Assembly (NCBI RefSeq): GCF_024198235.1
Contig: NZ_JAKCFB010000006.1
Coordinates: 124,001 to 188,000, forward strand
DNA from: Myxococcus dinghuensis
GTDB taxonomy: Bacteria > Myxococcota > Myxococcia > Myxococcales > Myxococcaceae
Direction: 5' to 3'
Length of the DNA: 64,000 bases
The notes under the pieces are model-generated. The model was given only the letters and a program-made list of their open reading frames with translations, was not told where the DNA came from and did not search any database. The translations under genes and the position numbers were made by a program. Shown here in pieces: positions 1-64,000 of this stretch. Positions within the stretch are counted from its first letter, which is position 1. Each line of letters opens with the position of its first letter.

Positions 1-1
1 G

Positions 2-766
2 GACAACTGCCAGTGGGCCATCTTCCTGCGCAACCACGACGAGCTGACGCTGGAGATGGTGACGGACGAGGACCGGGACTACATGTACCGGGAGTACGCG
101 ACGGACCCGCGCATGCGCATCAACCTGGGCATCCGCCGCAGGCTCGCGCCGCTGATGGACAACGGGCGCCGCCGCATCGAGCTGATGCATAGCCTGCTGT
201 TCACCCTGCCCGGCACCCCCGTCCTCTACTACGGGGACGAGATCGGCATGGGCGACAACATCTACCTGGGCGACCGCAACGGCGTGCGCACGCCCATGCA
301 GTGGACGGGGGATCGCAACGCGGGCTTCAGCCGCGCGGACTACGCGCGCCTCTACGCGCCCGTCATCGCAGACCCCGTCTACGGCTACCAGTCCATCAAC
401 GTCGAGGCGCAGGACCGGGTGAAGTCCAGCCTGCTGCAGTGGGTGAAGCGGATGATCCGCATCCGCCAGCGCTACCCGGTGTTCTCCTTGGGACGGCTGC
501 GCTTCCTCCCGCTCGAGAACCGCAAGGTGCTGGCCTTCGTGCGCGAGTGGGAGGGCCAGACGGTGCTGGTGGTCTGCAACCTGTCCCGCTTCGCCCAGCC
601 GGCGGTGCTGGACCTGAGCGAATGGGAGGGCCTGGTGCCCGTGGAGATGATTGGCGACACCCCGTTCCCGCGCATCAGCCCCCTGCCCTATCAGTTCTCG
701 ATGGGGCCCTACATGTTCCTCTGGTTCCGGCTGGACAAGCTCCAGACGGGAGGGAGCCCCACGTGA
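2..766 (+). CDS. treS: Trehalose synthase (maltose alpha-D-glucosyltransferase), 3' part
   Basis: GH13 enzyme that interconverts maltose and trehalose in the cytoplasm. Only the C-terminal 254 residues are in the window; the reading frame is open from base 2. The first residues carry the conserved FLRNHDELTLEMV stretch, in which NHD is the third catalytic-site motif of the family. It is followed by GTPVLYYGDEIGMGDN and GVRTPMQW, which are typical of TreS. The end of the protein is the small beta-sheet domain. The stop codon overlaps the GTG start of the maltokinase gene (GTGA), so the two are translationally coupled. Together with maltokinase and branching enzyme it feeds maltose 1-phosphate into alpha-glucan synthesis; the expected glgE is not visible and may lie upstream. 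Confident in family; the upstream part is unseen. Confidence 0.93.
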   Translation, partial: DNCQWAIFLRNHDELTLEMVTDEDRDYMYREYATDPRMRINLGIRRRLAPLMDNGRRRIELMHSLLFTLPGTPVLYYGDEIGMGDNIYLGDRNGVRTPMQWTGDRNAGFSRADYARLYAPVIADPVYGYQSINVEAQDRVKSSLLQWVKRMIRIRQRYPVFSLGRLRFLPLENRKVLAFVREWEGQTVLVVCNLSRFAQPAVLDLSEWEGLVPVEMIGDTPFPRISPLPYQFSMGPYMFLWFRLDKLQTGGSPT

Positions 767-2094
767 CGACCCTCGACCTCACGAAGCTGCCCGAGTACCT
801 CAAGCACCAGCGCTGGTTCGCCGGCAAGGCCTGGCCCATCAAGCACGTCACCGTGGTGGACCACGCCACGCTGGAGAGCACCCCCTGCAGCATGTCGCTC
901 GCGGTGGTGGAGGTCGCCTACGAGCTGGGCCAACCCGAGCGCTACCTCCTGCCCGTCAAACCCTCGACGGACGGCGTGCGAGACGCGCTGGAGGACGACG
1001 ACTGCCTGCGGGCCCTCTACGGGCTCATCCGCGACGCGGGCCAGCTCCCCTCCGCGTCGGGGCGCGTGGTGGGCGAGTGGATTGGCCGAGACGAGGGGCT
1101 GGCCGCTGGCCCCCAGACGCCCGTGCGCCGGCTGATGGTCGAGCAGAGCAACACCTCCGTCGTCCTGGGCGAGCAGGTCATCATCAAGGTCATCCGCAAG
1201 CTGGAGGCCGGGGTGAACCCGGAGCACGAGGTGGGGCGCTTCCTCGCCACGCGGACCACCTTCCGGGCGACGCCCACGCTCGTGGGGGCGCTGAGGCTGG
1301 AGGGCACCGCCGGCGCGACGCTCGCGCTGGCCCACCGGTTCATCCCCGACGCGACGGATGGCTGGAAGTACACGCTGGACCGGCTGCGCCAGGAGCGGCC
1401 GCTCGGGGAGCGATTCCTGTCGGAGATGGAGGACCTGGGCGCGCGCCTGGGCGACCTGCACCAGGCCTTCGGGTCCGCGCCGCCGGATGACCCGGCCTTC
1501 GCGCCGGAGCCGCTGCTCCAGGAGGACGTCCAGCGCTGGAGCGCCTCCCTCGTCGGGGAGCTGGGCGTGACGCTGGCGGCGGCCGGCAAGCTGCACACGG
1601 ACCTGGAGGGCCGGAGGGATCGGCTCATCGAATACGCGCGGCGCCTGGCCCAGGTGCCGCCGTCCGGGCAGAAGATCCGCATCCACGGCGACCTGCACCT
1701 GGGGCAGGTGTTGCGAGCCAATGACCAGTGGCTCATCTTCGACTTCGAGGGCGAGCCGGCGCGGAGCTTCACGGCGCGGCGGGAGAAGTACAGCCCCCTG
1801 CGGGACGTGGCGGGGATGCTCCGCTCGTTCGACTACGCGGAGGCGACGGTGGCGCTGGAGGGCGGAACCCCGCGCGGACGCGTGGGGCCCAGCCGCGCGG
1901 CGTTCCTCGAGGGCTACCGCAAGACGACCCGGGGCGCGCCCTTCCTGCCCACGGACGAGGCCACCTTCGAGACGATGTTGCGCGCGTTCGAGTTGGAGAA
2001 GCTCCTGTACGAAGTGAGGTATGAGATGCAGAACCGGCCTGACTGGGTGCGAATCCCCGTCGAGGCCCTCTTGAGGATGGAGGAAGCCCCGTGA
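763..2094 (+). CDS. mak: Maltokinase (ATP-dependent, maltose 1-phosphate forming)
   Basis: Phosphorylates maltose to maltose 1-phosphate, the donor for the GlgE maltosyltransferase. The protein is 443 residues, the usual size for stand-alone maltokinases. The N-terminal cap has KHQRWFAGK (residues 14-22). The kinase core has IHGDLHLGQV at 307-316, with the catalytic Asp at about 310, and IFDFEGEP at 325-332, with the metal-binding Asp at about 327; both are family hallmarks. I chose GTG 763 because it overlaps the treS stop and begins the conserved N-terminus. The open frame extends back to 301, but that part is a shadow of treS. The next gene starts with the same GTGA overlap, so treS-mak-glgB form one coupled operon. 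Confidence 0.93.
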   Translation: MTTLDLTKLPEYLKHQRWFAGKAWPIKHVTVVDHATLESTPCSMSLAVVEVAYELGQPERYLLPVKPSTDGVRDALEDDDCLRALYGLIRDAGQLPSASGRVVGEWIGRDEGLAAGPQTPVRRLMVEQSNTSVVLGEQVIIKVIRKLEAGVNPEHEVGRFLATRTTFRATPTLVGALRLEGTAGATLALAHRFIPDATDGWKYTLDRLRQERPLGERFLSEMEDLGARLGDLHQAFGSAPPDDPAFAPEPLLQEDVQRWSASLVGELGVTLAAAGKLHTDLEGRRDRLIEYARRLAQVPPSGQKIRIHGDLHLGQVLRANDQWLIFDFEGEPARSFTARREKYSPLRDVAGMLRSFDYAEATVALEGGTPRGRVGPSRAAFLEGYRKTTRGAPFLPTDEATFETMLRAFELEKLLYEVRYEMQNRPDWVRIPVEALLRMEEAP

Positions 2095-4292
2095 GGAAGC
2101 CCTCGGACAAGGCACAGGTCGACGCGGAGCTGCAGCGGATCTTCGAGCTCCGGCACCCGGAGCCGCACTCCGTGCTGGGCATCCACTCGGACGGCGACGG
2201 CGTGGTCGTGCGCGCCTTCCGCCCGGACGCCGTGGCCATCCACGTCCTGCCGGAGTTCGGGGGGCGCGTGCCCATGACCCACCGGCTGGGCGGCGTCTTC
2301 GAGGCCCGCATCAACGGCAGGGAGCAGACGTTCAACTACCTGCTGGAGGTGGAGTACCCCGGCAAGCGCGTCTTCAAGCTGCGCGACCCGTACAGCTTCC
2401 TGCCCACGCTCGGGGAGATGGACCTGTACTACGCCGGCGAGGGGCGCCACGAGCGGCTCTGGGAGCGCATGGGCGCGCACCTCATCCACCACAACGGCGT
2501 CAACGGCACCGCCTTCGCCGTGTGGGCTCCGACCGCCGCCGGCGTGTCGGTGGTGGGCGACTTCAACAGCTGGGACGGGCGGCTCCACGCCATGCGGCGC
2601 ATGGGCGCCTCCGGCATCTGGGAGCTGTTCGTCCCCGAGGTGGGCGAAGGCGCGCGCTACAAGTTCGAGATCCGCCCGGGCCAGGGCGGCCGCGTGCTCA
2701 AGGCGGACCCCTTCGCCTTCCGCGCGGAGGTCCCTCCCGCCACGGCGTCCGTCGTCCACGACCTGAGCCGCTACGACTGGGGAGATGGTCGCTGGGTGGA
2801 GTCCCGCGGGGGGCGCGGCGACGTCGCGAACCAGCCGTGGAGCGTGTACGAGGTCCACCTGGGGAGCTGGCGCCGCGTCGTGGAGGACGGCGACCGGCCC
2901 ATGACCTACCGGGAGCTGGCGCCCGCGCTGGCCGAGTACGTGAAGCACATGGGCTTCACGCACGTGGAGCTGCTGCCCGTGGCGGAGCACCCCTACGGAG
3001 GTTCCTGGGGCTACCAGGTGGGCAGCTACTACGCCCCCACCGCGCGCTTCGGCCACCCGGACGACCTGCGCTTCCTCGTCGACCAGCTCCACCAGCACGG
3101 AATCGGCGTCATCGTCGACTGGGTGCCGGGGCACTTCCCACGGGACACGCACGCGCTGGGGCAGTTCGACGGCACGGCCCTCTACGAGCACGCGGATCCA
3201 CGCCAGGGCTCGCAGCCGGACTGGGGCACGCTGGTCTTCAACTTCGGGCGCAACGAGGTGCGCAACTTCCTCATCGCCAACGCGCTGTTCTGGATCGAGG
3301 AGTACCACGTCGATGGGCTTCGCGTGGACGCGGTGGCCTCGATGCTCTACCTCGACTACAGCCGCAAGCAGGGCGAGTGGGTCCCCAACCGCTGGGGCGG
3401 GCGGGAGAACGAGGAGGCCATCCAGTTCCTGCGCGAGCTCAACGACACCGTGCGCCGCAAGCACCCCGGCGTGGTGGTCATCGCGGAGGAGTCCACCGCG
3501 TGGCCCAAGGTCACCGCGCCCACCAGCGAGGGCGGCCTGGGCTTCCACTTCAAGTGGAACATGGGGTGGATGCACGACACGCTGTCGTACTTCTCGAAGG
3601 ACCCCATCTACCGCCAGTACCACCACAACCAGCTCACGTTCGGGCTGCTGTATGCGTTCAGCGAGCACTTCATGTTGCCGCTGAGCCACGACGAGGTGGT
3701 GCACGGCAAGGGCAGCCTCTACGGCCGCATGCCGGGAGACCCGTGGCAGAAGCGCGCCAACCTGCGCGCGCTGTTCGCGTGGATGTGGGCGCACCCGGGC
3801 AAGAAGCTGGTCTTCATGGGCGGCGAGTTCGGGCAGCCCGCGGAGTGGAACCACGACAAGAGCCTGGACTGGCACCTGACCCAGGAGCCGGGACACGCCG
3901 GCATCCAGAAGCTCGTGGCCGACCTCAACCGCATCTACAAGGAGCTGCCCGCGCTCTACGACGCGGACAGCGAGCCGGTGGGCTTCCAGTGGCTCCAGCC
4001 GGACTCGGCCGCGGCGAACGTGCTCGCCTTCGTGCGGCGCTCGCGACAGCCGGGGCGCCACGTGGTGTGCGTGGCGAACCTGTCGCCCACGGTGCGAGAG
4101 GACTACCACGTGGGCTTCCCGATGCACGGGCGCTACGTGGAGGTGCTCAACAGCGACGCGGGCGAGTACGGCGGCTCCAACGTGGGCAACCAGGGACAGC
4201 TCCACACGGAGCCCATGGGGTGGGATGGACAGCCCGCCTCCGCGACCATCACCCTCCCCCCCCTGTCGGTGCTCTGGTTCACGCCGGGCTGA
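2091..4292 (+). CDS. glgB: 1,4-alpha-glucan branching enzyme
   Basis: Introduces alpha-1,6 branches into cytoplasmic alpha-glucan. It has 733 residues, close to the 728 of the E. coli enzyme. The order is an N-terminal carbohydrate-binding module (about 15-110), a second early-set module containing VVGDFNSWDG (about 150-160), the GH13 barrel, and the C-terminal sheet domain. Catalytic residues are visible: the nucleophile Asp413 in GLRVDAVASML, the acid/base Glu466 in IAEESTAWP (the same 53-residue spacing as E. coli D405/E458), and the SHDEVVHGK motif. It starts at GTG 2091, which overlaps the maltokinase stop. No gene follows in the same operon with close spacing; the next gene begins 52 bases on. 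Confidence 0.97.
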   Translation: MRKPSDKAQVDAELQRIFELRHPEPHSVLGIHSDGDGVVVRAFRPDAVAIHVLPEFGGRVPMTHRLGGVFEARINGREQTFNYLLEVEYPGKRVFKLRDPYSFLPTLGEMDLYYAGEGRHERLWERMGAHLIHHNGVNGTAFAVWAPTAAGVSVVGDFNSWDGRLHAMRRMGASGIWELFVPEVGEGARYKFEIRPGQGGRVLKADPFAFRAEVPPATASVVHDLSRYDWGDGRWVESRGGRGDVANQPWSVYEVHLGSWRRVVEDGDRPMTYRELAPALAEYVKHMGFTHVELLPVAEHPYGGSWGYQVGSYYAPTARFGHPDDLRFLVDQLHQHGIGVIVDWVPGHFPRDTHALGQFDGTALYEHADPRQGSQPDWGTLVFNFGRNEVRNFLIANALFWIEEYHVDGLRVDAVASMLYLDYSRKQGEWVPNRWGGRENEEAIQFLRELNDTVRRKHPGVVVIAEESTAWPKVTAPTSEGGLGFHFKWNMGWMHDTLSYFSKDPIYRQYHHNQLTFGLLYAFSEHFMLPLSHDEVVHGKGSLYGRMPGDPWQKRANLRALFAWMWAHPGKKLVFMGGEFGQPAEWNHDKSLDWHLTQEPGHAGIQKLVADLNRIYKELPALYDADSEPVGFQWLQPDSAAANVLAFVRRSRQPGRHVVCVANLSPTVREDYHVGFPMHGRYVEVLNSDAGEYGGSNVGNQGQLHTEPMGWDGQPASATITLPPLSVLWFTPG

Positions 4293-4344
4293 CAGCCTTC
4301 TGGGGTCGACCGAGCTGGAGTCGGCGCACTCCAGACAGGACATC

Positions 4345-5901
4345 ATGATCTACGACGTGATCATCGCGGGGGCCGGCCCGGTCGGCCTGTTCCTGGCCTG
4401 CGAGCTGCGGCTGGCGAAGCGCTCCGTGTTGGTGCTGGAGCAAGCGGAGGATCCACATTCCCCGCTGAAGCGACTCCCCTTCGGAATGCGGGGACTCTGG
4501 GGCCCGAGCATCGAAGCGTTCTACCGGCGCGGGCTGCTGGAGCGCGTCGCGTCGCAACGTCGCGCCGAGGGGGCCCAGGGCCAACCCAGACCCGGCTCCA
4601 TCACGCCCGGCGCGCAGCTCCGAGGGCCGGCCGGCCACTTCGCGGGCATCCCGCTCGACTACGGCAACATCGACTCATCGCGGTGGACGTATCGACTGCC
4701 GGGCCCCGCCGATACCTTGTTGGGGAGTGAACTCGAGCACCTCGAGGACGTCCTCGCCGCTCACGCGGTCTCCCTCGGGGTGGAGCTCCACCGAGGCCAG
4801 GGGGTCGACGGCTTCGAGGCCTCGAGCGACGAAGTCACCGTCTTGTCCGGCGAGCGGCGCTTCCGCGCGCGGTGGCTCGTGGGCTGTGACGGAGGCCGCA
4901 GCACCGTCCGCAAGCAAGGTGGCTTCGAGTTCAGCGGGACCGAACCTCAGTTCACGGGCTATTCGGCCCAGGTCGAGCTCGCAGACCCGGAGAAGCTCCG
5001 CCTCGGCCGTCATTACACGCCCACCGGGATGTACACGCAGTGGCAGCCCGGCGTGCTCGCGCTGGTCGACTTCGATGGCGGAGCGCTCCATCGCACCCAG
5101 CCGCTCACGTGCGAGCACGTGCAAACGGTCCTGCGGCGCGTGTCCTGCACGGACGTGACCGTCACGGCCTTGAACCTCGCCTCGACCTGGACCGACCGCT
5201 CCTACCAGGCAACGACGTACCGGAAGGGCCGGGTGCTGCTGGCGGGAGACGCCGCGCACATCCATTCACCACTCGGTGGACAGGGTTTGAACCTCGGACT
5301 CGGGGATGCCATGAACCTCGGGTGGAAGCTCGCCGCGACCCTCCGAGGCGAAGCCCCGGACGGCTTGCTCGACAGCTACACCACGGAGCGACACCCCGTC
5401 GGCGCGCGCATCCTCGACTGGACGCGGGCCCAGGTCGAGCTGATGCGCCCCTCCCCTCATTCCCGAGCGCTCGAAGCCATCGTCCGCGACCTGATCGAGA
5501 CGCGCGACGGCGCGACGTACTTCGCGGAACGCCTCTGGGGCGTGTCCCTCCGCTACGACCTCGGCGGCGAACACCCGTTGGTGGGCCGCAGCTGTCCGGA
5601 CTTCGAGTGGGAGGACGGAACCCGGCTCGGCACCTGGCTCCGAGCCGGCACCGGACTGCTGTTGGACTTCGGCCGGCAGGCGTCACTCCAGACATTGGAT
5701 GGCCATTGGGGTGACCAGGTCCGCCACGTGGCCAGCGACGTCAGGGAGCGATTGGGACTGAGCGCGCTGCTCGTGCGCCCTGATGGGTTCGTCGCCTGGG
5801 CAAGCGATACGACGCCCAACCCCGAGGACATCACACGCGCCGCGGAGAGATGGTTCGTCCCTCGCACACATATCAACAATCGCTCACATGAAAGTCTTTG
5901 A
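4345..5901 (+). CDS. FAD-dependent aromatic-ring monooxygenase (PHBH fold)
   Basis: Flavoprotein hydroxylase of the p-hydroxybenzoate hydroxylase superfamily (FAD_binding_3), 518 residues. The N-terminal Rossmann motif is GAGPVG (9-14). The mid-protein DG-type motif appears as GCDGGRSTVRK. The FAD-ribityl motif GDAAHIHSPLGGQGLNLG lies around residue 302. The C-terminal 120 residues fit the thioredoxin-like tail seen in RdmE/MhpA/polyketide hydroxylases. ATG 4345 follows an AGGA-type ribosome site; the open frame upstream overlaps glgB and is ignored. NADPH-dependent hydroxylation of a phenolic or polyketide substrate is the family role; the actual substrate cannot be told from the sequence. 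It stands alone, with no biosynthetic partner nearby. Confidence 0.85.
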   Translation: MIYDVIIAGAGPVGLFLACELRLAKRSVLVLEQAEDPHSPLKRLPFGMRGLWGPSIEAFYRRGLLERVASQRRAEGAQGQPRPGSITPGAQLRGPAGHFAGIPLDYGNIDSSRWTYRLPGPADTLLGSELEHLEDVLAAHAVSLGVELHRGQGVDGFEASSDEVTVLSGERRFRARWLVGCDGGRSTVRKQGGFEFSGTEPQFTGYSAQVELADPEKLRLGRHYTPTGMYTQWQPGVLALVDFDGGALHRTQPLTCEHVQTVLRRVSCTDVTVTALNLASTWTDRSYQATTYRKGRVLLAGDAAHIHSPLGGQGLNLGLGDAMNLGWKLAATLRGEAPDGLLDSYTTERHPVGARILDWTRAQVELMRPSPHSRALEAIVRDLIETRDGATYFAERLWGVSLRYDLGGEHPLVGRSCPDFEWEDGTRLGTWLRAGTGLLLDFGRQASLQTLDGHWGDQVRHVASDVRERLGLSALLVRPDGFVAWASDTTPNPEDITRAAERWFVPRTHINNRSHESL

Positions 5902-5911
5902 GCCCAAGGCC

Positions 5912-5946
5912 AATCAAATACACAGTCATGGTGTTTGATTTATCTT
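5912..5946 (+). terminator. Putative Rho-independent terminator after the monooxygenase gene
   Basis: AATCAAA...TTTGATT arms with further CAC/GTG pairing across a two-base bulge, followed by TATCTTT. It sits 11 bases after the stop codon. The U-tract is short, so the call is moderate. Confidence 0.45.
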
Positions 5947-5964
5947 TGAGGTGCCTGAAAAGGC

Positions 5965-6345
5965 GATCATGTAGGCATTGTGGTTCCGGCCATGGCAAAC
6001 GCGTCGTGGCGCCACCGCAGAAAACCACTACTGATTCGTTCAGGTAGGCATTTGACTCCTTGGAGGACACGGAGACCAACGCCCTTCCCTGGGCGAAATG
6101 CCTGCAGATGCGTTCAGGTGGGCATACGCCTCCGCCGTCGCCCGCGTCCTCACGGAATCGGGAGGGTTCGACTCACTGGTGATGCGTTCAGTGCCCGGCC
6201 CGAACGCAGATCGCGACGTGATCGCCGCATGCCCGAACAACTCAGCTCCAGGGTGATCCAGAAAATGACGATCCGTGAACCCGGGTCGAGTCTTCACGCG
6301 GGGTTGCGAGACGGAAAATCACTGAACATTGAATCATGTAGGCAT
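5965..6345 (+). repeat. Cluster of short imperfect direct repeats in a non-coding stretch
   Basis: The region from 5902 to 6506 has no convincing gene. It contains copies of a motif close to GATNCGTTCAGGTAGGCAT: GATCATGTAGGCAT at 5965-5978, GATTCGTTCAGGTAGGCAT at 6033-6051, GATGCGTTCAGGTGGGCAT at 6107-6125, a partial GATGCGTTCAG at 6181, and GAATCATGTAGGCAT at 6331-6345. An inverted ATGCCT lies at about 6099. Function unknown: binding sites, a non-coding RNA, or decaying sequence are all possible. Confidence 0.5.
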
Positions 6346-6506
6346 GGACGCTTTGATCGACGGGGGAACGGGCTCGTGGTGGGCCTTCACCGATGCTCGG
6401 TCCCTCGACAGCAGGCGCGGCGAGCGGTGCGTCACGATTGCTGGCCCGGCTGGGCATCCCCACCCTGAGGGGATGGACGTTCGACCCGGAACGGAGGGAA
6501 CCGCAG

Positions 6507-6716
6507 ATGGCGCGTAAGAAGATCGACGAGGGGTACGGCGGTACCAGCGAGCAACGCCAGCGGCACCTTCAGGGCGACAACTTCTCCGAACGCGGACCGG
6601 AGACCCCCGCCGAAGCCGATGCGGTGCGCAGCACGCCGGACAAGGACGGAACGGTGGTGACCATCCATCCGCTCGAGGACGAGGACGAGCCCGACCTCTG
6701 GCGCGGAGAGCCGTGA
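6507..6716 (+). CDS. Small hydrophilic hypothetical protein (69 aa)
   Basis: Very charged small protein, rich in Glu, Asp, Arg and Gly, with no membrane segment, signal peptide or motif that I recognise. The start is well supported: ATG 6507 follows GGAGGGAA at a usual distance. Third codon positions are strongly G/C. The open frame continues upstream to 6393, but the ribosome site picks the internal ATG. It ends six bases before the stop of the convergent 31-residue gene. The role is unknown; soluble and probably cytoplasmic. Confidence 0.6.
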   Translation: MARKKIDEGYGGTSEQRQRHLQGDNFSERGPETPAEADAVRSTPDKDGTVVTIHPLEDEDEPDLWRGEP

Positions 6717-6722
6717 GCGACC

Positions 6723-6818
6723 TCAGCGCATGAACAGGAAGTAGATCAACGCGCTCAGGACGATCGACACGGCGATGCTGCCCAGGCAGCCCAGGCGGTT
6801 CGAGAAGAAGAAGAACAT
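6723..6818 (-). CDS. 31-residue single-pass membrane microprotein
   Basis: A very short gene reading MFFFFSNRLGCLGS followed by a hydrophobic stretch (IAVSIVLSALIYFLF) and a final Met-Arg. The run of Phe, the SNRLGCLGS stretch and a single transmembrane helix make it look like a real membrane microprotein rather than chance. I recall similar N-termini in short proteins of other high-GC bacteria, but this could not be checked. The ATG is 6816-6818 on the minus strand, with only a weak ribosome site (CTCGG). The start is also inside a longer open frame, which looks like shadow sequence. Function unknown. Confidence 0.55.
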   Translation of the reverse strand: MFFFFSNRLGCLGSIAVSIVLSALIYFLFMR

Positions 6819-6873
6819 GACCGAGCCAAATCTAATCCGGTGGTCGTGGTTCGGAAGCTGGGTTCGCCCGCCC

Positions 6874-8295
6874 CTACGAGGCTGAGTACGGCTCGAGCCG
6901 CCGTTCGTTCTCGTCGACGATGATTCGCGCGCCCATCGGAGGGAACGCACGCTGCGGGCATGCCTCGCGTTCGCAGACCTTGCACCCCGCGCCAATCGGC
7001 GTCGGGGCGGACGGGTCGTCGAGCGCGAGGCCCTTCGAATAGACGAGTCGTCCCGCATGGCTCACGTCGCAGCCGAGCGCGATGGCGAAGGTCTTCGTGG
7101 GCGAGCCATACCCCCCATGACCTCGCGACACCGTGCGCGCAATCCAGAGATAGGTCCGCCCGTCGGGCATCTGCGCCAGCTGCCGGAGGACGCGGCCCGG
7201 CTGCGCGAAGGCCTCGTAGACGTTCCACAGGGGACACGTGCCGCCGACACGGGAGAAGTGGAAATCCGTGGCTGACTGACGCTTGGAGATGTTCCCCGCG
7301 CGGTCCACACGGACGAAGAAGAAGGGGACGCCCCGCGCATCGCCCCGCTGGAGCGTGCTGAGGCGATGGCACGTCACCTCGAACCCGACCCCGAAGCGAT
7401 GCCGGAGCAGGTCGATGTCGTACCGCAACGCCTCCGCCGCGCGCAGGAACTCCTGATAGGGCATGACGAGCGCCCCCGCGAAGTAGTTCGCCAGACCGAT
7501 ACGCGCCAACGCCCGGGTCTCGTCGCTCGAGAAGCTCGTCTCGTCCACGATCTTCTGGAGCAACGTCCCGAACTCGAGGAACGCGAGCTGGGTGGCCATC
7601 TGGAACGCCTGCTGGCCCGAGGTGAGGTGGCTCTCGAGCATCAGCGTGCGCTGGCTCGGAACGTACTTGCGCTGGGGGACCTCCGCATCCACGCCGCTCG
7701 TGGTGAGCACCTTGACGCCGTGCTTGCGCTCGAGGCGCGCCGCGAGCCCGCTCGCGGTATCACCCACCTGGAGCCTCGCCTCCTTGAAGAGCCGCTCCGC
7801 CGCCGTGTCGAGTTCGTCGATGTAGTTGTGTCGCGAATAGAAGAAGTCGCGCACCTCCTCGAATGGCATGAGGGGAAGCGGGGTCGACAGGTCCCGCGCG
7901 GAGCCGCCCAGCCGATCCACGAGCACATCCACCCGCTCGAGGGCCTCGCGCAACTGCCGATGCATCGCCACCAGCGCCCGCCCCACGGCGGGCATCCCCG
8001 TCGCGATCCCACGCAACTCCGCCACGGAGATGGATTCACCCGACACCGAGGCCGTCAGCGCCTCACGCATGTCGGAGATGAGGCGCGCCTCCTCCTCTTC
8101 CGAGAACACCTGCACGTCGACCCCGAAGACGGCGCTGACCTTCACCAGCACCGCGACGGTCAACGGGCGCTCATCGTTCTCGATCTGGTTGTAGTAGCTC
8201 GCCGACAACCCCAGCGCCCGCGCCGCCGCGCTCTGGCTCAGCCCGCGCTCCTCGCGCAGCCGCCGAAGCCGCATCCCCATGAAGCTCTTGCTCAT
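6874..8295 (-). CDS. Short-chain acyl-CoA-responsive regulator (PrpR/RamB/ScfR type)
   Basis: 473-residue XRE-family transcription factor. An N-terminal helix-turn-helix (about residues 5-60, with ARALGLSASYYNQIENDERP) is followed by an IrrE-like metallopeptidase-fold region and the C-terminal domain of short-chain fatty acid regulators. The C-terminus has Cys438, Cys441 and Cys446 (CKVCEREAC) plus an earlier GGTCPLW. Members such as mycobacterial PrpR bind an iron-sulfur cluster through Cys residues and sense propionyl-CoA; that is known for the family and is inferred here. It is divergent from the valine-degradation operon and in the same region as prpBCD, which fits control of both. Start chosen at MSKSF; an in-frame ATG also exists at 8346. 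Repeats in front of it may be its operators. Confidence 0.85.
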   Translation of the reverse strand: MSKSFMGMRLRRLREERGLSQSAAARALGLSASYYNQIENDERPLTVAVLVKVSAVFGVDVQVFSEEEEARLISDMREALTASVSGESISVAELRGIATGMPAVGRALVAMHRQLREALERVDVLVDRLGGSARDLSTPLPLMPFEEVRDFFYSRHNYIDELDTAAERLFKEARLQVGDTASGLAARLERKHGVKVLTTSGVDAEVPQRKYVPSQRTLMLESHLTSGQQAFQMATQLAFLEFGTLLQKIVDETSFSSDETRALARIGLANYFAGALVMPYQEFLRAAEALRYDIDLLRHRFGVGFEVTCHRLSTLQRGDARGVPFFFVRVDRAGNISKRQSATDFHFSRVGGTCPLWNVYEAFAQPGRVLRQLAQMPDGRTYLWIARTVSRGHGGYGSPTKTFAIALGCDVSHAGRLVYSKGLALDDPSAPTPIGAGCKVCEREACPQRAFPPMGARIIVDENERRLEPYSAS

Positions 8296-8307
8296 CGCCT
8301 GACCACC

Positions 8308-8409
8308 ATTCGCAAGATTCGCTAATTCGCAATATTCCTCACGCATTCATACGCCTTTTCAGGGGTTGGTCCACCCATTGAGCGTGCGTACTCTGCGAAT
8401 CGGATTCGA
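8308..8409. promoter_or_regulatory. Putative regulator sites between the acyl-CoA regulator and mmsA
   Basis: Three direct copies of ATTCGC at 8308-8313, 8317-8322 and 8325-8330, spaced 9 and 8 bases, form ATTCGCAA-like boxes just upstream of the regulator start. A further inverted pair, GCGAAT at 8395-8400 and ATTCGA at 8404-8409, faces mmsA. RamB/PrpR proteins are known to bind TTTGCAAA-like boxes, so ATTCGCAA/TTGCGAAT would be a plausible relative. Binding is inferred. Confidence 0.45.
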
Positions 8410-8531
8410 GAGACCCCTCGCAGAGAGGGGCTCCGCCCGTGGTCCCATCCTCCTTGGCAGGTCCGCCGCGCTCCAGGCCGGGTCCATCGACTCGAAGCCG
8501 ATCACGGAGCCCGGTGAAGACGAGGCGCCCC

Positions 8532-10034
8532 ATGAGTGTTGCCAGCGTCAAGCTGTTGATCGACGGCAGGTTCGTCGAGTCGCGTTCATCCGAGTGGCGC
8601 GACGTCGTCAATCCCGCAACCCAGGCCACGCTCGCCCGCGTCCCCTTCGCGACCCACGAGGAGGTGATGGGCGCGGTGGCCAGCGCGAAGAAGGCCTTCG
8701 GCCCCTGGCGCTCCACGTCCATCGGCACACGCGCGCGCATCTTCCTCAAGTACCAGCAGCTGATTCGCGGCCACCAGAAGGAGATCGCCGCCCTCCTCAC
8801 CGCCGAGCAAGGCAAGACGCTCGCCGACGCCGAGGGGGATGTCTTCCGCGGACTCGAGGTGGTGGAGCACGCGGCCAACATCGGCACGCTCCAGATGGGC
8901 GAGTTCGCGAACAACGTCGCCACTGGCGTGGACACCTTCACCCTCCAGCAGCCCCTCGGGGTCTGTGCGGGCATCACGCCCTTCAACTTCCCGGCGATGA
9001 TTCCCTTGTGGATGTTCCCCATGGCCATCGCCTGTGGGAACACCTTCGTGCTGAAGCCCTCCGAACAGGACCCCATGTCCACGATGCGGCTGGTGGAGCT
9101 GGCGCTCGAGGCGGGGATTCCCCCGGGTGTGCTCAACGTGGTGCACGGGGGCGCCGCGGCCGTGGACGCGCTCTGCGACCACCCGGACATCAAGGCGGTG
9201 TCCTTCGTCGGGTCGACCCGTGTCGGCACCCACGTGCATCGACGCGCCTCCCTCGCGGGCAAGCGCGTGCAGTGCATGATGGGCGCGAAGAACCACGCGG
9301 TGGTCCTCTCGGATGCCCACCGGGAGCAGACCCTGAACAACCTGGTCGGCGCCGCGTTCGGCGCCGCGGGGCAACGTTGCATGGCCGTCTCCGTGGCGGT
9401 GCTGGTGGGCGAGGCGGGCGCCTGGATTCCGGACCTCGTCGAGCGGGCGAAGAAGCTCACCGTGGGCGATGGCGCGGCCCAGGGCACGGACGTCGGTCCA
9501 CTCATCTCCGCCGCGGCTCGCGCTCGGGTGGAGCAGCTCATCGCGCGGGGCCAGGAAGAAGGCGCGAAGCTGGAGCTGGATGGCCGGCGGCCCGCGCTCT
9601 CGGAGGCCGTCGCCCACGGCCACTTCGTCGGCCCCACCATCTTCTCCGGCGTCAAGCCAGGCAGCGCGCTCTACGACGAGGAGATCTTTGGTCCGGTGCT
9701 CTGTCTGATGAGCGCCGCCAGCCTCGACGAGGCCATCTCGCTCATCAACGCCAACCCGAACGGCAACGGCACGGCTCTCTTCACCCGCTCCGGCGCGGCG
9801 GCCCGCCGGTTCAAGGAGGAGGTCGACGTGGGTCAGGTCGGCATCAACGTACCCATCCCCGTGCCAGTCCCCCTCTTCTCCTTCACCGGCTCTCGCGGCT
9901 CGAAGCTGGGGGACCTGGGGCCCTACGGCAAGCAGGTGGTGCTGTTCTACACGCAGACGAAGACCGTCACCGAGCGCTGGTTCGACGACGCGACGACCAC
10001 GGGCGGCGTCAACACCACCATCAGCCTGCGCTGA
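8532..10034 (+). CDS. mmsA: CoA-acylating methylmalonate-semialdehyde dehydrogenase
   Basis: Oxidises methylmalonate semialdehyde (from valine) with NAD+ and CoA to propionyl-CoA and CO2. It has 500 residues, the family length. Catalytic Cys283 lies in [11 protein letters not shown], a signature of this aldehyde dehydrogenase subfamily; B. subtilis IolA has it at about the same position. The NAD-binding FVGSTRVG and the [14 protein letters not shown] stretch are also characteristic. Start ATG 8532 begins the conserved N-terminus; the frame is open back to 8439 without support. First gene of the valine operon and divergent from the acyl-CoA regulator. Confidence 0.95.
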
Positions 10035-10043
10035 ACGACGCCC

Positions 10044-11210
10044 ATGGACTTCGAGCTCTCGGACACCCAGCGCGACGCCCAGCAGCGAGCTCGCGCCTTC
10101 GCGGAGCGCGAGCTCGCCCCACACGCGGCCCGCTGGGACGCCGAGGGCACCTTCCCCCGAGACGCCCTCACCCAGGCGGCGCGACTGGGCTACTGCGGGC
10201 TCTACGCCGAGTCGCGGCAGGGAGGCCTGGGGCTGGGGCGGCTCGATGCGACGCTCGTCTTCGAGGAGCTCGCCGCGGCCTGCCCCTCCACCGCTGCCTA
10301 CCTCACCATCCACAACATGGTGGCCTGGGTCGCGAGCCGGTGGGCCGACACCGAGCACGCCTCCAGTTGGGCGCGACGGCTCACCTCCGGGCACTCGCTC
10401 GCCTCGTACTGTCTGTCTGAACCGGAGGCCGGCTCGGACGCCGCGTCGCTGCGGACGACCGCAACGCGCGACGGCAACGACTACGTCCTCGAGGGAACCA
10501 AGGCCTTCGTCTCTGGCTCCGGCGTCACGGAGGCCCTCCTCGTCATCGCGCGCACCGGCGCCAGCGGCGCCCAGGGACTCACCGCGTTCCTGATCCCCGC
10601 GAGCACGCGCGGCATCCAACTGGGCCCCCCCGAGGAGAAGCTCGGCTGGCGCAACCAGCCGACCCGCACGGTCCACTTCGAACGCGTTCGGGTCCCCGCG
10701 GACCTCCGCCTCGGACAAGAGGGCGAAGGGTTCCGCATCGCGATGCAGGCGCTCGACGGCGAGCGCGTCAACCTGGCCATCTGCTCCGTCGGAGCGGCGC
10801 AGGCCGCGCTCGACGCCGCGCGACAGCACCTCCACCGGCGCAGCCAGTTCAACCGCAAGCTCGCGGGCTTCCAGTCCGTCCAGTTCAAGTTCGCCGGCAT
10901 GGCGACGGACCTCGTCGCCGCGCGGCAGATGGCGAGGCTTGCGGCGTCCATGCTCGACAGCCGCTCGCCCCAGGCCACCGTCTACTGCGCCATGGCCAAG
11001 CAGGTCGCCACGGACACGGGCTTCCGCATCTGCAACGAAGCCCTCCAGCTCCATGGTGGCTACGGGTACCTGCGCAGGTATCCGCTGGAGCGCTACCTGC
11101 GCGACACGCGCGTCCATCAGATCCTCGGCGGCACCAACGAGATCATGCGCGTCATCGTCTCACGGTACCTGCTCGACGAGGTGACGGCCGGAGGTGGCGA
11201 TGGACTTTGA
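10044..11210 (+). CDS. Acyl-CoA dehydrogenase, isobutyryl-CoA type (copy 1)
   Basis: FAD enzyme of 388 residues that most likely oxidises isobutyryl-CoA to methacrylyl-CoA. It shows the first signature YCLSEPEAGSDAASL around residue 125-140, the C-terminal QLHGGYGYLRRYPLERYLRD signature, and the putative catalytic base Glu366 in GGTNEIMR, the usual position for most acyl-CoA dehydrogenases. It begins 9 bases after mmsA and overlaps the next gene. The following gene is a close relative over its full length, so the pair is a tandem duplication. Substrate assignment rests on the operon and family resemblance; a 2-methylbutyryl-CoA or short-chain preference is possible for either copy. Confidence 0.88.
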   Translation: MDFELSDTQRDAQQRARAFAERELAPHAARWDAEGTFPRDALTQAARLGYCGLYAESRQGGLGLGRLDATLVFEELAAACPSTAAYLTIHNMVAWVASRWADTEHASSWARRLTSGHSLASYCLSEPEAGSDAASLRTTATRDGNDYVLEGTKAFVSGSGVTEALLVIARTGASGAQGLTAFLIPASTRGIQLGPPEEKLGWRNQPTRTVHFERVRVPADLRLGQEGEGFRIAMQALDGERVNLAICSVGAAQAALDAARQHLHRRSQFNRKLAGFQSVQFKFAGMATDLVAARQMARLAASMLDSRSPQATVYCAMAKQVATDTGFRICNEALQLHGGYGYLRRYPLERYLRDTRVHQILGGTNEIMRVIVSRYLLDEVTAGGGDGL

Positions 11211-12360
11211 ACTCTCCGACGCGCAGCGCGCCTTCCGTGACACCGCCCGGGAGTTCGCCGCGCAGGAGCTGGCGCCAAACGCGGCCCGCTGGGACGCCGA
11301 GGGCCTGTTCCCGCGCGAGGTCCTGACCCGAGCGGGGCAGCTCGGCTTCTGTGGCATGTACGCCGACGAGCGCCACGGCGGCCTGGGCCTCGGCCGCCTG
11401 GACTCGGCGCTCATCTTCGAGGAACTCGCCGCGGCCTGCACGTCGACCACGGCCTACCTCACCATCCACAACATGGCGACGTGGCTCGTCACCCGCTGGG
11501 CCCAGCCCGCCGTCGCGGCACACTGGGGGCCTCGGCTCACCTCGGGCCAGACGCTCGCGTCCTATTGCCTCACCGAACCCGACGCGGGCTCCGATGCCGC
11601 GGCGCTGAGCACCCGCGCCACCCGCGAGCACGAAACCTACGTGCTCAACGGGACCAAGGCCTTCATCTCCGGAGCGGGCGCCACGGACGTCCTGGTCGTC
11701 ATGGCCCGCACGGGCGCGGAAGGCGCGGAGGGCATCTCCGCCTTCCTGGTCCCCGCGGACACGGACGGTGTCAGCTACGGACGCAACGAGGAGAAGCTCG
11801 GCTGGCACAGCCAGCCCACGCGGACCGTCTTCCTCGAGAACGTGCGCATCCCCGCCGACCACCTCCTCGGGCAGGAGGGAGAGGGGTTCCGCATCGCGAT
11901 GAAGGCGCTCGACGGGGGGCGCATCAACATCGCGACGTGCTCGATTGGCGTCGGACGGGCAGCGCTCGAGGCAGCGCGGCGACACCTGCTCGAACGCTCC
12001 CAGTTCAAGCAGAAGCTCGCGAGCTTCCAGGCGCTGCGGTTCAAGGCCGCGGAGATGGCCACGGACCTCGTCGTCGCCCGGCAGATGGTCCGGCTGGCGG
12101 CCGCCAAGCTCGACGGCGGCTCCTCCCAGGCCACCGTCTACTGCGCCATGGCCAAGCAGATCGCCACCGACGCGGGCTTCCGCATCTGCAACGAGGCCCT
12201 CCAACTGCACGGAGGCTACGGCTACATGCGCGAGTACCCGCTGGAGCGGTACCTGCGCGATGCCCGGGTCCACCAGATCCTCGAAGGCACCAACGAGATC
12301 ATGCGCGTCATCATCTCCCGGCGCCTGCTCGACGAAGCGTTTCACGAGGAGGTCCGATGA
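11200..12360 (+). CDS. Acyl-CoA dehydrogenase, isobutyryl-CoA type (copy 2)
   Basis: 386-residue FAD-dependent acyl-CoA dehydrogenase, clearly homologous to the preceding gene from MDFELSD to the last helix (RRLLDEAF). It has the same motifs: YCLTEPDAGSDAAAL, the catalytic Glu366 in EGTNEIMR, and a QLHGGYGYMREYPLERYLRD signature. The start is ATG 11200; GTG 11194 is possible, but it lies inside the GGAGGT ribosome site at 11190-11195. It overlaps the end of copy 1 by 11 bases, and its own stop overlaps the start of the enoyl-CoA hydratase (ATGA). Keeping two paralogs suggests different chain preferences (isobutyryl- versus 2-methylbutyryl-CoA); that is inference. Confidence 0.88.
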   Translation: MDFELSDAQRAFRDTAREFAAQELAPNAARWDAEGLFPREVLTRAGQLGFCGMYADERHGGLGLGRLDSALIFEELAAACTSTTAYLTIHNMATWLVTRWAQPAVAAHWGPRLTSGQTLASYCLTEPDAGSDAAALSTRATREHETYVLNGTKAFISGAGATDVLVVMARTGAEGAEGISAFLVPADTDGVSYGRNEEKLGWHSQPTRTVFLENVRIPADHLLGQEGEGFRIAMKALDGGRINIATCSIGVGRAALEAARRHLLERSQFKQKLASFQALRFKAAEMATDLVVARQMVRLAAAKLDGGSSQATVYCAMAKQIATDAGFRICNEALQLHGGYGYMREYPLERYLRDARVHQILEGTNEIMRVIISRRLLDEAFHEEVR

Positions 12361-13142
12361 CGAAAGAGTACGAGGGGTTGCAATGGGAGCGCCGTGGGCA
12401 CGTGGCGCTCGTCACGCTCGCCCATCCTCCGGCGAACACCTGGACCGGGGAGAGCCTGGCCGCGCTCGCGGACCTGGTCCGGACACTGGATGACGACCGC
12501 GACGTCTATGCCCTCGTCCTCACCGGACAGGGGGAGAAGTTCTTCTCCGCGGGGGCGGATCTCAAGACCTTCGCGGACGGAGACAAGGCGGTGGCACGGG
12601 AGATGGCCCGCCGCTTCGGTATCGCCTTCGAAACGCTCGCCGGGTTCCGTGGCCTGACCATCGCCGCGTTGAACGGCTACGCGATGGGCGGCGGGCTCGA
12701 ATGCGCGCTGGCGTGTGACCTGCGTGTCGCCGAGGAGCACGCCATCCTCGCGCTGCCCGAGGCCAGCGTGGGGCTGCTGCCCTGCGCGGGAGGAACGCAG
12801 TGGCTGCCCTGGCTCGTGGGCGAAGGCTGGGCCAAGCGGATGATCCTGTGTGGCGAGCGCGTGGATGCCGCCACGGCGCTGCGCATCGGCCTGGTGGAGG
12901 AACTCGTCCCCCGGGGCCAGGGCCCCCGCCGAGCGCTGGAGCTGGCGGCGCTCGTGGAGAAGCAGAGTCCCACGAGCGTGGCCGCATGCAAGCGCCTCAT
13001 CCAGGCAGCTCGCGCCCACCCTCCGCGCGGAGTGCTGCCCTCGGAACGCGAGGCGTTCGTGGACCTGTTCGACAGCCAGGACCAACGCGAGGGCGTCGCG
13101 GCCTTCCTCGCCAAGCGCGCCCCCCAGTGGCGCAACGCCTGA
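12357..13142 (+). CDS. Enoyl-CoA hydratase (methacrylyl-CoA hydratase role)
   Basis: 261-residue crotonase-fold enzyme. Both catalytic glutamates are in place: Glu115 in GGGLECALACD and Glu135 in LPEASVGLLPCAGGT. The oxyanion-hole stretch is SAGADLKTF. In this operon it should hydrate methacrylyl-CoA to 3-hydroxyisobutyryl-CoA, just before the hydrolase encoded next. The start is fixed by ATGA overlap with the previous stop. The frame is open far upstream, but there it only shadows the dehydrogenase gene. Confidence 0.9.
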   Translation: MTKEYEGLQWERRGHVALVTLAHPPANTWTGESLAALADLVRTLDDDRDVYALVLTGQGEKFFSAGADLKTFADGDKAVAREMARRFGIAFETLAGFRGLTIAALNGYAMGGGLECALACDLRVAEEHAILALPEASVGLLPCAGGTQWLPWLVGEGWAKRMILCGERVDAATALRIGLVEELVPRGQGPRRALELAALVEKQSPTSVAACKRLIQAARAHPPRGVLPSEREAFVDLFDSQDQREGVAAFLAKRAPQWRNA

Positions 13143-13152
13143 GGACTCCGCC

Positions 13153-14271
13153 ATGGGTGACGTCGTCCGCTTCGAAGAGCTGTCCACGTCCGACGGTCGC
13201 CGCTTCGGCCTCGCGACCCTCGACACGCCGGAGTCCCTCAACGCCCTGTCGCTCGAGATGGTCCGCGCCCTGACACCCAGGTTGCGACAGTGGGAGCAGG
13301 ACTCCGCCATCGTCGGGGTGTTGCTGCGCGGCGCGGGCGACAAGGCCTTCTGCGCCGGAGGCGATCTGCGGGCGCTGTACCAGTCACTCCGGGAAAGCGC
13401 CGGGGTCAGCGACTACGCCCGGGGCTTCTTCGCGGAGGAGTACGAGCTGGACCACCTCATCCACACCTACGCCAAGCCCTTCATCTGCTGGGGCCACGGC
13501 ATCGTCATGGGCGGCGGGATGGGCCTCATGGCGGGCGCGTCCCACCGCGTGGTGACCGCGCGGAGCCGGCTGGCAATGCCAGAGATCAGCGTGGGACTCT
13601 ATCCCGACGTTGGCGGGAGCTGGGTGCTCGGACGGATCCCCGGGCACCTCGGGCTCTTCCTCGCCCTCACCGGGGCCCCCCTCAATGCCGCCGATGCCCT
13701 CTTCTGCGGGCTCGCCGACCACTACGTCGGGGCCCAGGACGACACCGCGCTGTTGGCGGCCCTGCGCGCGGCTTCCTGGAGCGGAGCGCCCGAGGACCAC
13801 CGGCACACGCTTTCCCGGCTGTTGAGCGCTCTGTCCTCGCGCGAGCTGCCCGAGTCCAACGTACGCCGTCACTTCGACCTGCTCCGCGAGCTGATGGCCG
13901 GCGGCAGCCTGCTCGAAATCGCCTCCCGACTCCGCGGGCTGCGGACCGAAGACCCCTGGCTGTCCACCGCGGTCGCGACGTTCCAGAGAGGATCGCCCAC
14001 GTCCGCGGCGCTGTCCTTCGAGCTGGCTCGACGCGCAAGGCACCTGTCCCTCGCGGAGGTCTTCCGCCTCGAATACACGGTCTCCCTGGGCTGCTGCGCG
14101 CACCCTGACTTCGTCGAGGGCATCCGCGCGCTTCTCATCAGCAAGGACCGCACGCCCCGCTGGACCCCGGACTCGCTGGAGGCCGTCAGCAAGGACCTGG
14201 TCGAAGACCACTTCCAACCCCGCTTCACCGGACGACACCCCCTGGCGTCGCTGGAGAGGAGCACACCATGA
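13153..14271 (+). CDS. 3-hydroxyisobutyryl-CoA hydrolase
   Basis: Crotonase-superfamily thioesterase of 372 residues, longer than the hydratases, as expected for HIBCH. The CAGGDLRALY oxyanion stretch, GIVMGGGMGLM, and MPEISVGLYPDVGG are present. In the last, Glu144 and Asp152 keep the 8-residue spacing of the human catalytic pair E169/D177. It frees 3-hydroxyisobutyrate from CoA in valine breakdown. It begins 10 bases after the hydratase stop, and its own stop overlaps the start of the dehydrogenase that uses the product. Confidence 0.92.
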   Translation: MGDVVRFEELSTSDGRRFGLATLDTPESLNALSLEMVRALTPRLRQWEQDSAIVGVLLRGAGDKAFCAGGDLRALYQSLRESAGVSDYARGFFAEEYELDHLIHTYAKPFICWGHGIVMGGGMGLMAGASHRVVTARSRLAMPEISVGLYPDVGGSWVLGRIPGHLGLFLALTGAPLNAADALFCGLADHYVGAQDDTALLAALRAASWSGAPEDHRHTLSRLLSALSSRELPESNVRRHFDLLRELMAGGSLLEIASRLRGLRTEDPWLSTAVATFQRGSPTSAALSFELARRARHLSLAEVFRLEYTVSLGCCAHPDFVEGIRALLISKDRTPRWTPDSLEAVSKDLVEDHFQPRFTGRHPLASLERSTP

Positions 14272-15152
14272 AGCTCGCGTTCCTGGGGCTCGGCAACATG
14301 GGCCGGCCCATGGCCATCAACCTGCACAAGGCCGGGCACGAGGTCGTGGGGTTCGACCCCGCGCCACGCGCCAGTCAGCGCCTTTCGGACGCGGGCATCC
14401 GCACCGCCCCCTCCGCGCGGACCGCCGCGGAGGGCTCCGCGGCGATCATCAGCATGCTGCCCGCGGGCGAGCACGTCGAAGCCCTCTACCTGGGCGACGA
14501 CGGGCTGCTCGCCCACCTCGCGCCGAGCACGTTGGTCATCGACTGCAGCACCATCTCCGCGGAGAGCGCGCGCAAGGTGGGGGCGGCGGCGGTGGCGCGC
14601 GGCATCGGCTGTATCGACGCGCCCGTCTCCGGGGGCACCGCCGGCGCCGAGGCGGGCACGCTGACGTTCATGGTGGGCGGAGCGGCCGAGGTCCTCGAGC
14701 GCGCGCGCCCGCTCCTCGAGCAGATGGGCAAGAACGTCTTCCACGCGGGCCCCATCGGCGCCGGCCAGCTCACGAAGATGTGCAACAACCTGATGCTCGC
14801 CATCCAGATGGTGGGCGCCGCCGAAGCGCTCTCCCTGGGCGCGGCCAATGGCCTGTCGCCGCAGGTGCTCTCGGACATCATGAAGCGCAGCTCCGGCGGC
14901 AACTGGGTGCTGGAGAAGTACAACCCCGTGCCCGGCGTGATGGACGGGACTCCCGCCACCCGAGGGTACAGCGGCGGCTTCGGCACCCACCTCATGCTCA
15001 AGGACCTGGGACTGGCGCAGGAGAACGCCGTGGCCGTGCGCGCGGCGACTCCGCTGGGAAGCCTCGCCCGGAGCCTCTACGCCGCCCACTGCCTCGCGGG
15101 CCATGGCGACCTCGATTTCTCCAGCATCATCCGCATGTTCCTGAAGTCCTGA
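14268..15152 (+). CDS. mmsB: 3-hydroxyisobutyrate dehydrogenase
   Basis: NAD-dependent oxidation of 3-hydroxyisobutyrate to methylmalonate semialdehyde, the substrate of MmsA at the start of the operon. It has 294 residues. The N-terminal Rossmann motif FLGLGNMG (5-12) is followed by the substrate-binding DAPVSGGTAGAEAG and the catalytic Lys170 in GQLTKMCNN, all diagnostic of the beta-hydroxyacid dehydrogenase family. ATG 14268 overlaps the upstream stop (ATGA). Last gene of the valine operon, 45 bases before metE. Confidence 0.94.
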   Translation: MKLAFLGLGNMGRPMAINLHKAGHEVVGFDPAPRASQRLSDAGIRTAPSARTAAEGSAAIISMLPAGEHVEALYLGDDGLLAHLAPSTLVIDCSTISAESARKVGAAAVARGIGCIDAPVSGGTAGAEAGTLTFMVGGAAEVLERARPLLEQMGKNVFHAGPIGAGQLTKMCNNLMLAIQMVGAAEALSLGAANGLSPQVLSDIMKRSSGGNWVLEKYNPVPGVMDGTPATRGYSGGFGTHLMLKDLGLAQENAVAVRAATPLGSLARSLYAAHCLAGHGDLDFSSIIRMFLKS

Positions 15153-15197
15153 GCATCAACCGGTGACGCACGTTCGCCGCCGTGAAGGAAACCGCAC

Positions 15198-17522
15198 ATG
15201 ACGACGCCAGCAACATCCCTCGGCCATCCGCGCTTCGGAGGCCACCGTGAGCTCAAGAAGGCCCTGGAGTCCTATTGGGGCGGGAAGAGTGCCGCCGGCG
15301 ACCTGCTGACCACCGCGGCTGACCTGCGCCGTCGACACTGGACGACGATGAAGGCCAAGGGCCTCACGCACGTGCCCTGCAACGACTTCTCGCTCTATGA
15401 CCACGTGCTCGACATGGCGGTGTGCCTGGGCGTGGTTCCGGAGCGCTACCAATCCCTGCGAGACCCCCTGGAGCGCTACTTCGCCATGGCGCGCGGGCAC
15501 CAGGATGGGCAACGCGGGCTCGACCTCGCCGCGCTCGAGATGACGAAGTGGTTCGACACCAACTACCACTACATCGTGCCCGAGCTCGAAGTGGGCCAGC
15601 GCTTCGCCCTGGATGCCACCAAGCTGCTCGCGGAGCTCGAGGAGGCGCGCAACCTCCAACTCGAGCCGCGCCCCGTCTTGCTCGGGCCGCTCTCCTTCCT
15701 CCTGCTCTCGAAGCACGCGCCCCACGCTCCGAAGGATGCCTCGACCCTGGCGCTGCTCGACGCCGTACTGCCCGTGTACGAACAACTGCTGGCGGTGCTC
15801 GCCGCGCGGGACGTGTCCTGGGTCCAGCTCGACGAGCCCTGCCTCGTGCTGGACCTCTCGCCCGGCGCGCGCGCGGCCTACGAGCAGGGGCTGCGGAGGC
15901 TGAGCCAGTTGCGCCAGCGGCCCCGGCTGTTGCTCGCCACCTACTTCGGCGAGCTCGGCGCGAACCTGTCGCTGGCGACCGGCTCGGGCTTCGAAGCGCT
16001 GCACGTGGACCTGGTGCGCGCGCCCTCCCAACTCGACGCCGTCCTGCGGTCCCTGCCGGCCACCATGGGCCTCTCCGTGGGCGTCGTGGATGGCCGAAAT
16101 GTCTGGAGGACGGACCTCGACGCCGCACACCAGCTCGTCCGCCGCGCGGTCCGAAAGCTCGGCGCGGACCGCGTCCTCGTCGCCCCATCCTGCTCCCTGC
16201 TCCATGTCCCCGAGGACCTCGACAACGAGCGCAAGCTCGATCCAGAGGTCAAGAGCTGGCTGTCCTTCGCGAACCAGAAGCTCGACGAGGTCCGGGCCCT
16301 GGCGAACGCTTCCGAGGAGGACGCGCCCACCGCGGAGGACTTCACGAGGGCTCGAGCGGCCATCGCCGTGAGGCGCGCGTCGCCGCGCACCCGGAACGCC
16401 ACCGTCCGGACGCGGATGCGCACGGTCGATGCGTCCATGTCGCGCCGGGCGGCCCCCTTCCATGAGCGGGCCCGTCGCCATCATGAGCGGCTGCGCCTGC
16501 CCGTGCTGCCCACCACCACCATCGGCTCGTTCCCCCAGACAAGCGACGTGAGAGGCGCTCGCGCAGCCTGGCGCGCGGGCCACATGAGCGCGGCGGAGTA
16601 CGACACCTTCCTGAAGGAGGAGACGCGCCGCTGCATCCAGAAGCAGGAGGCCATCGGCCTGGACGTGCTCGTGCATGGTGAGTTCGAGCGCAACGACATG
16701 GTGGAATACTTCGGCGAGCAGCTCGACGGCTTCGTCTTCACCGAGAACGGCTGGGTCCAGAGCTACGGCTCGCGCTGCGTGAAGCCTCCCCTGCTCTACG
16801 GCGACGTCGCGCGTCCCCGTTCGATGACCGTCGCCTGGTCCACCTACGCGCAGTCCCTCACGCCCCTCCCCGTCAAGGGGATGCTGACCGGGCCCGTCAC
16901 CATCCTCCAGTGGTCGTTCGTGCGCGACGACCAGCCTCGGGGCGAGACGTGCCAGCAGATCGCCCTCGCCCTGCGCGACGAGGTCCAGGACCTGGAGGCC
17001 GCGGGCATCTCCATCATCCAGGTGGACGAGCCCGCCATCCGCGAGGGGCTCCCCCTGCGGCGTCAGGACTGGAAGGAGTACCTGCGGTGGGCGGTCGACG
17101 CCTTCAAGGTCGCCACCAGCGGGGTCCGGGACGAGACGCAGATCCACACCCATATGTGCTACTCGGAGTTCGGCGAAATCCTGGACGACATCGCGCGCAT
17201 GGACGCGGATGTGCTCTCCATCGAGACCTCGCGCTCCAAGCTGGAGCTGCTGGTCGACTTCGCCCACTTCAAGTACCCCAATGAGATCGGTCCGGGCGTC
17301 TACGACATCCATTCCCCCCGCGTGCCGTCGCGGGAGGAGATGGTGGACCTGCTCGAGAAGGCCCGCTCCGTGCTGCCCGCGAGCCAACTCTGGGTGAACC
17401 CGGACTGCGGTCTGAAGACCCGCGGCTGGCCGGAGGTGGAGGCCGCGCTCACCCACATGGTGGCGGCCGCGAAGGTGATGCGGGAGCGGCTCGAGGGCGC
17501 CTCCCGCCCGCGGAGCGAATGA
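15198..17522 (+). CDS. metE: Cobalamin-independent methionine synthase
   Basis: Transfers methyl from 5-methyltetrahydropteroyl-polyglutamate to homocysteine. Full length at 774 residues with two beta-barrel halves. The zinc ligands His652 and Cys654 are in HTHMCYSEF, and Cys737 is in NPDCGLKTR, matching E. coli H641/C643/C726 with a constant offset. The [10 protein letters not shown] start of the catalytic half is also clear. It sits between two catabolic operons, and its stop overlaps the start of rsgA by four bases. No SAM or cobalamin riboswitch is evident in the 45-base leader, which is too short for one. Confidence 0.97.
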
Positions 17523-18562
17523 CGACGCGCGAAGACGGCCTCGCGCGGCTCGGCTGGGGGCGGCCCTTCGAGGAGGTGCTCGCCGCGCACCCCTCCAGGG
17601 GCACCCACCTGCCCGCGCGGGTGGTCCGGCAGGAGCGCACCTGGTTCGACGTGGACACGGGGCTGCGACAGATACGGGCGAGCATCGCGGGGACGCTGCG
17701 GCACCACACGACGAGCCTCGCGCAGTTGCCCGTCATCGGGGATTGGGTGTTGGTCGCGCGGGAAGCGGAGGAGGCGGGCCACGAGCGTCTGCGGATGGAG
17801 CACGTGCTCACGCGCAGGAGCGTGCTGCTGCGCCGGAAGGTCGGCGCGGCACCGGAGGCACAGCCGCTCGCCGCGAACGTCGACTTGGCGCTCGTGGTGG
17901 TGGGGTTGGACCGGCCGCTGAACCCGGGCCTGCTCGAGCGCGCCACCGTGATGGCTCGCGCGGGAGGTGTCCAGCCCGTCGTGGTGTTGAACAAGTTGGA
18001 CTTGAGTGAGGAATGGGAGGAACAGGTGGACGAAGCGCGCCAGCTCCTGCCCGCCGTGCAAGTCCTGGCGGTCAGTGCCCAGACGGGAATCGGTACCCAG
18101 GCGTTCGCGGCGCTGGTCGGCACCGGCAGGACCGCCGTCCTGGTGGGCGCGTCCGGCGTCGGGAAGTCCACGCTGCTCAACCACTTGATGGGGACAGGCG
18201 CGATGCGGACACGCGCCGTCCGCGAAGAGGACCGCAAGGGCATCCACACGACGACCCACCGTCAACTGTTCCAACTGCCCGGCGGGGGGCTGCTCATCGA
18301 CGGGCCGGGGATCCGAGAGCTCGGGCTGCTGGGCGGTAGCGCGAGCCTGGACGCCACCTTCCCGGAGGTCAGCGCCTCCGCGCGCAGGTGCTTCCACCGG
18401 GCCTGCCAGCACCAAGACGAGCCAGGCTGCGCGGTCCGAAAAGACCTTCGCGAAGGCCGCCTGTCGGCGGCGCGCGTGGAGGAGTACCTGAAGCTCCTCG
18501 CCGAGTTGAGCGGCAGCGGGCAGCCCAGACGCCGCAGAGGTTCCCCCCGAAGTCGCTCCTGA
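17519..18562 (+). CDS. rsgA: Ribosome small subunit-dependent GTPase RsgA
   Basis: Circularly permuted GTPase for late 30S assembly, 347 residues. Motifs come in the permuted order: G4 NKLD, G5 SAQ, then G1 GASGVGKST (from residue 210), the switch stretch KGIHTTTH and G3 DGPG. The C-terminal zinc site is complete: Cys291, Cys296, His298, Cys304. The N-terminal OB-fold includes PVIGDWV. It starts at ATG 17519, overlapping the metE stop (ATGA), an unusual pairing that suggests coupling of a biosynthetic and a ribosome-assembly gene. Confidence 0.94.
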
Positions 18563-18593
18563 AAGTCGCTGTCCCACAACGCGAGAGGTCTCC

Positions 18594-19493
18594 ATGAGTC
18601 AGTCTCCCCCCTCGACACCAGGCGCGCGGTTCCGCGCCGCCGTCGAACGTGAACGCCCCCTCCAGGTGGTCGGCGCCATCAACGCCAACCACGCTCTGCT
18701 CGCGCGCCGGGAGGGTTTCCAAGCCATCTACCTCTCCGGCGGCGGCGTCGCCGCCGGCTCGCTGGGGGTGCCAGACCTGGGCATCTCCACGCTCGACGAT
18801 GTCCTGACGGACATCCGGCGGGTGACGGACGTCTGTGACCTGCCCCTCCTCGTGGACGTGGACACGGGCTTCGGCCCGAGCGCGTTCAACATCGCCCGGA
18901 CCACCCGCTCGCTCATCAAGGCCGGCGCGGCGGCGATGCACCTCGAGGACCAGGTGGGCGCCAAGCGCTGTGGCCACCGCCCCAACAAGGAAATCGTCTC
19001 GAGCGAGGAGATGGTCGACCGCATCAAGGCGGCCGTCGACGCGCGCACCGACGCGAACTTCGTCATCATGGCCCGCACGGACGCGCTCGCGGTGGAGGGA
19101 GAGGCGCGCGCCATCGAGCGCGCCGTGGCCTGCGTCGAGGCGGGCGCCGACATGATCTTCCCCGAGGCGATGACCCGCCTGGACCAGTACCGGCGCTTCG
19201 TGGACGCGGTGAAGGTGCCCGTCCTCGCGAACATCACCGAGTTCGGCGCCACGCCGCTGTTCACGACGGCCGAGTTGGCGTCCGCCGGCGTGGCGCTCGT
19301 CCTCTATCCGCTGTCCGCGTTCCGGGCCATGAACAAGGCGGCGCAGAACGTCTACCGCGCCATCCGCCGGGACGGCACCCAGCGTGACGTCGTCGAGACG
19401 ATGCAGACCCGAGCGGAGCTCTACGACGTCATCGACTACCACGCGTTCGAGCAGAAGCTCGACGCCCTCTTCGCGAAAGGCAGGAAGGAATGA
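18594..19493 (+). CDS. prpB: 2-methylisocitrate lyase
   Basis: Cleaves 2-methylisocitrate to pyruvate and succinate in the methylcitrate cycle. It has 299 residues, the usual length. The catalytic loop KRCGH is at 124-128 (KKCGH in E. coli), with the metal-binding VDVDTGFG before it. [10 protein letters not shown] is also characteristic. It starts 31 bases after rsgA, and its stop overlaps the prpC start. First gene of prpBCD, which uses propionyl-CoA such as that made by the valine operon a few kilobases upstream. Confidence 0.95.
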
Positions 19494-20653
19494 TGAACGA
19501 CAAGGTCGAAACGCGCGCCGTCGCAGGAGGCAAGAAGTCCGTGGCGCTCTCCGGCGTCGAGGCGGGGACGACGGCGCTGAGCACCGTCGGGCACCACGGC
19601 AATGACCTGCACTACCGGGGTTACGACATCCTGGACATCGCGAAGAGCTGCGAGTTCGAGGAGGTCGCCCACCTTTTGGTTCACGGCCACCTCCCGAACG
19701 AGGCCGAGCTGGAGGCCTACAAGACCAGGCTGTGCGCCCTGCGCGGCCTGCCCACCGCGGTCCGGACGGCGCTCGAGCAGTTGCCGCCGTCCACCCACCC
19801 CATGGACGTGCTGCGCACGGGCGTATCGGTGATGGGCTGCAGCGAGCCGGAGAAGGACGACCACAACGCGCCCGGAGCCCGCGACATCGCGGACCGCCTG
19901 CTCGCCTCGCTCGGCTCCATGTTGCTGTACTGGCACCACTACGCCCACAACGGCCGGCGCATCGAGGTCGCCACGGACGACGCCTCCATCGGCGAGCACT
20001 TCCTGCACCTGCTGCATGGCCGCAAGCCGTCCGCCGAGTGGGCGAGGGCCATGCACACCAGCCTCATCCTCTACGCGGAGCACGAGTTCAACGCGTCCAC
20101 CTTCGCGTGCCGCGTGGTCGCGGGGACGGGCTCGGACATCTACTCCGCCATCGGCGGCGGCATCGGCGCCCTGCGCGGCCCCAAGCACGGCGGCGCCAAC
20201 GAGGTCGCGCTGGAGATCCAGAAGCGCTACGCGTCCGCGGACGAGGCGGAGGCGGACATCCGCCGGCGCATCGCGAACAAGGAGGTCATCATCGGCTTCG
20301 GCCACCCGGTCTACACGGTGGCCGACCCTCGGAACCAGGTCATCAAGGAGGTGGCCCGCTCCCTGTCGCAGTCGGCGCGCTCGATGCGACTGTTCGACAT
20401 CGCCGAGCGGCTCGAGACGGTGATGTGGGACGTGAAGAAGATGTTCCCCAACCTCGATTGGTTCAGCGCGGTCAGCTACCACCAGATGGGGATTCCCACG
20501 GCCATGTTCACGCCGTTGTTCGTGATCGCGCGCACCACCGGCTGGAGCGCGCACGTTCTCGAGCAGCGCGCCGACAACAAGATCATCCGCCCCAGCGCCC
20601 GCTATGTCGGCCCGGAAAACCGGCCCTTCGTCTCCCTCTCCAATCGCGCGTAA
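19490..20653 (+). CDS. prpC: 2-methylcitrate synthase
   Basis: Condenses propionyl-CoA with oxaloacetate. It has 387 residues. The citrate-synthase catalytic triad is intact: His198 in YAEHEFNAS, His272 in GFGHPVY and Asp323 in NLDWFS. The length and the ALSTVG...LHYRGYDI start fit the methylcitrate subtype. Two adjacent ATG codons (19490, 19493) follow AGGAAGGA; either could be used, and the first overlaps the prpB stop. prpD follows after 11 bases. Confidence 0.95.
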
Positions 20654-20664
20654 CCCACTCACCC

Positions 20665-22116
20665 ATGAGCAACCACTTCTCGACCCACCGCCCCCCGTTC
20701 GACGCGGTCATCCAGGACATCGTCGACTACGTGATGAAGGCGGAGCCCCCCACCCCGCTGGCCCACGAGACGGCGCGGCTCTGCCTTCTGGACACCCTGG
20801 GCTGCGGGCTGGAGGCACTCGAGTACCCCGCATGCACGAAGCTGCTCGGCCCCGTCGTCCCGGGCACCGTCGTCCCGCACGGAGCGAAGGTCCCGGGGAC
20901 GTCCTACCAGTTGGACCCCGTCCAGGCGGCCTTCAACCTGGGGGTCATGATTCGTTGGCTCGACTTCAACGACACCTGGCTCGCCGCGGAGTGGGGACAC
21001 CCCTCGGACAACCTGGGCGGGATTCTCGCCACCGCGGACTGGCTCTCTCGGACCGCCGTGGCCGCGGGCAAATCCCCGCTCACGATGCGCTCGGTCCTCA
21101 CGGCCATGGTCCGCGCCCACGAAATCCAGGGGTGCCTCGCGCTGGAGAACTCCTTCAACCGCGTCGGGCTCGACCACGTCATCCTGGTGAAGGTGGCCAC
21201 CACCGCCGTCGTCGCGCACATGCTGGGGCTCTCCCGGGAGGAGATCATGAACGCGGTGTCCCTGGCCTGGGTGGACGGACAGAGCCTGCGCACCTATCGG
21301 CACGCGCCGAACACCGGCTCGCGCAAGTCCTGGGCCGCGGGGGACGCGACCGCGCGCGGCGTCCGGCTCGCGCTCATCGCCCGCACCGGCGAGATGGGCT
21401 ACCCCTCCGCGCTGACAGCCAAGACGTGGGGCTTCTACGACGTCTCGTTCAAGGGAAAGCCGTTCCAGTTCCAGCGCCCCTACGGCTCGTATGTGATGGA
21501 GAACGTGCTGTTCAAGATCTCCTTCCCGGCGGAGTTCCACTCACAGACTGCCGTGGAGGCGGCCATGAGCCTTCATGGCGAGCTCGCCCGGCGCGGGAAG
21601 AGCACGGCGGACATCGCGCGCATCTCCATCCGGACGCACGAGGCGTGCATCCGCATCATCGACAAGAAGGGGCCGCTCGCGAACCCCGCGGACCGGGACC
21701 ACTGCATCCAGTACATGGTCGCGGTACCGCTACTCTTCGGGCGCCTCACCGCCGCCGACTACGAGGACCGCGTCGCGTCCGACCCGCGCATCGACGAACT
21801 CCGGGAGAAGACGGTGTGCGTCGAGGACCCCGCCTTCACGCGGGACTACCACGACCCGGAGAAGCGCTCGATCGCCAACGGCCTCACCGTCACGCTGAAG
21901 GACGGCACCACCCTGCCTGAGGTGGTCGTCGAGTATCCGGTCGGTCACAAGCGGCGTAGGACCGAGGGCATTCCCCTGTTGGAGGCGAAGTTCCGGCGGA
22001 ACCTGGAGCGGCGCTTCGCAGAGAAGCAGCGCGACAGGATTCTCGCGCTGTCCCTCGATGCACACCGCCTCGACGAGACGCCCGTCCACGAGTACGTGGA
22101 CGCCTTCGTCGCGTAG
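20665..22116 (+). CDS. prpD: 2-methylcitrate dehydratase
   Basis: Converts 2-methylcitrate to 2-methyl-cis-aconitate (iron-sulfur-independent PrpD/MmgE fold). It has 483 residues, equal to the E. coli protein. Recognisable stretches are [21 protein letters not shown], split here by family alignment into the LDFND active-site region and GHPSDN, and later [11 protein letters not shown] and [14 protein letters not shown]. The start at ATG 20665 begins the conserved N-terminus; the frame is open back through prpC but shadowed there. A hairpin follows about 30 bases after the stop, closing the operon. Confidence 0.95.
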
Positions 22117-22144
22117 CGCTCCGGCGGCTCCCCATCCGGCCGAC

Positions 22145-22175
22145 GGGGGCTCTCCCCAACTGGGTGGGGAGCCCC
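22145..22175 (+). terminator. Hairpin terminator after prpD
   Basis: GGGGCTC(T)CCCCA pairs with TGGGGAGCCCC around a short ACTGGG loop, 28 bases after the prpD stop. There is no T-tract, so it may be an RNA-end hairpin rather than a textbook intrinsic terminator. The rest of 22117-22419 shows no gene or other structure. Confidence 0.5.
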
Positions 22176-22419
22176 TCGGAGGAGAGGAAGAGGGACGCGG
22201 TGTCCTGCCATCCGCCTCCTTCCTCGCGGCTCGGGCGTGGGCTCGGCCTCCTCCTTGTGACGCTCTCCGCACGATATGCGGGAGAGTCGCGAGGCCGGTG
22301 TGACGCCAACGCCACTCGCCCGACCTCCCGCGAGCCGGGTGTTCGATGGAGCGCGCACACATCCCGGGCAAGCGACCCTCTGGCTTGCGAACCCCCTCCA
22401 GACCGACTACGAAGACCTC

Positions 22420-22749
22420 GTGCTGCGCGTGCTGCTGATCCTCTTGCTGGTGCACGGCCTCGTGCCTTCCTTCGGGGAAGCCATCGAGCTGGTCGTTCAC
22501 TACGCCAGCACCGGTCACGTCGCGCATGAGCAGGTCGATGAGTCGGACCTCGGCGACCTCGGTCGAGAGCATGGTTGCGGCCCGACCCAGCACCACTGCG
22601 GGTGCTGCGTGAGTCAGTTCGTCGCACCCGCGGCGCCCCCCATCGAACTCGCCGTCACGCGAAGCGCCTCCCAGAAGGTCATCGGGAAGGCGCTGCGTGA
22701 AACCGGCGCGTTCGCTTCTAGGCTGCTGCGTCCGCCCATAGGGGCGTAG
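22420..22749 (+). CDS. Small membrane-anchored Cys/His-rich protein of the metal efflux operon
   Basis: A 109-residue protein if it starts at GTG 22420. A hydrophobic segment near the N-terminus (LLILLLVHGLVP) is followed by a polar region with acidic residues and a striking HGCGPTQHHCGCC cluster, a probable metal-binding site outside the membrane. The third codon positions become strongly G/C from this GTG on; the in-frame ATG at 22276 precedes weakly coding-like sequence. It lies upstream of the CzcC/CzcB/CzcA genes on the same strand, separated by about 390 bases, so a sensing or metal-delivery role for that system is plausible. I recognise no named family. Confidence 0.6.
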   Translation: MLRVLLILLLVHGLVPSFGEAIELVVHYASTGHVAHEQVDESDLGDLGREHGCGPTQHHCGCCVSQFVAPAAPPIELAVTRSASQKVIGKALRETGAFASRLLRPPIGA

Positions 22750-23140
22750 GCCGACCTGGTCGCTGCTCGTCTTCCTCGAGCGAGTCTTCTCGCCGGACGC
22801 CGTCGCGTGCCCGACGGGAGGTTTCCAGGTCGCGCTGACGGCGCTCGCCCTCCCCTCTCTCATTCGACACGTGTCGTCCGCGCATCGTCACGCGTGGGCG
22901 CGTCCCAGCACGGGCCGCGTCCGCGCGGACGGACGTGAGAGTCGGGCCACCGCCCTCCCAACCTAGCGCTGCGTCATGGCTCGCGCGCCGTCCCGCAAGG
23001 GAACGGCAAGGGAGTCGTCCATCCACCCCTCGGCGGCCCTCCGCTCCGAGCGGCGTGCGCGTCCTCGCGGCCGTATTCCGCCGGGCGCCGCACCCGCGCG
23101 TCGCGCGTCCGCTGACCTCCACCTTCCTGGTACGCGCCAC
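22750..23140. other. 391-base gap ahead of the efflux operon
   Basis: No convincing gene. Two perfect palindromes are present: CGACACGTGTCG at 22865-22876 and GTCCGCGCGGAC at 22919-22930. They could be binding sites in the promoter region of the efflux genes, but short GC palindromes are common in this genome. Confidence 0.35.
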
Positions 23141-24367
23141 GTGTTCCCTCGACCTCTCCGTCTCGCAGCGCTGCTCCTCGTCGCCTCGGCGCCGGCCCTC
23201 GCGGCCCGCCCCCTGACGATGGAGCAATCCGTCGCACTCGCCCTGGAGCGCAGCCCCCGGCTCATCGAAGAGAGGGCCGAGGCCGCGTCGGCCCAGGCCC
23301 TGCTCGAAGGGGCTTCCCGCCTCGTCCAGGACAATCCCCAGCTCCAGGCCGCCGTCGGCCCACGCATCCGCGACGTGGGCAACACCGTCGAAATCAACGT
23401 GGGCCTCAGCCAGCCCCTCGAGCTCTTCGGACAGCGGGGCGCCCGGAAGGAGGCGGCGAGAGCCACCGTCGCCGCGCGTCAGTCCCGGCTGGAGTCCTCG
23501 AAGGTGGAGCTCGCCGCGGAGGTGCGACAGGCCTTCGGCGCGGTGCTGGCGTCCGAACAAGCGCTGGCCTTGGCCCAGGACGCGCTGTCCCTCGCGGAGG
23601 AAGGTCGCAAGGCCGCGGAGGAGCGGCTCAAGGCTGGCGCGGCCTCCCACATCGAGGTGAACACGGCGCGGGTCGATCTGGGACGCGCCCAGAGCGAGCG
23701 GGTCCGGGCCGAGCGGCGGCGGACCCGGGCCCACACCGAGCTGAAGCTCCTGCTCGGCCTCGACCCGAGCGAACCCATCACCCCGGACGGCGAGCTTCGT
23801 GCCGACGTGGAGCCTGCCCCCAGCCTCGCCTCGCTGGTCGAGAAGGCGGTGAGCCAGCGCCAGGACGTGGAGGCCGCCCGGTTCGAACACGAGGCGGCCC
23901 AGGCGGAGTCGCGACTCGCCCGTCGCCAGGCCCTGCCCACGCCCAGCCTCGGCGTGAGCTACGGCCGCGAGGAGGACAGCAACATCCTCCAGGGGACGAT
24001 TGGCATCGACCTCCCCTTGTTCGACCGCAACCAGGCCGCGCGGGGCGTGAGCTCCGCGCGTGAGCGACAGGCCCGGGAGAACCTCGCCGCGCTCGAGCGA
24101 TTCGCGCGCACCGAGGTGGAGCTCGCGTTCAACCGGTACCTCACGGCCCAGGCCGCCGCCGAGGTGTTCGGCGGAGACGTCCTCTCCGCCCTCCAGGAGA
24201 ACCTGAGCCTCGTCACCGAAGCGTACCGGGCGGGCAAGGTGGACTTCCTGCAACTGCTCATCATCCGCCGCGACGCCCTCGACGCGCGCCGCGGCTACAT
24301 CGAGGCGCTCGAGGAGCTCAACAGCGCCAAGGCTCAACTCCTGAAGGCCGTGGGGAACATCCAATGA
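23141..24367 (+). CDS. CzcC-like outer membrane efflux protein (TolC family)
   Basis: Outer membrane channel component of a tripartite heavy-metal efflux pump, 408 residues. GTG 23141 gives a clean signal peptide (FPRPLRLAALLLVASAPALA, cut before ARP). The rest is alpha-helical with two OEP repeats: LTMEQSVALALERSP starts the first, and the second carries a GIDLPLFDRN beta-strand turn. The family pairs with a membrane fusion protein and RND pump, and the next two genes are exactly those. Its stop overlaps the fusion protein start (ATGA). The frame is open back to 22976, but that part has no coding character. Confidence 0.85.
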   Translation: MFPRPLRLAALLLVASAPALAARPLTMEQSVALALERSPRLIEERAEAASAQALLEGASRLVQDNPQLQAAVGPRIRDVGNTVEINVGLSQPLELFGQRGARKEAARATVAARQSRLESSKVELAAEVRQAFGAVLASEQALALAQDALSLAEEGRKAAEERLKAGAASHIEVNTARVDLGRAQSERVRAERRRTRAHTELKLLLGLDPSEPITPDGELRADVEPAPSLASLVEKAVSQRQDVEAARFEHEAAQAESRLARRQALPTPSLGVSYGREEDSNILQGTIGIDLPLFDRNQAARGVSSARERQARENLAALERFARTEVELAFNRYLTAQAAAEVFGGDVLSALQENLSLVTEAYRAGKVDFLQLLIIRRDALDARRGYIEALEELNSAKAQLLKAVGNIQ

Positions 24368-25617
24368 ACACCTCTGTCTATCGCTCCGTCCTGGTGGCGC
24401 TGGCCGTCCTCTTCAGCGGCTGCACCGGCAAGCAGTCCACCCCTCCTCCGGAGACGGCCACGAAGGCCCCCGCCACGGACGAACCGCACGGCGAAGGCGC
24501 CGGGGCGCATGGCGGCGCGGACGACCAGGACCACGAGGAGCTCATCACCCTCACGCCCGAAGCCGCTCGCGCGGCGCGCCTGGAGCTCGGACAGGCCCAG
24601 CTCAAGCCGCTCGCGTCCGGCCTCTCCGTCCCGGCCCGCCTCACGTTCACCCAAGACGGCGTGTCCAAGGTCGCCTCACGTGTTCCTGGGAGACTCGACT
24701 CCATCGCCGTCGTCCTGGGCCAGAAGGTGAAGAAGGGTCAGGTGCTCGGCCACCTGGACAGCCCGGAGCTGGGACAGGCGCGAGCGGACTACCTCTCCGC
24801 GGCCACCAAGGCGCGCGTGGCCGAGGCCAACTACCGCCGTGAGCAGGAACTGCTCGCCAAGGGCATCACCAGCGAACGGGAGATGCGCGAAGCGGAGAGC
24901 GCCTTCGTCACCGCCCAGGCCGAGCGCAACGCGGCGGATGGGAGGCTCCACGCGCTGGGGCTGTCCGACGGGGAGATCGCCACCCTGCGAGCCAACGAGC
25001 ACTACAGCTCGCGCTTCCCCGCCGTCAGCCCGATGAACGGCACCGTGGTGGAGAGCCAGGGCACCGTGGGACAGGCCGTCGAGGCCACCACCTCGCTCTT
25101 CACCGTCGCCGACCTCTCACGGCTCTGGGCGCTGCTGGACCTCCCGGAGTCCCAGCTCGCGCGGATCCGCGCGGGTCAGGACGTCGTGCTCACCGTCCAG
25201 GCGCTCCCCGGGAAGCGCTTCGGCGGGGAGGTCGGCTACATCGGCGACATCGTCGACGAGAAGACCCGCACCATCCCCGTGCGGGTCGTGGTGGCCAATG
25301 ACGACGGGGCGCTCAAGCCCGGGATGTTCGCGCAGGCGGAGATCGCCACCACGGCCGCGACGACGGACGCGGGCTCCAGCGGGCGCGTGGTCGTCCCCCG
25401 AGAAGCCGTCCAGCAAGTGGGAGAGGAGCAGGTCGTCTTCGTTCCCGTCGCCGCGTATCAGTTCCGCCCCGTCGAGGTCCGGACGGGCGCCAGCTCCGCC
25501 ACCGAGGTGGAGCTCCTCTCCGGTCTCGAACCCGGCGCGCACTTCGTCACCCAGGGCGCCTTCATCCTCAAGTCCGAGCTCTCCAAGGAGAGCATGGGCG
25601 AGGGCCACTCCCACTAG
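24364..25617 (+). CDS. CzcB-like membrane fusion lipoprotein
   Basis: Periplasmic adaptor of 417 residues linking the RND pump to the outer membrane channel. The N-terminus is a lipoprotein signal with lipobox LFSGC (Cys near residue 20). A His/Asp-rich linker (EPHGEGAGAHGGADDQDHEE) and a C-terminal GEGHSH are likely metal-binding tails, as in Czc/Cus adaptors. The biotinyl-lipoyl halves (GRLDSIAVVLGQKVKKGQVL and SPMNGTVV) flank an alpha-hairpin. The family role is divalent or monovalent cation export; which metal cannot be told. Confidence 0.88.
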   Translation: MNTSVYRSVLVALAVLFSGCTGKQSTPPPETATKAPATDEPHGEGAGAHGGADDQDHEELITLTPEAARAARLELGQAQLKPLASGLSVPARLTFTQDGVSKVASRVPGRLDSIAVVLGQKVKKGQVLGHLDSPELGQARADYLSAATKARVAEANYRREQELLAKGITSEREMREAESAFVTAQAERNAADGRLHALGLSDGEIATLRANEHYSSRFPAVSPMNGTVVESQGTVGQAVEATTSLFTVADLSRLWALLDLPESQLARIRAGQDVVLTVQALPGKRFGGEVGYIGDIVDEKTRTIPVRVVVANDDGALKPGMFAQAEIATTAATTDAGSSGRVVVPREAVQQVGEEQVVFVPVAAYQFRPVEVRTGASSATEVELLSGLEPGAHFVTQGAFILKSELSKESMGEGHSH

Positions 25618-25626
25618 GGGGCCACC

Positions 25627-28600
25627 ATGTTCGACAGGCTCATCCATTTCTCCATCAAGAACCGCTTCCTCGTCTTCCTCCTCACCCTGGTCCTCGTCGG
25701 GTTCGGGCTGAATGCCCTGCGCACGTTGCCCATCGACGCGGTGCCGGACGTCACCAACGTGCAGGTGCAGATCCTCACCTCCTCGCCCGGACTCGGCCCC
25801 GTGGAGGTCGAGCGGTTCATCACCGTGCCCGTCGAGACGGCGATGAGCGGACTGCCGGACACCGAGGAGGTCCGCTCGGTCTCCAAGTTCGGCCTCTCCG
25901 TCGTCACCGTCGTCTTCCAGGACGACGTGGACATCTACTTCGCGCGCCAGCTCATCCAGGAACGCCTGGTGGCCGCGAGGGAGGGCATCCCGGAAGGTTA
26001 TGGCTCCCCGGAGATGGGCCCCATCTCCACGGGCCTGGGTGAAATCTACCAGTTCGAGGTGAAGGGCGAGGGCAAGAGCCCCATGGAGCTGCGCAGCATC
26101 CTCGAGTGGCAGATCTCTCCGCGGCTGCGCGCCGTGCCGGGCGTCGTCGAGGTCAATGCCTTCGGCGGCGAGCTGAAGACCTATGAAGTGCAGGTGGACC
26201 CCGCCCGGCTCGCCTCCTACGGCCTGTCGCTGGAGCAGGTCTTCGCGGCCCTGGAGCAGAACAACGCCAACGCCGGCGGCGCCTACATCGCCCGGGGACC
26301 TGAGCAGGTGCTCATCCGGGGTGAAGGCCTCGTGGAGGGCCTGGAGGACCTCCGCGACGTCGTCCTCACCACCTCGGCGCAAGGCGTCCCCGTCTACGTC
26401 CGGGACGTCGCGGAGGTCGCCTTCGCGCCCCAGGTCCGGCAGGGCGCCGTCACGCGGGACGGCCGGGGCGAGGCCGTGACGGGCATCGTCATGATGCTCA
26501 TCGGCCAGAACTCGCGCGAGGTGGTCAACAACGTCAAGGCGGAGGTGGAGCGGATTCGCCCCTCGCTGCCTCCGGGCGTCACCCTCGACACGTTCTACGA
26601 CCGGACGGACCTGGTCCGTAAAACCGTTCAGACGGTGGCGACGAACCTCGTCGAGGGTGGCCTGCTCGTCGTCGTGGTGCTCTTCCTCATGCTCCGGAAC
26701 CTGCGCGCGGGCCTGCTCGCCGCGACGGCCATCCCCCTGGCCATGCTCAGCGCCTTCATCGGCATGCGGGCCCTGGGCATCTCCGGGAACCTCATGTCCC
26801 TGGGGGCCATCGACTTCGGGCTCATCGTCGACGGCGCGCTCATCATCGTGGAGAACGCCGTACGCCACATCGCGGAGCGCAGCCACGAGCTCGGCCGGGC
26901 GCTGACCCGCGACGAGCGCGACGAGGTCGTCTACCGCAGCGCGGTGGAGGTGCGGCAGGCCGCCGCCTTCGGCGAAGTCATCATCGGCGTGGTGTACCTG
27001 CCCATCCTGGCCCTGAGCGGAATCGAGGGGAAGATGTTCAAGCCGATGGCCATCACCGTCATCTGCGCGCTGGCCGGGGCGTTCGTGCTGTCGCTCACCT
27101 TCGTCCCCGCGCTCGCGTCCGTCATGCTGCCCCGGAAGACGACGGAGACGGAGAGCTTCATCGTCCGAGCCGCGCGCCGCCTGTACGAGCCCGCGCTCTC
27201 GTGGTGCCTCCGGAAGCGAGGCGTCGTCGTGGGAGTCGCCGCCGCGCTGCTCCTGGCCAGCCTGGCCACCGCGCCCTTCCTGGGGGCCGAGTTCATCCCC
27301 CGGCTGGACGAGGGCGCCATCGCCATCCAGGCCTGGCGGGTCCCCTCGGTCTCCCTGGAGGAGTCCACGCGCCAGACGGGGCTCATCGAGAAGGCGCTCC
27401 AGCGCTTCCCGGAGGTCACCACCGTCGTCTCCCGCACGGGCCGCGCGGAGATCGCCACCGACCCCATGGGCGTCGAGATCAGCGACATCTTCGTCATGCT
27501 CAAGCCCCACGACGAATGGACGACGGCGAAGGACCGCGAGGGCCTCATCGCGCGCTTCGACGAGGTCCTGTCGAGGGAGGTCCCCGGCAGCCTCTTCAGC
27601 TACTCACAGCCCATCGAGCTGCGCGTCAGCGAGCTCATCGCCGGCGTGCGCTCGGACGTCGCCGTCAAGCTCTACGGCGACGACCTGGACGTGCTGAAGC
27701 GGACCGGTGACAAGCTGGTGGCGGCCCTGGCCCGGGTGCCGGGCGCCGCGGACGTCAAGGCCGAGCAGGTCGCGGGACTTCCCGTCGCGCGCATCCAGGT
27801 CGACCGGAAGGCCATCGCCCGCTACGGCATCAACGTCCGGCAGGTGCTGGACACCATCGAGACCCTCGGCGGAAAGGAGGTGGGGACGGTGGTCGAGGGC
27901 CAACGGCGGTTCGCGCTCCAGGTGCGCTTCGCGCCCGGCTCACGGACCAGCGTGGAGCAGCTCGAGGGCATCCGCGTGGCCAGCCCCACGGGGCAGCTCA
28001 TCCCCCTCTCCCAGTTGGCCCGGATCGTCGTCGAGGAGGGCCCGGCGCAGGTGAGCCGGGAGAACATCCAGCGGCGGCTCACCCTCGAGGCCAACGTGCG
28101 CGGCAGGGACCTCCAGGGCTTCGTCACGGAGGCCCAACGGACGCTCGCGCGGGAGGTGGAGCTGCCCGCGGGATACTGGATCGACTGGGGAGGCCAGTTC
28201 GAGAACCTCCAGTCCGCCTCGCGCCGGCTCGCCTTCGTGGTGCCGCTCACCCTGGCGCTCATCTTCGTCCTGCTCTACACGACGTTCGACGCGGTGCGCC
28301 CCGCCCTGCTCATCTACCTCAACATCCCCTTCGCGATCACAGGCGGTCTGCTGGCGCTGCTGGCGCGCGGGATGCCCCTCTCCATCTCCGCGGCGGTGGG
28401 GTTCATCGCGCTCTTCGGCGTGGCGGTCCTCAACGGCCTGGTGCTCGTCGCCGCCATCCGCAAGCTGAGGCAGGAGGGCCGCTCGCCAGAACGAGCGGCC
28501 CATGACGCGGCCCATCAGCGCCTGAGGCCCGTGCTCACCACCGCCCTGGTGGCATCCCTGGGCTTCCTGCCCATGGCCTTCTCCACCGGCGCGGGCGCGG

Positions 28601-28788
28601 AAGTGCAGAAGCCGCTGGCCACCGTCGTCATCGGCGGCCTCTTCAGCTCCACGCTGCTCACGCTGCTGGTGCTCCCCACCGTCTACGCCTGGTTCGACCG
28701 GGGCACCCGGGAGCTCGCCCCGGCGCCTCCCGTGGAGCCCCCGGCGCCCGAGCGACACGCCCCGGTCGCCCAGGGCGGCGGCATGTAG
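25627..28788 (+). CDS. CzcA-like heavy-metal RND efflux pump
   Basis: Inner membrane pump of 1053 residues, the size of HME-RND proteins. It begins FDRLIHFSIKNRFLV with the first transmembrane helix. The diagnostic proton-relay segment DFGLIVDGALIIVEN lies in the fourth helix near residue 400, matching the HME pattern of CzcA rather than multidrug pumps. Two large periplasmic loops and a second set of helices (from about 865) follow. It starts 9 bases after the adaptor gene. Exports metal ions across the envelope with CzcC and CzcB; specificity (Co/Zn/Cd or Ni) is unassigned. Confidence 0.92.
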   Translation: MFDRLIHFSIKNRFLVFLLTLVLVGFGLNALRTLPIDAVPDVTNVQVQILTSSPGLGPVEVERFITVPVETAMSGLPDTEEVRSVSKFGLSVVTVVFQDDVDIYFARQLIQERLVAAREGIPEGYGSPEMGPISTGLGEIYQFEVKGEGKSPMELRSILEWQISPRLRAVPGVVEVNAFGGELKTYEVQVDPARLASYGLSLEQVFAALEQNNANAGGAYIARGPEQVLIRGEGLVEGLEDLRDVVLTTSAQGVPVYVRDVAEVAFAPQVRQGAVTRDGRGEAVTGIVMMLIGQNSREVVNNVKAEVERIRPSLPPGVTLDTFYDRTDLVRKTVQTVATNLVEGGLLVVVVLFLMLRNLRAGLLAATAIPLAMLSAFIGMRALGISGNLMSLGAIDFGLIVDGALIIVENAVRHIAERSHELGRALTRDERDEVVYRSAVEVRQAAAFGEVIIGVVYLPILALSGIEGKMFKPMAITVICALAGAFVLSLTFVPALASVMLPRKTTETESFIVRAARRLYEPALSWCLRKRGVVVGVAAALLLASLATAPFLGAEFIPRLDEGAIAIQAWRVPSVSLEESTRQTGLIEKALQRFPEVTTVVSRTGRAEIATDPMGVEISDIFVMLKPHDEWTTAKDREGLIARFDEVLSREVPGSLFSYSQPIELRVSELIAGVRSDVAVKLYGDDLDVLKRTGDKLVAALARVPGAADVKAEQVAGLPVARIQVDRKAIARYGINVRQVLDTIETLGGKEVGTVVEGQRRFALQVRFAPGSRTSVEQLEGIRVASPTGQLIPLSQLARIVVEEGPAQVSRENIQRRLTLEANVRGRDLQGFVTEAQRTLAREVELPAGYWIDWGGQFENLQSASRRLAFVVPLTLALIFVLLYTTFDAVRPALLIYLNIPFAITGGLLALLARGMPLSISAAVGFIALFGVAVLNGLVLVAAIRKLRQEGRSPERAAHDAAHQRLRPVLTTALVASLGFLPMAFSTGAGAEVQKPLATVVIGGLFSSTLLTLLVLPTVYAWFDRGTRELAPAPPVEPPAPERHAPVAQGGGM

Positions 28789-28794
28789 ACGGGC

Positions 28795-29316
28795 CTAGGC
28801 GCCGCGCTTCAAGCGCTCCACGTAGGCGGCCGGGAGCCCGGCCGCCTGAGCGCCGCGCACCAGCGCCTCCACGAAGCGCGGGCTCACCGGACCGTCGCCG
28901 GAGGCACGCCGCGGGTTCGTGACGAACGCGGTGGCCTCCACCTGCTCGCCGTTCACGAGGACCTTCACGGGGCGCTCCACGCACATCCCCGTCACGAAGC
29001 CTTCCTTGTGCTGGACGATGGGCCAGTCCTGCCCGCGAATCTCGAAGAGCCGGCCGAACACCCGGGCCCCCGGCGAGTCCTCCAGACCCGCCACGCGTCC
29101 ACCCCACCAGCGCGAGGGGAAGTCGTAGACCAGGTCCACGTCCACCGCCTCGGCCAGCTTCCCCTCCGGCAGCTCGAAGAAGGCGTACGAGTGCTGCTGC
29201 TTCCACTCGTCGAACGCCGCCCGGTCCAGGATGGTGGAGTACGCGAAGTACAGCCGCGTCGCGTTCGGGTCCGCGCCCTCACGGGCCTTCATGACCTGAT
29301 CATAGTGCGAGTCCAT
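28795..29316 (-). CDS. Gamma-glutamylcyclotransferase-like protein
   Basis: 173-residue protein of the AIG2/GGCT fold. YFAYSTIL replaces the usual YGSNL substrate loop, and VFGRLFEIRG and the probable catalytic Glu in QHKEGF match the core. Family enzymes release 5-oxoproline from gamma-glutamyl peptides or act on related amines. It is last in a three-gene minus-strand operon, 15 bases after the GbsR-type regulator, with a strong AGGGGAG ribosome site. Its tie to isoprenoid synthesis in the operon is unexplained. It is convergent with the pump gene, whose stop lies 6 bases away. Confidence 0.7.
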   Translation of the reverse strand: MDSHYDQVMKAREGADPNATRLYFAYSTILDRAAFDEWKQQHSYAFFELPEGKLAEAVDVDLVYDFPSRWWGGRVAGLEDSPGARVFGRLFEIRGQDWPIVQHKEGFVTGMCVERPVKVLVNGEQVEATAFVTNPRRASGDGPVSPRFVEALVRGAQAAGLPAAYVERLKRGA

Positions 29317-29331
29317 GTCCGCTCCCTTGCG

Positions 29332-29922
29332 CTACTTCTCGCCCCGCCGCCCGGCACCGTCGCGGAACACCGCCAGCACTCCGGAGACGTCCAGGCGCGA
29401 GGTCTTGATGAACAGCCGCAGCGCGCGCTCCACGTGCTCGGCCAGCGTGGCCATCTTCTCCAACCGCTCCAGGCGCTCGGCCGGGACGCTCCCCGCCGTC
29501 TCCGCCAGCCGCCGCGCCTCGGCGAGGTCCGCGCGGATGCGGGCCACGAATCCCGCCTCCCGCTCCTCGATGACGTGCCGGACCATCCGCACCAGGTCCG
29601 TCTCCGCCCCGTACCGCCACACCGTGTCCTGGGGCAGCCGGACCCGCTGGATGACCCCCCAGCGCTCCAGGTCCCTCAGCAGCATGGAGACGCCGCCCTT
29701 GGAGAGGTCCAGCTCGCGCTCGATCTCCCCCGCGGTCAGCGGCTCGCCCCGCAGGTACAGCAGCGCCCAGACCCGGCCCTGGTTGCGCTTGAAGCCCCAG
29801 AACTCGATGACGTTGCCCACCGCGTCCACCGCGATGGCTTCCCAGGGGGCCAGACGCCCCTCGCTCGGAGCGGCCTCCGTGCTCGTGCTCCCGTGTCCCC
29901 CCGTCCACAGGTAGCCCTTCAT
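29332..29922 (-). CDS. GbsR/MarR-type transcriptional regulator
   Basis: 196-residue protein with a winged helix-turn-helix: the recognition region is LTAGEIERELDLSKGGVSMLLRDLERWGVI, typical of the GbsR group, in which GlyBetaine-type repressors and many myxobacterial orphans fall. A C-terminal helical tail (about 115-190) would dimerise. It starts at ATG 29922, overlapping the stop of the polyprenyl synthase gene. A perfect palindrome in the operon promoter is a good candidate for its own operator, giving autoregulation. Ligand unknown. Confidence 0.8.
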   Translation of the reverse strand: MKGYLWTGGHGSTSTEAAPSEGRLAPWEAIAVDAVGNVIEFWGFKRNQGRVWALLYLRGEPLTAGEIERELDLSKGGVSMLLRDLERWGVIQRVRLPQDTVWRYGAETDLVRMVRHVIEEREAGFVARIRADLAEARRLAETAGSVPAERLERLEKMATLAEHVERALRLFIKTSRLDVSGVLAVFRDGAGRRGEK

Positions 29923-30917
29923 GCAGCGCGCCCTTGCACCTGCGCGGCGATGCCGGCGGACAGCTTGTGCGCCCAGTCCACCAGCTCCGCGCCGGCGGGC
30001 TCCTGGGCGAAGGAGCCCAGCTTGTCCAGGGCCGCCTCGATCTCCACGTTCATCCGCGCCATGGACGACTCCACCGCGCCGGTGGCCTCGATGGCCGCGC
30101 CAATCTCCTTCGTGCGCTCCGGGGTGATCACGCTGAAGGCCCACGCGTCCTTCAGCTTACGGCGCAGCGACTCGTCCTTCACCACCGCCAGCAGGATGGG
30201 CATCGACGGCGTGCGGGAGTGGACATCCGCGTAGCGCGGCTTGCCCGGGTCCGTGCCCAGGATGTCCCGGATGTCGTCGGCGATCTGGAACGCCACGCCC
30301 AGGTGACGGCCGAACCCGTCGAAGCGCGCCACCGCCTCCGGCTGGTCCGACAGCGTCGCCGCCGCGTGCCCGCACCAGCCGAACAGCGAGCCCGTCTTGC
30401 CCTCGGCGATGAAGCGCAGCCGGTTGAGCGGCAGGTCCAGGTCGCCGCGCGCCTCCACCTCCGCGATGGCCGCGCGGGTCATCTCCGCCACGACCGCCAG
30501 CGCCGACAGCGTCAGCCGCGAATCCAGCCGCGCCAGTTGGTGCAGCCCCGTCGACAGGATGAGGTCGCCGCTCATCACCGCCACGATGTTGCCCCAGCGC
30601 GCGTTCACCGTCGGACGGCCCCGGCGGAACATGCCCGCGTCCACCACGTCGTCGTGCAGGAGGCTCGCCGAGTGGATCAGCTCCGCCGCCACCGCCACGT
30701 CCACCAGCGGCTCCGCCGGCACCCCCACCGCGCCCCCGAACAGCCGCGCCAGCATGGGCCGCGCGCGCTTGCCACCACTGCCCAGGCACAGGTGACGGGC
30801 CGCCTCCATCAGCGTGTCACCCTTCACGTCCGGACCGGCGTCGCCATCCACCAGCGTGGTGCTCAACCGCTGCTCCACCGCCCCCAGAAAGTCCGTCAGC
30901 TCCCGAGCCAGATCCAT
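29919..30917 (-). CDS. Polyprenyl diphosphate synthase
   Basis: Trans-isoprenyl diphosphate synthase of 332 residues. The first Asp-rich motif DDVVD is at 89-93 and the second DDIRD at 214-218, with GGKRARP at 48-54. It elongates allylic diphosphates with isopentenyl diphosphate; the product length (farnesyl, geranylgeranyl, or a quinone side chain) is not decided by these motifs. The start is ATG 30917, preceded by GTGAGGAG. The longer open frame upstream is a shadow. First gene of an operon with the regulator and cyclotransferase. Confidence 0.9.
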   Translation of the reverse strand: MDLARELTDFLGAVEQRLSTTLVDGDAGPDVKGDTLMEAARHLCLGSGGKRARPMLARLFGGAVGVPAEPLVDVAVAAELIHSASLLHDDVVDAGMFRRGRPTVNARWGNIVAVMSGDLILSTGLHQLARLDSRLTLSALAVVAEMTRAAIAEVEARGDLDLPLNRLRFIAEGKTGSLFGWCGHAAATLSDQPEAVARFDGFGRHLGVAFQIADDIRDILGTDPGKPRYADVHSRTPSMPILLAVVKDESLRRKLKDAWAFSVITPERTKEIGAAIEATGAVESSMARMNVEIEAALDKLGSFAQEPAGAELVDWAHKLSAGIAAQVQGRAA

Positions 30918-30945
30918 GTGCGCCGTTCTCCTCACACGTTCATAT

Positions 30946-30965
30946 AGTTCAAGACCGCTTGAACT
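30946..30965 (-). promoter_or_regulatory. Perfect 20-base palindrome, putative GbsR-type operator
   Basis: AGTTCAAG-N4-CTTGAACT, 29 bases before the polyprenyl synthase start and just upstream of a TATATG that could be a -10 box. A repressor bound here would block the promoter. The regulator encoded second in this operon is the obvious candidate. The symmetry is seen; binding is inferred. Confidence 0.6.
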
Positions 30966-30980
30966 GCACCTGATTCCAGC

Positions 30981-31024
30981 GCCCCCCTCCAGGCGGCCGG
31001 CCGGGCCGGGTCCGGCAGGGGGGC
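30981..31024. repeat. Long GC-rich inverted repeat between divergent genes
   Basis: GCCCCCCT at 30981-30988 pairs with AGGGGGGC at 31017-31024, with further GCCGG/CCGGC pairing inside. It lies between the polyprenyl synthase promoter and the divergent transporter. It could be an attenuator-like hairpin in the transporter leader or a dispersed palindromic element. Confidence 0.45.
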
Positions 31025-31067
31025 GGCCGGGCGGGCGTGGGGGGTTGTAGGTCGGATTGAGACCCCC

Positions 31068-32630
31068 GTGGGCGGCATGCGACAGACGGGAGCGTCCGTT
31101 CCTTTCGCAGCAAGGATTGCGTTGAGCCCCGCAGCCTTCCGTCGCTACGTCCTGAGCAGCTTCGCGTCGCTCGCCACGGCCGTGCCCCTGTTCCGCCCTG
31201 GCTCGTCGCTGCCGGGGGCCGCCGCGCCCCTGCTGGGAGCCCCCGCCGCGGATGCCCCGGCGGGGCCGGTCGTGGCGTCGCCCCGGCGGCTGCGGGGCTC
31301 GCTCGGCGCGTCGGTGGTGGAGGGCATGTTCGCGGAGATCTTCACCGCGTGCGCCGGGGCCACGGTCCTCACCGCGTGGGCCATCGCCCTGGGGTTGGGG
31401 CCCCTCCTCGTCGGGGTGATGACGGCGCTGCCCTTCTGCGCCCAGTTCGTGCAGTTCCCCGCGGCGTGGCTGACGTCGACGTTCGGACACCGCCGCGTGG
31501 CGCTCACCGCCGTGTGCCTGTCGCGCCTGGTGATGTTCCCGCTGGTGGTGGTGCCGTGGCTCGGGCTCTCCCTGACCGGACAGCAGCACCTGCTGCTGGG
31601 CGTGGCGGGCGCGTCCGCGGTGCTCGGGGTGGTGGGCAACAACGCCTGGGTGGCGTGGATGGGGGAGCTGGTGCCGCGTCCCATCCGGGGCCGCTTCTTC
31701 GGCCGCAGGACGGCGCTCACCACGCTCGCGGGGACGATCGCCTCGCTCGGCGCGGGCCTGCTGATGGACCGGCTGCGCCCGCCCACCGGCCCCGGGCTGG
31801 CGCTGCCGCTGCTCGCGCTCGTCGCCTGCGTCATGGGCGTGGTGACGACGCTGCTCATGGCCACGCAGCATGACCCGGCGCCGCCGGGCACCGCGCCCCG
31901 GCTGGAGCTGCGCGGCGCGCTGGTGCCACTGAAGGATCCCCAGTCCCGGCGGCTGCTGACGTACCAGGTGGCCTGGAACGCGGCGGTGGGCGTGTCCGCG
32001 CCGTTCTTCGCGCTGCACAGCCTCCAGAACCTCAAGATGACCTTCGTCATCATGGCCCTGCACGCCGCGGGCGTGGCCACCGTGCGCATCCTCACCGCGC
32101 CCTTGTGGGGCCGGATGATCGACCGGGTCGGCGCGCAGCCGGTGTTGATGGCGTGCTCGCTGGGCATCGGCGTCATCCCCGCGCTGTGGCTGCTGCCCTC
32201 GGCCGGGACGCTGTGGCCCCTGCTGTTCGACGTGCTGCTGGCGGGCGCGCTGTGGAGCGGCCATGGCCTGGCCATCTTCGCGCTGCCGCTCACCGTGGCG
32301 CCGCGCAAGGGCCGCCCCTTCTACCTCGCCGCGTTCGCCACCGCGGGCGGACTGGCCTACTCCGCCGCCGCCGCGCTGGGCGGCGCCATCGCCTCCGCGC
32401 TCCCCGAACAGTTCCTGCTCGGCGGCCTCCCGTGGGTGAACCTGCACGTGCTGTTCGTGCTGTCCTCCGTCGCCCGGCTGGCGGCGGGCATGCTCGCCAC
32501 GCGCCTGCCGGAGCCCGGCGCGCGCCCCGTCACGTCCCTGGGCGCGCTCGTCGCGTGCCTGACGCCCCGGCCCACCGCGCCCGCGCTGGCCTCCACCTCA
32601 CGCACCCAACCCCGGACTCAGACGCGGTAG
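31068..32630 (+). CDS. MFS-type transporter
   Basis: 520-residue polytopic membrane protein with about 12 hydrophobic segments from residue 90 on. Features of the major facilitator fold are the loop GHRRVALTAV between segments 2 and 3, the mid-loop RGRFFGRR and the second-half GRMIDRVGAQPV. A long Ala/Pro-rich N-terminal part (about 65 residues) before the first helix is unusual. The start is uncertain: GTG 31068 or ATG 31077, neither with a good ribosome site. Substrate unknown. Its 3' end overlaps that of the convergent chemotaxis gene by 13 bases. Confidence 0.72.
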   Translation: MGGMRQTGASVPFAARIALSPAAFRRYVLSSFASLATAVPLFRPGSSLPGAAAPLLGAPAADAPAGPVVASPRRLRGSLGASVVEGMFAEIFTACAGATVLTAWAIALGLGPLLVGVMTALPFCAQFVQFPAAWLTSTFGHRRVALTAVCLSRLVMFPLVVVPWLGLSLTGQQHLLLGVAGASAVLGVVGNNAWVAWMGELVPRPIRGRFFGRRTALTTLAGTIASLGAGLLMDRLRPPTGPGLALPLLALVACVMGVVTTLLMATQHDPAPPGTAPRLELRGALVPLKDPQSRRLLTYQVAWNAAVGVSAPFFALHSLQNLKMTFVIMALHAAGVATVRILTAPLWGRMIDRVGAQPVLMACSLGIGVIPALWLLPSAGTLWPLLFDVLLAGALWSGHGLAIFALPLTVAPRKGRPFYLAAFATAGGLAYSAAAALGGAIASALPEQFLLGGLPWVNLHVLFVLSSVARLAAGMLATRLPEPGARPVTSLGALVACLTPRPTAPALASTSRTQPRTQTR

Positions 32631-34150
32631 CCGCGCACCACCTCCGCCACCCGTTCGGACAGCATGCGCAGGGACGCGGCCGAGTCCCCCGTCGTCGAGA
32701 TGCGCTGCACCGTGTCCCCCATCAGCGAGTTCAGCTCATTGACCGCGGTGAAGATCTGCTCGATGCCCGTGGCCTGCTGGTTGACGGTGACGGCGATCTG
32801 CCGCGCGGCCGCGGTGCTGTCCTGGACGATGGTGGTGAGCTGCCGGAGCGTGTCGCCGGAGGCCCGCGCCTGGGCCAGCCCCGCGTCCATCCGCTGCGCG
32901 CCCGCGGTGGTGATCTCCATCGTCCCGGAGATGGCCTCGCCGATGTCCGCGAGGATCTTCCGCACCTGATGCGTGGCCCGGATGGACTGGTCCGCCAGGG
33001 CGCGGATCTCCCGCGCCACCACCGCGAAGCCCTTGCCATGCTCCCCCGAGCGCGCCGCCTCGATGGCCGCGTTCACCGCCAGCAGGTGGGACTGGTCCGC
33101 CAGGTCCTTCACCGTCTCCGTGATGCCGCCAATCTGCTGCGCCCGCTCCCCCAGCGCCATGATGCGCTCGGTGATCTGCTCCACCTGCGTGCGCAGGTCC
33201 ACCAGGCCGTCGATGCTCGCCTGGACCGCCTCCTCGCCGGTGCGGCCCAGCGACTCGGCGCGCTCGGCCACCTGGATGACGGACTCCGCGGAGTTCGACG
33301 CGAGCAGCGCCGTCTGGCGGATCTCCTGCGCCGTCACCTGGGTCTCCTGGAGGGCGGCCGCCTGCCGCGACACCATCTGGTTCTGCTCGGCCGCCGAATC
33401 GTTCAGCCCCGCCACGGAGTCGCTGAGCAGCTCCGTCGAGGACTGGAGCTGGTGCAGCAGCGCCTTGAGCTTCGCCACCAGCAGGCCCACCGCGCGCGCC
33501 AGCTCGCCCACCTCGTCCTTCGAGTCCACGTGCACCGGCTCGCGCAGGTCGCCGTTCTCCGCGATGTATTGGACCGCGTTCTTGAGGTTGGTCAGGGGCG
33601 CCACCACGCGACGGCTCAACTGCCACGCGCCCCCCGTGAGCACCACCAGCGCCACCAGCGTCACCCACCGCAGGTTGGCGATGACCCCGACGATGCGCCC
33701 GCGCGCCTCCGTCCGGTTGAAGCCCACGTGGACGTAACCCAGTCCACCGGGGACCGCCGCCGCCATGTCGAGCAGCTCCACGTCGTCCGCTTGCAGCGGC
33801 GTGCCCTCCCTCACCGGCTTCAGCTCGAGGTGATGCTCTCGCAGCACGGCCGCGTGGGGGCCGGCCACCGCCTCCAGCGCGCCCTTCGGGTCCAACACCG
33901 CGACGTACGCCAGCGTCCCCTCCTGGGCCACCGCGTCGAGCGCCGCCTGGATGTCCGTCAGCTCGCCGTTGCGCAGCATCTCCGCCATGGAGGACGCGAG
34001 CGCCGTCGGCACCGCCTGGCTCATCTCGTGGCCCTGCTGCTCGAAGGCCTCGCGGATGCGCGGGATGGTGTACCCCAGGGACATCAGGGTGAAGCAGAGC
34101 GCCACCAGGACGGGCGCGAGGGTGATCTTCTGGGACAGTGAGATTCGCAT
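32618..34150 (-). CDS. Methyl-accepting chemotaxis protein
   Basis: 510-residue receptor. A first transmembrane helix (APVLVALCFTLMSLGYTI) near residue 15 is followed by a periplasmic sensor of about 150 residues, a second helix around 175-195, a HAMP domain, and the signalling coiled coil. The hairpin tip reads DLADQSHLLAVNAAIEAARS with EHGKGFAVVAREIRALADQS, a clear MCP signature. No C-terminal CheR pentapeptide is present. ATG 34150 was chosen because it precedes the first helix directly; an in-frame ATG at 34264 would add 38 polar residues. Myxobacteria have many such receptors; no che genes are nearby. Confidence 0.9.
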   Translation of the reverse strand: MRISLSQKITLAPVLVALCFTLMSLGYTIPRIREAFEQQGHEMSQAVPTALASSMAEMLRNGELTDIQAALDAVAQEGTLAYVAVLDPKGALEAVAGPHAAVLREHHLELKPVREGTPLQADDVELLDMAAAVPGGLGYVHVGFNRTEARGRIVGVIANLRWVTLVALVVLTGGAWQLSRRVVAPLTNLKNAVQYIAENGDLREPVHVDSKDEVGELARAVGLLVAKLKALLHQLQSSTELLSDSVAGLNDSAAEQNQMVSRQAAALQETQVTAQEIRQTALLASNSAESVIQVAERAESLGRTGEEAVQASIDGLVDLRTQVEQITERIMALGERAQQIGGITETVKDLADQSHLLAVNAAIEAARSGEHGKGFAVVAREIRALADQSIRATHQVRKILADIGEAISGTMEITTAGAQRMDAGLAQARASGDTLRQLTTIVQDSTAAARQIAVTVNQQATGIEQIFTAVNELNSLMGDTVQRISTTGDSAASLRMLSERVAEVVRGYRV

Positions 34151-34336
34151 CCGGGCACGCGGGAATGCAGGGCGCAGCCGCTCACGAGACAGCCGCGGCG
34201 CGCTCCATTCCGGGGACGAAGTCTGTATTGGAAAACCCGTGGACCATTCCAGCGAGTCACTCATTCTGGACGCGCATCTCTCGCGTGCGCAACTCCAGCG
34301 GGCCCGCGCGAAATGTACCGCAACACCACCTTCGTT

Positions 34337-34624
34337 TCAGGATGTGAACGGGTGCGTCGCGCGCGTCACCGACGACCCGGGTGCACGCGGCACGATGCGC
34401 ACGAGCGTCACCAGGCGGCGGCGTGGATCCACCACGTGGTGCACGGTCAACTCATCCACGTCGAAGCTCGAGGGAGCGTCGGCGGGATGGGCCTGCGCGG
34501 CGATTCCCTCCAGGCACGCCTGGATGGCCCGGTAGCGCTCGCGTGTGAGGCGAGCGACCTGGCTCCAGGCCTCCGCGGAGATCTCCAGTGTGTATGGACG
34601 GTGGACGTTCCTCGGGGACTTCAT
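34337..34624 (-). CDS. Orphan RelE/ParE-like small protein
   Basis: 95-residue basic protein. The pattern of an N-terminal strand (YTLEISAEAW), a helix with RLTRERYRAIQACLEGIA, and a C-terminal strand pair ending LVTLVRIVPRAP resembles the RelE/ParE toxin fold. The resemblance is by pattern only and has no invariant residue to prove it. ATG 34624 is preceded by only a weak purine stretch. No antitoxin-sized partner gene is visible on either side, so it may be solitary, a housekeeping relative or a relic. The frame is open upstream, where the coding character is poor. Confidence 0.5.
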   Translation of the reverse strand: MKSPRNVHRPYTLEISAEAWSQVARLTRERYRAIQACLEGIAAQAHPADAPSSFDVDELTVHHVVDPRRRLVTLVRIVPRAPGSSVTRATHPFTS

Positions 34625-34740
34625 CTCGACGCCCGCACGGAGCAGACCGCGTGCCAGCCGACCATTGAAGAAAATCGGACGGTTGGCTCCGCGCGAGCTT
34701 GCGAACCGGTAGGAACTCCCCGGCAACGACTGCCTTTTCT

Positions 34741-36096
34741 TCAGTGTCGCGTGTGCGAGCGCGCCTGGGTCGCGGGCTCTTCGCCCAGACACGCCAACGC
34801 CGCGAGCAACAGCGACTCGCACCCGAAGCGCAGGCAGTCGAGCGACGGGTCGAACTGGGGTGAGTGGTTCGACGGCAGGTGCTGGAGCTTCTCGGCCACG
34901 CTGCGCCCGGGCGCTCGCTTCCACGCCTCGTGGGACGTGCCGCCGAAGTACCAGTAGACGATGGGCACCTCCCCCCGGTCACCATGACGGACCTCGCCAC
35001 CGAAGTACGGGAAGTCCTCGCTGCCGGCGAGCATCCCGGGGTCGAAGATGCGCTCCTCGCCGAACCAGGCGGCGTGCGCCGAACGGACGCGGGCGAAGTA
35101 CGAGTCGTCGTTCACCATCACCCGCGTGCGGCTCATCACCTCGATGTCCGGAGGCCGCGGCGAGCGCCCCGCCTCGCACTCCGCCCGCGCCATGCGGGTG
35201 ATGGCCTCGATGACCTTGTGCTGGAGGTCGTTGGTCGGCGTGCGCACGGTCAACTCGAGCACCGCCTCGTCCGGGATGACGTTGGATTGGCTGCCGGCGT
35301 GGATGTGGCCCACCGTGACGACGGCGCCGCCCTGCAGGACGTCCACCTCGCGCGAGACGATGGTCTGCAGCCGCGTCACCAGGTACGCGGCGATGACCAC
35401 CGGGTCCACGGCGTTCTGGGGCTGCGAGCCGTGCCCGCCCTTGCCGTGGATGCGGATCCGCACGTTGGCGGACGCCATGGTCGCCGCGCCCGCGTGGTGG
35501 CCGATCATCCCCACCCCGAGCGGGCCCACGTGCTGCGCCAGGGCCACGTCCGGCCGGCCGAAGCGCTCGTAGAGCCCATCGCTCATCATCGCGCGCGCGC
35601 CCTGGAGCGTCTCCTCGCCGGGCTGCGCCACCATCATCAACGTCCCCCGCCAGTGCGGCCGGGAGGACGACAGCAGCTCCGCCACCCCCATCAGGCAGGT
35701 GATGTGCACGTCGTGCCCGCACGCGTGCATCACCGGCACCGTGCGCCCGTCCTGCCCCTTCACGCGAATCTGGCTCGCGTCCGAACGCCCCGTCTTCTCC
35801 TCCACCGGCAGCGCGTCCATGTCCGCGCGCATCAACACGGTGGGCCCCCGGCCGTTGCGCAGCACCCCCACCACCCCCGTCCGCCCCACCCCCGTCGTCA
35901 CGTCATAGCCACACCGCTCCAACCACTTCGCCACCTTCGCCGACGTCTCGCGCTCGTGCATGGACAGCTCCGGGTGCGCATGCAGGTCCCGGTAGAACGC
36001 CTCCAATCTCGGACCGAGCAGCTCGTGCGCGGGAGTCAGTTGGGGCTTCCAGGCATTCATCCACTGGGCCTGGCGCGAGGTCTCCGTTACGTCCAT
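34741..36096 (-). CDS. M20 family amidohydrolase/carboxypeptidase
   Basis: Zinc or manganese hydrolase of 451 residues related to aminoacylases and IAA-amino acid hydrolases (M20D). The metal-site motif HACGHDVH (with Cys126 and His128), the base PGEET (Glu161/162), and a later SEDFPYFG are visible. The core begins FYRDLHAHPELSMHE. The start at ATG 36096 has an excellent GGAGGAGG ribosome site; upstream frame ignored. Cytoplasmic by lack of a signal peptide. The substrate (N-acyl amino acid or dipeptide) is open. It stands alone. Confidence 0.88.
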   Translation of the reverse strand: MDVTETSRQAQWMNAWKPQLTPAHELLGPRLEAFYRDLHAHPELSMHERETSAKVAKWLERCGYDVTTGVGRTGVVGVLRNGRGPTVLMRADMDALPVEEKTGRSDASQIRVKGQDGRTVPVMHACGHDVHITCLMGVAELLSSSRPHWRGTLMMVAQPGEETLQGARAMMSDGLYERFGRPDVALAQHVGPLGVGMIGHHAGAATMASANVRIRIHGKGGHGSQPQNAVDPVVIAAYLVTRLQTIVSREVDVLQGGAVVTVGHIHAGSQSNVIPDEAVLELTVRTPTNDLQHKVIEAITRMARAECEAGRSPRPPDIEVMSRTRVMVNDDSYFARVRSAHAAWFGEERIFDPGMLAGSEDFPYFGGEVRHGDRGEVPIVYWYFGGTSHEAWKRAPGRSVAEKLQHLPSNHSPQFDPSLDCLRFGCESLLLAALACLGEEPATQARSHTRH

Positions 36097-36295
36097 TCCG
36101 CCTCCTCCAAAGTTGGGCGCGCGCAACATGGCCCTTGCCCGGCGAGGGAGTGCGCTGGAGACCCGGGTCGTGCGCGCCAGTGTCCGTGAGGAAACGGCAC
36201 GTGAGCGCTCGTGCGCCTGCCTGTCGGGGTCGTGACGATGACGGGGGGCGCGAGGGCGATGGTCGCGGGTGGCTCGCTTCCCCACTTTCCCGGAG

Positions 36296-37297
36296 ATGAA
36301 GCGTGAACTCCTGTGCCTGGGCCTCCTGCTCCCCCTGGGCGGCGCGCCCGCGGCGGCGCGAGCCTCGCCCTTCGAGCGCCCGCCGTCGCCGGCCCACCTG
36401 GACCGCCCGCTTCCCGACCCCCAGCCCCGCACGCTCGACCGCGCCCGCGAGGGCACGGCGCTTCACGACGCGCCCCGGATGTCGCTGCTCGACCTGGGGC
36501 ACCGGGGCATCCTGTCGGCGGGGTTGCGACAGTTGCTGGACCTGCGCGTGGCGCTCACGGAGTGGCTGGACCTGACGGGCTACGCGCGGGTCCTCCCCGC
36601 GCTGGGGGCGCGGGCGGACGCGCTCCTGGTGGACGGCGCCACGCTGGAGCTCATCGGCGGGGCAGGCGGCGTGGTGCGACTCTCTCGCGACGACACGCGA
36701 GGCCCCCAGGTGTCCGTCCGCGGCCACTTCGGCTTCGCGAAGGGGCGCGAGGCCACCCTCCTCCCGCTGGTGGAAGCCATCCTCGACTCCCCCGGCGTGA
36801 CGATGGAGCAGCTCGTCGAGGACGAGTTCGGGGAGTTCAGCTTCGTCCCGGAACAGGAGGCCACCGTGAACGGTGGCGTCTTCGTGGTCCAGGCGCTCAG
36901 CCCCATCATCTCCCTGCAGTGCGGCATGTCCGCGGAGTTCGCCTGGCAGAACCGACGCCCCTTCGACTCCATCGTCGGCGCGCGCCGGGGAGAGAGCACC
37001 CACGCGGTGCGCGTGTTCATGGCGCTCGCGGTGACGGCGGACCTGTCCCCGGCCACGGGTGTGCCCGTGGCGCTGATGGGGGAATACGTCTTCCGCACCG
37101 GCGCCCAGGAACGGGTGGGCGCGGACGACACGCTGCTCGAGGACAACACCGTGGGCCTCGGGGTCTTCTACTCCGGCCGCTCCGACCTCCAGGTGGGGCT
37201 CGGCGCCGTGGCGACCCTCGACGCCGAGCCGGAGCTCACCCTGGACGACGCCGGTCACCCCGTCGCCGGCCAGGTCCTGCTGCGCTACAACTGGTGA
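36296..37297 (+). CDS. Predicted outer membrane beta-barrel protein
   Basis: About 333 residues with a signal peptide (MKRELLCLGLLLPLGG...AAARA). The mature part has alternating strands and ends in ...LLRYNW, a final aromatic residue as in barrel proteins sorted by BAM. No family that I can name. A GTG at 36269 would add nine residues; neither start has a well-placed ribosome site. The gene is convergent with the Gdx exporter 21 bases on. Confidence 0.6.
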   Translation: MKRELLCLGLLLPLGGAPAAARASPFERPPSPAHLDRPLPDPQPRTLDRAREGTALHDAPRMSLLDLGHRGILSAGLRQLLDLRVALTEWLDLTGYARVLPALGARADALLVDGATLELIGGAGGVVRLSRDDTRGPQVSVRGHFGFAKGREATLLPLVEAILDSPGVTMEQLVEDEFGEFSFVPEQEATVNGGVFVVQALSPIISLQCGMSAEFAWQNRRPFDSIVGARRGESTHAVRVFMALAVTADLSPATGVPVALMGEYVFRTGAQERVGADDTLLEDNTVGLGVFYSGRSDLQVGLGAVATLDAEPELTLDDAGHPVAGQVLLRYNW

Positions 37298-37318
37298 GGC
37301 CCGCGTCGGGGCGCGCGC

Positions 37319-37645
37319 TCAGTGCCCCGCGCCGCTCGTCGCCTTCAGGCCGACGATGGCGACCAGCAACATCCCCAGGAAGAGGGCGCGTGGCCCCGTG
37401 AGGGGTTCCTGGAAGAGGACCACGCCGAGGATGGCGGCGCCCAGCGCGCCGATCCCCACCCACACGGCATAGGCCGTGCCGATGGGCAGCGTCTTCGCCG
37501 CGTAGGACAGCAGGCCCATGCTGGCGACGATGGCCGCTCCGGTGAGGACGCTGGGCAGGGGACGGGTGAAGCCCTCGGTGTACTTGAGCCCCACGGCCCA
37601 ACACACCTCGAGCAGCCCGGCGACGATGAGGAGGATCCACGCCAT
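37319..37645 (-). CDS. SMR-family guanidinium exporter (Gdx/SugE type)
   Basis: 108-residue, four-helix membrane protein. The N-terminus MAWILLIVAGLLEVCWAVGLKY matches the guanidinium-exporting Gdx subgroup, including the essential Glu13 and the KYTEGF signature. TLPIGTAYAVWVGIG is also typical. Functions as an antiparallel dimer, exporting guanidinium in exchange for protons. AGGAG precedes the ATG by 10 bases. I looked for a guanidine riboswitch in the leader and saw none. Confidence 0.88.
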   Translation of the reverse strand: MAWILLIVAGLLEVCWAVGLKYTEGFTRPLPSVLTGAAIVASMGLLSYAAKTLPIGTAYAVWVGIGALGAAILGVVLFQEPLTGPRALFLGMLLVAIVGLKATSGAGH

Positions 37646-37940
37646 GACGTACGACTCCTGTGTGAGCGTCGTCTTGTCCTGACCGGGTACGGCGCACCTC
37701 GTCCGGGCACGGCGAGCCCACCCCGGGCGCGCCGCACGCGAGGCCTCATAGCGCCTCGACTCCCAGGTATCAACGCCTCCGCGCCCGCCGGATTCCCGGA
37801 AGGCCTGCTCCAATCCGGACACGACCCCGTCATCCCGGGGAGAGGCGGCCCTTCGGGCGCCTCGTCCCGTCCCCTCCCCGCGTCCCTAGGTTCCCCGGGA
37901 CCTGGAGCGGCCCGTCGGTCGGCTCCCCAAGGAGGACCTC

Positions 37941-38657
37941 ATGTCCCGATGGCTCGCCGTGTCCCTGGTGCTCCCCGCGCTGCTGCTCACGCCACCGGCC
38001 CGAGGCGAAGAACTCCATCAGGACATGTCTCCCACCGAGGGGTTCGTGCAGGAGGAGCCGTCCCTGGAGGGGCGGTTCGCCATCAACGTGGGCGCAAGCC
38101 TCGTCATCCCCATCTCCGACGCGAACAACCGCTTCGACGTCGGCTGGGGCTTCGTCGTCGGTGGCGCCTACAACTTCACGGACATGTTCAGCGTCCAGGC
38201 CGAGTACCAGTACAGCGACTTCGACGTGAAGGACAGCGCGCTCGCCCAGGAGGCCATCTCCGGCGACCACGTCCTCCAGTACGGCGACCTGAACGTCATC
38301 GTCAACCTGGTGCCCCGCAAGCGCTGGGGCATCTATCTGCTCGGCGGGCCCGGCATCTACTACCGCAAGGTGGAGCTGACTCAGTTCGGGGGCGCCGTGG
38401 TGGCGCCGGTCTGCGACCCGTGGCTGCTCGTCTGCTTCGACGACGTCGTCGCGGTGGACAACGTGCTCGGCTCCCGCAGCTCCACGGACTTCGGCCTCAA
38501 CGGCGGCGTGGGCTTCACCTACCGCGTCTACGGCCCCATGCGCGTCTACGTGGAGGCCCGCTACCACTACATCTTCGGCCCGCGCTTCGACACGCCCACC
38601 GGCTCCCACCGGGCGAACGGCCAGTACCTGCCCATCAACCTCGGCCTGCGCTTCTGA
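37941..38657 (+). CDS. Outer membrane beta-barrel protein (OmpA/OmpW-like porin fold)
   Basis: 238 residues with a signal peptide (MSRWLAVSLVLPALLLTPPARG). Eight or so amphipathic strands can be followed, for example AINVGASLVIPIS, FSVQAEYQYSDF and RVYVEARYHYIFG, with a terminal GLRF. A near-perfect AAGGAGG lies before ATG 37941. Role unknown. It is the first of two genes in the same direction, 60 bases before the AspT-type antiporter. Confidence 0.72.
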   Translation: MSRWLAVSLVLPALLLTPPARGEELHQDMSPTEGFVQEEPSLEGRFAINVGASLVIPISDANNRFDVGWGFVVGGAYNFTDMFSVQAEYQYSDFDVKDSALAQEAISGDHVLQYGDLNVIVNLVPRKRWGIYLLGGPGIYYRKVELTQFGGAVVAPVCDPWLLVCFDDVVAVDNVLGSRSSTDFGLNGGVGFTYRVYGPMRVYVEARYHYIFGPRFDTPTGSHRANGQYLPINLGLRF

Positions 38658-38717
38658 GGAGCGGCTCCACGTCCGTCCGTCCCTGGAAGGCCACCATCCC
38701 GCAGGAGGGAGCGACGC

Positions 38718-40556
38718 ATGCGAAGCCACGCGCGTCACGCCATGATTCTCGCAGGTGCCGTCGTCCTCGGGCTGGCGGTCTTCGCGTACGCCCAGCAAGG
38801 GGAGCCACCGCCGCAACCGCCGCCGCCCCAGCACGGCCCCATCGGCCGCGTCCTGGCCTACATGGACAAGGAGCCCTTCATCATCATGTTCCTCGTCATC
38901 GCCGCCGGCTATGCGCTCGGCGCGGTGAAGGTGAAGGGCATCGCCATGGGCTCCACCGCGGCCACGCTGCTGCTGGCGCTCGTCATCAGCTTCTGGGCCT
39001 TCCAGTCATACCACGTCCAGTACGCGCTGCCGGAGTTCACCAGCACGGTGTTCTTCAACCTCTTCATCTTCGCCATCGGGATGAAGGTGGGCCCCCAGTT
39101 CCTGGGCGGCATCCATCGCGAGGGCAAGCACCTCATCCTCCTGGCGTTGTTCGTGCCGCTGCTGTCGACGCTGCTCACCTACCTCTCGCGCTACGTCTTC
39201 CATCTGGCGCCGGGGCTGCTGGCGGGCATCGTCTCCGGCGCGAACACCGCCACGCCGGGCTTCGGCGCCGCGAAGGCCGCGCTCGACAGCGGCGCCTCGG
39301 CCATCCCACCCGACCAGCTCAAGAAGGCGACGGCCAACCTCACCACGTCCTACGCCTTCCTCTACTGCACCAGCATGGTGCTGTTCACCGTGATGATGTC
39401 CGTGATGCCGCGGCTCTTCGGCCGGAACGCCGTGGCGGACGCGAAGCAGATGGAGAAGGAGATGGAGGGCGAGGACACCACGCCGCTGCCGGGCACCGCC
39501 GACTCCTTCATGCGGGGCTACATGCCGCTGGACCTGCGCGTGTTCCGGGTGGAGAACCCCGCCCTGGACGGGCGCACCGTCGCGGACCTGGACCACGCGC
39601 ATCCGCGCGTCGCCATCGAGCGCGTGTACCACGCGGGCCGCGTCTACAACCCGCCGCCCGACCTGGTGCTGCACCGGGGCGACGAGGTGGCCATGCTCGG
39701 CCCCGTCTCCCTGCTGCTCGCCGGCGGGCCCCACATCGGACCGGAGGTGGACGACTCGAAGCTGCGCAACGTGCGCTTCGACACGGTGGAGTTCATCGTC
39801 CACAACCCGGACGTGGTGGGCAAGACGCTGGGCGAGCTGGCGCTGCGGATGGGGCAAGGCATCTACCTCAACGCCATGTTCCGGGCCGGGGACCACGTGC
39901 CCATCAGCAGGGATCGCCTCGTGCGCAAGGGCGACGTGCTGCGCATCACCGGCAGCCCCCGGCGCGTCGCGTCGCTGCGCGACGAGCTGGGCCCGGAGGT
40001 GAAGCCCAGCATGTCCACGGACATCATCACCCTGGGGCTGGGCCTGGCCGCGGGCGCGCTGCTCGGCGCCCTCACCGTCCCCGTGTTCGGCATCAGGTTC
40101 AGCCTGGGGTCCGCCGTCGGCCTGCTCATCGTCAGCATCGGCCTGAGCATCCTGCGCACGCACAACCCCGCGCTGGGGGGACCGTTCCCGGAGTCGGCCC
40201 GTCAACTGCTGGAGGACATCGGGCTGAACGTCTTCATCGCCATCCTCGGGCTCAACGCGGGCGCGGGCGTCTCGGACGCCATCAAAGGGGGGCTGCTCGT
40301 GCCCACGCTCGTCATCGGCGCGGTCGCCGCCTTCGTGCCGCCCATCCTGGGCTGGGTCATCGGGCAGTACGCGTTCAAGATGAACAGCGCGGTGCTCATG
40401 GGCGCCATCTCCGGCGCGCGCTGCAACAGCGCGGGCATGCGGGCCTCCGAGGAGGCCGCCCAGAGCATCGTCCCGGCCATCGGCTACCCCGTCACCTTCG
40501 CCATCTCCAACCTGCTGCTGACCCTCATCTCCTACCTGTTCGCCCTCATGGGGTGA
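38718..40556 (+). CDS. AspT/YbjL-type aspartate-alanine antiporter
   Basis: 612-residue transporter of the aspartate:alanine exchanger family. It has two membrane halves (about 50-230 and 420-612), each with an Asp-Al-exchange repeat, and a central cytosolic part with two TrkA-C-like domains (for example RVYNPPPDLVLHRGDEVAMLG and DRLVRKGDVLRITG). Family members swap aspartate for alanine together with aspartate 4-decarboxylase, producing proton motive force. A truncated decarboxylase gene lies 3.3 kb downstream on the other strand. The start at ATG 38718 follows GGAGGGA. The substrate is inferred; the YidE branch is an alternative. Confidence 0.85.
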   Translation: MRSHARHAMILAGAVVLGLAVFAYAQQGEPPPQPPPPQHGPIGRVLAYMDKEPFIIMFLVIAAGYALGAVKVKGIAMGSTAATLLLALVISFWAFQSYHVQYALPEFTSTVFFNLFIFAIGMKVGPQFLGGIHREGKHLILLALFVPLLSTLLTYLSRYVFHLAPGLLAGIVSGANTATPGFGAAKAALDSGASAIPPDQLKKATANLTTSYAFLYCTSMVLFTVMMSVMPRLFGRNAVADAKQMEKEMEGEDTTPLPGTADSFMRGYMPLDLRVFRVENPALDGRTVADLDHAHPRVAIERVYHAGRVYNPPPDLVLHRGDEVAMLGPVSLLLAGGPHIGPEVDDSKLRNVRFDTVEFIVHNPDVVGKTLGELALRMGQGIYLNAMFRAGDHVPISRDRLVRKGDVLRITGSPRRVASLRDELGPEVKPSMSTDIITLGLGLAAGALLGALTVPVFGIRFSLGSAVGLLIVSIGLSILRTHNPALGGPFPESARQLLEDIGLNVFIAILGLNAGAGVSDAIKGGLLVPTLVIGAVAAFVPPILGWVIGQYAFKMNSAVLMGAISGARCNSAGMRASEEAAQSIVPAIGYPVTFAISNLLLTLISYLFALMG

Positions 40557-40571
40557 GCTGGAGGTCGCGTC

Positions 40572-41492
40572 GTGAGCCCTGCCCTGCCCTCCTGGAACGA
40601 CGGTGACGCCCGGCGGGCGCTGCTGTCCTTCGTCGCCGCGGTGACCGCCGAAGGGAGCCCGACCTTCGTCCGCCCCGAGGACCGGGTCGCCGTGTTCGAC
40701 AACGACGGGACGCTGTGGGCCGAACAGCCCATGTACGTCCAAGCCCGCTTCGCCATCGACCGGGTCAAGGCGCTCGCGCTCCATCACCCGGAGTGGCACG
40801 GACGGCAGCCGTTCAAGGCCGTCCTCGAGGACGACGCGGAGGCCCTCCAGGCGCTCAGCGAGCACGACGCCGCCGCGCTCGTGGTGGCGACCCACGCGGG
40901 GATGACCACGGGTGAGTTCAGGCGCCAGGCCCGCGAGTGGTTGGCCGCGGCCCGCCACCCGCGCTTCCAACGCCCGTTCACCCGCTGCGTCTACCAGCCC
41001 ATGCTCGAGCTGCTCGACTACCTGCGCGAACACGACTTCGACCTGCACGTCGTCTCCGGTGGTGGCGTCGACTTCCTGCGCGCGTTCTGCGAGGAGACCT
41101 ATGGCATCCCCGCCTCCCACATCATCGGCAGCAGCGGCAAGACGCGCTTCGAGCTGCGCGACGAAGGGCCCGTGCTGGTCAAGCTCCCCAGCCTGACCAG
41201 CCTCGATGACGGCGAGGGCAAGCCCATCAACATCCACCTGCACATCGGCAAGCGGCCGCTGCTCGCGTTCGGCAACTCGGACGGCGACCTCCAGATGCTC
41301 CAGTACGCGAGCGCGGACGGGCTCCCCCACCTGCGCCTGCTCCTGCACCACGACGACGCGGAGCGGGAGTACGCCTACGACCGCGACGCTCGCGCCGGAA
41401 GGCTGGACCATGCCCTCGACTACGCCGCGAGTGACGGGTGGACCGTGGTGAGCATGCGCTCGGATTGGAAGGACGTCTTCCCGGTCCAGTGA
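40572..41492 (+). CDS. HAD-superfamily phosphatase
   Basis: 306-residue hydrolase with motif I DNDGTLW (nucleophile and acid Asp near residue 43-45), motif II VVSGGG around 160, and motif IV GNSDGD near 235. The type I cap lies between motifs I and II. This pattern is like the phosphoserine phosphatase group. GTG 40572 is preceded by GGAGG. It lies 15 bases after the antiporter stop, probably in one transcript. Substrate unknown. Confidence 0.82.
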   Translation: MSPALPSWNDGDARRALLSFVAAVTAEGSPTFVRPEDRVAVFDNDGTLWAEQPMYVQARFAIDRVKALALHHPEWHGRQPFKAVLEDDAEALQALSEHDAAALVVATHAGMTTGEFRRQAREWLAAARHPRFQRPFTRCVYQPMLELLDYLREHDFDLHVVSGGGVDFLRAFCEETYGIPASHIIGSSGKTRFELRDEGPVLVKLPSLTSLDDGEGKPINIHLHIGKRPLLAFGNSDGDLQMLQYASADGLPHLRLLLHHDDAEREYAYDRDARAGRLDHALDYAASDGWTVVSMRSDWKDVFPVQ

Positions 41493-41505
41493 CACCCCGG
41501 GGGCC

Positions 41506-42393
41506 TCAGGCGGGAACGCCCCCATGGGGCCACCGCGAGCGCGTGGAGTCCTCCCGTCGCTTCACCCACATCCGATACGGCAGCAGCGCCGCGACGCGGA
41601 TGAGCACATAGGCGCCGACGACCCCCGCGACCTGCAGCGCCCGCAGGTTCGGATAGCTCTGGCTGATGATGGTCATCGACAAGACGGGGTGCGCGAAGGC
41701 GGCGGCGATGGCCACGGCCTTGCGGTCCTCCAGCCGGGGGCCTCCGGCCCAGTGCCCCAGGAGCGCCGCCAGCGTCACCATCACCACCAGCGCCAGCACC
41801 GCGAGCCACGCGACCTTCAGGAGCTGGGGGCCGACGATGAACAGCAACACCACGGCCACGGCCAGCAGCAGGACGGTGAACAGCCGGTTGCACCAGGGCG
41901 CCAGGGCCGCCGCCGCGCGGGGGAAGAGCCGCTGGACGGCGATCCCCACCACGAGCGGCGGGAAGATCTTCACCGCGAGCAGGCGGAACACCAGGGCGGG
42001 AGTGGCCTCGAAGTCCACGCCCATGCGGACGTCCAGGCGTGCGACCCAGAACGGCACCGTCACGAGGGAGAACACGCACAGGAGCATCAGCAGGTTCATC
42101 GACGTCGTGGGACTGGCGCCGAACGACTTCGCCTGGTTCAACTGGAGCGGCGCGCCGGGGCAGACGGCCATCAGGAGGACGGCGCTGCCCACCACCGTCG
42201 GCAGGCGGAACAGCATGACGACGGCGAGGGCCACCAGCGGAACGAGCACCAGGACCACGAGCAGCGCGCGGAGGTAGAGCGCCGGGCGGTCGAGCACCTG
42301 CCGCAGCGCGCCGCGCTGCCGGACGAGCCCCTGGGTGAACATGAACAGGGTCACGATGTTGGACAACACGAACACGATGAGGGTCCTGAGCAT
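41506..42393 (-). CDS. BASS-type sodium/anion symporter-like membrane protein
   Basis: 295 residues with eight to nine hydrophobic segments. The pattern resembles bile-acid:sodium symporter relatives: MAVCPGAPLQLNQAKSFGA in the first crossover region and AAAFAHPVLSMTI in the second. ATG 42393 has an AGGAG site six bases away; in-frame codons upstream have none. Substrate unknown. Convergent with the phosphatase gene (14 bases between stops). Confidence 0.68.
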   Translation of the reverse strand: MLRTLIVFVLSNIVTLFMFTQGLVRQRGALRQVLDRPALYLRALLVVLVLVPLVALAVVMLFRLPTVVGSAVLLMAVCPGAPLQLNQAKSFGASPTTSMNLLMLLCVFSLVTVPFWVARLDVRMGVDFEATPALVFRLLAVKIFPPLVVGIAVQRLFPRAAAALAPWCNRLFTVLLLAVAVVLLFIVGPQLLKVAWLAVLALVVMVTLAALLGHWAGGPRLEDRKAVAIAAAFAHPVLSMTIISQSYPNLRALQVAGVVGAYVLIRVAALLPYRMWVKRREDSTRSRWPHGGVPA

Positions 42394-42507
42394 GCTCGGC
42401 TCCTGTCGGGCGGCGCGCACCGGGCCCCACCATGGGTCTTCATCACTCGGGGCGTGCGTCGGAAGGGCCGGGCGACCGGGGCTCCGCGCCCACGTCCCCC
42501 CGCGCGC

Positions 42508-43659
42508 TCAACTCACGCTCTCCCGGAGCTGGTCGACGACCGAGAGGAACTGTCGGTCCAGCATGAGCAGCAGCCCCAGCGGCAGGAGCGCGGCGATGCC
42601 CACCGCGATGAAGGCGCGCCGGTCATAGAGGAACAGCCGCATCCGCCGCGAGACCTGGAAGGAGGTCCCCAGGTCCGTCAGCGACGAGAAGTCCTCGGCC
42701 GACAGCGGGTCCACCCCCGGTTCCCTCCGGAACCAGCGGTGCTCGAAGTCGCGGGAGTGGCGCGCCGCGACGACGGAGAACCAGGGGTCGCCCCAGCGCT
42801 TGGACTTGACCAGCGCCGAGCTGAAGAACGCGAGCGGCCCGAACACCACGAGGCACGACAGCACGCCGAAGATGAGCTGCGGCATCACGTACTCGATGGG
42901 GGCCTCGGTGATGGCGGCGGCGTTCCTCCGGAAGGAGTAGGCGGCGACGGGCATGGCCACCGCGAACACCACCATGGAGAAGCTGGCCTGACAGATGGGC
43001 AGGAAGCCCAGTCCCCCCATCATGTCCGGGTGGGTGGGGATCAGCGTCAGGGGCAGCCGCGAGGCCCGCCACAGGAACACCGTCCACACCACGCCCCGCC
43101 ACAGCCACCGGAGCACCAGGAAGCGCAGCAGCGGTTGGGCCACCAGCAGGTACCAGGTCCCCGCCATCGTGACGTGATGGCCCGTGCCCTCGGACTCCAG
43201 CCAGTCACGCGTGCCGTCCGGGGGCACCAGCATCCCCAGGGCGAGCACCAACGCCACCAGGGCCAGCTCCACCGCCGGCAGGTCCCTCCAGTCCGTCACC
43301 CGCCGGAGGAGGGCCTCGTAGCGCGCCCTCCCCTCGCCTTCGATCAACATGGCCCGGGGAAACTGCCGGACCGCGACGCCGAGGCGACCGTCGATATAGG
43401 GCTCCGCCAGCACCAGCGCCGGTATCGACAGCAACAGCTCCGCGTGGACCTGGAGCTCGCGGAAGAGCCGCGCCAGCACGTCCCCCCGCTCCAGCGCGGC
43501 GAAGAGGACGATGGGCAGCCAACCCACCATCGCGAGGACGAACGCGCAGCGGATCACGCCTTGTCTCGGTGGACGGACGAGGTGCAGCCAGCGCATCAAC
43601 CTGTACGCGGGCCCGCCTCGCACCAGGGAGAACTCCTGCCAGGGAATCGTCGCGACCAT
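42508..43659 (-). CDS. Multi-pass membrane protein of unknown function
   Basis: 383 residues with about six strong hydrophobic stretches, including GVIRCAFVLAMVGWLPIVLF, LVALVLALGMLV, MVVFAVAMPVAAYSF and AALLPLGLLLML. Between them is a polar loop with many Arg residues (RARYEALLRRVTDW). No family is recognised. GAGGAG lies 11-12 bases ahead of ATG 43659. The upstream gene on the same strand is the truncated decarboxylase, ending only 7 bases before this start, so both may share a transcript. Confidence 0.65.
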   Translation of the reverse strand: MVATIPWQEFSLVRGGPAYRLMRWLHLVRPPRQGVIRCAFVLAMVGWLPIVLFAALERGDVLARLFRELQVHAELLLSIPALVLAEPYIDGRLGVAVRQFPRAMLIEGEGRARYEALLRRVTDWRDLPAVELALVALVLALGMLVPPDGTRDWLESEGTGHHVTMAGTWYLLVAQPLLRFLVLRWLWRGVVWTVFLWRASRLPLTLIPTHPDMMGGLGFLPICQASFSMVVFAVAMPVAAYSFRRNAAAITEAPIEYVMPQLIFGVLSCLVVFGPLAFFSSALVKSKRWGDPWFSVVAARHSRDFEHRWFRREPGVDPLSAEDFSSLTDLGTSFQVSRRMRLFLYDRRAFIAVGIAALLPLGLLLMLDRQFLSVVDQLRESVS

Positions 43660-43666
43660 CGGATGC

Positions 43667-44164
43667 TCAGGGCTCCTCGAAGGGTTTCTGGACCCGCTGC
43701 GGGTCCTGCGTCTCCAGCAACGCCCGTTGGCGCTCACTCCCTTCACGCCTCCAGCGCGCCGCGTCTCCACTCGCGGAGGGCGCGAAGCACGATGTCCTCG
43801 AGGCGCTGCGCACGGCGGGGCCGTCCTCGCACGACGACAGGAAGTCGCGCAGGCGCCGGGCGATGCCGGGCGAACGAGGCATGCCCCCCAACCCCACCTC
43901 GGGCTCGCTCCACGTGCCGCGGCTCTCGCGCAGCGCGAACTGGCTTGGCAGGCAGAAGGCCTCACGGGGCGTGGTGGCGACCCAGCTGGGATTGCCGTGT
44001 CCCGCGTCGAGCATCACCGCCGCGCGCGTGCGCTGGGCCTCGGCCGCCAGCTCGATGAGGGTGTCCTTCAGCTCGAAGGGGCTGAGCTCGTGCAGCTCCC
44101 GCGCTCCGGGCGCGGCGGCTTCGCCCACGCGCGTGCCCGGGTCCGTCGTCGTCTGCGTGCCCAT
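43667..44164 (-). pseudogene. aspD: Truncated aspartate 4-decarboxylase
   Basis: Residues 23-112 match the N-terminus of aspartate 4-decarboxylase: SPFELKDTLIELAAEA, then VMLDAGHGNPSWVATTPREAF, the first segment of a PLP enzyme that normally has about 530 residues. After DFLSS the sequence loses all similarity, and the frame ends at 165 residues without the PLP lysine domain. The start is intact and well served: AGGAGG, 8 bases, ATG. So the 5' end survives and the remainder is deleted or replaced. An AspT-type antiporter, the usual partner, is a few genes away. The short product cannot bind PLP and should be inactive. Confidence 0.75.
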
Positions 44165-44390
44165 GCCGTCACCCTCCTGGCGCCGTGTTGGCCAGGACAC
44201 GTTGTCCACGCGGTAACGGCTTGCCATCGAAGGCCCGCCTCGGCCGCGGGCGCTCGCGGGCTCGCGCGCTCCATCCCGAAGCGCCTCGCCTCCCCCGCCC
44301 TGGAGGACCGGATTGTCGTCGCGTCGGGGGCTCCCCAGCTTGCCGTCCGGGGGGCGCACGCGCCCCGCCTGCCGGAGAGCGAGGCGTCGG

Positions 44391-45410
44391 ATGAGCACGG
44401 ATGTCGTCGGCGAGGAAGCGGGCCGGAGTGGACACGTCAGCCGCAACGAGGTCGCCCCCGGGCCCGCGCCGCACCCTGGCATGGCGTGGATTCCGGGTGG
44501 CACCTACTGGATGGGCTCGGACCACCACTACCCCGAGGAGCGGCCCACGCATCAGGTGACGGTGAGCGGCCTCTGGATGGACGTCGCGCCCGTGACGAAC
44601 GAGGCCTTCGCGCGCTTCGTCGAAGCGACCGGCTACGTCACCGTCGCCGAGCGTCCCCTGGCCCCGGAGGACTTCCCCGGCGCGCGCCCCGAGCTGCTCG
44701 TCCCCGGCTCCCTCGTGTTCCGCAAGACGGCGCACCGGGTGGACCTCAAGGACCTGACCCAGTGGTGGGTCTACACCCCCGGCGCCTGCTGGAAGCACCC
44801 CTCCGGCCCGGGCAGCGACTGGCGGGGCCGCGAGCGACATCCCGTGGTCCACGTCGGCTTCGAGGACGCGGAGGCGTACGCGGCCTGGGCCGGCAAGGCG
44901 CTGCCCACCGAGGCCGAGTGGGAGCGTGGCGCGCGTGGAGGGTTGGACCGCAAGGTCTACGTCTGGGGCGACGAGTTCGCGCCGGAGGGCCGGCGCATGG
45001 CCAACATCTGGCAGGGTGAGTTCCCCTGGCAGAACCAGAATCCGGACGGCCAGGAGGGCACGTCACCGGTGGGCAGCTTCCCCGCCAACGGCTACGGCCT
45101 CTTCGACATGGCGGGCAACGTTTGGGAGTGGACCACGGACTGGTTCCAGGAGCGCCACCAGGGCAACGGCGGGAAGCCCTGCTGCATCCCCGTCAATCCG
45201 CGCGGCCCCGCGTCGGAGGGCCGCAGCTTCGACCCCTGCACGCCCCAGGTCCGCATCCCCCGCCGCGTCCTCAAGGGCGGCAGCCACCTGTGCGCTTCCA
45301 ACTACTGCCTGAGATACCGGCCCGCCGCGCGCTCCCCGCAGGCCGTCGACAGCGGGACGACGCACATCGGGTTCCGTTGCGTCGTCCGGCCGTTGGCCTC
45401 AGAGGGTTAG
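44391..45410 (+). CDS. Formylglycine-generating enzyme (sulfatase-modifying factor)
   Basis: 339-residue copper-dependent oxidase of the SUMF1/EgtB fold. It begins with the GGTYWMGSD region and includes DVAPVTNEAFARFV and the GNVWEWTTDWF motif. The C-terminal active-site segment has both redox cysteines, Cys301 and Cys306, in HLCASNYCLRYRPAARS, just as in human FGE (C336/C341). It should convert Cys to formylglycine in CxPxR sulfatases. No sulfatase gene is in the window. The start ATG 44391 follows GGAGAGCGAGG. The 3' end overlaps that of the convergent oxidoreductase by 12 bases. Confidence 0.92.
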   Translation: MSTDVVGEEAGRSGHVSRNEVAPGPAPHPGMAWIPGGTYWMGSDHHYPEERPTHQVTVSGLWMDVAPVTNEAFARFVEATGYVTVAERPLAPEDFPGARPELLVPGSLVFRKTAHRVDLKDLTQWWVYTPGACWKHPSGPGSDWRGRERHPVVHVGFEDAEAYAAWAGKALPTEAEWERGARGGLDRKVYVWGDEFAPEGRRMANIWQGEFPWQNQNPDGQEGTSPVGSFPANGYGLFDMAGNVWEWTTDWFQERHQGNGGKPCCIPVNPRGPASEGRSFDPCTPQVRIPRRVLKGGSHLCASNYCLRYRPAARSPQAVDSGTTHIGFRCVVRPLASEG

Positions 45411-46376
45411 GACGACCTTGCCGAAGGTCTGGTTGGACTCCAGGCGCCGGTGCGCGTCCGCCACCTGCTCCAGGGGGAACACCGAGTCGACGATGGGGCG
45501 CACGCGCCCCGCCACCAACTCCGGCAGCCAGCGTTCGCGGAAGCGGCCCGTGACGGCCTCCTTCATGGGCTGGGACATGGGGCGCAGCGCGATGCCCTTG
45601 ATCTGCAGGCGCCGGAGGATGACCTGCTTCAGGTCCAGGTCGGCCCACATCCCATCCAGTGCCCCCACGAGCACCAGGCTGCCGCCCTCCTTCAGCGAGG
45701 CGAGGTTGCGGGCCATGGCCGAGCCCCCGATGAAGTCCTCCACCACGTCGACCCCCACACCCCGTGTCCACCCGGCGACCGCGGCGCTGAAGTCCTCGCC
45801 GCGCAGCACGCCCGCCTCCGCGCCGAGCGCCACGCAGCGCCGCCGCTTGTCCTCCGTCCCCACGGAGACGAAGACGCGGGCGCCCACCGCTCGCGCCACC
45901 TGGATGCACGCGGTGCCCATGCCGCTCCCCCCGGCATGCACGAAGACGCTCTGCCCCTCGCGCAGCCCGCCCAGCTCGAGCAGCGACTCGTGCGCGGCGC
46001 AGAAGGCCTCGGGCGTGGCGGCGGCCTCGACGAAGGACCAGTCGTCGGGGACGCGGACGGCCATCCCCTCTTCCATCAGGCAGGCCTCCGCGTAGCCACC
46101 ACCGTCCACCAGCCCGAAGACGCGGGCGCCGCGCTCGAAGGCGCGCACGTCCACGCCGACCGCCTCCACGACCCCCGCCACCTCCACGCCCATCAGCGGG
46201 CTGGCGGCGCTCGCGGGCGCCTGGTAGCCCCCCGCGCGTTGCACCAGGTCCATGCGGTTGAGCGCGGAGGCATGCACGCGCACGAGGAGCTGACGGGGAC
46301 CGGGGACCGGGCGCGGCAGCTCCCGCAGGCACATCACCTCCGGGCCACCAGGCTGCTCCACCACCACCGCTCGCAT
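45399..46376 (-). CDS. Zinc-free quinone oxidoreductase-like enzyme (MDR superfamily)
   Basis: 325-residue medium-chain reductase. N-terminal GroES-like part with ASALNRMDLVQRAG, then the NAD(P)-binding HAGGSGMGTACIQVARA. The zinc ligands of alcohol dehydrogenases are lacking, so quinone or enone reduction is likely (QOR/PIG3 type). Last gene of the NRPS operon and 4 bases from the hydratase stop, so it may reduce an intermediate of that pathway. ATG 46376 chosen; further upstream ATGs exist in frame. Confidence 0.85.
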   Translation of the reverse strand: MRAVVVEQPGGPEVMCLRELPRPVPGPRQLLVRVHASALNRMDLVQRAGGYQAPASAASPLMGVEVAGVVEAVGVDVRAFERGARVFGLVDGGGYAEACLMEEGMAVRVPDDWSFVEAAATPEAFCAAHESLLELGGLREGQSVFVHAGGSGMGTACIQVARAVGARVFVSVGTEDKRRRCVALGAEAGVLRGEDFSAAVAGWTRGVGVDVVEDFIGGSAMARNLASLKEGGSLVLVGALDGMWADLDLKQVILRRLQIKGIALRPMSQPMKEAVTGRFRERWLPELVAGRVRPIVDSVFPLEQVADAHRRLESNQTFGKVVLTL

Positions 46377-46380
46377 CGCA

Positions 46381-46908
46381 TCAGTAGTTCGCATCCACAT
46401 CCACGCCATGGCCCCGGAAGGGCACGAGGAACGAGCGCTCGAAGGTCATCACCACCGTGCCGTCGGCCTTGAGGCCCCGGGTCTCCACGGTGACGACGCC
46501 CTGGGTCTTGCGTGAGCGGGACTTCCGCTTCGCCAACACCCGGCTCTCCGCGTAGAGCGTGTCGCCCACGAACACGGGCGCCGTCAACCGGATGCGATCC
46601 CACCCCAGGTTCGCCACGCCCTTCGCGCTGGTGCTGTTGAGACTCATCCCCCCCACGATGGCCAGCGTCACCAGGCTGGAGATCAGCGGGCGCTTCCACT
46701 CCGTCTTGCTCGCGTAGACGGCGTCGATGTGGAGCGGGTGGGTGTTGAGGCTCAGGAGGGACTGCCACATGTTGTCCACGTCCGTCAGCGTGCGGCCCGG
46801 ACGATGCTCGAAGACGTCGCCCACCTCGAAGTCGTCATAGAAGAGGCCGTGCGTCTCGCGATACCGCTGCTTGCCCACCTTCCTGTGGGCAGCCACCATC
46901 TTCTTCAT
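46381..46908 (-). CDS. MaoC-type enoyl-CoA hydratase
   Basis: 175-residue hot-dog protein. FYDDFEVGDVFEH starts the fold, and SLNTHPLHID is the variant active-site motif seen in mesaconyl-CoA hydratase-like MaoC proteins, in which Asn and His are kept. Mesaconyl-C1-CoA hydratases pair with beta-methylmalyl-CoA/malyl-CoA lyases, and the gene before it is such a lyase. It overlaps the lyase stop (ATGA). The true substrate in this operon is unknown: a 3-methylmalyl- or 3-hydroxyacyl thioester is a guess. Confidence 0.8.
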   Translation of the reverse strand: MKKMVAAHRKVGKQRYRETHGLFYDDFEVGDVFEHRPGRTLTDVDNMWQSLLSLNTHPLHIDAVYASKTEWKRPLISSLVTLAIVGGMSLNSTSAKGVANLGWDRIRLTAPVFVGDTLYAESRVLAKRKSRSRKTQGVVTVETRGLKADGTVVMTFERSFLVPFRGHGVDVDANY

Positions 46909-47795
46909 GGGTCTCCATTCCTGACGCCCGCGCGAAGCACCACGGGCGCCAGCACCTCCTCGAACTGCGCGGTGGCGAGGACTCGCCGGGCAACCGTCAC
47001 CAGGGGCGGGCCAATCATGCTCCCACCCACCACCTGGATGCCTCCTTTTCCCTCACTCGCCTGCGCCAGCACCCGCCGCGCGTGGGCCACCATCTGCGAC
47101 GTGGGCCGCAGCGCCGTGTGGACCACCCGCACCTGGTCCGGGTGGATGACGATCTTCCCGGTGTAGCCCAGCGCGCAGACGCGGCGCGTCTCGTCCTCCA
47201 GCTCCGCCAGGTCCACCAGGTCGAAGAACGGCGAGTCGATGGCGTTCACCCCGGCGATGGCCGCGGCGATGGCGATGCGCGAGCGCGCATACAGCATCGA
47301 CTCCCAGGACAGCGGCACCCCCAACTGCGCGGACAGGTCCGCGGCGCCGAAGATGAGGCCCCGCAGCCGCGGCGTCGCCATGGCGATGGAGTCCACCGCC
47401 TCCACCCCGCGCGCCGTCTCGATGATGCCCAGCAGCGACAGCTCCGGGAAGCGCGCGCCGAGCAGCGCGTCGAGCTGCTGGAGCTCCGCCGGGGACTCCA
47501 CCTTCGGCAGCATCACCGCGTCCGGCCTCGCGTCCGACTCCAACAGGGCCAGCACGTCGCGCAGCCCCGCTTCGGTGCGCAGGCTGTTGATGCGCAGGCA
47601 CATGGGCCCCCGCATCCGGGAGCCCGACAGGTGGGCGATGGCCAACCGCCGCGCCTCGCTCTTGAGCGCCTGGGGGACACCGTCCTCCAGGTCCAGCAGT
47701 CCCAGGTCGGCCCCCACCTCCTCCGCCTTGTCGAAGCGCGTGGGGTCGAGCGCGGGGGTCACCAGGAACGTCCTGCACTGCAAGGGCATGGGCAT
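46905..47795 (-). CDS. CitE/HpcH-type acyl-CoA lyase
   Basis: 296-residue TIM-barrel lyase. LLDLEDGV (about 33-40) carries the acidic residues that position magnesium. RINS and GIIETARG with a conserved Glu follow, then FGAADLS. Family members cleave or form malyl-CoA, beta-methylmalyl-CoA, citramalyl-CoA or citryl-CoA. It lies three bases after the PLP enzyme gene and overlaps the MaoC gene, so it belongs to the NRPS operon; making a glyoxylate- or pyruvate-derived building block is possible. No citrate lyase subunits are present. Confidence 0.82.
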   Translation of the reverse strand: MPMPLQCRTFLVTPALDPTRFDKAEEVGADLGLLDLEDGVPQALKSEARRLAIAHLSGSRMRGPMCLRINSLRTEAGLRDVLALLESDARPDAVMLPKVESPAELQQLDALLGARFPELSLLGIIETARGVEAVDSIAMATPRLRGLIFGAADLSAQLGVPLSWESMLYARSRIAIAAAIAGVNAIDSPFFDLVDLAELEDETRRVCALGYTGKIVIHPDQVRVVHTALRPTSQMVAHARRVLAQASEGKGGIQVVGGSMIGPPLVTVARRVLATAQFEEVLAPVVLRAGVRNGDP

Positions 47796-47798
47796 GGC

Positions 47799-49013
47799 TC
47801 AGGTCCCGGGAACCGCCAGCTCGACGAGCGCGTCACACAGGCGCCGCAGGTCCTCCCGGCCGAGGTTGGAGCGGAGGATGATGCGCAGCCCCGCGCGTCC
47901 CTTGGGGACGATGGGGAAGAACACGGCCGAGGCATAGAACCCGCGCTCCATCAGTTGGCGCGAGCGCTCGACCGCCATGGACTCCGGCCCCACGTCGATG
48001 ACCTTGATGGGGAAGTCCTCGCCCACGGTCCGCGTGGAGACCCGCTCGTCGAAGTAGCGGACGTTCTCCCGCAACAACCGTTGCCGGTCGTGCAGCTCCT
48101 TCGTCCCGTGCAGGCGCGCGGACGCCAGGCTCGCGCCGATGGCGGGGATGGACAGGCTCTGGGACCAGCCCAGCGGCCCCGCGAAGCGCCCCACCAGGTC
48201 CGCGTGCTGGCCAGGGCCGAGCAGCACCGCGCCCCCCGCCGTCCCGAAGCCCTTGCCCAGCGACCCGATGATGATGGTCCGCTCGTTGAGGGCCGCGCCC
48301 ATCGACGCTCGCACGTACCCCTCCCCTGCCTCGCCGTAGAGGGAGAGGGAGTGGGAGTCGTCGAAGTAGAGGAACAGGCCGTACTTCTCCTGGAGCCGGA
48401 ACAGCTCCTGGACGATGGCCACCCCGCCCATGGAGTAGAAGCCGTCCGCGACATACGCCACGCGCGCGTGCTTCCGGCACAGGTCCTCCAGGAAGTCGAT
48501 GTCGTTGTGCGGCGCGGTGATGACGTGGGTCTCGTCCGCGCAGATGGGCTTGATGAGGTTCATCGAGAAGTGCGCGGACTTGTCGAAGACGAGGATGGGC
48601 TTCTGGCCGTCCGGCAGCAGGTGCCCCGACGCGATGAGCGGCAGGAGGCCCGCGCTGGCGGAGCTGGCGGAGTTGGTGACGATGGTCCGCGCGCGCCAGC
48701 GGCTGGACAGCTCCTCCTCCAGGTGGTCCAGGTCCGCCAGCCTCACCCGCAGCCGGGAGATGGACATGCACATCGTGCCCTCCCGGCGGAGCACGTCGAT
48801 GGCCCCCTGGATGACGTCGGGATGGGAGTCCAGGCCCAGGTACGAGCAGGAGCAGGTGTTGATGAACTCACGACCATCCGACAGCGCGAGCGTCCCCTGT
48901 CGCGTGTTGTGGACCGACAGGTCCAGCAACCCCGCCTCCTTCGCCGCGGCGAAGGAGGGATTGCCCAGCCCGACCATCGACTCCGTGTTCCGATAGCGAT
49001 TCTTGAGCTCCAT
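47799..49013 (-). CDS. Alpha-oxoamine synthase-like PLP enzyme (AONS/KBL family)
   Basis: 404 residues, fold type I PLP enzyme. The lysine for PLP is Lys254 in GSLGKGFG, the Asp/His pair is in FDDSHSLSLYG (about 217-227), and His148 in DKSAHFSM would stack on PLP. The N-terminus INTCSCSYLGL is family-like. Known members condense an acyl thioester with glycine, alanine or serine to give an alpha-amino ketone. Here it lies 6 bases after the NRPS gene, so the acyl thioester might be carried by the NRPS. No biotin genes are around, which argues against KAPA synthase. Confidence 0.85.
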   Translation of the reverse strand: MELKNRYRNTESMVGLGNPSFAAAKEAGLLDLSVHNTRQGTLALSDGREFINTCSCSYLGLDSHPDVIQGAIDVLRREGTMCMSISRLRVRLADLDHLEEELSSRWRARTIVTNSASSASAGLLPLIASGHLLPDGQKPILVFDKSAHFSMNLIKPICADETHVITAPHNDIDFLEDLCRKHARVAYVADGFYSMGGVAIVQELFRLQEKYGLFLYFDDSHSLSLYGEAGEGYVRASMGAALNERTIIIGSLGKGFGTAGGAVLLGPGQHADLVGRFAGPLGWSQSLSIPAIGASLASARLHGTKELHDRQRLLRENVRYFDERVSTRTVGEDFPIKVIDVGPESMAVERSRQLMERGFYASAVFFPIVPKGRAGLRIILRSNLGREDLRRLCDALVELAVPGT

Positions 49014-49019
49014 GCCGCA

Positions 49020-52000
49020 TCACCCCCGCTTTCCCGCATCCAGAAGACTCGCGCCCGGGCCCATCGCCAGCTCCGGGTCCACCAGCCCCTGGTCGATCAA
49101 CTCCAGGAAGGCGGACAACATGCGCGCGGGCGTGGCCGGCTCGAACAGGTCGGTGCTGAACTCCAGCAGCCCCTCGAACCCGTCCTGCGTCTCCTGGAGC
49201 GACAGGGTCAGGTCGTAGATGGACGCGCCGCGATCCGCGGGCAGCCGCGTCTGCGTCAGCCCCGGCATCTCCAGCGGGCCCAACGGGGCGTTCTGCAGGA
49301 CGAACATCACCTGGAACACGGGGGCCCGGTCCACGGGCCGGTTCGGGCACACCGCGTCCACCACCTTGTCGATGGGGACCTCCTGGTGGGCGTACGCGCC
49401 CAACGTGACGTCCCGCACGCGGCCGAGGAGCTGGCGCAGGCTGGGGTTGCCTCGCAGGTCCACGCGCAGCGCCACCGTGTTGACGAACAGGCCGATCAAC
49501 GCCTCCAGCTCCGGGAAGGCGCGGTTGGCGATGGGCGACCCGATGAGCAGCTCCTCCTGGTCCGCCCGTCGGCAGACCATCGCGCCGAAGAGGGCCAGGA
49601 GCGCCATGAAGGGCGTGACGCGCTCGCGGTGGCAGAGGTCGTTGAGCGCGGCGCTGCGCTCGCGGCCCAGCGCCACCGGAATCCAGGTGCCGTTGAACGT
49701 CCGCGTCGGAGGCCGCGGCTTGTCGGTGGGCAGCGACACGGTCATCGGCGCGTCCGCGAGCGCGTCGCGCCAGTAGCGCATCCGCGACTCCAGCTCCGGC
49801 CCGGTCAACCAGGCGCGCTGCCAGGCCGCGTAGTCGGGGTACTGGATCTCCAGGGGTGGCAGGGCCGGACGCTCGCCCCGGGAGAGCGCCGCGTAGAGCG
49901 CGGAGACCTCCCGGGAGATGACCCCCTCGGACCAGCCGTCGGAGAGGATGTGGTGCTTGGCGAGGATGAGCAGGAACTCGTCGTCCGCCAGTCTGAGCAG
50001 CTCGCCTCGCACCAGGGGGCCCTGGGTCAGGTCGAACGGTTGACGGGAGTGGTGGGCGATGCGCCGCGCGATGACGTCCTCCACGTCGGCCTGTCCCCGC
50101 AGGTCGTGAATGGGCAGCAGCCCCCGGGGCGGGACGGAGACCTTCTGCACCGGCCGGCCGTCCTCCTCCCCGAAGGTGGTCCGCAGCGCCTCGTGCCGCT
50201 CCATCAGCGCCTCGATGGCGGCCACGAACGCCTCCGCGTCCAAGGGCCCCTCCAGCCGGTGGGCGATGGGCTGGCTGTACGCGGTGGACGTGGGGTTGGC
50301 CTTGAACATCCGCCACAGCCGCTCCTGCGAATACGACAGCGGCGCCGTGACACCCGCGGAGAGGCGGACCAGGGGCGGCATCGAGGTGGGCGGATCACGC
50401 GGCGCCGCCTCGATGCGCTGGGCCAGCTCCGCCACGGTGGCCCCCTCGAAGAGGACCCGCAGGGGCAGCTCCACCCCCAGCACGCCGCGCACGCGGGACA
50501 TCAACTTCGTGGCGAGCAACGAGTGGCCGCCCAGCACGAAGAAGTCGTCATGGATGCCGACCCGGGGCACCTGGAGCACCTCGGCCACCAGCAGCGCGAG
50601 GCGGTCCTCCAGGGGGGTCCGGGGACGGGCCTCCCCCGCCAGGTCGAGGCCCTCTCGTGTCAGGTCCGGCCGAGGCAACGCGCCGCGGTCCAGCTTGCCA
50701 TTCGCGGTGAGCGGCAGCGCCGGCAGCACCACGTAGGCGGTGGGGACCATGTACTCCGGCAGCCGCTCACGCAGGAAGGCACGCAGCGCGACCGGGGTCG
50801 GAGACGGGCCCACCGCCGGGACGACGTAGGCCACCAGCGCCTTGCCGCCAGGCATGTCCTCGCGCGCCACCACCGCCACCTCGCGCACCGCCGGGCTCCG
50901 GGAGAGCTGGACCTCCACCTCGCCCGGCTCGATGCGGTAGCCGCGCACCTTCACCTGGGCGTCGCGCCGCCCCAGGAACTGGAGTCGCCCGTCCGCCCGC
51001 CACCGCGCCAGGTCGCCGGAGCGGTACATCCGCGCGCCGCGCGCGCCGCTGAACGGATCCGGCAGGAAGCTCTCCGCGGTGAGGTCCGGCCGCCGCAGGT
51101 AGCCCCAGGCCAGGCCCTCCCCGGCGATGTACACCTCCCCCGGCACGCCGATGGGCACCGGGCGCAGGCCCGCGTCCAGGACGTACACGCGCGTGTTCGC
51201 GATGGGCCCTCCGATGGAGACCGAGGCCCCCACCGCCTCCTCCCGGGTGACGACCTCGCAGCAGGTGAACGTCGTGCCCTCGGTGGGGCCGTAGCCGTTC
51301 ACCAGCCGGCCCGCGCGGCGGACGTGCTCCCGCACCCGGCCCGGAGGCAGCACGTCACCCCCCGCGAGCACCTGCCTCACCCGCGACATCGGCTCGGGCT
51401 GCGAGGCCACCATCTGCTCGAACAACGCGGACGTCAGCCACAACGTCGTGACGCCGTGCGCGTCCAACAAGCGCCCCAGCTCCTCGAGCGACAAGGCCTG
51501 CGGGGGCGCCACCACCAGCCGCCCGCCATGCAGCAGGCAGCCCCACAGCTCGAAGGTGGACGCGTCGAAGGACAGCGGCGCCAGTTGGAGGAAGACCTCG
51601 TCGGGGCCCAGCCGCGCGAAGCGCGACCCCATCACCAGTCGACTCACGGCGCGGTGCGGGACACAGACCCCCTTGGGACGTCCGGTGCTCCCCGACGTGT
51701 ACATCACATAGGCCAGGTGCAGGCCGTGGACGGAGACATGCGGGGCCACCTCCGGCGACCGGTCGATGGCCGCCTGCTCCTGGTCCACCATGATGACCGG
51801 GGGCCCCGAGGCGGGGAGCTGCGCGTCCGTGTCCTCGTGCGCGAGCACGAGCGTCGCGGCCGTATCCTCCAGCATGAAGGCGAGCCGCTCGCAGGGCGCC
51901 GCCGGGTCCAACGGCACATAGGCCGCGCCGGTCTTGAGCACGGCCAGCACCGCGACGACCATGTCCACCGACCGCCGCAGGCAGAGCGCGACGCGGTCCC

Positions 52001-53918
52001 CCGCCCGGACGCCGCGCGACAGCAGGTACCACGCGAGCCGGTTGGCGCGCCGCTCCAGGGCGCCGTAGGTGAGCACCGCCTCCCCCGCCACGAGCGCCAC
52101 CGCGTCCGGAGCGCGCCGGGCCCGCGCGTCGAAGAGACCGTGGAGGCTCGCGTCTCGCGGATAGGGCACCTCCGTCGCGTTCCACTCGCGGAGCACCTGC
52201 CGCCGCTCCACCTCCGACATCAGCGACAGCTCCGACAGCCGCAGGTGGGGCTGTTGGACGGCCCCCTCCAGCAGCCCGTACAGGTGGTCCATCCACCGCC
52301 GAGCGGTCTCCGAGGAGAACAGGTCCGTGCGGTACTCGAGCTGCCCCGACAGCCCGTGGGCGTGCTCGAACAGGGACAGGGTGAAGTCGAACTTGGAGGA
52401 GCCGCTGTGCACGTCCACCGGCGAGAACGCGAGGCCCTGCGTGGCGAGCCTCCCCATGGGCGTGTTGAGGAGCACCAGCGCCACCTGGAAGAACGGGGTC
52501 TGCCCCGGCCTGCGCTCCGGGCGCAGCGCCTCCACCAACCGCTCGAAGGGCACCTCCTGGTGGGAGAACGCACCCAACGCCGTCTCCCGCGCGCGCCCCA
52601 ACAGGTCGAGGAACGACGGGTCGCCGTCCAGCTTCGTCCGCAGCACCAGGGTGTTCACGAAGAAGCCGATGAGCTCCTCCGTCTGGACCTGCTGCCGCCC
52701 CGCCACGGGCACGCCCACGGCCACGTCGTCCTGGCCGCAGTAGCGCGACAGGAGCGCCTGGAACCCCGCGAGCAACCCCATGAAGAGCGTGGCGCCCTGC
52801 GCCCGGCACAGCGTCCGCAACGCGCGCACGAGCGGCGCCGGCAGCTCCACCGGGAGGACCGCGCCGGGGCACGACGAGTCCGTCAACCGGGGCCCATCCG
52901 TCGGCAGCTCCAGCGCGGGAGGCATCCCGTCCAGGCAGCGCCGCCACCACGCCAGCTCACGCTCGAGCACCTCGCCCCGCAGGCGGCCACGCTGCCACTC
53001 GGCGTGGTCCGCGTACTGGTACGTGAGCTCCGGCAGCCCGGGCGGTCGCTCCGCGCTGAACGCCTCGTACAGCGCCACGACCTCGCGCACGAGCACCCCG
53101 AGCGACCAGGCGTCGGAGACGATGTGGTGCATCACCACCACGAGCAGGTGCTCCCGCTCCCCCAGCCGCAGCAGGCGCGTGCGCAGCAGCGGGCCTCGCG
53201 TCAGGTCGAAGGGGACGCGCGCCGACTCCCGGGCGATGCGCAGCGCGCGGGCCTCCCGCTCGAACTCCGGCAGCGACCGCAGGTCCTCCAGTTCGAGGAC
53301 GGGCGCCAGCTCCCCGGGAGACGCGATGACCTGGCGAGGGGTGCCCGCGCGCGCATGGAAGGTGGTGCGCAGCGACTCGTGCCGGCGCACCACCTCCGCG
53401 AACGCACGCTCCAGCGCCGCCACGTCCAGCACGCCCTCCAGCCGCTGCGCCACCGGCATGTTGTAGAGCGGACTGCCCGGCAGGTACTGGTCCATGAACC
53501 ACAGGCGCCGCTGCGCGAACGACAGCTCCGCCAGCCGCGCGCACGCCGGGAACGGCTCCAGCTCCGCCTCCTCCCCGTCCAACCTCGTGGGTGGGGCCAC
53601 CGGGAGGACCTCGTCCTCCACCGGACGATGCGACGTGAGGGAGTCGATGCGCCGCGCCAGCCCCTCCACCGTCGGCAGGTCGAACAGCTCCTGCAGCGAC
53701 AGCTCCGCCCGCAGCACGGAGTGGATGCGCGACACCACCTGCGTGGCCAGCAGCGAGTGGCCCCCCAGGTCGAAGAAACTGTCGAACACGCCGACCCTCG
53801 GCAGCTCGAGCACCTCGCGCCAGATGCGAGCGACGGCGCGCTCGGTCTCCGTGCGGGGCTCCATGGCATGTGTGGCGCTGCGCTCTTCGAGGCGGTCGGT
53901 GGAGCGTGGCTGGGTCAT
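49020..53918 (-). CDS. Nonribosomal peptide synthetase (PCP-C-A-PCP-C)
   Basis: 1632 residues. Order: PCP (about 20-95; phosphopantetheine Ser55 in LGGHSLL), C1 (130-565; HHIVSDA at 264-270), A (590-1085; YTSGSTGRPKG core at 740-750, A10 lysine at 1075), PCP2 (1100-1170; Ser1133) and C2 (1190-end; HHILSDG at 1322-1328). The A-domain pocket reads D785, A786, F789, W827, L851, G853, G875, T883, F884, K1075, i.e. DAFWLGGTFK, a valine-type code. There is no loading A domain before PCP1 and no thioesterase or reductase at the end. Start at ATG 53918; MEPRTE at 53864 is an alternative. Head of a five-gene operon; product unknown to me. Confidence 0.88.
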   Translation of the reverse strand: MTQPRSTDRLEERSATHAMEPRTETERAVARIWREVLELPRVGVFDSFFDLGGHSLLATQVVSRIHSVLRAELSLQELFDLPTVEGLARRIDSLTSHRPVEDEVLPVAPPTRLDGEEAELEPFPACARLAELSFAQRRLWFMDQYLPGSPLYNMPVAQRLEGVLDVAALERAFAEVVRRHESLRTTFHARAGTPRQVIASPGELAPVLELEDLRSLPEFEREARALRIARESARVPFDLTRGPLLRTRLLRLGEREHLLVVVMHHIVSDAWSLGVLVREVVALYEAFSAERPPGLPELTYQYADHAEWQRGRLRGEVLERELAWWRRCLDGMPPALELPTDGPRLTDSSCPGAVLPVELPAPLVRALRTLCRAQGATLFMGLLAGFQALLSRYCGQDDVAVGVPVAGRQQVQTEELIGFFVNTLVLRTKLDGDPSFLDLLGRARETALGAFSHQEVPFERLVEALRPERRPGQTPFFQVALVLLNTPMGRLATQGLAFSPVDVHSGSSKFDFTLSLFEHAHGLSGQLEYRTDLFSSETARRWMDHLYGLLEGAVQQPHLRLSELSLMSEVERRQVLREWNATEVPYPRDASLHGLFDARARRAPDAVALVAGEAVLTYGALERRANRLAWYLLSRGVRAGDRVALCLRRSVDMVVAVLAVLKTGAAYVPLDPAAPCERLAFMLEDTAATLVLAHEDTDAQLPASGPPVIMVDQEQAAIDRSPEVAPHVSVHGLHLAYVMYTSGSTGRPKGVCVPHRAVSRLVMGSRFARLGPDEVFLQLAPLSFDASTFELWGCLLHGGRLVVAPPQALSLEELGRLLDAHGVTTLWLTSALFEQMVASQPEPMSRVRQVLAGGDVLPPGRVREHVRRAGRLVNGYGPTEGTTFTCCEVVTREEAVGASVSIGGPIANTRVYVLDAGLRPVPIGVPGEVYIAGEGLAWGYLRRPDLTAESFLPDPFSGARGARMYRSGDLARWRADGRLQFLGRRDAQVKVRGYRIEPGEVEVQLSRSPAVREVAVVAREDMPGGKALVAYVVPAVGPSPTPVALRAFLRERLPEYMVPTAYVVLPALPLTANGKLDRGALPRPDLTREGLDLAGEARPRTPLEDRLALLVAEVLQVPRVGIHDDFFVLGGHSLLATKLMSRVRGVLGVELPLRVLFEGATVAELAQRIEAAPRDPPTSMPPLVRLSAGVTAPLSYSQERLWRMFKANPTSTAYSQPIAHRLEGPLDAEAFVAAIEALMERHEALRTTFGEEDGRPVQKVSVPPRGLLPIHDLRGQADVEDVIARRIAHHSRQPFDLTQGPLVRGELLRLADDEFLLILAKHHILSDGWSEGVISREVSALYAALSRGERPALPPLEIQYPDYAAWQRAWLTGPELESRMRYWRDALADAPMTVSLPTDKPRPPTRTFNGTWIPVALGRERSAALNDLCHRERVTPFMALLALFGAMVCRRADQEELLIGSPIANRAFPELEALIGLFVNTVALRVDLRGNPSLRQLLGRVRDVTLGAYAHQEVPIDKVVDAVCPNRPVDRAPVFQVMFVLQNAPLGPLEMPGLTQTRLPADRGASIYDLTLSLQETQDGFEGLLEFSTDLFEPATPARMLSAFLELIDQGLVDPELAMGPGASLLDAGKRG

Positions 53919-54106
53919 GGGCGGGGAACCTGGGAGGGGGCAATCCAGGTAAACAGGTCTTACCGAAAAAACCCGTCCAATTGAACGACATGACCCATCA
54001 AGGATGAGCGGTTCACATTTGGAGGGTGGATGTGACCCGGGCCCATACCGCTCCGCGCCAACGCCGTGCGAAAAAGTCGGTTGGGATTGTCGTATACTGT
54101 CCTGTT

Positions 54107-54967
54107 TCAGCCCGCGATGAGGGCCATGGTCCGGTTCATCCGGCTCAACCCCAGGCGCACGAGCGCGCGCCGGAAGTCCGCCTGGGCCCAGAAGAACTTC
54201 CGGAAGACGTCGCGCTCCAATCGCAGCAACGTGCAAGGTGTTGCGGCCCGCACCGTGGCGGTGGCAACGCGGCCCCGCAGCAGCGACACCTCACCGAAGA
54301 TGGCCCCCTCCTCCATGTCTGGATAAGGCGTGGTGTGCCCGTCCAGGTGTGTATGGAATACGGAGCAGCGCCCGCGCAGGAGGATGTACAGGGCGGTGCC
54401 CGGGCTGCCGCGGGCCAGCAGCGTCTCCCCCGCGGAGACGGAGCACGGCACCAGGGCGCTCCCCAGTTGGAGCCACAGGTCCGGGGAGAGGGTCGCCAGC
54501 AGCGGGCTGCTGCGCACCGCGTCGGCGAGGAAGCGCTCGCGGCAGCGCATCGCGACGACAGGGCCCTCGAGCCCGTGGCGCGCGCCCGCCATGGCCAGGC
54601 CGCTGTGCGACAGCTCCCGCAGCACGGTGCGCCCCAGGGTGACCACCGTCGCCGTGCGGGGACAATCCGTCATCAACGTCATCTCACCGAAGAACTCCCC
54701 GGCGGACAGCTGGGCCACGGTCCGCGGCGCGCCCACGCCGCGCTCCCGCACCACCGCCACGCTGCCCTCCACGATGACGAACATCGACGCGCCCGCGTCC
54801 CCCTCCCGCACCACCATGTGCCCCGGCGGCAGGAAGCGCGTCCACACCGGCAGCGGCGCCCCGCCCACCTCCGCCCCGGACAGCACCGTGGCGGAGGCCG
54901 TCCCCCCTTGGGTCGCCCGCACGCCCGGAACGGACGGGGTCCATGGATTGAGAGCCAGACGCGACAT
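54107..54967 (-). CDS. Protein with two cyclic-nucleotide-binding domains, no DNA-binding domain
   Basis: 286 residues. Two cNMP-binding beta-rolls in tandem: the first has GEFFGEMTLMTDCPRTATV (about residues 88-107) and the second GAIFGEVSLLRGRVATATV (about 217-235). Each has the phosphate-binding GE...R/T pattern, although the usual Arg of the cassette is altered in the second. There is no helix-turn-helix and no effector domain. It could be a regulatory subunit or partner to the CRP-type protein 105 bases upstream. It precedes the NRPS gene on the same strand (188 bases). GGGAGG before ATG 54967 supports the start. Confidence 0.75.
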   Translation of the reverse strand: MSRLALNPWTPSVPGVRATQGGTASATVLSGAEVGGAPLPVWTRFLPPGHMVVREGDAGASMFVIVEGSVAVVRERGVGAPRTVAQLSAGEFFGEMTLMTDCPRTATVVTLGRTVLRELSHSGLAMAGARHGLEGPVVAMRCRERFLADAVRSSPLLATLSPDLWLQLGSALVPCSVSAGETLLARGSPGTALYILLRGRCSVFHTHLDGHTTPYPDMEEGAIFGEVSLLRGRVATATVRAATPCTLLRLERDVFRKFFWAQADFRRALVRLGLSRMNRTMALIAG

Positions 54968-55072
54968 CGGATGCCTCCCCAGCGGAGCAGGATTTCCAAG
55001 ACAACTTAGAACTCACGCCGGCCGCGCGCAGTGAAGCGCTTCACACCTCGCGAATCACGACGCTCCACACGC

Positions 55073-55741
55073 TCATTCCAGCTGCTCCGGACGCACCAGG
55101 GTGATGCGGCCGCCCTCGTACGCCAGCAACCCCTCGCGGACGAAGAACCGCATCCACTTGTTGGCACTCTCCCGCGTGAGACCACAAAGACTGGCGATCT
55201 CCGTCTGGGTGAACCGCTGTGCGATGACGACGCCATCCGAAGCCCGCTGCCCCTGGTGCCGGGCGAGCTCCAGCAGCACGCGCACCAGCCGCTCGCGCGC
55301 GTCCAGGAAGTGCGTGTCGTGCACCAGCCGCGTCACGTGGCGGACCATCCGGCTCAACGTGGCCAGCAGCCCCAGCGCGAGCTGCGGGCGGGTGTCGAGG
55401 AAGCGCTGGAAGTCCTCGCGCTGGAGACTCAACAACTCCGTGTCCTCGCGCGCCACCGCGTCCGTCGACCGCGGCTCTCCATCCAACAGCGCCAGCTCCC
55501 CGAAGAAGTCCCCCCGCGACAGGAGCGCGAGGATGACCTCCTTGCCCTCGTGCGAGGACAACCGGATGGCCACCTCGCCCTGCTGGATGATGTAGAGCGA
55601 GCGCCCCACGTCTCCCTGGTGGAAGACCACGTCTCCCTTCGCGAACCGCCGCACCCGCAGCAGCGACGACAGGCTTTCGAGCGCGCTCGCATCGAGCCTC
55701 TCGAAGATGGAGACCTCCGACAGGAGCCGAACGTGCGACAT
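55073..55741 (-). CDS. Crp/Fnr-family transcriptional regulator
   Basis: 222 residues. The cNMP-binding domain has GDFFGELALLDGEPRSTDA around residue 80. A C-terminal winged helix with FTQTEIASLCGLTRESANKWMRFF is a typical Crp/Fnr recognition module. No Cys cluster as in Fnr. ATG 55741 has a GGGGAGAT site. Divergent from mxcC across a 258-base region that holds the Fur box, so it may respond to the same promoter zone; control of the myxochelin or NRPS genes is only inferred from position. The upstream open frame is a shadow. Confidence 0.86.
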   Translation of the reverse strand: MSHVRLLSEVSIFERLDASALESLSSLLRVRRFAKGDVVFHQGDVGRSLYIIQQGEVAIRLSSHEGKEVILALLSRGDFFGELALLDGEPRSTDAVAREDTELLSLQREDFQRFLDTRPQLALGLLATLSRMVRHVTRLVHDTHFLDARERLVRVLLELARHQGQRASDGVVIAQRFTQTEIASLCGLTRESANKWMRFFVREGLLAYEGGRITLVRPEQLE

Positions 55742-55918
55742 GACATCTCCCCCCGGCCCCCGCCTTCCGCCAGGCAACAAGCGGGGACCCGCTGTCATCA
55801 AAACGCACTCGGGGGCAACCTTGCACGTCCCCCTCGGGAAGATGTCGTTCCCCAGACTTCGAAAGATTTCCCGGTCTTGACACCCTCCGTCATGCATGGC
55901 ACTTAATCGCCAAAAATC

Positions 55919-55943
55919 GATAATGAGAACCATTCTCATTATC
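55919..55943 (+). promoter_or_regulatory. Near-consensus Fur box upstream of mxcC
   Basis: An inverted repeat with 11-base arms (GATAATGAGAA and TTCTCATTATC) around a CCA centre. Sixteen of 19 positions match the Fur consensus GATAATGATAATCATTATC when aligned at 55919-55937. It lies about 57 bases ahead of the mxcC start. Iron-dependent repression of the myxochelin genes is the expected role. Confidence 0.88.
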
Positions 55944-55999
55944 TTTGGTTTCGCAAGGACTCCTTGGGGTCCGGTGCGTGCGGGAGGACGGGGAATTCC

Positions 56000-56773
56000 A
56001 TGGGTACGACGACCAGGGTGGCGCTCGTCACGGGCGCCGCGCAGGGGATTGGCGCGGAGGTCGCGAGGGTGCTGGCGGAGGACGCCATCATCGCCGCGCT
56101 CGACAGGAACGCCGAGGGCCTGCTCTCCCTGGTGGCGGAGCTGCGCGGCCAGGGCCGGCAGGCGACGGCGTGGCCCGTGGACGTGAGCGACAGCGCCGCG
56201 GTGGAGGCGGTCGTCGAGCGCGTGGAGCGGGAGCTGGGCCCCATCGACATCCTCGCCAACGTCGCGGGCGTGCTGCGGGTGGGCCCGGCCATGTCGCTCA
56301 GCGACGAGGACTGGGCCACGACCTTCGGCGTGAACACGGACGGCGTGTTCCACGTCTCGCGCGCCGTCGCGCGGCGCATGGTGCCGCGACGCTCGGGGGT
56401 CATCGTCACCGTCGGCTCCAACGCCGCCGGGACGCCGCGCATGCAGATGGCCGCCTACGCCGCGTCCAAGGCCGCCTCCACCATGTTCACCAAGTGCCTG
56501 GGGCTGGAGCTGGCCCAGTACGGCATCCGCTGCAACGTGGTGTCCCCCGGCTCCACTGACACGGCCATGCAACGCGCGCTGTGGAAGGACGAGTCCGGTG
56601 GCGAGGCCGTCATCGCCGGCGCGCTCGACGCCTTCCGCCTGGGCATCCCCCTGCGCCGCATCGCCTCGCCCCGCGACATCGCCAACGCCGTGCAGTTCCT
56701 CGTCTCCGACAAGGCCCGCCACATCACCATGCACGACCTCTGCGTCGACGGCGGCGCCACCCTCGGCGTTTGA
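56000..56773 (+). CDS. mxcC: 2,3-dihydro-2,3-dihydroxybenzoate dehydrogenase
   Basis: Short-chain dehydrogenase of 257 residues (EntA/DhbA family), the last step to 2,3-dihydroxybenzoate. NAD-binding TGAAQGIG is near residue 12, the NVAG motif near 88, and the catalytic YAASK near 150, with [10 protein letters not shown] before it. ATG 56000 was chosen as the start of the Rossmann strand ([10 protein letters not shown]). First gene of the myxochelin operon, right behind the Fur box. mxcD-E-F-G follow in the order known from Stigmatella and Myxococcus. Confidence 0.93.
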
Positions 56774-56826
56774 GGGAGCCGTCCCCCTCCCTGGCGTCCC
56801 GGAGCGCTGTCCTCCGGTTCAATCTT

Positions 56827-56845
56827 GAGAATGAGTCCTAGTTTC
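56827..56845 (+). promoter_or_regulatory. Weak Fur-box-like sequence between mxcC and mxcD
   Basis: GAGAATGAGTCCTAGTTTC matches the 19-base Fur consensus at 11 positions, mainly in its left half. It lies 75 bases ahead of the mxcD start in a 146-base gap, so a second iron-responsive promoter is possible, but chance is not excluded. Confidence 0.3.
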
Positions 56846-56919
56846 ACAATCGACATAGCAGTGTTCCGCCCAGGCGGCGCGGCTGACGCCGACCGCACCC
56901 TCGGCGCAGGAGGCTCGCA

Positions 56920-58148
56920 GTGAAGACACCCGGACACGACGTGGCACCCCAGAAGCTCGCCGCGCAGTTGCTGCGCAGCTACGAAGCGGGCTCTTCGTTC
57001 TTCTTCGCCTCGCCGCGCCGCACGCTGCTGGCGCAGGGCACCTTCGCGACGGTGCCGCACGCGGGTGGGACGAACTCGCTGGAGAAGCTGCCGGAGCGCG
57101 TGGCGAAGGTGCTGGCGGACGCGCGGCAGGCGGACCACGACATCCCCATCGCCGTGGGCGCGGTGCCGTTCGACGGCCGCGTGCCCGCGCAACTGGTGGT
57201 GCCGATGACGCTCCAGCGCGCCGGCCCGCTCGTGTTCGACGACACCGTGGCGCCCTCTCCGGGGCTGCCGCCCCGCTACACCGTGCAGCCCGTGCCGGAG
57301 CCCTCCGCGTACCTCGACGGGGTGGCCCGCGCGCTGAAGCTCATGGAGTCCGGGCCGCTGCGCAAGGTGGTGCTGTCGCGCTCGCTGCACCTGAGCGCGA
57401 CCACGCCCATCGACCTGCAGCGCCTGCTGTACAACCTGGCGCGGCGCAACCCGTCCGGCTTCACGTTCGCCGTGGACCTGCCCCAGCGCCCGAGCGCCGC
57501 GCCCGGCGAGGGCCGCCGCACGCTCATCGGCGCGAGCCCCGAGCTGCTGGTGTCCCGCAACGGCATGCAGGTGCTGGCCAACCCCCTGGCGGGCTCGGCC
57601 GCCCGCAGCCCGGACCCCATCGAGGACCAGGCCCGCGCGGCCGCCCTGCTGGAGTCCCCCAAGGACCTGCACGAGCACGCGGTGGTCATCGACGCGGTGG
57701 CGGAGGCCATGCGTCCGTTCTGCAAGACGCTCGACGTGCCCGCGAAGCCGTCGCTCGTCAGCACCCAGACGATGTGGCACCTGTCCAGCCGCATCACGGG
57801 TGAGCTTTCGGACCCGTCCATCACCTCGCTGACGCTGGCCGTCGCGCTGCACCCCACGCCCGCCGTCTGCGGCTATCCCACGGAGCTGGCGCACGCGGCC
57901 ATCGGCCACATCGAGCCGTTCGAGCGCGGCTACTACACGGGCACGGTCGGCTGGTGCGACGCCAACGGCGACGGCCAGTGGGCGGTGACGATCCGCTGCG
58001 CGGAGGCGGACGAGCACTCCCTGCGGCTGTTCGCGGGCGCGGGCATCGTCGCCGGCTCGAAGCCGGAGGCGGAGCTGGCGGAGACCGAGGCCAAGTTCCG
58101 CACCATGCTCCAGGCCATGGGCCTGGGACAGACCACCGGGGCCCAGCC

Positions 58149-58152
<4 letters not shown>
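56920..58152 (+). CDS. mxcD: Isochorismate synthase
   Basis: 410 residues of the chorismate-binding fold (EntC/DhbC). Motifs include LAGSAARSP near residue 225, [15 protein letters not shown] (about 243-257), [10 protein letters not shown], and [16 protein letters not shown] near the end, all as in isochorismate synthases. Makes isochorismate from chorismate for 2,3-dihydroxybenzoate. GTG 56920 follows AGGAGG at six bases. Its stop overlaps the GTG start of mxcE, so translation is coupled. Confidence 0.93.
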
Positions 58153-59780
<1,628 letters not shown>

Positions 59781-59823
59781 CGCCCCTCCCCTCCTTCCGA
59801 CTCCGAAGCCCAAGGACCCCCTC

Positions 59824-60756
59824 ATGGCCCTCCCTGCCATCGCGCCGTACCCCATGCCGCTCGCGGCGGACCTGCCCAAGAACAAGGTCGCGTGGATGCC
59901 CGACCCCAAGCGGGCCGTGCTGCTCATCCACGACATGCAGCGCTACTTCGTCGACGCGTTCACCTCGGGCCAGTCCCCGGTGAAGGAGCTGGTCGCGAAC
60001 ATCCAGCGCGTGCGCCAGCACTGCCTCGCCCATGGCATCCCGGTCGTGTACTCCGCGCAGCCCGGCGGCCAGACGCCCGAGCAGCGCGGCCTGCTGCTCG
60101 ACTTCTGGGGGGGAGGCATCAAGGAAGGCCCCACGCAGAAGCAGATCATCGACGCGCTGACGCCCGGCGAGGGCGACATCCTCATCACCAAGTGGACCTA
60201 CAGCGCGTTCCGCCGCACCGACCTGATGGAACAGCTCAAGGCGCGCGGACGCGATCAGATCATCATCTGCGGCATCTACGCGCACATCGGCTGCCTGCAG
60301 ACGGCGAGCGATGCGTTCATGAGCAACGTGCAGCCGTTCCTCGTCGCGGACGCGCTGGGGGACTTCTCGCTCGCCCACCACCAGCTCGCCCTCAGCTACG
60401 CCTCGCAGCTCTGCGCCGTCACCACCGTGGCGGACCAGGTCATCGAGCAGTTGGGACCGGCCCCCTCGGCCACCACCGACGCGCTCACGCCGCGGCGCAT
60501 CCGCGAGGACGTCGCGGAGCTGCTCCAGGTGGCCCCCGCGGAGCTGAGCGACGTGGACAACCTGCTCGAGCGTGGCCTGGACTCCATCCGGCTGATGAGC
60601 CTGGTGGAGCGCTGGCGGAGCGCGGGCTCGGAGGTCACCTTCGTCGAGCTGGCCGAGCGGCCCACGCTGGACGAGTGGTGCGCGCTGCTCTGCCCCGCAC
60701 TCGCGATGCCATCCCCCGCCGTCGACGTCCGGCCCTCCCTCAATCCCCCCTCGTAG
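59824..60756 (+). CDS. mxcF: Isochorismatase with aryl carrier domain
   Basis: 310 residues, two domains as in EntB/DhbB. N-terminal isochorismatase: [14 protein letters not shown] near residue 35 with the catalytic Asp, [13 protein letters not shown], and [18 protein letters not shown]-terminal ArCP (about 225-295) with phosphopantetheine Ser in [12 protein letters not shown]. Makes 2,3-dihydro-2,3-dihydroxybenzoate and carries the aryl group to MxcG. AAGGA lies 8 bases before ATG 59824. Confidence 0.95.
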
Positions 60757-60805
60757 GCCCCGGCGCGCGGGCCCCCGTCCGCGCCCCGCCACGGAGTCCC
60801 CGGTG

Positions 60806-63800
60806 ATGCACGAGTCACACGCCAAACACCTGCCGTTGTCGGCCGCCCAGCACGGCATCTGGGTGGGGCAGCAGTTCGACCTCACGAGCCCGGTCTACAA
60901 CGCGGGAGAGTGCATCGAGATTCGTGGCGCCGTCGTCCCCGCGCACTTCGAGGCAGCGGTCCGCCAGGCCGTCGGCGAGGCCGACGCGCTCCACGCCCGC
61001 TTCATGGCGACGGAGCAGGGCCCGGTCCAGTGGCTGGGAGACCGTGACGCCTGGACGCTGCACCAGGCCGACGTCAGCGGCGCCCCCGACCCGTGGACCG
61101 CGGCGTTGGCGTGGATGAAGGAGGACCTGGGCCGCACGGTCGACCTGGAGCGGGGCCCGCTGTTCGCCCAGGCGCTGTTCAAGGCCGGCCCCGAGCGCTA
61201 CTTCTGGTTCCAGCGCGTCCACCACATCGCCGCGGACGGCTTCGCCTTCTCGTTGCTCGCGCGGCGCGTGGCGGACCTCTACACCGCGCGCGTGACGGGG
61301 CGGCCCGCGCCCGCCGGCTTCGGCCCCCTGTCCCCCGTTTTGGACGAGGACGCCGCCTACCGCGCGAGCCCCCAGTTCGAGCAGGACCGCGCCTTCTGGC
61401 TCGGGCGCCTCTCCGATGCGCCGCTCCCGGTGACGCTCGCCGAGCCCGCCCCCATGTCCGCGTCGTTCGCGCGGACGACGCGCCAGTTGTCGAAGGCCGA
61501 CCTGGAGCGGATGCAGGCCACGGCGAAGCAGGCGGGGCTGACCTGGCCGGACCTCGTGCTCGCCGCCGCCGCGGCGTGGGTCCACCTGCGCACGGACGCG
61601 CCGGAGGTCGTGCTGGGCCTGCCGGTGATGACGCGGCTCGGCTCGGCGGCGATCCGCGTGCCCTGCATGGCGATGAACATCGTGCCCCTCCGGGTGCCCG
61701 TCCCGCCAGGCGCGAGCCTCACCGAGCTGGCGCGGAACATCGCCGCGGAGCTGCGGGCGTCGCGGCCCCACCTGCGCTACCGCTACGAGCAACTGCGCCG
61801 GGACCTGCGTCGCGTGGGAGGCCAGCGCAAGATCTTCGGCCCCGTCGTCAACCTCATGCCGTTCGACTACGGCCTGAAGTTCGCGGGCCTCCCGACCCTC
61901 GCGCACAACATCTCCGCGGGCCCGGTGGAGGACCTGTCCATCGGCATGTACGCGCGCTCGGACGGAGGAGGGCTCCGAGTCGACTTCGACGCGAACCCCA
62001 CCTGCTACGCCACCAGCACGTTGGAGTCCCACCAGCGTGACTTCCTTCAATGGCTCGACACCTGGCTGGGCGCCCCCACCGCGCCGTTGCGGCCGCGCGC
62101 CGGCTCCGGCGCGACGTCGGAAGCGCGGACGAAGGCCCCGGCGTCCCTCCTCGACGGCGGCCCGTTGCCGGCCCACGCCCAGCCCGTCCTCGCGCTGCTC
62201 GCCCGGCATGAGCGGGAGCGTCCGGACGTCATCGCGGTGGAGCATGGCGCCTTCCACCTGACCTACCGCGAGTTGCTCCAGGCCGCCCGGGAGCTCGCGG
62301 GACGACTCGTGGCCGAGGGCCTCCAGGCCGACACGCCGGTGGCGGTCCAGGTCCCGCGCGGCCTCGATGCCGTCATCGCCTCGTTGGGGGTGATGCTCGC
62401 GGGGGCGGGATACCTGCCCCTGGACCCGAACGGCCCCGCCTCACGCACCGCGGCCATCCTCGACGACGCGGCCCCGGCCCTGCTGGTGACGCCGGCCTCC
62501 CCCCAGGCGCGCACGGATGCGACGCCGCGCGCGGCGGGGCAGCTCGACATCCAGCGGCGGAACCCGGCCGCGCGACGCGCCCCCGAGCGCAACGAGGGCG
62601 AGCGGCTCGCCTACGTCATCTACACGTCCGGCTCCACGGGCCAGCCCAACGGCGTGCAGATCACCCGTGGCGCGCTGGCGCACTTCGTCGCGGGGGCGAC
62701 GCACCGGTATGGCATCCACGCCGGCGACCGCATCCTCCAGTTCGCGCCCCTGCACTTCGACGCCAGCGTGGAGGAGCTCTTCCTCAGCCTGTGCAACGGG
62801 GGCCGGCTGGTCCTGCGCACCGACGAGATGCTCCAGTCGGTGCCCCGCCTGTTGGAGGCCAGCGCCGAGCACGGCATCACGGTGCTCGACCTGCCCACGG
62901 CCTTCTGGCACGAGCTGGCATACGCCGTGTCCACGGGCGCGGCGCGCCTCCCACCCTCCATCCGCATCGTCATCATCGGCGGCGAGGCGGCGCTGCCGGA
63001 GCGCGTGGCCCGCTGGCGCGCGGCCGTGGGGCCTGGCGTACAGCTCCTCAACACCTACGGCCCCACCGAGGCCACGGTGGTGGCCACCGTCGCCAACCTG
63101 AGCGAGGGTGACGCGGGTCGCGGAGAGGTCCCCATCGGTGTGCCGCTCCCCGGCGTCCGCGCCGTCCTCGTCGACTCGGAGCAGCGGCTCGTCCCTCGTG
63201 GCGAGGAGGGAGAACTCTGCCTGCTCGGCGGAGCGCTCGCGCGAGGCTACCTGGGCCGGCCGGAGCTGGACGCCGCCCGCTTCATCACGCTCGCGGCGCT
63301 GCCGGAGAAGCCCCGCGCCTACCGCACCGGCGACAAGGTCCGACTGCGGGAGGATGGGCAACTGGTGTTCGTCGGTCGCGTGGACGACGAGCTGAAGATC
63401 AGCGGCCATCGCATCGACCCCTCCGAGGTCGAGACGGTGCTCCTCGGCCACGCGGGCGTACGCGAGGCGGCGGTGGTCGGCCAGACGCTCCCGAGCGGCG
63501 CTCGGCGGCTCTGCGCCTATCTCGTCGCGGACGCGCCCGCGCCCTCCGTGTCCGACCTGCGCAAGCACCTGTCCGCGAACCTGCCGGCGCCCATGGTGCC
63601 GGGCTCCATCCAGTTCGTGGAGCACCTGCCGCGCACGCGCAACGGGAAGATCGACCGGGCGGAGCTGCGCAAGGCCGCGCCGGTCGAGGACGCCACGTCC
63701 ACCGGCAGCGGCGGCACGGCGCTGGAGCGTGTCGTGCTCCGCGTCTGGGAGGAGGTCCTCGGCGCCACGGGACTCACGGCCCAGGACGACTTCTTCGAGC

Positions 63801-64000
63801 GGGGGGGCCAGTCCCTCCAGAGCATCCAGGTCGCCAACCGGCTCGGCATCGCGCTGGGGCGGGAGGTCTCCGTCGCCACGGTGTTCCGCTACCCCACCGC
63901 GGCGGCGCTGGCCCAGGCCCTGGAGCACGGACAGGACGCCGGGACGGGCACGCACGCGGGCCCCTCCGCCACGGTGCTGACGGATGCCGTGCTCCCGGAG
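60806..64000 (+). CDS. mxcG: Myxochelin NRPS (C-A-PCP..., cut by the window end)
   Basis: No stop before the end of the window; 1065 residues are seen. C domain with HHIAADG at 139-145, like EntF; A domain with [11 protein letters not shown] around 605; and carrier Ser1003 in RGGQSLQS. The pocket reads D, A, E, D, I, G, T, V, V, K (DAEDIGTVVK, last lysine assumed from NGKIDR), fitting lysine, the core of myxochelin. The last bases (VLTDAVLPE) fit the start of a reductase domain, which in MxcG releases the product as an aldehyde; unseen here. ATG 60806 follows GGAG at 8 bases. Confidence 0.92.

Follow-up and report, generated by a model that had tools for sequence, protein, structure and literature searches.

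Upstream of a polyprenyl diphosphate synthase operon of Myxococcus dinghuensis lies a perfect palindrome that raises two questions, namely, which protein reads it and which pathway it serves. In the analyzed window, the whole stretch of 64,000 nucleotides, this predicted palindromic operator (hereafter site a) occupies exactly the positions, 30946..30965, at which an earlier note on this DNA had reported a perfect palindrome. Read on the minus strand, site a has the form AGTTCAAG-N4-CTTGAACT; the full 20-mer is AGTTCAAGACCGCTTGAACT, that is, AGTTCAAG-ACCG-CTTGAACT, located 28 bp upstream of the ATG of the synthase gene, pps. Perfect palindromes of the 8-4-8 type are not rare as such (8 in the window vs about 3.4 expected); only site a, among these eight, has at least five A/T per arm. 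The 20-mer has no other match with up to 3 mismatches within the 64-kb window and no match in any of 100 shuffles, and the chance expectation for its exact 16 letters is 6e-7 per window. The palindrome is real and not a product of chance. As for the possible -10 box that the earlier note had seen beside it, a candidate, TATATG, is indeed present on the minus strand (30941..30946, from the sequence only), overlapping the edge of the operator and a third half-site described below, but a promoter scan of 30850-31150 detected no sigma-70-type promoter (0 found), so that the box is treated as unproven.

The palindrome precedes three genes that all lie on the minus strand, in order, as the operon had been read previously: pps itself (29919..30917; PF00348, E 9.4e-46), a GbsR/MarR-type regulator, the proposed operator binder (29332..29922; MarR_2, PF12802), and an AIG2-like, that is, gamma-glutamylcyclotransferase-like, gene (28795..29316; PF13772, E 1.1e-15). 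The stop codon of pps and the start codon of the regulator overlap as ATGA. Among 48 public loci that contain the regulator, the regulator gene lies directly downstream of pps in 47; in the remaining one (L082), the order is reversed, with pps downstream of the regulator. Past the regulator, 42 of the 48 loci yielded a match to the AIG2-like gene; the six loci without a match are L056, L062, L077, L078, L081, and L082, of which L062 and L081 are represented by sequences that end soon after the regulator. Because the palindrome is kept in all six, the suggestion that the cyclotransferase-like third gene hints at a ligand is unsupported. The intergenic region upstream of pps is shared with a divergent MFS transporter (31068..32630, plus strand; PF07690), which was matched in 23 of the 48 loci.

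The regulator scores 43.2 bits against the MarR_2 model (PF12802; cut-off 27), which identifies it as a protein with a MarR-type winged helix-turn-helix. Its best solved relative is MJ223 (1ku9), the template for the model of GbsR (phmmer E 1.7e-11, residues 37-173); the nearest solved structures are MJ223 and 5jbr by sequence, with 4nb5 added by fold. The predicted structure consists of helices and a wing (mean pLDDT 83), and its comparison with 1ku9 using VIA-align yielded Z 14.3 over 148 residues at 4.8 A, covering mainly residues 26-126, with the rows under the top three being general winged helices. The cut-off of the equivalog model for the choline regulator CudC (NCBIfam NF047500) was missed (31 vs 218 bits); the regulator is a distant relative of CudC, not CudC itself. 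An osmoprotectant or cytochrome bd neighborhood, which sorts GbsR sub-groups and is not family-defining, was not found at the 48 public loci, where pps adjoins the regulator instead. The regulator has one match at E 1e-5 in its own genome, its closest named relatives, 93% identical, come from M. eversor, M. qinghaiensis, and M. llanfair..., and its profile matches 145 of 195 Myxococcota genomes at E 1e-12.

The search of the genome for the same 20-mer, which the earlier note had recommended, links this operon to a specific pathway. The 10.4-Mb genome of M. dinghuensis contains two sites with up to 2 mismatches (reversed pattern, 0), namely, site a and one further close copy, AGTTCAAAACCTCTTGAACT (site b), located between menF-menD and a run of aroF-menG-aroK-aroDE-aroC-like frames. 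Subfamily models matched above their cut-offs, with 461 bits for MenD (cut-off 244), 297 for isochorismate synthase (225), and 238 for MenG/UbiE (158). Thus, one sequence element is common to the genes for the tail and to those for the head group of menaquinone. The autoregulated isoprenoid operon proposed previously stands as an isoprenoid operon but was drawn too narrowly because the copy at site b makes it part of a wider predicted menaquinone regulon. At 3 mismatches, the genome shows no excess of sites (3 vs 3 for the reversed pattern) and, for this reason, a site about 90 bp before a purA-like frame, inside the end of a helicase-like frame (G000:C49:70378), was taken as chance. A search of the same genome with the core TTCAAGNNNNCTTGAA at 1 mismatch retrieved four places, two of them new (C31 and C70), compared with 2 for the reversed pattern.

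Site a is widely conserved. The palindrome is present with up to 2 mismatches in 46 of the 48 public regulator loci, and the other two (L058 and L076) show none because their contigs start only about 0.4-0.5 kb before the regulator, leaving the pps promoter out; its absence from the same place in related genomes, which the earlier note had held would speak against a functional palindrome, is not what is observed. Together with the GbsR-like nature of the regulator and the menaquinone-linked second copy, this conservation provides good support, at the level of sequence comparison, for the proposal that the palindrome is the putative operator of the GbsR-type regulator. Among the 195 Myxococcota genomes, which overlap with the 48 public loci (for example, L081 reads like L109) so that the two sets are not independent samples, 84 hold 147 sites with up to 1 mismatch by hand count, compared with 4 for the reversed pattern, and 59 of these 84 have exactly two sites. 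The sites concentrate in the family to which M. dinghuensis belongs (80 of 96 genomes, vs 4 of 99 outside), and the motif is therefore narrower than the protein family that is represented in 145 genomes. Some genomes have a single site: G059, G044, and G183 carry site a, with no site b found, and G053 carries site b, with no site a in the stretch examined. One genome (G158) contains two strong regulator matches and three sites with up to 1 mismatch, and the system possibly is duplicated there.

Of the 16 genomes of the same family that lack a site at this threshold, at least nine (G108, G133, G137, G139, G141, G029, G155, G135, and G142) have a 2-mismatch site before pps, and in G134 and G136 menF is preceded by a site with 3 mismatches. 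Of the other five, G109 has neither the regulator nor pps in its assembly, G036 has no regulator, the sequence of G035 stops short of the promoter, G152 encodes the regulator, with no site at 2 mismatches, and G031 shows no recognizable copy at its homolog, which is 34% identical and adjoins a pps. Such a copy is also absent at further homolog loci, including those of the f5 and f6 families, L181 to L184, L190 to L193, L195, and L196. Those in L190, L191, L192, and L193 (G183, G182, G058, and G185, respectively) are more distant GbsR-type homologs with no nearby pps or men matches. A record titled Comamonas sp. KCTC 72670 (L039; BNCN01000013.1) contains a locus of the Myxococcus type, in which the palindrome is exact and the regulator 89% identical, and probably is mislabelled.

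The association of site b with the men genes was traced in 15 genomes of the same family that had been picked as seemingly deficient, with G033 included as a known case. The menD gene is present in 13 of the 15, and in 12 of these, a site with up to 3 mismatches adjoins menD, menF, or the divergent gene; the exception is G142, with site a present and none beside menD. Site b persists across rearrangements of the men genes, including menFD alone (with no men-type aroF found there), menD against aroK, and menFD against menG/ubiE. In G035, the regulator is present, menD and men-type aroF were not found, and the sequence ends before the promoter; in G012, site b is present, and neither the regulator nor pps was found, perhaps due to an assembly gap, which is unproven. 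No aroF relative at E 1e-40 was found in 8 of 26 genomes, in most of which menD was searched afterwards.

Several other sites were rejected. The near-matches AGTTCAAGTCGACTTGAGGT (L083-L085) and ACTTCAAGTGCACTTGAAGT (L087 and L101) were left out of the regulon, as weak methyltransferase hits were the only men or pps matches there; judging by eye from the translations, MerR-like frames lie beside them in L084, L085, L087, and L101, with none listed in L083. The near-palindrome AGTTCAAGTCGACTTGAGGT (L083 3035, L084 3032, L085 2995) recurs in at least 10 genomes, adjoins a MerR-like frame (L084, L085) and a methyltransferase-like frame, and perhaps is the operator of another regulator; the ACTTCAAGTGCACTTGAAGT-like palindrome (L087 3033, L101 3026) lies, again by eye, between MerR-like and oxidoreductase-like frames. 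Sites in G037 (L172, L174, and L175), G038 (L173), and G057 (L168), as well as L086, L092, and L096, are not accompanied by any match to men genes, pps, or the regulator, the sole hit at L097 is polyprenyl-synthase-like (37%), and L255 and L256 have no matched regulon gene; all these were taken as chance or unrelated. The L255 site (1501-1520, in G154) reproduces the palindrome exactly but forms part of a longer inverted repeat, likewise perfect, whose arms measure 13 bp; the 3 kb examined around it gave no match to a regulon gene.

The conserved palindrome with a 4-bp spacer is present at both promoters, that of pps and that of menFD/aroF-menG. In 46 rows, the mean majority is 95% in the arms vs 64% in the spacer; most of these rows were selected for having a site, so the conservation of the arms is partly by construction. 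The operator apparently extends beyond the palindrome, to a third half-site, TGAAC (30938..30942, minus strand), at +4 to +8 after the palindrome and at equal spacing at the menFD/aroF site. When the operator is oriented toward the target gene, TGAAC at this offset is exact in 29 of 45 diverse rows for site a, with at least four of the five letters in 36 of 45, and in 6 of 14 diverse rows for site b, with four of the five letters in 8 of 14; the 15 other offsets give 1 exact match in total, and their 4-of-5 matches peak at 7 of 45 (+14, site a). The promoter alone does not explain this half-site because site b, without a TATATG box, often still has TGAAC.

Taken together, the observation of two conserved sites that are paired and associated with the regulator leads us to infer binding, repression, and response to a ligand, and we assign a probability of roughly 0.82 to the reading in which a GbsR/MarR-type repressor coordinates the menaquinone tail, the menaquinone head, and its own gene via the palindrome. 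Under this scenario, the palindrome, probably together with the TGAAC half-site, would be the operator of the regulator encoded by the second gene of the operon, most likely a repressor. This protein would control the polyprenyl tail enzyme and its own gene from the site at pps and, at site b, the enzymes of the naphthoquinone head group, the final methylation, and the chorismate supply, so that tail and head supply of menaquinone would be matched. Release would probably follow the binding of a pathway metabolite, the candidates being prenyl diphosphates and intermediates of the head group, for example, DHNA.

The arrangement of promoter elements bears on the sign of this control. At site a, the TATATG box adjoins the palindrome, the operator is upstream of it, and no good -35 was found, so the position of this site does not prove repression; it is even what could be expected if the regulator and the operator were as proposed but the regulator were an activator of pps that switches menaquinone synthesis on. 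We consider this alternative unlikely, given the other promoters. Site b is accompanied by a conserved promoter-like element, TTGTYT-16-TATACA, with the operator downstream of the -10-like box, starting 10 bp after the -10 in the M. dinghuensis genome, which, by analogy with GbsR (PMC7396694), would be a road-block position. In L082 and L104, TTGACA precedes the operator at promoter distance, so the operator lies over the likely -10; furthermore, the GbsR-type proteins described in the available text of previous reports are repressors (PMC6207618, PMC7396694).

The identity of the binding protein can be questioned as well because most of the evidence ties the site to the menaquinone genes and the operon rather than physically to the regulator, and several GbsR-type homologs occur without the motif. 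A different, unlinked transcription factor, for example, a regulator of redox or respiration, might then bind the palindrome, with the GbsR-type gene merely co-regulated; this appears rather improbable in view of the divergent lineages. In the f7 family, the site at pps reads TTTCARAA-NN-TTYTGAAA, a variant found in 5 of the 11 genomes searched (reversed control, 0); this pattern was derived from the pps sites, so that only the hits at menFD/aroF (L124 and L128) are independent. Two genomes, G048 and G052, carry the variant TTTCARAANNTTYTGAAA exactly twice each (up to 1 mismatch), at pps-regulator and between menFD and aroF-menG, so that sites a and b changed in parallel. The f7 regulators, in turn, have STGAASM or SSGAASM where those of the M. 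dinghuensis family mostly have SKGGVSM, and this segment, according to the structural model, is likely the recognition helix; the f6 proteins likewise carry STGAASM, yet no site was found at f6 loci. A partial frame beside pps in L125, DAHP synthase-like by eye, gave no tblastn hit and was not counted. In the f9 family, site a of G044 and site b of G053 both have the form GGTTCA...TGAACC, a weaker parallel because no single genome shows both sites.

The most distant case also argues for the regulator itself. In L082, a metagenome-assembled genome that its own record labels Planctomycetota, with misbinning possible, the order is palindrome-regulator-palindrome-pps-aroF-menG-menF, so that only the regulator, pps, and men genes accompany the motif, in one cluster. 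The encoded regulator is 44% identical to that of M. dinghuensis; the palindrome directly before its gene has 1 mismatch, and the second one, before pps, has 3. The position of the first site, ahead of the regulator gene, reflects the downstream location of pps in this locus. Conversely, G036 lacks the regulator, the motif, menD, and men-type aroF together. Both sites recur in other families: in f25 and f16, site a is present with 1 to 2 mismatches (L177-L180) and site b with 3 mismatches in G184 and G074, and in G057 (f3), site a is exact and site b, at 1 mismatch, precedes menF-menD. Far less probable still is that the palindrome has a structural role in the pps leader (as an RNA hairpin or attenuator) and is not a protein site: it does lie close to the start codon, at about 12 bp in several relatives, but the identical sequence recurs in another leader, unrelated to that of pps, and between divergent genes, the spacer varies more than the arms, and scanning 30850-31150 revealed no site resembling a terminator.

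Returning to the repressor that coordinates tail and head synthesis, its connection with menaquinone seems to reach beyond the range of the motif. In the f6 family, the homolog precedes pps and ubiE (menG) in L113 and L115; farther along L115 lies a partial MqnE-like frame that scores below the cut-off as the frame is cut. In the f5 family, a UbiA-family gene, identified with Pfam, precedes the regulator homolog in L110; UbiA-like ends adjoin 7 of 8 f5 regulators by a crude text check, the Pfam test being confined to L110; and in L118, a VitK2_biosynth protein is encoded about 3 kb from the homolog. No palindrome of the site a or site b kind was found at these f5 and f6 loci, which therefore are evidence for the link between regulator and menaquinone only, not for the operator. 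A more ambitious version, to which we give even odds, is that the regulator is a dedicated menaquinone GbsR-type sensor of a quinone precursor or prenyl diphosphate that jointly tunes tail and head through a three-half-site operator, has kept this job across hosts with the classical Men route or with genes of the futalosine route, and has moved between phyla together with its operator.

These observations suggest a switch that controls the synthesis of vitamin K2 (menaquinone) as a whole. The regulation of microbial quinone levels has been called poorly understood; in Lactococcus, the available text of the same source points to MenD feedback and substrate limits, and the men promoter is possibly activated by CRP or CcpA (PMC12421875). 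Among titles and abstract openings, with subscription journals mostly outside, we found no menaquinone-specific GbsR/MarR regulator. A pathway-specific regulator with a defined operator in the genetically tractable Myxococcus would open the question of quinone levels to direct testing, would extend the GbsR family by a quinone class, and might provide a biosensor part for vitamin K2 production.

Among the known systems, CrtR of Corynebacterium glutamicum is likewise of the MarR type and encoded beside a prenyl diphosphate synthase gene, crtE; it represses its own gene and is released by isoprenoid diphosphates, GGPP best, a precedent that makes a prenyl diphosphate a candidate signal here as well (PMC5401885). 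CrtR differs in controlling carotenoid genes from a divergent promoter via a short TTAA-containing motif, with no menaquinone genes among the targets given in the available text of that report (PMC5401885). The survey of the GbsR family describes four neighborhood classes (various transporters, cytochrome bd, betaine synthesis, and Opu uptake) and an unknown group, and its main text does not contain "polyprenyl", "menaquinone", or "Myxococc" (PMC6207618); the regulator analyzed here is GbsR-like, in a neighborhood class absent from that text. CydE, covered in the survey, is a GbsR-type repressor of a respiratory system, cydAB, and targets a terminal oxidase, not quinone synthesis (PMC6207618). 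GbsR of Bacillus subtilis, like the present regulator, is a winged-helix protein of the MarR type related to MJ223, and its operator, an inverted repeat whose halves are separated by 4 bp, is located past the start site, like the predicted operator at site b, as far as the available text describes it (PMC7396694); unlike the regulator described here, GbsR responds to choline and governs choline uptake and the synthesis of glycine betaine.
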